IMG/VR virus record: IMGVR_UViG_3300044712_000037
Span: 1 to 31,037 of that record
DNA: 31,037 bases
Source: a virus
Direction: 5' to 3' (one strand)
A program made the position numbers and the translations under genes. Position 1 is the first letter of the stretch. The number at the start of each line of letters is the position of its first letter. The notes beneath the pieces were generated by a model that did not search any database, had not been told where the DNA came from, and worked only from the letters and a program-made list of their open reading frames with translations. Below are positions 1 through 31,037 of this stretch, piece after piece.

Positions 1-11
1 TCTGATTCTCC

Positions 12-92
12 TTAAATAAACAAAGCAAACATTGAACCAATAACTGCGCCTAAAACTGCTGCACCAAAAATATCTAACTTAGTAACTTTCAT
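12..92 (-). CDS. Small single-span membrane protein, 26 aa
   Basis: This is a 26-codon ORF read on the minus strand. The product starts MKVTKLDIFGAA, continues as a hydrophobic Gly/Ala/Val/Ile/Phe segment and ends FALFI, so it is nearly all one transmembrane helix after a short basic start. It begins two bases after the stop of the 95-286 gene, which suggests translational coupling. Directly after its stop lies an AAGGAGAATCAGA ribosome-binding sequence (minus strand, positions 1-13) that must serve a further minus-strand gene beyond the left edge. I recognise no family. It could be a small phage membrane protein, or by chance a non-coding stretch, but the spacing and composition favour a real gene. 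Confidence 0.5.
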   Translation of the reverse strand: MKVTKLDIFGAAVLGAVIGSMFALFI

Positions 93-94
93 TA

Positions 95-286
95 TTAATA
101 CCCCTGAGTTTTGCGGATTAATTTAGAATCAGGAGCTTCTATTACTTTAGCTTTAAACTCCGCACCACTAGCAAAAGGTAAAACATTTGCAATCATGTCA
201 ATTGCTTTGCCTTGAGTAATATTGAAACCATCTGCTACCCAAGTTTCTGTTACTTCAAACTCTACAACCCATTTAAATTTTTGCAT
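95..286 (-). CDS. Conserved small phage protein, 63 aa
   Basis: The product starts MQKFKWVVEFEVTETWVADG and ends KLIRKTQGY. The WVADGF segment and the C-terminal QGY resemble a small protein seen in many tailed phages whose function I do not know. No membrane segment, Cys cluster or catalytic motif is visible. The start is supported by TAGGAGAATCAA directly upstream on the minus strand. It is the first minus-strand gene seen left of the divergent intergenic region (287-422), so it is probably expressed early from a promoter in that gap and is followed by the 26-aa membrane ORF. The functional call is limited to conserved phage protein. Confidence 0.8.
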   Translation of the reverse strand: MQKFKWVVEFEVTETWVADGFNITQGKAIDMIANVLPFASGAEFKAKVIEAPDSKLIRKTQGY

Positions 287-422
287 TTGATTCTCCTAAA
301 CAGTTAAACAAAAAAACTCGCTACATGGATAATTTAGTTTTTGGAACTTACAGAATACTTACAAAAATGCTTACAATGCAAAATAATTAGTAAGGAAAAC
401 CCTAAGTTGCGGAAAAACAACA
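287..422. promoter_or_regulatory. Divergent intergenic region with three CTTACA repeats
   Basis: This AT-rich gap separates minus-strand genes to the left from the plus-strand early operon. It contains CTTACA at 347-352, 358-363 and 370-375, spaced 11 and 12 bp apart, about one helical turn each, so all three lie on one DNA face. On the minus strand they read TGTAAG. This arrangement suggests an operator for an early regulator or part of a replication origin. I found no convincing pair of -35 and -10 hexamers on either strand, so a promoter is inferred only from the divergent gene layout. Confidence 0.45.
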
Positions 423-698
423 ATGCGAGCAAAAAGAGTTGATATTAACCAAAAAGCCATAGTTGAACACCTAAGAGCTATGGGGATGTCTGTATTTCAC
501 CTGCACGAAGTCGGCAAGGGCTGTCCAGATCTCTTGTGTGGCATCAATGGTCAGACCTACCTTATCGAAGTCAAGCGAGATGACAAGGCATCATTCACAC
601 CAGCGCAGCTAGAGTTTCAAAAGACTTGGCAAGGATCACCAGTAGTAAGAATAAATAATCCACAAGAAGCTATTGATTTTGTAAAAAATATGGTTTAA
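423..698 (+). CDS. VRR-NUC-like nuclease (PD-(D/E)XK fold)
   Basis: This 91-aa protein carries the compact nuclease signature of the VRR-NUC / Hjc-like group: a GKGCPDLL segment with Asp36, followed by the strand YLIEVK with Glu49 and Lys51, the expected D...ExK metal-binding site. The C-terminal half (QLEFQKTW, then VVRINNPQEA) matches the helix and strand that close this fold. Such small proteins in phages are thought to cut branched or damaged DNA during replication and recombination. It is the first gene of the plus-strand early block and is followed by a 104-bp gap before the replication protein. No strong Shine-Dalgarno is seen, only purine-rich sequence. The fold call is firm; the substrate is inferred from the family. 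Confidence 0.85.
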   Translation: MRAKRVDINQKAIVEHLRAMGMSVFHLHEVGKGCPDLLCGINGQTYLIEVKRDDKASFTPAQLEFQKTWQGSPVVRINNPQEAIDFVKNMV

Positions 699-802
699 TG
701 TTGTAGGAAGGCTAGGAGAAAGCTCATTACTTGATCCGAAAAGTGGTCTAGTCGCCCACCTGCCAACCTTATTAATGCGACTGCCTTTGACTAGGGAACA
801 GT
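699..802 (+). other. Intergenic leader with an AGTCGC/GCGACT inverted repeat
   Basis: No ORF of useful size fits in this gap. It contains AGTCGC near 750 and the complementary GCGACT near 778, about 20 bp apart, plus a shorter GTGG/CCAC pairing inside. This could form a leader RNA structure before the replication gene or mark part of an origin. I see no terminator tract and no clear promoter. Confidence 0.25.
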
Positions 803-1558
803 ATGAATTTTTATCCATTCCATATTGGGGATTATTTATCCCACACTAACCATCTCAGTAATGAAGAAGATTTAGCCTATAGAAGGCTGATTGACCTTTA
901 TTATCAAACAGAGCAACCATTTACAAGAAACTTGGCTTGGCTTGCTAAAAGAGTTAAATCTACAGAAGAAATTGTTGCAACTATACTTGTCGAGTTTTTT
1001 GAAGAAACTCCAGAAGGATGGAAAAATAAGCGAGCTGATGAAGAAATAGCCAAATATAAAGCTATGCAAGAAGGCGGTCGCAAAGGTGCAGCTTTAAGAT
1101 GGGGAAAGGGTAGCGATACCCCCCCTAAACACCCCCCAATGCAAACCAAGAACCAAGAACCATTAACCAAGAACCATAGTATAGATGTCGCTAAAGCTCC
1201 CAAAGCTAAGAGATTGTCTTTAGAAGAATTACCTAAAGAATGGGAAGAATTTTGCAAAACAGAAAGAAAAGATTTAAATCCTGTAGAGGTCTTTAATCAA
1301 TTTAGAGATTACTGGATTGCACAAGGTGGTCAAAAGGGTGCAAAGCTAGATTGGTTTGCAACTTGGAGAAACTGGGTTAGAAATCAAAGAAGTAAGGTTT
1401 CTGTAAGCAAAACAAGCGAAGATAAGTCTTGGATGTTTAGTAATGAGGGCATAGAAGCTAAAGCAAGAGAATTAGGTGTTAGCGACTATGGTGTGGCAAA
1501 TCACTTTCAGTTAAAAGAAAAGATTTTGCAAATTATGGCTAAAAAGGCTCTGCAATGA
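803..1558 (+). CDS. DUF1376/YdaU-like replication initiation protein with DnaT-like C-terminus
   Basis: The N-terminal 90 residues (start MNFYPFHIGDYLSHTNHLS, then EEDLAYRRLIDLYYQTEQP) match DUF1376, a winged-helix-like domain found in the replication slot of many temperate phages. The end of that domain reads GGRKGAALRWGKG. A low-complexity linker follows (about 110-140, with repeated KNQEPLTKN-type segments). The C-terminal part contains VFNQFRDYWIAQGGQKGAK followed by DWFATWRNWVRNQR, typical of DnaT and lambda O-like modules that contact host helicase machinery. It probably recruits the host helicase to the phage origin. No phage helicase or polymerase is seen in the window, which fits dependence on the host. 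Its stop overlaps the methyltransferase start (ATGA). Confidence 0.85.
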   Translation: MNFYPFHIGDYLSHTNHLSNEEDLAYRRLIDLYYQTEQPFTRNLAWLAKRVKSTEEIVATILVEFFEETPEGWKNKRADEEIAKYKAMQEGGRKGAALRWGKGSDTPPKHPPMQTKNQEPLTKNHSIDVAKAPKAKRLSLEELPKEWEEFCKTERKDLNPVEVFNQFRDYWIAQGGQKGAKLDWFATWRNWVRNQRSKVSVSKTSEDKSWMFSNEGIEAKARELGVSDYGVANHFQLKEKILQIMAKKALQ

Positions 1559-2559
1559 GATATTTATCAGTTTGTTCTGGAATAGAAGCTGCAACTGTTG
1601 CTTGGCATGATATGGGTTGGCAAGCTGCTGCTTATAGCGAAATAGAGAAGTTTCCGAGTGAAGTATTGAAATATCATTATCCATCAGTCCCAAATATGGG
1701 TGACATGACTAAATATAAGGAGTGGGAAATTGGAACAATTGGACTTTTGGTCGGTGGAACTCCCTGCCAATCATTCAGCGTTGCAGGTCTTAGAAAAGGA
1801 CTTACAGACCCAAGGGGAAATCTTGCACTCACCTATTGTGGAATTCTTGACCACTTTAGACCCAAGTGGTTCATTTGGGAAAATGTGCCGGGTGTCCTCA
1901 GTTCCAACAAAGGAAGGGATTTTGGATCCTTCCTTGGGGCGGTGGTTGAACTCGGCTATGGGTTCAGCTACAGAGTGTTGGATGCTCAACACTTTGGAGT
2001 CGCACAGCGAAGAAGAAGGGTGTTTGTTGTCGGACATCTTGGAGACTGGAGACATAGCGCAAAAGTATTATTTGAGTCACACAGCTTGTCAGGGGATTCT
2101 AAAAAGAGCAGACAGAAGGGGGAAGAAGCTACCACCTTTGTTGAAAGCAGCTTTGGAACATTCAGAGAAGATAAAATAGGCGGTACAACTAAAGCAAGCG
2201 GTGGAGTATTGGGTGGTGGCTCTGAAACTTTAGTAGCTACTGAAAACAATATGCCATTGGCTCATGCTTTCAAAGTAAGAGGTGGATGCGCTGGTGGCGG
2301 TAAAGGATACCTTGGTCAAGATGAAAAGGCATTTACTTTATCAACTATGCAGGATCAACAGATATTTCAACAAATGGCAGTTCGCAGACTAACTGAGATA
2401 GAGTGTGAAAGATTGCAAGGTTTTCCTGATAACTACACAAATATCAAAGAAAACTGTCCTAGTGGTGCAAGATACAAAGCACTAGGAAACTCAATGGCTG
2501 TGCCTGTTATGAAATGGATTGGCAAAAGAATCCAAATGGTAGAAGATGGACTTATTTGA
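1555..2559 (+). CDS. dcm: DNA (cytosine-5) methyltransferase
   Basis: This 334-aa enzyme transfers a methyl group from S-adenosylmethionine to C5 of cytosine in DNA. Motif I is SVCSGIEAAT (5-14), the catalytic motif IV is GGTPCQSF with Cys71, motif VI is WENVPG (108-113) and motif VIII is QRRRRVF (151-157). Motifs IX-X follow the target-recognition region as RRLTEIECERLQGFP and ALGNSMAVPVM. The recognition region (about 170-280) is Gly-rich. All core motifs are intact, so it should be active. It probably protects phage DNA against host restriction; no cognate restriction enzyme is adjacent. The first half also carries a long second ORF in the +1 frame (1730-2179). It starts by ATGA overlap with the replication gene. 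Confidence 0.95.
   Translation: MRYLSVCSGIEAATVAWHDMGWQAAAYSEIEKFPSEVLKYHYPSVPNMGDMTKYKEWEIGTIGLLVGGTPCQSFSVAGLRKGLTDPRGNLALTYCGILDHFRPKWFIWENVPGVLSSNKGRDFGSFLGAVVELGYGFSYRVLDAQHFGVAQRRRRVFVVGHLGDWRHSAKVLFESHSLSGDSKKSRQKGEEATTFVESSFGTFREDKIGGTTKASGGVLGGGSETLVATENNMPLAHAFKVRGGCAGGGKGYLGQDEKAFTLSTMQDQQIFQQMAVRRLTEIECERLQGFPDNYTNIKENCPSGARYKALGNSMAVPVMKWIGKRIQMVEDGLI
1730..2179 (+). CDS. Nested +1-frame ORF inside dcm, candidate overprinted gene
   Basis: A 149-codon ORF runs in the +1 frame through the catalytic half of the methyltransferase gene. It would start at TTG 1730, preceded by AAGGAG (1717-1722) with a 7-base spacer, an ideal ribosome-binding site. The C-terminal half contains LLSDILETGDIAQKYYLSH, TACQGILKRADRRGKKL and PPLLKAALE. 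From memory, this pattern (LSDxLETGDxPxRYFLS, then ACxGILRRAxxRGKxLP) occurs in hypothetical phage proteins found near cytosine methylase genes. Other genes here also use TTG starts (3726, 6149, 11731). Against it: the ORF overlaps a gene whose own frame is fully conserved, so the open frame could be a by-product of that sequence. I include it as a candidate only. Confidence 0.45.
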   Translation: MEQLDFWSVELPANHSALQVLEKDLQTQGEILHSPIVEFLTTLDPSGSFGKMCRVSSVPTKEGILDPSLGRWLNSAMGSATECWMLNTLESHSEEEGCLLSDILETGDIAQKYYLSHTACQGILKRADRRGKKLPPLLKAALEHSEKIK

Positions 2560-2740
2560 TGATACAAGTAGTGAAAAGTATAGGCATGAGTGCGAGTTAA
2601 GATATATAGCAAGCATGAATTTGTCAGGAAGAAGAAAGTATTTGGCATTAGTGTTAGATAAGCGAGGAGTAAAGTCGCTTGAAAAACTAAAGGAAGGTTT
2701 AACTGAAATATGGAAAAAGAACAAATCAACCAAAGCATGA
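2546..2740 (+). CDS. Conserved small phage protein, 64 aa
   Basis: The product starts MDLFDDTSSEKYRHECELRY and continues with a basic helical region (GRRKYLALVLDKRG, then a Lys-rich end). Small proteins with this layout, an acidic start, an HECExRY segment and a RRxYL helix, are common in the early/nin-like regions of temperate phages; their function is unknown to me. It overlaps the last 14 bp of the methyltransferase gene and its TGA overlaps the preferred ATG of the next gene at 2737, so these genes are translated as a coupled chain. No enzymatic motif is seen. Confidence 0.75.
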   Translation: MDLFDDTSSEKYRHECELRYIASMNLSGRRKYLALVLDKRGVKSLEKLKEGLTEIWKKNKSTKA

Positions 2741-3066
2741 CAACTATAGACCCTAATAAGGCTGTTAGTTTCATCATTGAAAATGCACCAAAGTATGCAG
2801 AAGCCAAGTCAAATAGGGTTTACCTAGAAAACTTCTTGAAGGTAAAGAAGGCTGATCTCATTATGAAGTGCAATGAGAACTCAATTACTAGAGCCGAGCA
2901 TTATGCCTTGGCGCATCCTGACTACTTGGTCATTGTTGAGGGAATCAAGGTAGCTATGCTAGAGGAAGAAAAGCTCAAATACTTCCTAGAGGCTGCAAAG
3001 CTAAGAGCAGAGATCTGGCGCACTACAGAGGCTTCTAATAGAGGTCAGGATAGGGCTACAAGATGA
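2737..3066 (+). CDS. Conserved phage early protein, helical, about 109 aa
   Basis: I place the start at ATG 2737 (MTTIDPNKAVSF), which overlaps the previous stop as ATGA; an in-frame ATG at 2710 lies inside the upstream gene and has weaker support. The protein is predominantly helical: VYLENFLKVKKADLIM, then AHPDYLVIVEG, then EEEKLKYFLEAAKLRAEIWR and a final EASNRGQDR. This pattern is shared with a widespread early-region phage protein found near Ref-like and nuclease genes. Its biochemical role is not known to me; the position near recombination genes suggests a DNA-transaction role. It overlaps the next gene by 4 bp (ATGA). Confidence 0.75.
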   Translation: MTTIDPNKAVSFIIENAPKYAEAKSNRVYLENFLKVKKADLIMKCNENSITRAEHYALAHPDYLVIVEGIKVAMLEEEKLKYFLEAAKLRAEIWRTTEASNRGQDRATR

Positions 3067-3299
3067 AATATAAATGGATTGAAAAAGCTATATGCGAATA
3101 TTACTATGAACAAGAGACTGGAAAAATTGTTGCTAGTATATCTAAATCAAGTTTTAGTGATGAAATTTGGGATGCTCGCATTAATGGAGATCATTTAGGT
3201 CAATATATAAAATACGATATGGCAAAAAAAGCTGTTGAAAAAAAAGTAAAAGAAATTGATGAATGTTATTCTGAATTAAGAAAGCATGAAATTAAATGA
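3063..3299 (+). CDS. Hypothetical protein, 78 aa
   Basis: I do not recognise a family. The product starts MKYKWIEKAICEYYYEQETG, has a central strand-rich part (KIVASISKSSFSDEIWDARI) and a C-terminal basic/acidic helix (AKKAVEKKVKEIDECYSELR). The layout recalls small phage proteins that display a substituted beta-sheet followed by a helix. Both ends overlap neighbours by 4 bp (ATGA at 3063 and at 3296), so it is certainly part of the translated early operon. The DNA is more AT-rich than the flanking genes, which may mean separate acquisition. Confidence 0.65.
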   Translation: MKYKWIEKAICEYYYEQETGKIVASISKSSFSDEIWDARINGDHLGQYIKYDMAKKAVEKKVKEIDECYSELRKHEIK

Positions 3300-3733
3300 A
3301 CGGTAATAACTCCTATACTCAGAGAAACTCTGGAAGAAATCTAGGTGAGGAGTTGTTTGAGCAATACTGTGAAAGTAAACAGGTATTTTTTAGAAAGCTA
3401 GGGTTTGATGAAAAAAAAGATCCTATTCCTAATTTTTATACCATTAGTCCTCTTGTTAGGAATCTTCCTGACTATATCGTTTGTAGTAACAAAGGCACAA
3501 GACTGGTTAGTGTCAAAGGTACTGCGAATATCAAAGCATCTGAAGTAGCCATGATTCCTCAGTTTTTAGAGTGGTATCACAGTAGAGAATGTCCTCTTTG
3601 GTATGCTTTCTGCTTTTCTGGGCAAAATACTCCTACCTTCAGAACCCCTGACCAAGTAATAGAACTATATCAGAAGGCAGAGGATAAGCAATGGAATGAT
3701 GGGGTTAAATACAGGACTTTGAATCTTGACTAA
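3296..3733 (+). CDS. PD-(D/E)XK nuclease-like protein with altered Glu position
   Basis: The central part reads LPDYIVCSNKG followed by TRLVSVKGT, which has the strand layout of a PD-(D/E)XK nuclease: Asp after Pro, then a hydrophobic strand ending in xVK. In the usual motif the residue two before the Lys is Glu; here it is Ser. The active site may therefore be rearranged or the protein may bind DNA without cutting. The N-terminal GEELFEQYCESK helix fits the first helix of this fold, where a conserved Glu often sits. It is a second nuclease-like protein in the early operon, next to the Ref-like HNH gene. Confidence in the fold is moderate. Confidence 0.55.
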   Translation: MNGNNSYTQRNSGRNLGEELFEQYCESKQVFFRKLGFDEKKDPIPNFYTISPLVRNLPDYIVCSNKGTRLVSVKGTANIKASEVAMIPQFLEWYHSRECPLWYAFCFSGQNTPTFRTPDQVIELYQKAEDKQWNDGVKYRTLNLD

Positions 3734-3989
3734 AGCGGAAAAAGAACACTATGACAAAGTTGCCAGACTTGGGTGCAGTCTATGTAGACATCTCGGATAT
3801 GGAGAGACCCCTTGCGAAATTCATCATATCAGACGAACAATGCCAAGAAAATCAGCACCAGTTATCGGACTATGCCCAGAACACCACAGAGGAAATACAG
3901 GAGTTCATGGACTTGGTAGAAAAGCATTTGAAAAGAAGTATGGATTGACCGAAGAAGATTTGTTAGCATATACTTTGGAACTGATATGA
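3726..3989 (+). CDS. Ref-like HNH-family endonuclease, 87 aa
   Basis: The sequence has paired Cys/His motifs: CSLCRHLGYGETPCEIHHIR (Cys17, Cys20, Cys30, His33-His34) and then VIGLCPEHHRG with a following GVHGLG and FEKKYG. This is the signature of the Ref / recombination-enhancement nuclease group found in P1 and lambdoid phages, which with RecA makes targeted cuts in displaced DNA. Zinc or another metal would be held by the Cys/His set. The start is TTG 3726 inside the end of the previous gene; there is no in-frame ATG before the first Cys motif. It is probably translated by coupling. Its stop overlaps the next start (ATGA at 3986). Confidence 0.85.
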   Translation: MTKAEKEHYDKVARLGCSLCRHLGYGETPCEIHHIRRTMPRKSAPVIGLCPEHHRGNTGVHGLGRKAFEKKYGLTEEDLLAYTLELI

Positions 3990-4372
3990 ATATCCATGAG
4001 AGACTCCTAAACTGGTCATACTATGTCACTATGTGGCTAGAAGATCCATCTCCGAAACAACCATCTACCTGCCGGTCTTTTGAAAAGAATTACAACCCAG
4101 AGCTAGGCAATGTCATGGAAGAAGATTATCCTGATATGCCGAGTATTGACTGGAAAGATGGAGAGCTAGTAGAGTCTTGCATGAAAGACCTTCCAGAACA
4201 CCATAGAAGGGCTTTAAAGGCATTTTATGTCAGCCATCCATACCAAAGTAACCATTCTATTGCTAACTACCTTAGAATCAATGTAAAGAAATTAGAGAAT
4301 GACCTACAAGAAGCCAGAACAAGAATTAGCAAAGAGCTTAATCGGAAACTATCAAGAGACAAGGCTTTGTGA
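3986..4372 (+). CDS. Putative late-gene regulator with sigma-like HTH
   Basis: This 128-aa protein starts MNIHERLLNWSYYVTMWLED and has a C-terminal helical region: CMKDLPEHHRRALKAFYV, then HPYQSNHSIANYLRINVKKLENDLQEA. The second part has the spacing of a sigma-70 region 4-type helix-turn-helix (NHSIANYLRIN as turn and recognition helix). Proteins of this size and layout at the end of the early operon in many temperate phages are Q-like or RinA/ArpU-like activators of late transcription. The context supports that: an inverted repeat and a strong terminator (4508-4578) lie just downstream, directly before the packaging genes. The family assignment rests on layout rather than a diagnostic motif. 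Confidence 0.6.
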   Translation: MNIHERLLNWSYYVTMWLEDPSPKQPSTCRSFEKNYNPELGNVMEEDYPDMPSIDWKDGELVESCMKDLPEHHRRALKAFYVSHPYQSNHSIANYLRINVKKLENDLQEARTRISKELNRKLSRDKAL

Positions 4373-4484
4373 TAATTGCAGGATCAAGAAGCCAAAGCAC
4401 ACAGGATACTTCCAAAAATTTAACAATGGTCTTAATCAAAGATGGATTTGCAGGGATTGTAAAGAAAAAGTTGTTGATTCTTAA
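4299..4484 (+). CDS. Small zinc-ribbon protein, 61 aa
   Basis: Residues 24-56 hold two Cys pairs, LCDNCRIKKPKHTGYF and WICRDCKEK, spaced like a short zinc ribbon. The rest is basic, so it may bind DNA or RNA. The ORF starts at ATG 4299 inside the regulator gene in another frame, leaving a 74-bp overlap; there is no in-frame ATG closer to the zinc ribbon, so the true start is uncertain. Small zinc-ribbon proteins at the end of early phage operons are common, but their role is generally unknown. It is the last gene before the early/late boundary. Confidence 0.55.
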   Translation: MTYKKPEQELAKSLIGNYQETRLCDNCRIKKPKHTGYFQKFNNGLNQRWICRDCKEKVVDS

Positions 4485-4507
4485 AAAATATAGTAACATT
4501 GCCTTGG

Positions 4508-4528
4508 GAAAGTGTTTCTTGCACTTTC
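4508..4528 (+). promoter_or_regulatory. Inverted repeat GAAAGTG/CACTTTC before the late terminator
   Basis: A perfect 7-bp inverted repeat (GAAAGTG at 4508-4514, CACTTTC at 4522-4528) with a 7-base loop sits 26 bp upstream of the terminator stem. It has no T tract, so it is not itself an intrinsic terminator. It may be an operator or an RNA site for the regulator encoded at 3986. A TATTAA at 4530-4535 could be a weak -10 element, but I find no well-spaced -35 box. Confidence 0.35.
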
Positions 4529-4553
4529 GTATTAATAGTGAGAAGTGATTTTA

Positions 4554-4578
4554 GCCCTAGCAATAGGGCATTTTTTTT
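4554..4578 (+). terminator. Intrinsic terminator at the early/late boundary
   Basis: The stem GCCCTA (4554-4559) pairs with TAGGGC (4564-4569) around a GCAA tetraloop, followed by one A and eight T (4571-4578). This is a textbook Rho-independent terminator. It lies only nine bases before the first late gene (4588), so late transcription from upstream must pass it. That fits control by antitermination through the regulator-like gene at 3986. Confidence 0.85.
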
Positions 4579-4587
4579 GGGAATTTT

Positions 4588-4959
4588 ATGGACAAGACAA
4601 CAATCATGGTAGGTCTGTTAGGTGGTAAGCCTAAGATGGCTGAGAGCAAAGAGGGTGGACTTCTTGAGAGTGATGTCTCTGCTTGTCCATTGGCAACACA
4701 AGACAAGGTTATCAACGAAGGTAACAAGCGCAAAGCGGTAGTGGTCGCTAACTATACAGACAAGCCAGTAGCTAAGTGCATGGATTGTGAGTATTTCTGT
4801 CCTTCTAAAGATATGCCGACCTGCGGTATGGGTAAAGGCATGGGCTTCTGCGAGAAGTTCGAGTTCACCTGCGCAGAAAAGAATGGCTGTGATGAGTTCG
4901 AAGTAAAGACCGAAGAAGAAGAAATGGAAGATGAGATGGAAGGTGACTATGAAGAATAG
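4588..4959 (+). CDS. Cys-rich acidic protein of unknown function, 123 aa
   Basis: I do not recognise the family. The N-terminal half is ordinary (start MDKTTIMVGLLGGKPKMAES). Residues about 63-102 hold a dense Cys cluster: KCMDCEYFC, then TCGMGKGMGFC, FTC and NGC, seven Cys in about 40 residues, suggesting zinc or an iron-sulfur site or several disulfides. The last 20 residues are almost all Glu/Asp (KTEEEEMEDEMEGDYEE). It is the first gene after the boundary terminator and is followed by two very basic small proteins, so an acidic/basic pairing is possible. The next start at 4949 overlaps its 3' end. Confidence 0.7.
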   Translation: MDKTTIMVGLLGGKPKMAESKEGGLLESDVSACPLATQDKVINEGNKRKAVVVANYTDKPVAKCMDCEYFCPSKDMPTCGMGKGMGFCEKFEFTCAEKNGCDEFEVKTEEEEMEDEMEGDYEE

Positions 4960-5107
4960 TCTCTATGGCAATATCCATGCAAAGCGCAAGCGTATCGCTG
5001 CAGGTTCTGGTGAAAAGATGAACAAGGCTGGTAGCAAAGCTGCTCCTAGTGCTAAAGACTTCAAGGCTGCTGCAAAGACAGCCAAACCATACAAGGCTAA
5101 AAAATGA
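4949..5107 (+). CDS. Small Lys/Ala-rich basic protein, 52 aa
   Basis: The ORF starts at ATG 4949 within the end of the previous gene and ends at TGA 5105-5107. The product starts MKNSLYGNIHAKRKRIAAGS and is rich in Lys and Ala to the end (KTAKPYKAKK), with no hydrophobic core. Similar short basic proteins lie before terminase genes in several podoviruses; nucleic-acid binding or packaging of DNA is a reasonable guess from charge alone. Both ends overlap neighbours by a few bases, so it is in a coupled operon. Confidence 0.7.
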   Translation: MKNSLYGNIHAKRKRIAAGSGEKMNKAGSKAAPSAKDFKAAAKTAKPYKAKK

Positions 5108-5265
5108 AAATGACTAAGACTCAGAAGAAGATTGGCAAAGTAATGGGTGAATACAAAGAAGGCACTCTGCACTCTGGCAAAGGTGGCAAAGTGGTCACTA
5201 ACCCAAAGCAAGCCATTGCGATTGCGATTAGCGAAGCATCTAAAAAAGCTCGCTACAAGAAATGA
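5104..5265 (+). CDS. DUF6496-like small basic protein, 53 aa
   Basis: The product starts MKMTKTQKKIGKVMGEYKEG and continues LHSGKGGKVVTNPKQAIAIAISEASKKA. The order KxMxE(F/Y)K-G-L-SG--GK-V-N-KQAIAIAxSEA is the pattern I associate with DUF6496, a very common short protein of phages and bacteria with unknown function. It overlaps the previous stop (ATGA) and its own TGA overlaps the next start at 5262. With its neighbours it forms a run of small basic proteins before the terminase. Confidence 0.8.
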   Translation: MKMTKTQKKIGKVMGEYKEGTLHSGKGGKVVTNPKQAIAIAISEASKKARYKK

Positions 5266-5552
5266 AGATTAGAGAAGCTGCCAAGATTCTTGAAAGAATT
5301 GGGGTAGAGGGATTTAACAAGCCAAAAAGAACTCCAAATCATCCTACTAAAAGCCATGTAGTAGTGGCAAGAGAAGGTGATAAGACCAAGACAATCCGCT
5401 TTGGTCAGCAAGGGGTATCAGGTTCACCAGCTAAGAAAGGTGAGTCCAAGGCTGATAAGGCAAGAAGAAAGTCATTTAAGGCTCGTCATGCTAAGAATAT
5501 AGCGAAGGGTAAACTTTCTGCGGCATATTGGGCGGACAGAGAAAAGTGGTGA
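5262..5552 (+). CDS. Conserved basic phage protein, 96 aa
   Basis: The product begins with an amphipathic helix (MKIREAAKILERIGVEGFNKPKR), then a TxxHPTKSHVVVAREGDK strand pair and a RFGQQGVSG loop. It ends with a very basic segment containing RRKSFKARHAKNIAKGK and SAAYWADREKW. The FKARH-x-IxxGKxSAAYWADxxKW ending is familiar from other podovirus genomes, near packaging or internal-protein genes, but has no assigned role that I know of. Nucleic-acid binding is plausible from charge. It overlaps the DUF6496-like gene by 4 bp. Confidence 0.75.
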   Translation: MKIREAAKILERIGVEGFNKPKRTPNHPTKSHVVVAREGDKTKTIRFGQQGVSGSPAKKGESKADKARRKSFKARHAKNIAKGKLSAAYWADREKW

Positions 5553-5566
5553 GAAATCAATAACTT

Positions 5567-5725
5567 ATGTTGATTGTTCACCTAAAGAACCTAAAAATAC
5601 AATGGGATAGCTTGGCAGAGAAAGACTTATTTTTAAGCCAACTCTATCCTTACTTACTAGATTTAGCAGATGAACTAGATACAGACAGGATACAGTTCAT
5701 TGGGGATAGACCAATACTGCATTAG
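5567..5725 (+). CDS. Hypothetical protein, 52 aa
   Basis: A 52-codon ORF fills the gap before the small terminase gene. The product starts MLIVHLKNLKIQWDSLAEKD and continues with a helical LFLSQLYPYLLDLADELDTD segment. I recognise no family. The ribosome-binding site is weak (a GAGAAATC stretch 6-13 bases upstream). Its helical, amphipathic composition and the lack of other coding potential on this stretch support a real gene, but it could be non-coding. Confidence 0.4.
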   Translation: MLIVHLKNLKIQWDSLAEKDLFLSQLYPYLLDLADELDTDRIQFIGDRPILH

Positions 5726-5771
5726 TGTTGTATTATTGCAACATCATCAACCAAGAACCGCAAGGATTGGA

Positions 5772-6161
5772 ATGGAAGAAGTAAAAAACCCAGTAGGCAG
5801 ACCAACAGATTATGACCCTAGTTTTTGTGATAAGGTTATAGAGCTTGGCAAGCTAGGCAAGTCATTCGAGCAAATGGCAATGCAACTCAATGTTTCTTAT
5901 AGAACTTTATGCAGATGGCGCAAAGAATATGAGGAATTTTGTCATGCCTTGGAAGAAGCTCAAGCCTATGAGCAAGCATGGTGGGAAGAAATGGCTCAGT
6001 CTTATATGATTGAGGAGAAAGATGCAGCTAAACTAAACCAAGGATTATGGTCTAGAAGCATGGCTGCAAGATTCCCTAGAAAATACTCAGACAGACTCAA
6101 ACAAGAGATTAGCGGTGCTGATGGTCAAGACCTCAAGATGGTGGTTACTTGGCAGAAGTAA
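5772..6161 (+). CDS. terS: Terminase small subunit
   Basis: I choose ATG 5772 (MEEVKNPVGRPTDYDPSF), preceded by AAGGATTGGA, over the in-frame ATG 5700, whose first 24 residues look unlike protein. The 129-aa product has the usual small-terminase layout: GRPTDYDP, then a helix-turn-helix (FEQMAMQLNVSYRTLCRWRK), a central helical oligomerisation region with AYEQAWWEEMA, and a tail ending in a strand (LKMVVTWQK). It should recognise the phage DNA packaging site and load the large subunit. The large terminase gene begins inside its last codons, the standard order in tailed phages. Confidence 0.85.
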   Translation: MEEVKNPVGRPTDYDPSFCDKVIELGKLGKSFEQMAMQLNVSYRTLCRWRKEYEEFCHALEEAQAYEQAWWEEMAQSYMIEEKDAAKLNQGLWSRSMAARFPRKYSDRLKQEISGADGQDLKMVVTWQK

Positions 6162-7408
6162 TAATCCCATATAAACCTAGAGAGCCTCAGCTTAAGATTC
6201 ACGAGCTGATGGATAACCATAGATTTGGTGTAGTAGTAGCTCACCGAAGAATGGGTAAGACAGTTAGTGCTATTAACCACCTTATTAAGGATGCAGTTCT
6301 CAATACCAAAGAGAACCCTAGGTATGCTTATATTGCTCCTACTTATGGGCAAGCAAAGCGAGTAGCTTGGGATTACCTTTGTAAGTATGCAAGACCTTTA
6401 GGTGGCACAGAGAATATCTCTGAGTTGCGAGTGGACTTTATGGGTCGCAGAATACAGCTTTATGGCTCTGATAATCCAGACTCTCTGCGAGGACAATACT
6501 TTGATGGTGTAATTCTTGATGAGATTGGTGACCAAAACCCTAAGATTTGGACAGAGATTTTAAGACCTGCACTAGCCGATAGAATGGGCTGGTGTTTGTT
6601 CATTGGAACTCCAAAAGGACAGAACCACTTTAAAGACCTAAGAGACAGAGCAGAAGATACTCCTGAGTGGGGACTGCTAGAGTTCAAGGCAAGTGAGACA
6701 AAGCTAGTTCCAGAGTCAGAGCTGAAGGCAGCTAGGGCTGAGATGGGAGAGGACAAGTATCAGCAAGAGTTTGAATGTAGTTTCCATGCTGCTGTAGAGG
6801 GCAGTTACTATGGCAAGCTGATGAATGACTTGGAAGAAAAAGGCAGAATGGTAGAGGTTACAAGAGATGACCTATGCCAGACATTTACTGCTTGGGACTT
6901 GGGAATGGGTGACTCCACAGCTATTTGGGTCGCACAAGTAACAGGTCAAGAAGTAAGAATCATGGACTATGTAGAGAATCATGGTCAAGGATTAGACTGG
7001 TATGCGAACTGGATTAAGGACAATGGCTGGACTAATGCAAGCCATAAACTTCCGCATGATGTATCAGTCAGAGAGTTAGGTACAGGAAAATCTAGGTTAG
7101 AGATGCTACAAGGTGCAGGACTGAATGTAGATGTTTTACCTAGATTGTCGGTAGATGATGGTATTCAATCAGTCAGACGATTGTTACCTAGATGTTGGTT
7201 CAATATGCCTAGAGTTAGACAAGGAGTTGATTGTCTGAGAAACTATAGGAGAGAGTTTGACGAGAAGCGAAATGTTTACTATGAGAAACCTTTGCATGAC
7301 TGGGCTTCTCATGGTTCAGATGCTTTTAGGTACTTGGCAATAGGTCTAGATAACACAGGTAGCTCGTGGTCTAAGCCACTACAGATTAACACTAAATGGG
7401 TCGTATAA
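6149..7408 (+). CDS. terL: Terminase large subunit
   Basis: The 419-aa packaging motor has an N-terminal ATPase with Walker A AHRRMGKT (31-38), Walker B VILDE (121-125) and the coupling motif FIGTPKG (151-157). The C-terminal RNase H-like nuclease carries Asp250 in FTAWDLGMGDSTA, His303-Asp304 in LPHDVSV and Asp391 in HGSDAFRYL, the expected metal ligands. It cuts concatemers and drives DNA into the prohead through the portal. The start is TTG 6149: a stop at 6119 closes the frame upstream, and the first ATG (M21) would remove conserved sequence before Walker A. The portal gene starts directly after its stop. Confidence 0.95.
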   Translation: MAEVIIPYKPREPQLKIHELMDNHRFGVVVAHRRMGKTVSAINHLIKDAVLNTKENPRYAYIAPTYGQAKRVAWDYLCKYARPLGGTENISELRVDFMGRRIQLYGSDNPDSLRGQYFDGVILDEIGDQNPKIWTEILRPALADRMGWCLFIGTPKGQNHFKDLRDRAEDTPEWGLLEFKASETKLVPESELKAARAEMGEDKYQQEFECSFHAAVEGSYYGKLMNDLEEKGRMVEVTRDDLCQTFTAWDLGMGDSTAIWVAQVTGQEVRIMDYVENHGQGLDWYANWIKDNGWTNASHKLPHDVSVRELGTGKSRLEMLQGAGLNVDVLPRLSVDDGIQSVRRLLPRCWFNMPRVRQGVDCLRNYRREFDEKRNVYYEKPLHDWASHGSDAFRYLAIGLDNTGSSWSKPLQINTKWVV

Positions 7409-9472
7409 ATGGACATTAACCAATTAAAAGGTATTCTTGATGCTGAGATTGATAACTCTCTTGGCTTCATTGAGACAGAGACTACAGATGCTCGTAGAAA
7501 AGCTCTTGAATACTACAATCGTGAGCCTTATGGTAACGAAGTTGAGGGCAGAAGCTCTATCGTTACAGGTGAGGTAGCCGAGGTAGTAGATGGTGCATTG
7601 CCACAATTACTGCGCATTTTCACTTCTTCAGACGAGATGGTTCGCTTTGAGCCTAAGAACGCTGGTGACGAAGAAAAGGCAAAGCAAGCGACTGAATACA
7701 TTAACTGGGTGCTAAACCACGACAATCAGGGAACAATCCTATTCCATAACTGGTTCAAGGATGCCTTGTTGCAGAAGAATGGTATCGTTAAAGTCTACTG
7801 GGATGACCAGACAGATGTAACCAAAGAGAAGTATGAAGGTTTGAACGAAGAAGAACTTACCATGCTTTTGGCAGACCCAGAAGTAGAAGTGGTCAGTCAA
7901 GACATGGAAGAATTAGTGCCTGCTAGTCAAGACCCAGTAACAGGTATGCCAGTTCCACCTGTGTTTTCATACAGCGTTAAGCTAAAGCGCACTAAAAAGA
8001 CAGGCAAGGTGATTGTTGAGAATGTCCCACCAGAGGAGTTCTTAATCAGCAAGAAGGCTAGAACTATTGCTGATGCTCCTTTTGTGGCACACAGAAAACT
8101 AACAACTCGTAGCGAATTAGTAGCTATGGGCTTTGACAAGACATTGGTAGATGCTCTGCCAGCTTACTCAGACCTAACATATTCTGAGGAGCGCATTGCT
8201 CGCTATGACCGAGGAGAGATGCCAGACGAGGTATCAAGCCTAGACCACACCATGCAAGATGTGGAAGTCATGGAGTGCTATATCAAGGTAGACTTTGATG
8301 GTGATGGTATCGCTGAGTTGCGTAAAGTAACTTATGCTGGCAAAGACATTCTGGACAATGAGGAAGTGGACTTTGTTCCATTCTGCTCAATCTGTCCTAT
8401 TCCAATGCCACACAAGTTCTTTGGTCAGTCATTGGCAGACAGAGCTACAGACCTACAGTTGATTAAGTCTACTGTTACTCGCCAAATCCTAGACAATATG
8501 TATATGGTGAACTCACCAAGGATGGCAGCAGTTGAAGGTCAAGTGAACCTAGATGACCTATTGACAGTTACAGCTAATGGTGTGATTCGAGTTAAAAATG
8601 CTGGTGCATTGAACCCAGTAGTAGTTCCACCTACAGCAGCTCAGTCTTTCCCATTGTTGCAGTATTTAGACCAAGTTCAAGCAAAGCGCACAGGTATCAA
8701 TGAGATGAGCCAAGGCTTAGATGCCAACATCTTGCAGAACACTACTGCTACTGCTGTAGCTATGGTTCAAAACGCTGCTGCTGGCAAGGTAGAGATGATT
8801 GCTCGTATCTTTGCAGAAACAGGTATTAAAGACTTATTTGAGAAGATGTTGCACTTACTCTGCAAGTATCAGGACAAGGCTCGCATCATTCGCTTGAGAG
8901 GTCGTTATATCGCTATTGACCCTAGAGAGTGGGAAAATGGCTTTGACTTGTCTATCAATGTAGGCTTGGGAACTGGTGACAAACAGCAACAGATGGCTAT
9001 GATTGCTGCAGTAATGCAGAAGCAAGAGCAGATTCTACAGACTCAAGGCTTTAACAACCCATTGGTAACATTGACTCAGTATCGTCAGACATTGGGTAGA
9101 TTCATTGAAGCTGCTGGATTCAAGGATTCTCAAGAGTTCTTCAAAGAGATTCCACCAGAGTTAGAACAACAGATGGCACAGCCACAGCCACCACAGCCAG
9201 ACCCTGCGGTACAGGCTTATATGGCTCAAGCACAGGCTCAGATGCAGATTGACCAAGCCAAGGCACAGCAAGAGATGGCTCTAGCCCAACAAAAGGCAGA
9301 GTCTGATTTGATGTTGCAACAACAGAAGGCACAGGCAGAAATCCAGTTGAAGCGAGAGAAAGCAATGGCTGACTTAGAGCTAAAGACTGCAGAGTTCCAA
9401 GCTGAAGCTCAGTTCAAGGCTATGCAAGTAGGTGCAGGACTAACTAATATCCCTAACATTCCTAATTTATGA
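7409..9472 (+). CDS. Portal (head-tail connector) protein, P22-like
   Basis: This 687-aa protein matches podovirus/P22-like portals. Early residues include ARRKALEYYNREPYGNEVEG and SSIVTGEVAEVVDGALPQLL, followed by the EPKNAGDEEKAKQATEYINW segment and the VPPEEFLISKKARTI wing. The core has FFGQSLADRATDLQLIKSTV and GINEMSQGLDANILQNTTA. The C-terminal 100 residues are Gln/Ala/Lys-rich (AQAQAQMQIDQAKAQQEMA), a long coiled coil that would form the barrel reaching into the capsid. It forms the dodecameric channel for DNA entry and exit and docks terminase. Its start follows the terL stop with no gap; its TGA overlaps the next ATG. Confidence 0.93.
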   Translation: MDINQLKGILDAEIDNSLGFIETETTDARRKALEYYNREPYGNEVEGRSSIVTGEVAEVVDGALPQLLRIFTSSDEMVRFEPKNAGDEEKAKQATEYINWVLNHDNQGTILFHNWFKDALLQKNGIVKVYWDDQTDVTKEKYEGLNEEELTMLLADPEVEVVSQDMEELVPASQDPVTGMPVPPVFSYSVKLKRTKKTGKVIVENVPPEEFLISKKARTIADAPFVAHRKLTTRSELVAMGFDKTLVDALPAYSDLTYSEERIARYDRGEMPDEVSSLDHTMQDVEVMECYIKVDFDGDGIAELRKVTYAGKDILDNEEVDFVPFCSICPIPMPHKFFGQSLADRATDLQLIKSTVTRQILDNMYMVNSPRMAAVEGQVNLDDLLTVTANGVIRVKNAGALNPVVVPPTAAQSFPLLQYLDQVQAKRTGINEMSQGLDANILQNTTATAVAMVQNAAAGKVEMIARIFAETGIKDLFEKMLHLLCKYQDKARIIRLRGRYIAIDPREWENGFDLSINVGLGTGDKQQQMAMIAAVMQKQEQILQTQGFNNPLVTLTQYRQTLGRFIEAAGFKDSQEFFKEIPPELEQQMAQPQPPQPDPAVQAYMAQAQAQMQIDQAKAQQEMALAQQKAESDLMLQQQKAQAEIQLKREKAMADLELKTAEFQAEAQFKAMQVGAGLTNIPNIPNL

Positions 9473-9699
9473 ACAAGTCTGAAAGAGCAAGAGTATTACT
9501 AAGTGACGAGTTTCTTATGGAACTTGTAGAAAACCAAAAACTGTTGTATAAAAACAACATATTTAATAGCAATGAAGATGATGTGGAGTTTCGAGAGAAG
9601 TCTCTAACAAAATACAAAGCTATTGAGGAGCTTCTAGCCAGTATCCAAGCTATCGCAGATGATACGCAGATACAAGACAAGAAGTGGAAGATTTTTTAA
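9469..9699 (+). CDS. Hypothetical helical protein between portal and scaffold, 76 aa
   Basis: The product starts MNKSERARVLLSDEFLMELV and is charged and helical throughout, with no hydrophobic segment. Small proteins of this kind commonly lie between portal and scaffold genes in podoviruses of this type. Their role is not known to me; an assembly role is suggested only by position. The start overlaps the portal stop (ATGA), and the scaffold gene follows after 21 bp. Confidence 0.7.
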   Translation: MNKSERARVLLSDEFLMELVENQKLLYKNNIFNSNEDDVEFREKSLTKYKAIEELLASIQAIADDTQIQDKKWKIF

Positions 9700-9720
9700 C
9701 TACCATAAAAGGTAACGACA

Positions 9721-10704
9721 ATGAGTGAAAACACCAATCCGCAAGGAAGTGTAAGTGTAAACGAAGCAGCTAGTGCATTTTTGTCTTTGATGGACTCACC
9801 TACTGAGGAAGCGCAAGCTCAACCAGAGGTAGACCAACAAGAACAGGAATTGGAAGAAGTTGAATATTCTTCCGAGGATGGTTCAGAGGACTACACAGAT
9901 GAAAATGCAGAAGAAACTGAATACCAAGAGGAAGAAACCCAAGAACCACAGAGATTCAAAGTCAAAGTAGACAATGAAGAAATTGAGGTCACCTTAGAGG
10001 AGCTTCAGCAAGGTTACAGTCGCACAAAAGATTACACAAAGAAAACTCAGGCTTTGGCTGAGACTCGTAAGGCTGTAGAAGCTGAAAAAGCGAGAATCGA
10101 AGAAGCTAAGCAGTTGCGTGATACTTACGCTCAAAGACTTGAAGTAATCGAACAGATGCTCAATCAGCCTGCTGACAATGAGAATCTAGCCGAGTTAAAA
10201 GAGTCAGACCCTATTGGTTATGCCATCAAGGTCGCAGAGAGAAGTGAGAGAGAAAAGCAATTGCAAGCAGTTCAAGCTGAGAAACAGCGTATTGCTCAAC
10301 AGCAACAAGCAGAACAGCAAGAACAGCTAAAGGCACATTTAGCCCAAGAAGCACAAAAGCTCAAGGAGTGGATTCCTGAGTTTAAGGATGAAGTGAAAGC
10401 TGATATAGCTCGTAAGGAAATTAAAGCGTATGCAAAGTCTATAGGCTTTACAGACCAAGAACTTGCGAATGTATATGATGCTAGAGCAGTCCAAACGCTT
10501 TACAAGGCTATGCAGTATGAGAAGTTGATGAAGGGCAAGTCTGTAGCCACTAAAAAGGTATCAGAAGCTCCTAAGACTTTACGCTCTGGTGCAGCTCAAC
10601 CACAGGGAACATCTGAGCAAGAAGCAGTTAAAAAGCAGTTTCAGAAGCTGAAGCAATCAGGCAATAAGCGAGATGCTGCTAAATTATTTGAAAAATTTAT
10701 TTAA
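9721..10704 (+). CDS. Scaffolding protein
   Basis: The 327-aa product has a strongly acidic N-terminal third (EQELEEVEYSSEDGSEDYTD and similar), a KVDNEEIEVTLEELQQGYSR segment and then long charged coiled coil rich in Gln, Glu and Lys (about 100-240). The C-terminus is basic (KKQFQKLKQSGNKRDAAKLF), as expected for the helix that contacts the capsid protein. The VDNEEIEVTLEEL-QGYSRTKDYTKKT motif is widespread in phage scaffolds. It would organise procapsid assembly and then leave. It has a good ribosome site (AAAGGTAACGACA) and sits directly before the major capsid gene. Confidence 0.88.
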   Translation: MSENTNPQGSVSVNEAASAFLSLMDSPTEEAQAQPEVDQQEQELEEVEYSSEDGSEDYTDENAEETEYQEEETQEPQRFKVKVDNEEIEVTLEELQQGYSRTKDYTKKTQALAETRKAVEAEKARIEEAKQLRDTYAQRLEVIEQMLNQPADNENLAELKESDPIGYAIKVAERSEREKQLQAVQAEKQRIAQQQQAEQQEQLKAHLAQEAQKLKEWIPEFKDEVKADIARKEIKAYAKSIGFTDQELANVYDARAVQTLYKAMQYEKLMKGKSVATKKVSEAPKTLRSGAAQPQGTSEQEAVKKQFQKLKQSGNKRDAAKLFEKFI

Positions 10705-10716
10705 AAGGAAATAGAA

Positions 10717-11676
10717 ATGCCTACATATACAAAATATGACGCTATCGGTCAGCGTGAAGATTTATCTGATGTAATCTACAACATCTCTCCAACAGATACA
10801 CCAATCATGTCATCTATTGGTAAGACTAAAGCTACTGCTGTAAACCACGAGTGGCAAACTGACAGCTTGGCTGCTGCAACTACTGCTAACGCATTGGTTG
10901 AAGGTGCTGATGCTACTTCTGCTACTTTGTCTCCAACAACTCGTCTTGGCAACTTGACACAAATCGTTGGTAAGACAATCCAAGTTTCTGGCACTTTGGA
11001 GTCAGTAGACAAGGCTGGTCGTAAGTCTGAGAAGGCTTATCAATTGGCTAAGGCTTCTGCTGAAATCAAGCGTGACATCGAGACTATCATTACTGCTAAC
11101 CAAGCTCAAGTTGCTGGTAATGGCACTAACACAGCTCGTAAGATGTCATCATTGTTGTCTTTCATCAAGACAAACACTTCAGTAGGTGCTGGTACAACTA
11201 CTGCTGGTGCTGACCCTACAACTATCGGTGTATCTGCTCGTGTAGATGCTGACACAACTCGTACTTTCACAGAAGCTATGTTGAAAGAGGTAGTTCGTGA
11301 AGTATTCGCATCTGGTGGCACACCTTCAGTATTGATGGTTTCTCCAGCATTGAAGCAAACTGTATCTGGCTTCACAGGTTTGGCAGCTACTCGCTATCAA
11401 GCTCCTGTAAGCGGTCAAGCAACAATCTTGGCTGGTGCTGACATCTATCAGTCAGACTTCGGTCAAATTAGCATTGTTCCTAACCGCTTTATGCGTAGTC
11501 GTGATGCTTTGGTATTAGACCCAGAGTACGCAGCATTGGCTTACTTGCGCCCATTCCAAACTATCGAATTGGCAAAAGCTGGTGACAGCGACAAGACACA
11601 AATCTTGGCTGAATTGACATTGGAAGTTCGCAATGAAGCAGCTCATGGTGGCGTGTTTGACTTGAACGCAGCCTAA
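10717..11676 (+). CDS. Major capsid protein, DUF5309/SU10-type
   Basis: The 319-aa protein belongs to the DUF5309 group (SU10-like major capsid proteins with HK97 fold). Characteristic segments are QREDLSDVIYNISPTDTPIM near the start, HEWQTDSLAAA, TQIVGKTIQVSGTLESVDKA and, near the end, DALVLDPEYAALAYLRPFQ with TLEVRNEAAHGGVFDL. It forms the icosahedral shell. The gene has clearly different codon use from its neighbours (many GCT, CGT, AAC and ATC codons), typical of very highly expressed capsid genes. It follows the scaffold and is directly followed by an intrinsic terminator (11690-11719). Confidence 0.95.
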   Translation: MPTYTKYDAIGQREDLSDVIYNISPTDTPIMSSIGKTKATAVNHEWQTDSLAAATTANALVEGADATSATLSPTTRLGNLTQIVGKTIQVSGTLESVDKAGRKSEKAYQLAKASAEIKRDIETIITANQAQVAGNGTNTARKMSSLLSFIKTNTSVGAGTTTAGADPTTIGVSARVDADTTRTFTEAMLKEVVREVFASGGTPSVLMVSPALKQTVSGFTGLAATRYQAPVSGQATILAGADIYQSDFGQISIVPNRFMRSRDALVLDPEYAALAYLRPFQTIELAKAGDSDKTQILAELTLEVRNEAAHGGVFDLNAA

Positions 11677-11689
11677 TAGCTGGTGTAGA

Positions 11690-11719
11690 ATGGGGGTGGG
11701 GAAACTCACCCTCATTTTT
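11690..11719 (+). terminator. Intrinsic terminator after the major capsid gene
   Basis: An 11-bp stem with two G-U pairs (left arm 11690-11700, right arm 11705-11715) closes a GAAA tetraloop and runs into a T tract (11715-11719). Placed 13 bases after the capsid stop and inside the late operon, it is probably a partial terminator that raises capsid mRNA over the tail genes, as in other podoviruses. Confidence 0.85.
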
Positions 11720-11730
11720 AGGAGAGCAAA

Positions 11731-12054
11731 TTGTCTAGATTAGGCAAACTCAAACAGAATCAAGAAGTATATGCTGATGGTGATGGCGGATTAATCATTG
11801 AGACTAAGGTCGATTTGACATCCATTATCGAAGCCAATAAAGCACAATACAATGAACGAAGCGGTAAAGGTGGATGGGGTGAAGAAATCCTAGACCCTAG
11901 AAACAAAATCGCTACCATTCCTAACATTATCATTGACGAGCTGAATAAAAAAGGCATCATGCGTGGATACGCTGTTGTTGATAGCCCAGCTTTCAAAAGA
12001 TGGTTAAATGACCCAGATAATGTGGTTTTTAGAACAAGGGGTGGCAATGTCTAA
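11731..12054 (+). CDS. Hypothetical structural-region protein, 107 aa
   Basis: The start is TTG 11731, supported by AGGAGAGCAAA directly upstream; the product starts MSRLGKLKQNQEVYADGDGG. It continues LIIETKVDLTSIIEANKAQY, then GKGGWGEEILDPRNKIATIP and ends WLNDPDNVVFRTRGGNV. The WLNDPDNxxFRTRxGxV ending is common in phage proteins found just after the capsid gene; I know of no tested function, and a head-completion role is only inferred from position. The glycosyltransferase gene starts inside its last codons. Confidence 0.75.
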   Translation: MSRLGKLKQNQEVYADGDGGLIIETKVDLTSIIEANKAQYNERSGKGGWGEEILDPRNKIATIPNIIIDELNKKGIMRGYAVVDSPAFKRWLNDPDNVVFRTRGGNV

Positions 12055-12676
12055 AGTTGGTATATGTATCCCTGCAAGGGGACAGGTAGAAGTAGGAACA
12101 GCCTTTGATTTGGCTGCTTTGGTGAACTATACAAATAAGAACTCAAGAATAGAGATTAAGCTCTATACATCTATGGGAACTTTGATATTTGACCAAAGAA
12201 ACAATATGGTAGAAACAGCCTTACAAGATGGCTGCACACATATCCTATTTATAGATGCAGATATGAGATTCCCTAATGACTCTCTTATCCGCTTGTTGAA
12301 TCACAATAAGGGCATAGTAGGGGTAAACGCTACTACTAGGTCTGAGCCAGTAAAGCCTACAGCTAAGAAGCTAGAAGTGTTTGATGACCATGTAGTATGG
12401 CATCCAGTCTGGTCTAAAGAGGCAACAGGCATTGAAGTAGTTGATGGAATCGGCTGTGGGGTAATGCTCATTGATGTCGAGGTTATTAAGGGCATAGAAA
12501 AGCCCTACTTTTATTTTGAACAATTGCCAAACCATAAGATACTAGGTGAGGACATATACTTCTGCATTAAAGCTAGTGATGCAGGGTATAAGACTTATGT
12601 AGACCACGATTTGTCTAAAGAGATTAAACACATTGGGTCGTATCAGTACGGATGGCATAATATAGAGATGGATTAA
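12047..12676 (+). CDS. Family 2-like glycosyltransferase (GT-A fold)
   Basis: I choose ATG 12047 (MSKVGICIPARGQVEVGTAF), which has AAGGGGTGGCA upstream and overlaps the previous stop, over the in-frame ATG at 12008. The 209-aa protein has a GT-A nucleotide-sugar fold: a first strand VGICIPARG, the metal-binding DAD motif at 70-72 in ILFIDADMRFP, and a C-terminal LGEDIYFCIKASDAGYKTYV segment typical of the catalytic Glu-Asp region. It would transfer a sugar from a nucleotide donor; the acceptor is unknown. Lying between capsid and tail-adaptor genes, it could modify a virion protein or host surface glycan. No signal peptide or membrane segment is present, so it acts in the cytoplasm. Confidence 0.8.
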   Translation: MSKVGICIPARGQVEVGTAFDLAALVNYTNKNSRIEIKLYTSMGTLIFDQRNNMVETALQDGCTHILFIDADMRFPNDSLIRLLNHNKGIVGVNATTRSEPVKPTAKKLEVFDDHVVWHPVWSKEATGIEVVDGIGCGVMLIDVEVIKGIEKPYFYFEQLPNHKILGEDIYFCIKASDAGYKTYVDHDLSKEIKHIGSYQYGWHNIEMD

Positions 12677-12678
12677 AC

Positions 12679-13299
12679 ATGGCTTTTACTTCGTACTCCG
12701 ATTTAAAGACAACAGTAGCTAATTACTTAGGAAGAAGTGACTTAACAGCACAGATTCCTGACTTTATTAGACTTGCTGAGACTCGCATGGCTAGAGACTT
12801 GCGTACTCGTCAGATGCTAAAGTCTGCTACTGCGACTATGACTGGTGCGGATGCGAGAGTAGCTTTACCTACTGATTTCATGGAAGTCAGAGATTTATAT
12901 ATCCTAGGAAACCCAAGGATGCCTGTAACTTATCTGTCCCCTAGTGCCTTCACAAGAGATGCTAGGGCAGATGAGACTGGCAAGCCATTCTATTACACAG
13001 TATTAGCTTCAGAGTTCTTGTTTGCTCCAGTCCCTGATACTGCTTATACGCTACAGATTCTTTACTATGCAAAGCCTGTAGTTTTGTCAGATAGCAATGC
13101 TTCCAATGTGTTTTTGGCTAATTATTATGATGCCTTGTTATATGGTTCACTAGCAGAAGCAGAGCCATACCTAGTCAATGATGCAAGATTGCAGACATGG
13201 ATTAGTTTGTACGACAGAGCAATAAACAACATTAACGAATCAGACGAAGGCTCAGAGTATTCTGGAGTGCCTTTGACAATGCAATTAACAAGCAGATAA
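12679..13299 (+). CDS. Tail adaptor (head-completion) protein, gp4/gp11-like
   Basis: The 206-aa product starts MAFTSYSDLKTTVANYLGRS, followed by IPDFIRLAETRMARDLRTRQ, the conserved helix of the podovirus adaptor family (P22 gp4, T7 gp11 analogues). It continues with ALPTDFMEVRDLYI and ends with an ANYYDALLYGSLAEAEPYL helix typical of this family. It would form the ring between portal and tail nozzle. Its order after the capsid gene and before the nozzle-like protein fits. It follows the glycosyltransferase by 2 bp. Confidence 0.88.
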   Translation: MAFTSYSDLKTTVANYLGRSDLTAQIPDFIRLAETRMARDLRTRQMLKSATATMTGADARVALPTDFMEVRDLYILGNPRMPVTYLSPSAFTRDARADETGKPFYYTVLASEFLFAPVPDTAYTLQILYYAKPVVLSDSNASNVFLANYYDALLYGSLAEAEPYLVNDARLQTWISLYDRAINNINESDEGSEYSGVPLTMQLTSR

Positions 13300-13308
13300 G
13301 GAAAAATC

Positions 13309-13695
13309 ATGGCTGAAATGAGTAACTACCTAGAGAACGCTGTCATTAACGCAGTTCTCCGCAATACATCTTATACAAGTCCTACTACTGTTTATGTAGG
13401 TCTTTTTACATCTGACCCTACAGATGCTGGCTCTGGTACTGAAGTATCAGGTGGCTCTTATGCTCGCACAGCAGTTACTTTTGGTTCACCTAGCAATGGT
13501 GTTACTACAAATAGTGCTGCAGTAGAGTTTCCACAAGCTACAGGTAACTGGGGAACTGTGTCTCATATCGGTATCCATGATGCTCAGACATCTGGCAACC
13601 TACTATTCCACACAGCCTTGGATACTTCTAAGACTATTGAAACAGGCGATATTTTCAAGATTGCATCAGGTAGCTTATCAGTAACTTTGGCTTGA
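13309..13695 (+). CDS. Tail-fibre-associated/decoration-like protein (Gp80-like)
   Basis: The 128-aa product starts MAEMSNYLENAVINAVLRNT and continues TVYVGLFTSDPTDAGSG, EVSGGSYARTAVTFG and WGTVSHIGIHDAQTSGNLLFHT. This pattern (NxxLENAxLNAxLR, YVGLxTxxPTD, GYARxAVTFGxP, ITHxGIxDA) is very common in phage genomes and is often named phage tail fibre protein, Gp80-like. It is a beta-rich small virion protein; the exact location is not established for this phage. A ribosome site (AAGGAAAAATC) precedes it. The repeat-rich protein follows 6 bp later. Confidence 0.75.
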   Translation: MAEMSNYLENAVINAVLRNTSYTSPTTVYVGLFTSDPTDAGSGTEVSGGSYARTAVTFGSPSNGVTTNSAAVEFPQATGNWGTVSHIGIHDAQTSGNLLFHTALDTSKTIETGDIFKIASGSLSVTLA

Positions 13696-13701
13696 TGAAT
13701 C

Positions 13702-14595
13702 ATGCCAGCAGATATTCAATCACCATTTACGCTTGAACAGCTAGATTTATTTAGCACAAGCATAGATGGGCTGGCTTTTTCATTAGATAGTCCTTATTAC
13801 AATGAGGCTGGCACTTGGATTCGTTATGGTGATGGCTCTGTTAGCTCTAGTGCTTCAGTTTCAGCCAATGCCTTTAGGGATAGATTTGGTGCAGGAAGTG
13901 TTACAAGCTCTGCTAGTGTTGCTTCTAATTCAATAAGAGTTAGGACTTCTACAGGTGCAGTTTCATGCACAGCGACAGTAACAGCAGATGCAGATGTTAT
14001 TAGATTCGCATCAGGCTCGATTACAGCCTCTGCAAGCGTATCTAGCAACTCGATTAGGGTAAGGACTAGTGCAGGTTCAGTAAACTCAATAGCGACTGTT
14101 TTAGCGAATGGCTACAGGGACAGATTTGGAGCTGGTTCAGTTACTGCTAGTGCAACAGTTACAGCGAATGGTGCAAGGGTATTAAGCTCATCTGGAGCGA
14201 TTACTAGCTCTGCAACAGTTTCTAGTGGCTCTATCCGAGTAAGAACTTCTACTGGAGCGATTAATGGATTATCTACAGTTACAGCATTGGGCGGTGTTGA
14301 ATACTCAGGCTTTGCAGAGATTACAGGCATTGCAACAGTATCAAGCACAGCAAATGCAGTATTTAGCGCATCAGGCTCAATTAGTAACTCAGCTACTGTT
14401 AATTGTGTAGGAAGAATATTAGGAGATAACTGGTCTCCACAAGCAGCAGGTGATGAGTCATGGACTCCAGAAACTCCTGAGATTCCTAACTGGATAGATG
14501 TAGAAGCAAGCAATGATGTTTGGGAACAAATAGCAATAAGCACTGGTACATGGAATCAAGTGTCCAGCAATAATAATTCATGGGTAAATAACTAA
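13702..14595 (+). CDS. Repeat-rich putative fibre protein with ten 20-residue repeats
   Basis: Residues 45-244 are ten consecutive repeats of exactly 20 residues, with no insertions. The consensus is about GS(I/V)TxSA(T/S)VxxNxxRVRxSx, alternating polar and small hydrophobic residues, which suggests beta-strands stacked in a solenoid or trimeric fibre shaft. Repeats 1 and 5 share the ending RDRFGA; repeats 2, 4 and 7 share SIRVRTS, so blocks were copied. The N-terminal 44 residues (start MPADIQSPFTLEQLDLFSTS) probably attach it to the virion; the C-terminus is Trp/Asn-rich with TWNQ and SWVN motifs. I know of no named family. Position between a Gp80-like protein and the nozzle suggests a thin fibre or spike. 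Confidence 0.75.
   Translation: MPADIQSPFTLEQLDLFSTSIDGLAFSLDSPYYNEAGTWIRYGDGSVSSSASVSANAFRDRFGAGSVTSSASVASNSIRVRTSTGAVSCTATVTADADVIRFASGSITASASVSSNSIRVRTSAGSVNSIATVLANGYRDRFGAGSVTASATVTANGARVLSSSGAITSSATVSSGSIRVRTSTGAINGLSTVTALGGVEYSGFAEITGIATVSSTANAVFSASGSISNSATVNCVGRILGDNWSPQAAGDESWTPETPEIPNWIDVEASNDVWEQIAISTGTWNQVSSNNNSWVNN
13834..14433 (+). repeat. Ten tandem 60-bp coding repeats
   Basis: These encode the ten 20-residue units of the fibre-like protein. Copies vary in sequence but keep an exact 60-bp register; the most alike pairs are units 1 and 5 and units 2, 4 and 7. This indicates past amplification by copying of blocks followed by divergence. Confidence 0.8.
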
Positions 14596-16052
14596 TGGCA
14601 AATCAACGCATAACCTTCGGTGAGTGGCTACCTGACCAGCCTTCTGTAACTGGTGCTTTGGTTAAGGCAGATAATGTCTATTCTAGAGCTGTAGGCTATG
14701 GCGGTATTCCTGCTGCAGTAGATTATTCTGCTGCTGCTGCTGAAAACCTAAACAATGTGGTAGCTGGTAGAAACCCTAATGGAACAGTCACAATCTTTGC
14801 TGGTGGCAGAACTGACCTTTATAAGCTAGATACTTCTGATATGTCTTTAGATGATGTATCAGGTGCTACTTATACAACAGATGCGAATGGTCGCTGGAGA
14901 TTTACTCAGTTTGGTAACAGATTGATTGCTGCCAATGGTAGAGATAAGCTACAAGGCTGGTTATTAGGAACTTCTACTGCATGGGCTGACTTGGCTGCTG
15001 ATGCTCCAAAGGCTACTTATGTGACAGTTGTTAGAGATTTTGTGGTTTCTGCCAACATTTATGATGCGACAACTCCATTGCCTTTTAGGGTTAAATGGTC
15101 TGCTCTGAATGATGAGACAAGCTGGACAGACTCAGCGACAACTCAATCAGACTTCCAAGAGATTCCTGATGGTGGCACAGTCGTAGGTGTTACAGGTGGT
15201 GAATTTGGCTTAATCTTGATGGATAGGTCAATTTATCGTATGACTTATGTCGGCAGTCCATTGGTATTCCAGTTTGACAATATCACTAGAAACCTAGGCT
15301 GTTATGAGGCTAACTCAGTAATTCAGTATCAAGGTACGACTTTCTTCTTGTCTGATGATGGATTTTATGCCTGTGATGGACAGCAAGTGTTCTCTATTGG
15401 TGGCGAAAAAGTAGACCGATTCTTCTTTAGTGATGTAGACGAGTCCTTTTTATACAATATGTCTGCTGCTGTAGACCCATTTAGAAAGCTAATTTTCTGG
15501 GCTTATCCATCTAAAGGTCAAGGTGGTAATGTCAATAAGTTGTTGATTTATAACTTCCAGACTAAGAAATGGTCTAGCGGAACTACAAATATTGACAGAA
15601 TTGCATCAACTTCTAGCCCATCTTTAACTTTAGAGGGCTTGGATGCGATTAGTGCTTCTATTGATGCTTTAGGAACACCATTAGATTCTCGTCTATGGGT
15701 GGGTGGTAAGTTAATGCTTGCAGGTGTTAGAGATAACAAAATTGTTACATTTACAGGCAATAATTCTACTGCTACAATTCAGACAGGAGACTTGTCTCTT
15801 GAAAATCGTAAGTCTGCGGTCACTTTGGTTCAGCCAATTGTTGATGATGGCTCAAGCAATGTAGCGATTGTTTCAAGAAACTTACTCACAGAACAAGTAA
15901 TCTTTGGCACAGCTACTGCTCCAGACTCAGAGAATAGGGTTTCATTAAGAAGCATGGGAAGATACCACAGACTGCAATTTAATCCTACAGGCGATAACTG
16001 GGATTCTATTATCGGTGCTGATGTAGAAATTGTGCCTATGGGTGGCAGATAA
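14595..16052 (+). CDS. Tail nozzle / packaged-DNA stabilisation protein, P22 gp10-like
   Basis: The 485-aa protein starts MANQRITFGEWLPDQPSVTG, with the early motif ADNVYSRAVGYGGIPA. It continues as a beta-rich propeller-like region with RWRFTQFGNRLIAANGRDKL, ETSWTDSATTQSDFQEIPDG, GGEFGLILMDRSIYRMTYVG and FFLSDDGFYACDGQQVFSIG. These segments are shared by a large podovirus family related in role to P22 gp10 and T7 gp12. It would form the tail nozzle, closing the portal channel and anchoring fibres. It overlaps the previous stop by one base (TAATG) and the next gene in the same way. Confidence 0.85.
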   Translation: MANQRITFGEWLPDQPSVTGALVKADNVYSRAVGYGGIPAAVDYSAAAAENLNNVVAGRNPNGTVTIFAGGRTDLYKLDTSDMSLDDVSGATYTTDANGRWRFTQFGNRLIAANGRDKLQGWLLGTSTAWADLAADAPKATYVTVVRDFVVSANIYDATTPLPFRVKWSALNDETSWTDSATTQSDFQEIPDGGTVVGVTGGEFGLILMDRSIYRMTYVGSPLVFQFDNITRNLGCYEANSVIQYQGTTFFLSDDGFYACDGQQVFSIGGEKVDRFFFSDVDESFLYNMSAAVDPFRKLIFWAYPSKGQGGNVNKLLIYNFQTKKWSSGTTNIDRIASTSSPSLTLEGLDAISASIDALGTPLDSRLWVGGKLMLAGVRDNKIVTFTGNNSTATIQTGDLSLENRKSAVTLVQPIVDDGSSNVAIVSRNLLTEQVIFGTATAPDSENRVSLRSMGRYHRLQFNPTGDNWDSIIGADVEIVPMGGR

Positions 16053-16849
16053 TGTATAGACTATTACCACCATTCGGCTCTGACCAGCGTGGTGTGGCTG
16101 AAGTAGTCAATGGCATTATGAATGGTAAGACCAATAATACTGGTACTGTCACTCTTGCTACTGGTGGTGCAACAACTACAACAATTACAGATGCTCGAAT
16201 TGGTGTAGATTCAGTTATATTGCTTAGTGCAACAGATGATATATCTTCTACTGCTTACTACCCTTATTTAGGTGTGCAAGATAGCACAGACCAAGTAGCT
16301 CCAAATACAACAGGTGTCAATATCATTACTTTTGACACAACAGATTATGCTTTAGGAGCAAGTCTAGTAGATAGCACAAAGCTAAAAGCTGACTATGCTG
16401 GTTTATACAATATTCAGTTTTCAGTTCAGTTAATCAATACAACTAATGATACTCAAGAGGTATCTATTTGGTTTAGAAAGAATGGTACAGATGTAGCTGG
16501 TAGCAATAGCGAATTTAGTATGCCAGCTAGAAAATCTACTGGAACAGCATCTAGAGGTATTGCAGCATTAAACTTCTTTATTGCATTGCAAAAAGATGAT
16601 TATGTTCAGTTAGCTTGGAGACCTAGTGATGTAGGAGTATCTATTGAGCATTTTCCTACACAGACAAGCCCTACAAGACCAGCAACACCTTCAGTAATAG
16701 CAACCATGAGCTACTTATCTAGCAATGGTTATACAAGCAATATTTATACAAACCCTTATATTAGTTCAGTAACTAATGGAAGTGCAGTAATTAGTCATCC
16801 TGCTAACTCAATCGCAGGTAAAACTTTTGATTATGTAGTAGTAGGATAA
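16052..16849 (+). CDS. Virion protein with jelly-roll-like receptor/fibre domain
   Basis: The 265-aa product starts MYRLLPPFGSDQRGVAEVVN, then GIMNGKTNNTGTVTLATGGA, a domain common in podovirus tail proteins. The middle holds a C1q/TNF-like jelly-roll pattern: LKADYAGLYNIQFSVQLINT, VSIWFRKNGTDVAGSNSEF, AALNFFIALQKDDYVQLAWR and VIATMSYL. Such domains form trimeric knobs on fibres. The last 50 residues are Ser/Asn/Tyr-rich strands. It is probably a small fibre, plug or tail-tip component; the fold call rests on the strand pattern. Confidence 0.65.
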   Translation: MYRLLPPFGSDQRGVAEVVNGIMNGKTNNTGTVTLATGGATTTTITDARIGVDSVILLSATDDISSTAYYPYLGVQDSTDQVAPNTTGVNIITFDTTDYALGASLVDSTKLKADYAGLYNIQFSVQLINTTNDTQEVSIWFRKNGTDVAGSNSEFSMPARKSTGTASRGIAALNFFIALQKDDYVQLAWRPSDVGVSIEHFPTQTSPTRPATPSVIATMSYLSSNGYTSNIYTNPYISSVTNGSAVISHPANSIAGKTFDYVVVG

Positions 16850-16862
16850 AGAGGAAAATATC

Positions 16863-17780
16863 ATGGCAGTCCAGACAACTTCATCAACATCAAACATAGA
16901 CCCAGCATTACTTCCTTACCTTACCCAAGGTTTAGAGAGAGCGCAAAGCCTATTCTTGACAGGTGAGCAGCCTAGATTCTTTGAAGGTCAGACCTTTGTA
17001 AGTCCTTCTGCTCAGACTGAACAAGCATTGGCTCAACAAGAGGCTTTGGCAACTCAGGCTAGTCCTGTATTGCAACAGGCTCAACAAGCCTACCAACAGT
17101 CTCTAGGTGGAGTTGGTGCAACTGCTGCTGGCTCATTCCTAGGTGGAAACCCTTATCAAGCTCAGATGATGCAAGCTGCTACAAGACCATTAGAGCAACA
17201 GTTCTCTAATCAGGTATTGCCAAGCATTGCTAGTCTTTATTCTCGCTCTGGTCGCTATGGCTCTGGTGCTATGCAACAAGCTCTTGGTCAGGCTACAGAA
17301 GCCTACACAAGAGGTCTAGGTGATATTACTTCTAATATCGCAGGACAACAGTATCAGCAAGAGCGAGGCTTACAGCAACAAGCTCAATTGGCACAGGCTC
17401 AATTAGCAGCAGCAGCTCCTCAGATTTATGGTCAGCAATTCTTGCCTTCTCAGCAGTTAGCACAAGTTGGTGCAGCAAGAGAGCAGATTGCAGCTCAACC
17501 ACTACAAGAGCAGATGGCTCGCTTCAACTTTGGTCAGCAGTTACCATACCAGCAGTTATCTGGTTACTTATCTTCAGTTTATGGCTCACCTATGGGTAAC
17601 TTTGGCACACAGACACAAACTACAAATATGCCAAGAAATCCTTTGATGGGTGGTTTAGCAGGTGCTGGTCTAGGTTATTTAGGCGGTCAGTTCTTAGGTG
17701 GTAGTAGCTTGATGAACCCAGTTTCTCAAGGTGTTATCGGTGCTGGTTTAGGTGGTGTATTAGGTGGATTGTTATTTTAA
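16863..17780 (+). CDS. Internal virion / DNA-ejection protein, Gln/Ala-rich
   Basis: The 305-aa product starts MAVQTTSSTSNIDPALLPYL and has a long Gln/Ala-rich helical centre (QQAQLAQAQLAAAAPQIYGQ). The last 60 residues are Gly-rich and hydrophobic (GGLAGAGLGYLGGQFLGG and IGAGLGGVLGGLLF), which could enter a membrane. Proteins with SxYSRSGRxGSGAMxQA segments followed by a glycine-zipper tail are widespread next to ejection genes in podoviruses. It is likely packed inside the head or tail and released into the host envelope with the DNA. It is followed 18 bp later by the acyl carrier protein gene. Confidence 0.7.
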   Translation: MAVQTTSSTSNIDPALLPYLTQGLERAQSLFLTGEQPRFFEGQTFVSPSAQTEQALAQQEALATQASPVLQQAQQAYQQSLGGVGATAAGSFLGGNPYQAQMMQAATRPLEQQFSNQVLPSIASLYSRSGRYGSGAMQQALGQATEAYTRGLGDITSNIAGQQYQQERGLQQQAQLAQAQLAAAAPQIYGQQFLPSQQLAQVGAAREQIAAQPLQEQMARFNFGQQLPYQQLSGYLSSVYGSPMGNFGTQTQTTNMPRNPLMGGLAGAGLGYLGGQFLGGSSLMNPVSQGVIGAGLGGVLGGLLF

Positions 17781-17798
17781 TTAATGCTAATATAAGGC

Positions 17799-18080
17799 AT
17801 GGATTACATACAATTATTCAATGCTGTAGCAAAAGTTGCAAAGCCAGCTTATGTGCAATGTAGTGATTTAAAAGACTCAGAGGAGAAATTCTATGAAGCT
17901 GGTTTTGATAGTTTAGATATGTTGTTAATTGGTATATATTTCTGTGAGTTATACGGAATACCAGAGGAAATTGGTAAGCAGATGAAGCCTACTAATCTCA
18001 AAGAAATGCTTGAGTTCATACAAGCCAATAAGTCAAAAGAGCCAAAGTCAGTAGATGAAGCAATTTCCGATATTCAATGA
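17799..18080 (+). CDS. Acyl carrier protein
   Basis: The 93-aa product has the carrier-protein motif EAGFDSLDMLLIGIYFCELY, with Ser38 in the DSL motif as the phosphopantetheine attachment site. The family layout is kept: a first helix (MDYIQLFNAVAKVA), the LKDSEEKFYEAG loop, the DSLDML helix II, and later ELYGIPEE and a last helix with NLKEMLEFI. The C-terminal 15 residues (KSKEPKSVDEAISDIQ) extend past the usual end. It would carry an acyl chain as a thioester; a host holo-ACP synthase would have to attach the cofactor. AAGG lies 4 bases before the ATG. Its TGA overlaps the ketosynthase ATG, so the two are made together. Confidence 0.88.
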   Translation: MDYIQLFNAVAKVAKPAYVQCSDLKDSEEKFYEAGFDSLDMLLIGIYFCELYGIPEEIGKQMKPTNLKEMLEFIQANKSKEPKSVDEAISDIQ

Positions 18081-19132
18081 CCTATTTAACTTATTACAAA
18101 ACAGCATATACAGAACAATCTGAGTTATTGGAAGATTTACCTTTTCCGCAAAGAGTTCATTGGTTTCCAGATACATATAAGAGAGTTAATCTAGGGCTAA
18201 CTTACCCACCACACAAGTTGGCTGAGAAAGTCCTAGATGCAGAAATACTTAAAGAACTAAGGGATAACCCTAAGAAGTCAGCGTTTATCTTAGCCTCTGG
18301 CAATGCTCACTTTGCAGGTATTAACCCTAGAGCTAATAACACACAATTAAGCTATCAGTATAAGTTTCTACCATTTACTTTGACTCAGGTATATGCAGGT
18401 CGTATAGCGCAATCATGCGGTGCTACAGATTACATATCTACTGATGCTTCTGCCTGTGCAAGTAGTCTAAAAGTAATGTTTGATGTCAAGATGTTGATGT
18501 CAGTAGGATTTGAAAGAGTCATAGTTTTAGCTGTAGAAGATGCAGTTAGTAACTCGGTATTAGAGTTCTTTGGTGAAGCAGGTGCTTGTCTAAGAGATGA
18601 GAATGTAAAACCAAGTGCTTTTGACAGTCAAAACTATGGTTTTTATGTAGGTCAAGGTGCTGCTTTCTGTGTATTTGAGAAAGAACCTAGCATCAAGCCT
18701 ATAGGAAAGCTAATAAACGCTTATACAGCCTCTGAGCCATGCGATAATGCAATAGGACAGAGGGAAGATGGTCTAGGGTTCAAAAGAGCCATAGAAGGTG
18801 TTTTAGAGGGTTCTAGCATCACAGTAGTAAAGACTCATGGAACAGGCACTAAGTCTAATAACATGGCTGAAAGAAATGCTTTATCAGGATTAACTGGATT
18901 TAAAGCAACATCATTCAAGCCTAAGATTGGTCATACTATGGGTGCTAGTGGATTACTAGAAACTTTGATGTTGTTGGAAAGTTTGCAAAAAGGAATTATT
19001 CCTAAAATAGAGAATAGAACTGAAGAAGATTCTGTTTTCTTATCAGAGGATGCTACTTATAATGGTGGTCAAATATTAAGTTTGGCTGCTGGCATGGGTA
19101 ACATTTATTCATCAGCTTTATTTGAGGTCTAA
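18077..19132 (+). CDS. Beta-ketoacyl-ACP synthase-like enzyme (KAS I/II, FabF-type)
   Basis: The thiolase-fold condensing enzyme keeps the full Cys-His-His triad: Cys127 in STDASACASS, His254 in VKTHGTGTKSNN and His286 in KPKIGHTMGASG, with Glu265 in NNMAERNAL. Lys283 in KPKIGH is also kept. FabF-type enzymes join malonyl-ACP to an acyl chain held on the Cys. At 351 aa it is shorter than FabF (about 410), mainly through a divergent N-terminus (start MTYLTYYKTAYTEQSELLED). Partner reductase, dehydratase or acyltransferase genes are absent. It overlaps the acyl carrier protein gene by 4 bp (ATGA) and is embedded among ejection-protein genes. It may condense, load or transfer acyl chains; the product cannot be read from sequence. 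Confidence 0.85.
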   Translation: MTYLTYYKTAYTEQSELLEDLPFPQRVHWFPDTYKRVNLGLTYPPHKLAEKVLDAEILKELRDNPKKSAFILASGNAHFAGINPRANNTQLSYQYKFLPFTLTQVYAGRIAQSCGATDYISTDASACASSLKVMFDVKMLMSVGFERVIVLAVEDAVSNSVLEFFGEAGACLRDENVKPSAFDSQNYGFYVGQGAAFCVFEKEPSIKPIGKLINAYTASEPCDNAIGQREDGLGFKRAIEGVLEGSSITVVKTHGTGTKSNNMAERNALSGLTGFKATSFKPKIGHTMGASGLLETLMLLESLQKGIIPKIENRTEEDSVFLSEDATYNGGQILSLAAGMGNIYSSALFEV

Positions 19133-19133
19133 A

Positions 19134-19568
19134 ATGGTCGTTGATAGTAATGAGCAACAATTAAGCTCAAAAGAGATAATTGAGATAGCTGCTGTCGAAA
19201 CCAAGACACCATTCCCACCACAGCAAGTATATTCAAGTGTATTGGCAGAGATTAATCAGCCTAATACTCGCACCTATTGGTTTGGTAACACTATTTTCCC
19301 AGTCATTGATGCTGGTAAAGGACAGGGATTCTTTAGAGGTTTAAATGCTGATACAGCAGAGAACTATGTTAATAACAGTATCGAGTTTGTTAAAGCAGCC
19401 TATGAAGATGGCTTCGATTTGTTACTAACAGAGTTTTATGACCCAACTATTTTGAATATTTTTAGAACTATTGCCATGAACCCACCTAACCCAGATATGG
19501 GCTACAAGGTTAAGCAAGGTGATGGTGTTTATCAAGTAACTCTACAGCTAGGAAAAAGGAGACAGTAA
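19134..19568 (+). CDS. Small virion-region protein resembling T7 gp13 (GNAT-like fold)
   Basis: I choose ATG 19134 (MVVDSNEQQLSSKEIIEIAA), preceded by GAGG, over the upstream TTG. The 144-aa product continues with RTYWFGNTIFPVIDAGKGQG, a helix FVKAAYEDGFDLLLTEFYDP, then ILNIFRTIAMNPPNPDMGYK and ends in a strand YQVTLQLGK. The order strand, helix, FxxTIxx(N/G)F and a last beta-strand is like the compact acetyltransferase fold of T7 gp13-type proteins, which are needed in ejection-protein assembly. The similarity is by layout only. Its place right after the ACP and ketosynthase genes makes an acyl-related role possible but unproven. Confidence 0.55.
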   Translation: MVVDSNEQQLSSKEIIEIAAVETKTPFPPQQVYSSVLAEINQPNTRTYWFGNTIFPVIDAGKGQGFFRGLNADTAENYVNNSIEFVKAAYEDGFDLLLTEFYDPTILNIFRTIAMNPPNPDMGYKVKQGDGVYQVTLQLGKRRQ

Positions 19569-20581
19569 TGGGCGGTATTGTTAGTTCTGTTACGAACCTT
19601 GTCTCTGATGCAGTAGAAACTGTAGGTAATGTTGCAGAAGATGTTGGTAGTTTTGTTGTTGATACTGTAGACAATACAGTTCAAGCTATTGCTGATGACC
19701 CACTAAAAGCTGCTGCTGTCGCTGCTGCTGCTGTTGCTACAGGTGGCACTTCACTTGCTGCCACTCTTGGAACTGCTGGTGCTGCTGCTGCTGGTGCTGC
19801 TGCTGCATCTACTGCGATTGATTTATCTCGTGGTGAAGATTTAGATGATGCCCTTAAAAGTGGTGCATTAGCTGGTGGTGCTGCTTATGTTGGCGGTTCT
19901 TTGCTTGGTGGTAGCGGTGCAGGAACAGATTATTTAGGTAGTCAAGCTCTTGGTGATGCTACTACAGGTGCAGTAGGAACTGGAGCTACAGGCATTGGTA
20001 TCAATGCAGGTGCATCAGGAGTAGGCATTAATGCAGGAACAGGTAGCTTATTAGGCTCAACCCTAGAGATGGGTAGTGCATTACCTACACTTGCACCAGA
20101 CACAGGCTTTGGATTAAATCCTGCTCCTTCTACTACAGAATTTGGCACATTTAACCCAAGCACAGTTAGCCCACCTAGTATTGATACAAGCTCACTTGGC
20201 TCAATGGAGTATCTTGGTGGTTCTACAACATTGCCAGTAGGCACAGCAGGATTAACAGCAGAACAAATTGCTGCATCTGGAACTATTGGTAATGTGGGTG
20301 TAAACGCATCAAGCGGTCTAGGTTATTTAGGTGGCTCAGAATCATTGCCTACAGGAACTGCTGGTATTAAAGGTGTTGCAGCTCCTACAAGTTTAAATCT
20401 TGGCGATATTCAAAGAGGCATGAGATTAGCCAATACTTTATTTGGTCAGCAACAACAAGCACCACAGCAAGGTTTTGCTCCAAGGCAGATTAAACCTGCT
20501 GGTGCAGTTGATTACTCACCAATACTATCTTTATTGCAACAAAGAGCTTCAACTCCAAATATCTATTCATTATTAGGATAA
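19568..20581 (+). CDS. Internal virion / ejection protein, Ala/Gly-rich
   Basis: The 337-aa product starts MGGIVSSVTNLVSDAVETVG, continues with amphipathic helix and then a long Ala/Gly stretch (AAAVAAAAVATGGTSLAAT and GTAGAAAAGAAAASTAI) that could insert into a membrane. The middle is Gly/Thr/Ser-rich and low in complexity, with two YLGGS-(T/E)-LP-GTAG units. The C-terminus has a Gln-rich NTLFGQQQQAPQQGF segment. Similar proteins with an N-terminal membrane-active region lie beside ejection genes in many podoviruses. It begins one base into the previous stop (TAATG). Confidence 0.65.
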   Translation: MGGIVSSVTNLVSDAVETVGNVAEDVGSFVVDTVDNTVQAIADDPLKAAAVAAAAVATGGTSLAATLGTAGAAAAGAAAASTAIDLSRGEDLDDALKSGALAGGAAYVGGSLLGGSGAGTDYLGSQALGDATTGAVGTGATGIGINAGASGVGINAGTGSLLGSTLEMGSALPTLAPDTGFGLNPAPSTTEFGTFNPSTVSPPSIDTSSLGSMEYLGGSTTLPVGTAGLTAEQIAASGTIGNVGVNASSGLGYLGGSESLPTGTAGIKGVAAPTSLNLGDIQRGMRLANTLFGQQQQAPQQGFAPRQIKPAGAVDYSPILSLLQQRASTPNIYSLLG

Positions 20582-20585
20582 CAAA

Positions 20586-21773
20586 ATGGCACTATTAGGA
20601 ACTAACCCACTAGCTCAATTGCTCGGTCAAGAGCAGATGCAAAAGGCAGAGAATACAGCCCTAAATATGGGTGCATTAAATGCTATTGCACAATTACTAT
20701 CTATGTCTGGAGCGCAAGCTAGACCAGTAGGAACAGGTCAAGCACTAGGTCAAGCCCTTATCGGTGGCATTGGTGGCTATCAGTCAAGCATGGATAAGAC
20801 ACTTAGCGATATGGCTAAATCTATGCAAATTCAAGATATGCTTGAAAAGCAAGCTCGTGAGAAGCGTTTTAGAGAGCAAATTGGTGCTGCATACACTACT
20901 AGACCATCAGGAACTGGATTGACAGCTACAGGTAAAGGCTCACAAGCTGAAATGCTTTCAAGACCTGAGTTTGGCGGTGATTTCTTGCAGGAAACAGTAG
21001 GTGCTTTGCAGTCTAATCCAAATTTGCCACAAGAGCGTGTATTAGACCAGCGCAAATTCATGGCTGCTTTGTCTGAATACTCACCTTTAGAATATGCAAA
21101 ACTAACAATGACTGGTGAAAAAGCTCCTGATGCTATCAGAACCTTTGAAGCATTTAGCAAAATGAGTCCAGAACAACAAAAGCAATTCTTGGCTTTTAAA
21201 GCATCTGGAACACCACAAACAAACATCAGTCTTGGCGAAAAAGGAATTGATAAGATTACATCTGAAGCTGTAAAAGGTTATTACGACAGAGCAGGAAGTG
21301 CTAGACAGATGGCTATTGCATCTAATGTTGTAGCTGATTTGCTTGAAGGTCAAGGCGGTGGTAAAGCGGTTCAAATTGGAACTGATTTGGCTAGAACACT
21401 AGGTCTTGGAGACAAGGGAAGCATTGCTTCAGCAGATGCAGCAGCAGCTTTAGTAACACAAACAGCAGTTAAAGTAAGACCAGAAGGCTCTGGTTCTACA
21501 TCTAACATTGAATTTGATGCTTACAGACAGTCTGTGCCGAGCCTAGCTAATAGCGCACAAGGTCGCAGACTAATGGCTAATATCAATACTGCTTTTGCGG
21601 ACAGAAATGAATTGCTTGCTGATTATGCTGCTCAACTTTACAGCCAAGGTAAGTATTCATTAAAAGCTATGAGAGAATATGACCAGTCATTAGGTGCAAT
21701 TCTTCCACCAAACTTTAATGAGCAAGTAACAGCTATTACAGGTAAAGCTCCTGTTCAGCGTAGAAGTTTCTAA
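20586..21773 (+). CDS. Internal virion / ejection protein, 395 aa
   Basis: The product starts MALLGTNPLAQLLGQEQMQK, followed by LNMGALNAIAQLLSMSGAQA and a helical region with DMLEKQAREKRFREQ. The C-terminal half has LTMTGEKAPDAIRTFEAFSK, MSPEQQKQFLAF and a globular helical end with IEFDAYRQSVPSLANSAQGR and LYSQGKYSLKAMREYDQSLG. The latter segments also occur in internal proteins of other phages. It lies between two other ejection-type genes and starts 4 bp after the previous stop. It would form part of the ejected complex spanning the host periplasm. Confidence 0.65.
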   Translation: MALLGTNPLAQLLGQEQMQKAENTALNMGALNAIAQLLSMSGAQARPVGTGQALGQALIGGIGGYQSSMDKTLSDMAKSMQIQDMLEKQAREKRFREQIGAAYTTRPSGTGLTATGKGSQAEMLSRPEFGGDFLQETVGALQSNPNLPQERVLDQRKFMAALSEYSPLEYAKLTMTGEKAPDAIRTFEAFSKMSPEQQKQFLAFKASGTPQTNISLGEKGIDKITSEAVKGYYDRAGSARQMAIASNVVADLLEGQGGGKAVQIGTDLARTLGLGDKGSIASADAAAALVTQTAVKVRPEGSGSTSNIEFDAYRQSVPSLANSAQGRRLMANINTAFADRNELLADYAAQLYSQGKYSLKAMREYDQSLGAILPPNFNEQVTAITGKAPVQRRSF

Positions 21774-21781
21774 GGATATAT

Positions 21782-23758
21782 ATGTCAAAAACAGTATTCA
21801 AACTAACGGATGGAACTGAAGCAGATTTTGATTCTAAGACACCTTTGTCTAAAGTAGATGAAATTTTAGCTAAGAATGGATTAGAGCGAGATAAGTCGCA
21901 AAAGCCTTTTGTTGAAAAAGAAGGCATTGCTGGCATGACTGATGAAGCTCTTGCTAAGATTAACTATCCAATTGTTCAAGGTGCTGCAGGTTTAGGTGGT
22001 TTGGCTGGTTTTTTACAAAGAGGTGTAGAGGCTGGCACAGAAAAAATTGCAGAAATGTTAGGGTATACACCAGAACAAGCTCAAGCTGGTCGTATGGCAG
22101 TTAGATTGCCTACTCCTAGCGATATTACTAGAGCTGCTGGTGATGCAGGTGTTCCAATGCGTAGAGCAGAAACAATTGGCGGTAGAGCTGCTCAGAATTT
22201 AGTGCGAAATGTTGTATCTGCTCCTGTAGCTGGTGCTGTAGTTCCATCATTGCTATCTGCTGTAGGTGAAGAAGCTGTGGCTTATCCATTTTTAGGAACT
22301 CCAATGGAGTCTACTGCTAGAACTGCTGGTGCATTGTTTACACCACTAGTTCCTGCTCCTACAATGTTTAGGTCTCCTTTAGAGAGAATGTATGCAGAGT
22401 CTACAAAGCGAGTAACTCCACAAGAGTTATCTACTGCTGAAAGATTACAACAGATGGCATCAAGACAACAGATGCCAATTACATCTGTAGAAGCTATCCA
22501 GCAAACAACAGGCGGTAGAACAAACTTACCAGCTTTGCAAAGACAGCTAGAAGCTAATCCTGCATCTGCACCTTTAATGGCAGAGTTCATGGGTAGTCGT
22601 GGTGAAGAAACATTGTCTACTCTACAAAGAATGTTCCCACAAACAACTAGAGAAAGACTTGGCACAGAAGCTCAAAGAGCAGCAGAAAGAACACTAGCAA
22701 AGACTCAAACAGAGTTAAGCACTTCTCCTGCTGGACAGGCTTTTGAAGCTGTTAAATCTAAAGCAATCCCACCTTCTTGGATGAAAAACCTTGAGAATGA
22801 AAGTGCTGTTCTTGCAGAAGCATCTAGAACTGTAGATAACACAGCTACATATCAAGATATGATGAAGGGTTACAAGGATAACTCTATTGCTAAAATTGAA
22901 GCAATGCGCACTTATCTAAAAGATAAATATGACAATTTAGCAGGTGCTGCAGGTGGTACAACAGTTACAGGCGAAATGAGAGCTTATGACCAAGCTCGCA
23001 AGAAGTTATTAGAAAAAGCAGACTCTCAAATTCCTGATTACAAGGCAGCTAGAGAAAACTACTTCCAAGCGAAAGAAAAGATTGTTGCTCCAGTTCAAGA
23101 AAGCCCTATTGCTAAGATTGCAAAGGATAATGAGGTTTCTGTGCAGTTTGCAGAGGTATTCGCTAAGAATCCTGCTGCTGTGAACTTAACACCACAGAAG
23201 GTCACAATGACAATGAAATCATTGGCTCAGTCTGATGCAGCATTGCCAAAAGACTTCTTAACTCAATATATGAGGTCATCTTTAGAGCAAGTAGAAAGCC
23301 AAGCATCAAGAGCTGCTGGAACTACTGGTGCTAAGTTTGCGAACACTATCGTTAAAAACGCTACACAAAAAGAAAACTTACGAGCTGCATTTAAAGAGGT
23401 TTATGGTCAGTCTGGTGATAGAGCAGCAAGAGGTTTAAATAATCTAATTGATATTCTAGAAGCTCAAGGTCGCAGATTGCCTGCTGGCTCTCCTACTGCT
23501 GAAAAAGGCATGATTGCTGCTGAATCTGTTTCAACTGTTTCAAAAGCTGCAAAGAATCCATTAGAGGCATTGGGAACTGCTTATCAAACCATTTTCTATA
23601 GAAAAGACTATGAGAATGTTGCGAAAGCTATCACTAGTCCAGATGGTATTAAGATTTTAGAAAACATGGCAAAAGCAGGAAAAAATCAGAAACAATTAGC
23701 TACAGGTGCTGTAGAATTGCAGAGATTAATTGATGCTCTTGACGAAGGCGCAGAATAA
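21782..23758 (+). CDS. Large internal virion / ejection protein, 658 aa
   Basis: The product begins with a short domain MSKTVFKLTDGTEADFDSKT - LSKVDEILAKNG, often seen at the start of such proteins. A helical region rich in Ala follows with a possible membrane-active stretch (VSAPVAGAVVPSLLSAVGE, about 140-165). The remaining 450 residues are predominantly helical and charged. No lytic transglycosylase or other enzyme motif is visible, unlike T7 gp16. It is the largest of the ejection-type set and would contribute to the DNA channel. AAGGATATAT precedes the ATG; the tail fibre gene follows. Confidence 0.65.
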   Translation: MSKTVFKLTDGTEADFDSKTPLSKVDEILAKNGLERDKSQKPFVEKEGIAGMTDEALAKINYPIVQGAAGLGGLAGFLQRGVEAGTEKIAEMLGYTPEQAQAGRMAVRLPTPSDITRAAGDAGVPMRRAETIGGRAAQNLVRNVVSAPVAGAVVPSLLSAVGEEAVAYPFLGTPMESTARTAGALFTPLVPAPTMFRSPLERMYAESTKRVTPQELSTAERLQQMASRQQMPITSVEAIQQTTGGRTNLPALQRQLEANPASAPLMAEFMGSRGEETLSTLQRMFPQTTRERLGTEAQRAAERTLAKTQTELSTSPAGQAFEAVKSKAIPPSWMKNLENESAVLAEASRTVDNTATYQDMMKGYKDNSIAKIEAMRTYLKDKYDNLAGAAGGTTVTGEMRAYDQARKKLLEKADSQIPDYKAARENYFQAKEKIVAPVQESPIAKIAKDNEVSVQFAEVFAKNPAAVNLTPQKVTMTMKSLAQSDAALPKDFLTQYMRSSLEQVESQASRAAGTTGAKFANTIVKNATQKENLRAAFKEVYGQSGDRAARGLNNLIDILEAQGRRLPAGSPTAEKGMIAAESVSTVSKAAKNPLEALGTAYQTIFYRKDYENVAKAITSPDGIKILENMAKAGKNQKQLATGAVELQRLIDALDEGAE

Positions 23759-23776
23759 TTAACTAAGGAATAAATC

Positions 23777-26116
23777 ATGGCAAAAGTAAAAATCTCAGAA
23801 TTTGATGTAAACCCAGATAACAATACCGATATTAATAATATTAATATTGCAGAAGGATGCGCACCATCAGGCATTAATAATGCTATTCGTCAATTGATGT
23901 CTGACTTGAAAGAGTTTCAGACAGGCGCAGGTGGCGATTCAATTACTGCTGTAGGAGTTTACTCAGACACAGTAGGAGAAAAGACTTCTGGAGCAGGTGT
24001 CACAGTAGATGGTGTTTTGCTTAAAGATAATGGTATTACTGCTAGTGGCACTAATGTCCTAAGTGGAACTACTATCCCATCAAGCAAGACTCTAGTAGTC
24101 ACTACTGATATTGGCACAAGTGTTCAAGCCTATGATGCTGACACAACTAAGAATGATGTAGCCAATACTTTTACTGCTAATCAGATTATCTCTGTCACAG
24201 ATAACAGCAATGCTGCCCTTCGTATCACTCAGCTAGGCACAGGTAATGCTTTGTTAGTAGAGGATTCTACTAATCCTGATAGTACTCCTTTTGTTGTAAA
24301 TGCTGATGGTTCTGTTGGCATAGGTGTTACAACTCCTACTTCTTTACTTGATATTGCTGCTGATGGAGTTGTTCAACCATTAATTACAAGATATTCAACA
24401 GATGGTAATCCTTCAAGATTATTTTTACGAAAATCTAGAGGTACAAGAAGTTCACCAACTTCAGTAGCATCAGGTGACATAGTTAGTGAATTTACATTCA
24501 GTGCTTATGATGGTGCTAACTTTATTCAAGCAGCTCGCATTGATACAGTCATAGACGGCACTCCTGGCACAAACGATATGCCAGGTCGCTTAGTATTCTC
24601 TACTACTGCTGATGGTGCATCTAGTCCTACAGAGAGAATGAGGATTGATAGTGCTGGTCGTGTTGGTATTGGCGGTAACAGAACAGATACAAATTTAGTA
24701 ATGGCTAAAAGTATCACAGGAGCTACAACTGTATTTGGTTTGCTTAGTAATGGTCAAATTCAATCGGATGTGACAACCCAGTACTATGGATTTAATACTG
24801 GAAATGGCACGCAAGCAGCCAGCTTTACACTTGGTGCATTAAGTCATTACAGAGCTACTCAAGGAACATTTGGTGCTGGTTCAGCAGTAACAACTCAACA
24901 CGGATTTATTGCAGAAAGTACTTTAACAGGTGCAACAAACAACTTCGGCTTCTACTCCAACATAGCAAGTGGCACAGGTCGCTGGAACTTCTATGCTGCT
25001 GGTACTGCTGATAACTATTTTGCTGGTAGTTTAGGTATTGGAACGACTGGTACTGAAGCTAAATTTACTGTTGAATCTGGAACACAGTTTGCAATTGCAT
25101 CTGCAAGAACTACAACATCAATTCTTGCTAGAGGTACTGGAACTGCTGGTGCAGGTGCTTATGGTGGTTCAATTACTTTTGCACAAATTAACTCATCTAG
25201 ACCTTGGGGTGCTATTGCTGGTGTTCAATACTCAACAGATGTAGACCAAGGTGGACTAGCTTTCTTTTATAAATCTGGAGCAACAACAAACGATACTGTT
25301 GTTGAAGGCATGAGATTAGATGCTGCTGGTAATGTAGGTATTGGAACAAGTAGTCCTCAATCAAAACTCCATATTGCTGGTTCTACTTTTGTTACAGGAG
25401 ATACTGGTTTAAGCGGTATTACTGCTGACGGCATTACTACAAGATTCTTAAGCAGCGTTGCATATCTTCAAGCAGTGAATGTGTCATCAGGAACTGTCTT
25501 AGGTGGTAGAGATATATCTCTTGATGGCAATCAGTTGCTATTCAGGACTATTAGCGGAGCATCTTTTACAGAACGCATAAGAATTGATAGCTCTGGTAAC
25601 TTGCTAGTGGGGACTACGAGTGCTACTGGTTCAAGAGCTGATTTTTTCTATGACCCAGGCTCTTCAATAACTCCCGTAATATCAACTCGTCATCAATCTT
25701 CTACTGGCTCATCTTACGCAACTCATTTAAGTTTCTTAAATAATTCTGGAACTCAAGTTGGTTATATTAGTGCAAACGGAAGTGCAACATTTTATGGAAC
25801 ATCATCTGATTATCGCTTAAAAGAAAACATTGCACCAATAACGGGTGCTTTGGCTAAGGTTCAAGAACTAAAACCTGTGACATACAAATGGAAAGCTGAT
25901 GGTTCTAATGGAGAAGGCTTTATTGCTCACGAACTTCAAGAAGTATTACCTGAGTGTGTAGTTGGTGAAAAAGATGCAGTAGATGCAGAAGGCAATCCAC
26001 AGTACCAAGGCATTGATACTTCATTCTTAGTAGCTACATTAACTGCTGCTATTCAAGAACAACAAGCAATCATCAACGACTTAAAAACTCGTATTGAAAC
26101 TTTAGAATCTAAATAA
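23777..26116 (+). CDS. Tail fibre/spike with C-terminal S74 self-cleaving chaperone
   Basis: The N-terminus (MAKVKISEFDVNPDNNTDIN, then GCAPSGINNAIRQLMSDLKE) is the usual virion-binding part of podovirus fibres. The body has repeated beta segments with GIG(T/G) turns (VGIGVTTPTSLLDIA, GRVGIGGNRTD, SLGIGTTGTEA, NVGIGTSSPQSKLHIAG). Residues 676-779 are an intramolecular chaperone of the peptidase S74 family: SSDYRLKENI, with Ser677 and Lys682 in the Ser-x4-Lys dyad spacing, LKPVTYKWKADG, GFIAHELQEVLPE and a final coiled coil. It helps the fibre fold as a trimer and is then cut off before the Ser. This protein is probably the main receptor-binding fibre. Confidence 0.9.
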   Translation: MAKVKISEFDVNPDNNTDINNINIAEGCAPSGINNAIRQLMSDLKEFQTGAGGDSITAVGVYSDTVGEKTSGAGVTVDGVLLKDNGITASGTNVLSGTTIPSSKTLVVTTDIGTSVQAYDADTTKNDVANTFTANQIISVTDNSNAALRITQLGTGNALLVEDSTNPDSTPFVVNADGSVGIGVTTPTSLLDIAADGVVQPLITRYSTDGNPSRLFLRKSRGTRSSPTSVASGDIVSEFTFSAYDGANFIQAARIDTVIDGTPGTNDMPGRLVFSTTADGASSPTERMRIDSAGRVGIGGNRTDTNLVMAKSITGATTVFGLLSNGQIQSDVTTQYYGFNTGNGTQAASFTLGALSHYRATQGTFGAGSAVTTQHGFIAESTLTGATNNFGFYSNIASGTGRWNFYAAGTADNYFAGSLGIGTTGTEAKFTVESGTQFAIASARTTTSILARGTGTAGAGAYGGSITFAQINSSRPWGAIAGVQYSTDVDQGGLAFFYKSGATTNDTVVEGMRLDAAGNVGIGTSSPQSKLHIAGSTFVTGDTGLSGITADGITTRFLSSVAYLQAVNVSSGTVLGGRDISLDGNQLLFRTISGASFTERIRIDSSGNLLVGTTSATGSRADFFYDPGSSITPVISTRHQSSTGSSYATHLSFLNNSGTQVGYISANGSATFYGTSSDYRLKENIAPITGALAKVQELKPVTYKWKADGSNGEGFIAHELQEVLPECVVGEKDAVDAEGNPQYQGIDTSFLVATLTAAIQEQQAIINDLKTRIETLESK

Positions 26117-26126
26117 GGAGTAATAA

Positions 26127-26315
26127 ATGCCTACACTATCAGTAGAACTAACTGAAGAACAATATGCTCGCTACAAAGCTGGGTTTAAAAAGCTACAGCA
26201 GATGGAAGATGAGCCAACTGATGAGCAGTTAATTGCTCAGTTAAAGCGAGAGGCATCAGCTATTACTTATGCTGCTGAGATTGGAGCTGATGATGGTTCT
26301 AATTGGAGTTTCTAG
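26127..26315 (+). CDS. Hypothetical protein after tail fibre, 62 aa
   Basis: The product starts MPTLSVELTEEQYARYKAGF and is acidic with a helical centre and a C-terminal AAEIGADDGSNWSF. No family is recognised; small proteins in this position are sometimes fibre assembly factors, but nothing here shows it. The start is well supported by TAAGGAGTAATAA. A further small membrane ORF begins inside its 3' end (26293). Confidence 0.6.
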   Translation: MPTLSVELTEEQYARYKAGFKKLQQMEDEPTDEQLIAQLKREASAITYAAEIGADDGSNWSF

Positions 26316-26373
26316 CATTATAATTTTGGCAGTATCTTTATATTATTTTGCTAAAGATACTTTTGATTATTAA
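26293..26373 (+). CDS. Tiny membrane protein, 26 aa, at the start of the lysis region
   Basis: This ORF is in another frame from the 62-aa gene whose end it overlaps. The product starts MVLIGVSSIIILAVSLYYFA and ends KDTFDY: a single transmembrane helix with a short polar tail. A GGAG lies 6 bases before this ATG (an adjacent in-frame ATG at 26290 is too close). It sits just upstream of the lysis genes, where small membrane proteins are common. No family is recognised; the stretch 26316-26388 otherwise has no gene. Confidence 0.5.
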   Translation: MVLIGVSSIIILAVSLYYFAKDTFDY

Positions 26374-26388
26374 CTAAAGGAGAAAGTA

Positions 26389-26613
26389 ATGGGAAAAGAT
26401 AAAAAGACCCCAGTAACTGTAAATGGTAAAGAGTATCAATTTGAGGACATGACTGCAGAGCAACAATTGCTTTGTAATCATTGTTTTGATTTAGATAGAA
26501 AGATTGCTTCAGCAAAGTTCAACCTTGACCAATTATCAATAGGTAAGGATGCTTTTGTTAAATTGCTTGAGGAGTCTCTATCAAAACCTAAAGACGAACC
26601 TAAAACGGAGTAG
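26389..26613 (+). CDS. DUF6447-like phage protein, 74 aa
   Basis: The product starts MGKDKKTPVTVNGKEYQFED, followed by MTAEQQLLCNHCFDLDRKIA and a helix with QLSIGKDAFVKLLEESL. The order VNGKEYxxxDMTxEQ, helix with Asp-hydrophobic-x-Ile, and a final helix resembles DUF6447, a short phage protein often placed beside lysis or tail genes; function unknown. An AAAGGAGAAAGTA ribosome site supports the start. Its stop TAG is close to the next start. Confidence 0.65.
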   Translation: MGKDKKTPVTVNGKEYQFEDMTAEQQLLCNHCFDLDRKIASAKFNLDQLSIGKDAFVKLLEESLSKPKDEPKTE

Positions 26614-26618
26614 TGAGT

Positions 26619-26834
26619 ATGACAACCGACAATGGAGTAGACCTTTACAAGTATGGCAAGTTGGTCGCACAAGTAGAGGCTATGGAAAAGAAAATAGATA
26701 AGCTAGAAGTAGGCATGGAAGAACTGTTAGCATTAGCTAATCGCTCTAAAGGTGGCTTCTGGATGGGTATGACTATTGCCTCTATTGTCGGTGGTGTTGT
26801 TACTTTTATTACAAGTCATTGGACTCTTAAATGA
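26619..26834 (+). CDS. Small coiled-coil plus single-TM protein, possible holin partner
   Basis: I choose ATG 26619 (MTTDNGVDLYKYGKLVAQVE) with GGAG eight bases upstream; GTG 26613 is an alternative. Residues 10-42 are a charged coiled coil (AQVEAMEKKIDKLEVGMEEL), and the C-terminus is one transmembrane helix (GFWMGMTIASIVGGVVTFIT). This layout is like haemolysin XhlA-type or other lysis-associated membrane proteins of phages. It overlaps the next gene by 4 bp (ATGA), and that gene is holin-like, so the two may act together in membrane lysis. Confidence 0.6.
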   Translation: MTTDNGVDLYKYGKLVAQVEAMEKKIDKLEVGMEELLALANRSKGGFWMGMTIASIVGGVVTFITSHWTLK

Positions 26835-27298
26835 TTGAAGCGGTCTTATCTTTTTTAGGTGGCTCTGCCTTCCGCATGATTTGGGGTGAAGTTTCTGCCT
26901 ATTTTGTAAAGAAACAAGAACACTCTCAAGAAGTAGAAAGAATGAGATTGCAAGGTGAGCTAGACGATAAAGCCCATGCTAGAAACCTAGAATCTATGAA
27001 GTTACAGTCAGAGCTTGGTATCAAGCAAATCCAAGTTAAAGCTGAATCAGATGTCGCTATAGAAGAAGCTGTGGCATTTACAGAGGCTATTAAACAGTCT
27101 TATAAGCCTAGCGGAGTTCTTTGGATTGATGCTTGGAACGCTTCTATCAGACCACAGTATGCAGAGGTAGCATTAATCCTATGGGGTCTAAAGCTATATC
27201 AGCAGAGCTTTGTAATGGATAGCTTTGACATTGGTCTTATGGCTGTTATTGCTGGTTATTTCTTTGCGGATAGAACCCTAAGACGATTGCAAAAATGA
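26831..27298 (+). CDS. Holin-like membrane protein with central coiled coil
   Basis: The 155-aa product begins with a hydrophobic helix (MIEAVLSFLGGSAFRMIWGE), followed by a long coiled coil (KQEHSQEVERMRLQGELDDK and onward). Two membrane segments follow: YAEVALILWGLKLYQQSF and IGLMAVIAGYFFADRTLRR. The ending GYFFADRTLRR resembles the 3TM phage holin group (GTA-holin-like). It lies directly before the lysozyme gene and overlaps it by 4 bp, the expected position for the pore-forming lysis protein. Because the lysozyme lacks its own export signal, such a protein is needed. Confidence 0.7.
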   Translation: MIEAVLSFLGGSAFRMIWGEVSAYFVKKQEHSQEVERMRLQGELDDKAHARNLESMKLQSELGIKQIQVKAESDVAIEEAVAFTEAIKQSYKPSGVLWIDAWNASIRPQYAEVALILWGLKLYQQSFVMDSFDIGLMAVIAGYFFADRTLRRLQK

Positions 27299-27741
27299 TT
27301 TCCAAAGAAGCAATAGCTCTCATAAAGCATTTTGAGGGTTTTCGCTCTAAACCTTACTTATGTAGTGCCTCAGTTCCCACCATTGGTTATGGGTCTACAT
27401 TTTACAAAGATGGCACTAAGGTAACCCTAAATGACAAAGCAATTGATATTGATACTGGTAATGATTTATTTGACCATTCGCTATCTACTATCTTCATTCC
27501 TTCTGTATTGCGCCTTTGCCCTGTTTTGGTTAATTACCCAAATAAATTGGGTGCTATTATTAGCTTTGCTTACAATCTTGGTGCTGGTAATTTAAAGGCA
27601 AGCACTCTTAGACAAAAGATTAATCAAGAGAAGTGGGATGAGGCTGCCGACCAGTTATTGAGGTGGAATATGGCTGGTGGCAAAGTCAGTAATGGACTCA
27701 AAAGGCGGAGAGAAGCTGAGAAAGTCTTGTTCTTGTCATAA
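27295..27741 (+). CDS. Endolysin, T4-type lysozyme (GH24)
   Basis: The 148-aa muramidase cuts the glycan backbone of peptidoglycan. Its catalytic set follows the E-8aa-(D/C)-5aa-T rule: Glu14 in HFEGF, Cys23 in YLCSASVPT and Thr29 before IGYG. Further family motifs are AIISFAYNLGAGNLKASTLR and the C-terminal GLKRRREAE. There is no N-terminal signal or anchor, so it is a cytoplasmic canonical endolysin released by a holin. It is translationally coupled to the holin-like gene. Confidence 0.93.
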   Translation: MISKEAIALIKHFEGFRSKPYLCSASVPTIGYGSTFYKDGTKVTLNDKAIDIDTGNDLFDHSLSTIFIPSVLRLCPVLVNYPNKLGAIISFAYNLGAGNLKASTLRQKINQEKWDEAADQLLRWNMAGGKVSNGLKRRREAEKVLFLS

Positions 27742-27755
27742 ATCTATAGGATACT

Positions 27756-28103
27756 ATGCAGATGAAATTAGTAACTCCACCAACTGTTCAAGCAGTATAT
27801 GAGATGTTAATTTGTCTGCCACCATTCAATCGGTGGAATTTACCACCATCTAAACAAGTAGGGTTTGAAGTCCACAAAGACCCTACCTGCTTGGGTGAAT
27901 ACGAGCCAGAACCCCATGTCATCAGAATATCTGAGGCTAAAAATGGGCATCTGGATACTGTTGTAAAAACTGTAGCCCATGAGATTATCCATATGAGGCT
28001 ATACCTAAAGGGATGCAAGAACTGGGATAAGCATGATGCAAACTTTAATGAGTTATCCCATAAGATTGCTATTACTTTAGGATTTGACCCAAAGGAACTT
28101 TAA
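27756..28103 (+). CDS. Zinc metallopeptidase-like protein (HEIIH motif)
   Basis: The 115-aa product contains the zincin motif HEIIH at 75-79 within VVKTVAHEIIHMRLYLKG, followed by HDANFNELSHKIA, where His93 is a likely third ligand. This is like small SprT/WLM-type phage peptidases. The first half (KQVGFEVHKDPTCLGEYEPE followed by HVIRISEAKNGHLDT) supplies the strand before the helix. Substrate is unknown. AGGA lies four bases before ATG 27756; a second ATG two codons later is possible. Its stop overlaps the phosphoesterase start (TAATG). Placement after the endolysin suggests late expression. Confidence 0.7.
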   Translation: MQMKLVTPPTVQAVYEMLICLPPFNRWNLPPSKQVGFEVHKDPTCLGEYEPEPHVIRISEAKNGHLDTVVKTVAHEIIHMRLYLKGCKNWDKHDANFNELSHKIAITLGFDPKEL

Positions 28104-29119
28104 TGGTTAAGGCATCTTGTAGCGAAGTAGAGTTTATAAGATTATTCAAAGAGCTTGGCTCTCCTCAAGCAGTCGCTAATTATCTAGGGGTTACTGTTAG
28201 GAATGTATACCGCAGAAGAAGCGATTTAGCCACAAAAGGCATTGTCCTAGAGACTACAAACCCAATGGGTAACACAGTCAAGTTTGACAAAGAAGGGCTA
28301 AAGGAAAAGGTAGAGCAAAGAATCCAACAAGCCCATCACAATGTCCGCAGAGGTATTGCAATGGAGAAGGGCAGAGTCATTGTCTTTAGTGATGCTCATA
28401 TAATTCCTGACTACAACACCACAGCATCAAGAGCTTTGCTAGAGTGCATTAAAGAATTTAAGCCAGAGGTCATTGTTTGTAATGGTGATGCCTTTGATGG
28501 TCAGCGATTAAGCAGATTCCCAAGAGTAGGATTTGACCAAACCTATACAGTTAAGCAAGAGCTAGATGCCTGTGTTGAATACCTTGGTGAGGTAGAGAAA
28601 GCATCAACCTTCAAGTCTAATTTAATCTGGACTCTTGGTAACCACGATATGCGATTTGAGTCTATGCTTGCTAACAGCTCGGCTCATAACTATGAAGGTA
28701 TCAAAGGGTTTACCCTTAAAGACCACTTCCCATTATGGCAGTCTTGCTGGAGCTATTGGATTAATGACAATACTCAGATTAAGCACAGACACAAAGGTGG
28801 ATACAATGCTGGTCGAGCCAATGTCCAAGCAAGCTCTGTGCATACTGTTACAGGGCATACCCATGTCTTAACTGTGCATCCATTCACTACCCTAAACCCA
28901 GCATTTACTATGGGAACTATCTATGGTGTGCAGACTGGAACTTTAGCTAATCCTTATGGGCAGCAGTTCAGTTATATGGAAGATTCAGCCAGAGACCACA
29001 GAAGCGGTTTTGCCATGCTTACCTATGAAAGAGGGCAACTGCTACCACCTGAGTTAATTCAAGTCTGGGATGAAGGTGCTGGTGAAGTTACTTTCCGAGG
29101 AAAGATTTGGACTGTTTAA
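28103..29119 (+). CDS. Calcineurin-like metallophosphoesterase with N-terminal HTH
   Basis: The first 45 residues form a helix-turn-helix (LGSPQAVANYLGVTVRNVYR), so the protein probably binds nucleic acid. Residues 91-260 carry the two-metal phosphoesterase motifs: FSDAHI (95-100), NGDAFDG (127-133), GNHD (179-182) and GHTH (251-254), with His247 before the last. Proteins with this combination occur in many podoviruses and siphoviruses; they are thought to act on DNA or nucleotides, but the reaction is not settled. It is the last plus-strand gene. No terminator follows; the first AACTTTACAA repeat starts within its final codon and stop. Confidence 0.85.
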   Translation: MVKASCSEVEFIRLFKELGSPQAVANYLGVTVRNVYRRRSDLATKGIVLETTNPMGNTVKFDKEGLKEKVEQRIQQAHHNVRRGIAMEKGRVIVFSDAHIIPDYNTTASRALLECIKEFKPEVIVCNGDAFDGQRLSRFPRVGFDQTYTVKQELDACVEYLGEVEKASTFKSNLIWTLGNHDMRFESMLANSSAHNYEGIKGFTLKDHFPLWQSCWSYWINDNTQIKHRHKGGYNAGRANVQASSVHTVTGHTHVLTVHPFTTLNPAFTMGTIYGVQTGTLANPYGQQFSYMEDSARDHRSGFAMLTYERGQLLPPELIQVWDEGAGEVTFRGKIWTV

Positions 29120-29199
29120 CTTTACAATCACCTGCCAATAACTTTACAAAATGTTTCTTAAACTTTACAAAAGTGCATGAAATTTTAGTCAATTTACAA
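29118..29199. repeat. Iteron-like AACTTTACAA direct repeats
   Basis: Three perfect copies of AACTTTACAA lie at 29118-29127, 29140-29149 and 29161-29170, spaced 22 and 21 bp (two helical turns). A fourth, degenerate CAATTTACAA lies at 29190-29199, inside the end of the next minus-strand gene. They occupy the gap between convergent operons, where a promoter is not expected. They may bind a replication initiator or regulator. I see no terminator hairpin in this gap. Confidence 0.6.
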
Positions 29200-29398
29200 A
29201 TATACTAACTATTCCTGCTAGATAAATAAGAACTGCTACAAGCTCCACCAAGAGCAAAGCGTTATCTCTGTATAGGTAGCCTTGGACTGTCCACAGAAAA
29301 CTGCCTACAAGCCCAAATAAGAGGTTTAAAGGGTATATATTGAGACTAGTAAGGGCTATACCGCATAAACACAGTATAGTTCCTGACCATCTAATCAT
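29189..29398 (-). CDS. DUF6552-like small membrane protein, 69 aa
   Basis: The product starts MIRWSGTILCLCGIALTSLN and has about three hydrophobic helices: 5-20, then LNLLFGLVGSFLWTVQGYL, then LLLVELVAVLIYLAGIVSIF, with a short YRDN loop. The pattern TSLNIYPLNLLFGLVGSFLW and the polar RDNALLLVE turn resemble DUF6552, small membrane proteins common in phages of aquatic bacteria. Function is unknown. It is the last gene of the minus-strand operon, reading toward the iteron-like repeats. Its ATG overlaps the stop of the previous 33-aa ORF. Confidence 0.7.
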   Translation of the reverse strand: MIRWSGTILCLCGIALTSLNIYPLNLLFGLVGSFLWTVQGYLYRDNALLLVELVAVLIYLAGIVSIFVN

Positions 29399-29496
29399 TG
29401 CAAGCTCGCTAAATATTGTTCCATTGTTCGTCTAATAGCTTCTCTGATTACTTCTAGTTCTTCTTCTGAGAGGGTAAAGTCTTTTTCTAAGTTCAT
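29395..29496 (-). CDS. Hypothetical small acidic protein, 33 aa
   Basis: The ORF starts at ATG 29496 and ends at TGA 29395-29397. The product starts MNLEKDFTLSEEELEVIREA and ends AIRRTMEQYLASLQ, a single charged helix. Both ends overlap neighbouring genes as ATGA, the same linking used all along this operon, and no other reading frame covers this stretch. That makes a real gene likely despite its size. No family recognised. Confidence 0.55.
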   Translation of the reverse strand: MNLEKDFTLSEEELEVIREAIRRTMEQYLASLQ

Positions 29497-29744
29497 TTCT
29501 TTTTAGCCTTTTTAACTGGTTCTTGAAGTTGTCTGTATATCAATAATAATTTGTGAACTCTGTCATCCAATTTGGACTCTATATCGTTAAGAATATCTGA
29601 GGCAGCCCACAATGCGCCAGAGTCATCACCTAAAGCTCTTTCTGCGCAGATGGCAATTATAGACTGACAACTATTTACTTTACAGCTCAATTGCTCAATT
29701 TCATTGACCTGAGTCCAAAAATCTTTTGCTAGTTCTTCATTCAT
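29493..29744 (-). CDS. Hypothetical helical protein, 83 aa
   Basis: The product starts MNEELAKDFWTQVNEIEQLS, has Cys residues in CKVNSCQSIIAICAE and a long helix to the end (ESKLDDRVHKLLLIYRQLQE). It ends PVKKAKKK, a variant of the KKASEK ending shared by upstream genes in the operon. No known domain. It is linked by ATGA overlap at both ends. Confidence 0.65.
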   Translation of the reverse strand: MNEELAKDFWTQVNEIEQLSCKVNSCQSIIAICAERALGDDSGALWAASDILNDIESKLDDRVHKLLLIYRQLQEPVKKAKKK

Positions 29745-30103
29745 TTCTCACTCGCTTTCTTTAGTATTTCCCTAGCAAATAAAACATTCCAATTCTTATC
29801 TGGGGTGCAAGTTAAATTATTGGCTATTGCTTTTATTTCCTCATCACTTAACTCTTTTATTTGTGGTGTGGTGTAGAGTGGAAAATCATCTTTGTTGTAA
29901 TGTGGTGTTCCTTCGCTTGGGACAGCCATTACATGACCATCTACAACACTTTCCCAGTAGAACCTACCAGCAACTTCTTCACCTTTCTCCAACTCCGCTA
30001 TGCGGTCTGCTTGTTGGCGAAGCATAATTGATGATTGCTCCAGCATTTCATAATCAACACCTAAAGCATTATTCAATTTATATGCTAATTCGTATGCGTT
30101 CAT
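29741..30103 (-). CDS. Accessory phage protein with shared C-terminal module, 120 aa
   Basis: The N-terminal 45 residues form a helix (MNAYELAYKLNNALGVDYEM, then LRQQADRIAELEKG), followed by RFYWESVVDGH and an FPLYTTPQI segment. The (D)RIAELE and PLYTTP motifs are typical of EaA/EaE-like accessory proteins of temperate phages. The C-terminal 37 residues (ELSDEEIKAIANNLTCTPDK onward) are the same as in the 30246-30665 protein. Function unknown. It is linked by ATGA overlaps to both neighbours. Confidence 0.7.
   Translation of the reverse strand: MNAYELAYKLNNALGVDYEMLEQSSIMLRQQADRIAELEKGEEVAGRFYWESVVDGHVMAVPSEGTPHYNKDDFPLYTTPQIKELSDEEIKAIANNLTCTPDKNWNVLFAREILKKASEK
29748..29850. repeat. 103-bp duplicated segment, copy 1
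   Basis: This stretch is identical, base for base by my reading, to 30253-30355 (offset 505 bp). It encodes the shared C-terminal module of two operon genes and part of the junction sequence. Identity falls away on both sides, so it is a discrete exchange unit or a recent duplication. Confidence 0.85.
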
Positions 30104-30249
30104 TTCTCATTCGCTTTCTTTAGTTTATTTTCTATCCAAGTGCAAAACTTATCGCCAAGTTTGTAAACCCATCCATCTTTTTCAAAGTATTTAAGCGTAT
30201 GACGAACTTCAATCAATTCTTTTCGTAATTCGTATTCGTCTTGTTTCAT
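30100..30249 (-). CDS. Hypothetical small protein, 49 aa
   Basis: The ORF starts at ATG 30249 and ends at TGA 30100-30102. The product starts MKQDEYELRKELIEVRHTLK, continues YFEKDGWVYKLGDKFCTWIE and ends NKLKKANEK. It is charged and helical, with no known domain. ATGA overlaps at both ends and the KKA(N/S)EK ending tie it to the other genes in this operon and support it as real. Confidence 0.6.
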   Translation of the reverse strand: MKQDEYELRKELIEVRHTLKYFEKDGWVYKLGDKFCTWIENKLKKANEK

Positions 30250-30665
30250 TTTTCACTCGCTTTCTTTAGTATTTCCCTAGCAAATAAAACATTCCAATTC
30301 TTATCTGGGGTGCAAGTTAAATTATTGGCTATTGCTTTTATTTCCTCATCACTTAGCTCTCTTGGTGCGGTGTAAATGCTTCCATACTGACCAACTTCAT
30401 TACTTCCTGTGCATTTATGGCGGTGGTTTGATGCTTTAGGGCATCGCTTATTACCGCAGTCAGAACACACAATCATTCTTTGTGATGTAACAGGCATGTG
30501 GTTTTCAATAACACCAACTAAGCAAGCATGGCAATTACCGCATCCATCACTTAACTCTTTAAGTTCATTACGCTCTCTGAGGATTCGCTCAATCTTTTGA
30601 AAGCAATACTCATCCCTAGGTATTGATGCGATTTCCTCTGCGTTTAATCCATCCCATGTTTTCAT
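30246..30665 (-). CDS. Cys/His-rich accessory phage protein with shared C-terminal module, 139 aa
   Basis: The product starts MKTWDGLNAEEIASIPRDEY and has a helix (RILRERNELKELSD). It then has a Cys-rich part: CGNCHAC, and RMIVCSDCGNKRCPKASNHR followed by HKCTGSNEVGQ. The VCxxCGNKRCPxAxxHxxxCTGSNExGQ motif is widespread in phage accessory genes and probably binds zinc. The C-terminal 37 residues match the end of the 29741-30103 protein, and the DNA is nearly identical there. Its role is unknown. It is joined to the next gene by ATGA overlap. Confidence 0.75.
   Translation of the reverse strand: MKTWDGLNAEEIASIPRDEYCFQKIERILRERNELKELSDGCGNCHACLVGVIENHMPVTSQRMIVCSDCGNKRCPKASNHRHKCTGSNEVGQYGSIYTAPRELSDEEIKAIANNLTCTPDKNWNVLFAREILKKASEK
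30253..30355. repeat. 103-bp duplicated segment, copy 2
   Basis: This is the second copy of the segment at 29748-29850. Allowing single mismatches extends the match to about 30247-30361. The genes before the module differ completely between copies, which indicates that a C-terminal cassette was copied onto a different N-terminal part. Confidence 0.85.
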
Positions 30666-30688
30666 TTCTCACTCGCTTTCTTTAGTAA

Positions 30689-30904
30689 TTACCATGCTTC
30701 AGCCCATGCATGCCATGTTCCGTCACTATATTGTTTTGTTTGCCAGCTAACTCTGCGATTACCACAATAGCATCGCCTATCTTCGCCATCCCAGCCAAAA
30801 CAATTGTCATCACAATACTCATTGCCAATAAACTCATCAACTCCATTAGCAACACCTTTTGCGATAGCTTCTTCTTCTGTTTTACCTTCAAAGGTATCAG
30901 TCAT
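30689..30904 (-). CDS. Accessory phage protein with Cys motif, 71 aa
   Basis: The product starts MTDTFEGKTEEEAIAKGVAN and continues GVDEFIGNEYCDDNCFGWDG, then RRCYCGNRRVSWQTKQYSDG and ends HAWAEAW. The four Cys in CDDNC and CYC may bind zinc; the CGNRRVSW segment is familiar from small phage proteins. The start overlaps the upstream stop (ATGA). An alternative frame here (30682-30891) has a hydrophobic product but lacks such linkage. Unlike its neighbours, it stops before the junction sequence, 23 bases before the next start. Confidence 0.7.
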   Translation of the reverse strand: MTDTFEGKTEEEAIAKGVANGVDEFIGNEYCDDNCFGWDGEDRRCYCGNRRVSWQTKQYSDGTWHAWAEAW

Positions 30905-31037
30905 TTCTCTCTCGCTTTCTTAAATGCTTCTTTCCAACGGATTAACTGTTCTTTCTTCCACTCGTCACGAAGTTCATAGTTAAACCGCAATACACCCTCA
31001 TCTGTTTCGCAGTAGTAATCAAAGGCTTTATTGAGTT
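30901..31037 (-). CDS. Hypothetical protein, partial at the right edge
   Basis: This reading frame is open to the window edge on the minus strand and ends at TGA 30901-30903. The visible part reads LNKAFDYYCETDEGVLRFNY, then ELRDEWKKEQLIRWKEAFKK and ARE K, a charged, helical sequence. No start codon is visible, so the 5' part lies beyond the window. The KKAREK ending is a version of the operon's shared ending. No family recognised. Confidence 0.6.
   Translation of the reverse strand, partial: LNKAFDYYCETDEGVLRFNYELRDEWKKEQLIRWKEAFKKAREK

Follow-up and report, generated by a model that had tools for sequence, protein, structure and literature searches.

Why should a short-tailed phage carry genes for an acyl carrier protein (ACP) and a ketosynthase (KS) within its block of ejection-protein genes? 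The locus that raises this question lies in a viral sequence of 31,037 nucleotides, analysed here at its full length and referred to as the window. A first-pass annotation had recognised the ACP and a complete KS, with coding regions overlapping by 4 bp, and had regarded both as functional-looking enzymes embedded in the late ejection-protein block. The two genes lie and overlap exactly as it described, with their catalytic residues intact (Table 1), and the invariance of these residues among relatives, together with the gp7-like neighbour directly 5' of the unit, supports the view that both enzymes are probably functional and belong to a podovirus ejection-protein context. Its inventory of partners held only in part: no match to a phosphopantetheinyl transferase was found within the window, as it had stated, but a GNAT-fold putative acyltransferase encoded directly downstream had been overlooked, as had the conserved N-terminus of the protein encoded by the fourth gene.

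Table 1. Features of the ejection-protein block, in window coordinates
Feature	Position	Strand	Description
P22 gp7-like DNA ejection protein	16863..17780	+	adjoins ACP upstream; phrog_4287 'DNA ejection protein', E 4.5e-18
Exchange unit	17781..20506	+	ACP, KS, GNAT and acceptor minus its last ~25 codons; block replaced in sister phage L334
ACP	17799..18080	+	93 aa; phosphopantetheine Ser38 in DSLD (GFDSLDML)
KS (ketosynthase)	18077..19132	+	351 aa; Cys127, His254, Lys281, His286; divergent, virus-specific clade
Third gene, GNAT-fold putative acyltransferase	19134..19568	+	144 aa from ATG 19134 ('P19122')
Fourth gene, proposed acceptor, ejection-block protein	19568..20581	+	337 aa; starts M-G-G-I-V, then amphipathic helix
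Next ejection-block ORF	20586..21773	+	395 aa; unchanged across module swap
Large ejection-block ORF	21782..23758	+	658 aa; unchanged across swap; in L334 of equal length with almost identical start MSKTVFKLTDGTEADFDSKTPLS

An alternative TTG start of the third gene at 19122 is possible, and the fourth-gene protein is rich in Ala, Gly and Val. In MW202545, the only named phage carrying the cassette in the phage collection searched, an SLT transglycosylase is annotated downstream of it. Glycosyltransferase matches were also seen: a weak one (Anp1-like) in an ORF between the capsid and tail genes of the window (12008-12676), and a strong one of the GlcNAc type (PF11397, E 6e-52) in a gene adjoining the ACP upstream at another locus (L030:6712-7662).

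A widespread viral ACP-ketosynthase pair

Searched alone, the ACP of the window matched no Pfam family. PF00550 was matched by three of 30 relatives (best E 6e-4), and a profile of the family matches known ACPs among solved structures (best E 8.5e-5). The serine of the DSL motif, Ser38, is present in all 136 distinct relatives, in which Asp37-Ser38 and Asp40 are invariant, and K60 and P16 are also conserved. Each of the 17 cassette genomes scanned contains a single ACP match, and none was found in a scan of four sister contigs without the cassette.

The KS is recognisable from its own sequence, matching both Pfam ketoacyl-synthase domains above the cut-off (E 4e-13 and 4e-10), while the profile of its family matches FabF structures at an E of about 1e-27. 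The Cys-His-His triad and the lysine before the second histidine (Cys127, His254, Lys281 and His286) occur without exception in all 143 distinct KSs; these residues are common to FabF, FabB and the type II polyketide ketosynthases, which belong to the same superfamily. However, the phage enzyme is set apart from them. It scores 76.7 bits against the FabF equivalog model TIGR03150, below the curated cut-off of 493.75, lacks some 60 residues relative to E. coli FabF, and reads GMGN where FabF has the motif GFGGTN, meaning the gate phenylalanine is missing. In a tree with cellular KSs, the phage sequences form one separate clade with 100/100 support on a very long branch, far from FabF. A second tree retained few cellular sequences after a motif filter that removed many FabF, and carries a warning of long-branch attraction; the KS tree is relied on here solely for the phage clade being separate. 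Between the window and L003, dN and dS were 0.015 and 0.219 for the KS, 0.028 and 0.406 for the GNAT, and 0.156 and 1.994 for the ACP, and as judged from these values all three genes are under strong purifying selection.

When viral contigs were scanned with the KS of the window, 34 relatives at 50-97% identity were recovered, and family profiles found at least 563 relatives of the KS, and 294 of the third gene, in IMG/VR. The system occurs widely among viral contigs from the environment. The KS family was found in one of 84,980 prokaryote genomes, on a contig of a Balneolaceae metagenome-assembled genome that has tail-like genes and is phage-like in appearance. KS matches in short records of Listeria and Enterococcus phages appear to stem from contaminating host DNA. 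The first-pass annotation had proposed both a search of viral genomes and a KS tree, and had considered recent capture of host DNA with no phage relatives. ACP-KS pairs proved to be common among viruses, and recent capture of the pair from a host is ruled out by the many viral relatives, the phage KSs forming their own clade, and the one prokaryote genome carrying its copy among phage genes.

Gene order was read in the best 80 loci per scan; many of the contigs are fragments, and a gene missing from a contig is not thereby missing from the virus. The order ACP-KS-GNAT was found in 171 of 190 loci, 169 of them intact and two with a split third gene. Four of the 190 lack the ACP only, with the contig ending just upstream, and 15 have the ACP and KS without the third gene, on incomplete contigs or in another context. 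The ACP directly precedes the KS at every locus read with enough upstream contig, and a KS is present at all 80 loci recovered by the third gene alone. The commonest spacing at both the ACP/KS and KS/GNAT junctions is a 4-bp overlap, which suggests that the three genes are translationally coupled.

At some loci (L024-L028, L033 and L132), the ACP-KS pair instead lies among replication genes, and is adjoined by a SNF2-type helicase wherever the contig reaches. In the 59-kb genome L024, the pair is about 17 kb from the GNAT and on the opposite strand, with the GNAT still directly upstream of a protein starting MGAVAEVV. One contig with a relocated pair also encodes an AcpS (L028:1692-2015; PF01648, E 7.8e-15), an indirect sign that the ACP may be loaded with phosphopantetheine in vivo. 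This was the only one of 34 phage records to match PF01648, and the ketoreductase, dehydratase and malonyltransferase families (PF13561, PF07977 and PF00698) were matched in none of the 34.

A GNAT-fold protein and its downstream neighbour

The third gene matches no Pfam family, NodA included, and no PHROG. Its AlphaFold2 model, built with 21 sequences (pLDDT 93.6), has the element order a-a-b-b-b-a-b-a-b-b, and the PDB matches listed for it are all GNATs, the best being HP0935 (Z 10.7, rmsd 2.7 over 124 residues). Others include RimI (Z 10.5), Ard1 (10.2) and NatC (9.9), placing N-terminal acetyltransferases among the best matches; HlyC, LuxI and FeeM are absent from those listed, and are not thereby excluded. 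The model hence identifies the third-gene product as a GNAT-fold protein, a fold that is not by itself proof of catalysis, and its role as an acyltransferase is putative. A protein of this fold at another locus (L015:9107-9787) has a C-terminal extension of about 80 residues. The canonical CoA P-loop, [QR]xxGx[GA] after strand 4, is absent from its usual place in the family, where the site reads as a conserved FxALNAD. This absence was considered as an argument for an ACP donor and dropped, since the Pfam-recognised GNATs of sister phages likewise lack the canonical P-loop.

The protein encoded directly after the GNAT has a conserved beginning. Of 120 distinct proteins in this position, 119 carry Gly, Ser or Ala as their second residue and 113 carry Val as their fourth; in a reduced set of 32 representatives that share less than 50% identity across the N-terminal 40 residues, the corresponding numbers are 31 and 30. 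The typical start in relatives is M-[GSA]-[AG]-V-V, and the motif M[GSA][AGVSI]V is found in 113 of the 120 proposed acceptors, versus eight of 732 other long ORFs at the same loci. A small residue at position 2 is common among proteins from which the initiator methionine is removed. The acceptor in the window (MGGIVSSV) carries Ile instead of Val as its fourth residue, and is hence among the seven that miss the motif, and the L117 acceptor is an exception without the N-terminal motif. By helical hydrophobic moment, the first 45 or so residues correspond to a strongly amphipathic helix: the median moment z is 3.4 to 3.7 for segments starting at residues 2-21, falling to 1.6 by residue 41 and 0.3 by about residue 61. 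In the L004 and L006 acceptors the motif is kept, though the sequence after it is simply glycine-rich.

Exchange between sister phages and candidate roles

A natural swap defines the limits of the unit. The window and the sister phage L334 are 92.5% identical over 16832-17780, a stretch that ends with the final base of the upstream gene, and 94.8% identical over 20507-23912, while the sole match to L334 in the 2.7 kb between these flanks is 96 bp at 80%. The replacement in L334 consists of a GNAT-like ORF of about 130 residues and a 245-residue protein starting MSGG; the latter is homologous to the window acceptor in its body and C-terminus, and much less alike over the N-terminal 110 or so residues. 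The GNAT-like ORF (L334:7906-8316) has no ATG, GTG or TTG near its expected start, and an ATT overlapping the upstream stop is suggested instead. Relatives of the upstream ejection protein, at 70-96% identity, are mostly without the cassette, and the ACP-KS pair is dispensable for the slot because these sister phages have a GNAT-like ORF and no ACP-KS.

The occupants of the slot differ between sister phages, as do the proteins that follow them. The first family, of Pfam GNATs (E 5e-14 to 2e-8), precedes proteins with Cys at position 2 in 21 of 21 distinct pairs (18 MCGG, two MCGS and one MCSS), against none of the 19 pairs involving other families at the locus (Fisher p 8e-12, the loci being related rather than independent). 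After the second family come MSGG or longer starts (MRFN and MRLN), while the third, of phrog_610-like ORFs, is followed by MGGV in five of five cases and the fourth by MS[SK]S in three of three. Known acetyltransferase profiles match only the first family and, weakly, part of the second. Across these sequence pairs, the type of enzyme at the locus tracks the N-terminus of the acceptor. The sister acceptors that begin MR[FL]N (L343, L348, L373, L375 and others) have a conserved stretch, LPxxAFxHCGDxKIKxQGGGGG, and possibly represent another modified or processed front end; a faint echo of this stretch is seen in the L117 acceptor. A remote relative of the GNAT (L415, E 9.5e-11) has neither KS nor ACP within its 35.6-kb contig, hence the donor in some phages may be host acyl-ACP or acyl-CoA.

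The exchange of four genes as one unit between near-identical phages suggests that a fatty group is made and attached to the ejection protein. By analogy with the systems discussed below, we propose that the genes form a dedicated protein-acylation unit, in which an acyl-ACP is built and the GNAT-fold protein attaches its acyl group to the N-terminus of the ejection protein, and we give this reading a probability of about 0.58. Points against it are the sister phages that fill the slot with no ACP-KS, the L415 contig, the L117 acceptor, how common small second residues are, and the lack of ketoreductase and dehydratase genes. Holo-ACP would be formed from the phage protein by the host or, in some relatives, by a phage AcpS; the phage KS would then lengthen an acyl chain on it, and reduction of the 3-oxo product and completion of the chain may fall to the fatty-acid enzymes of the host. 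Removal of the methionine would expose the N-terminal Gly, Ser or Ala of the ejection protein, and the GNAT-fold enzyme would transfer the ACP-bound acyl group to the amine of this residue. The N-terminal acyl group and the amphipathic helix would together aid insertion into the host envelope during DNA ejection. Of the roles guessed at in the first-pass annotation, acylation of an ejection protein is the best supported, because a GNAT-fold protein and a conserved acceptor N-terminus adjoin the ACP-KS pair downstream and are exchanged with it.

The co-variation of the GNAT-fold protein and its neighbour would also be expected if the former had no catalytic role and served the ejection protein as a chaperone or scaffold, since a chaperone would likewise co-evolve with the N-terminus it binds, the ACP-KS pair then having a separate task, for example loading the GNAT with a ligand. 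T7 gp13, whose model also has the GNAT fold, is indeed annotated as a 'probable scaffold protein'. Yet such a role leaves unexplained the invariant Ser of the ACP, the invariant Cys, His and Lys of the KS and the constant association of both proteins with the GNAT, and the slot in sister phages is often occupied by Pfam-recognised GNATs; we consider it unlikely. Somewhat less probable again is an auxiliary metabolic role for the ACP and KS, in which the pair changes host membrane lipids late in infection and adjoins the GNAT merely as a convenience of the operon. Phage ACPs have been interpreted in this way before (PMC11705849), alteration of host lipids was among the first-pass suggestions, and the relocated pairs among replication genes would fit it. 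The idea loses ground because, apart from the one AcpS, no lipid gene family was found in the 34 records, and because the pair is exchanged along with the N-terminus of a virion-block protein; moreover, a genome with a relocated pair retains the GNAT and acceptor elsewhere.

It is also conceivable, though very improbable, that the unit makes a small acylated molecule, such as an N-acyl amino acid or a homoserine-lactone-like compound, with the GNAT in a role like that of FeeM or LuxI. An ACP, a KS and a GNAT would be the right minimal set, and N-acyl amino acid synthases are acyltransferases that use acyl-ACP (PMC8762209), but this would account neither for the GNAT preceding a protein with a conserved N-terminus even after the ACP-KS pair has relocated, nor for the joint exchange of GNAT and acceptor.

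Known systems and the ejection slot of T7 and P22

The enzyme folds in the unit are all known, and its principle resembles that of NodF-NodE-NodA, while the system as a whole, with its putative function, fits no known kind that we found. NodF is the ACP and NodE the KS (PMC5080398 has the two reversed). In that system, a special acyl chain is made by an ACP and a KS dedicated to it, and an N-acyltransferase moves it from an ACP to an amino group (PMC5080398). The phages likewise have a dedicated, adjacent ACP and KS, plus a GNAT-fold putative N-acyltransferase, but their unit is virus-encoded, their GNAT is not recognisably NodA, and the proposed acceptor is a protein N-terminus rather than a chitooligosaccharide. 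As NodA is among the Pfam families that fail to match the GNAT, the unit may be said to work like NodF-NodE-NodA without being a member of that system. The N-acyl amino acid synthases of the FeeM/FeeL type, which have a GNAT-like fold, and HlyC, an acyl-ACP-dependent protein acyltransferase that modifies a membrane-inserting protein at internal lysines, share with the phage GNAT its proposed acyl-ACP donor; they differ in having no dedicated KS, and no sequence relation between them and the phage GNAT was found. The phage unit is a member neither of NodF-NodE-NodA nor of the N-acyl amino acid synthases, which are instead its closest working analogies. Phage-encoded ACPs in Alteromonas phage R22Y and others have been described as auxiliary metabolic genes (PMC11705849). 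These are lone ACPs read as acting in host lipid metabolism, whereas the window has a linked ACP-KS-GNAT-acceptor unit.

The position of the GNAT has counterparts in model phages, as both T7 (gp13-gp14) and P22 (gp14-gp7) encode a small protein directly 5' of the first ejection protein, the same slot as in the window. In T7, gp13 is followed immediately by gp14, the outer-membrane pore protein (PMC8954989). The model of T7 gp13 (L195:1501-1914; pLDDT 93.3) has the complete canonical GNAT order, with a Z of 12.2, and both it and the model of the window GNAT match a DUF2824 protein, from the family of P22 gp14. No sequence relation of the window GNAT to T7 gp13 or P22 gp14 was detected by hhalign with single sequences, the fold alone being common to them. 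T7 gp14 has a Met-Cys start in every relative read, despite differing N-termini (MCW versus MCEP), although in one relative the called start is two codons upstream of Met-Cys. Unlike the window, the T7 and P22 slots have no annotated ACP or KS, and P22 gp7 is proteolytically trimmed.

A tentative generalisation, which we hold to be possible with the odds somewhat against it, is that in podoviruses a GNAT-fold enzyme encoded before the first membrane-active ejection protein acylates the N-terminus of that protein, with ACP-KS-GNAT representing an elaborate, donor-making form. The acceptor residue would then be Cys in T7 gp14 and the MCGG proteins, and Gly, Ser or Ala in the phages described here, with enzyme and N-terminus exchanged as a cassette. 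The GNAT fold of T7 gp13 and the Met-Cys start of gp14 make this general hypothesis testable in a laboratory phage.

In the open-access literature we found no account of a virus with genes both for making an acyl donor and for attaching it to the virus's own infection machinery, and ACP and KS genes in viruses might otherwise be mistaken for genes that alter host metabolism. If the protein-acylation reading is true, it would offer a testable role for the small unexplained proteins that occupy the same slot in model phages, such as T7 gp13. Lipidation of an ejection protein before packaging would then be a new step in the passage of DNA across membranes by short-tailed phages.
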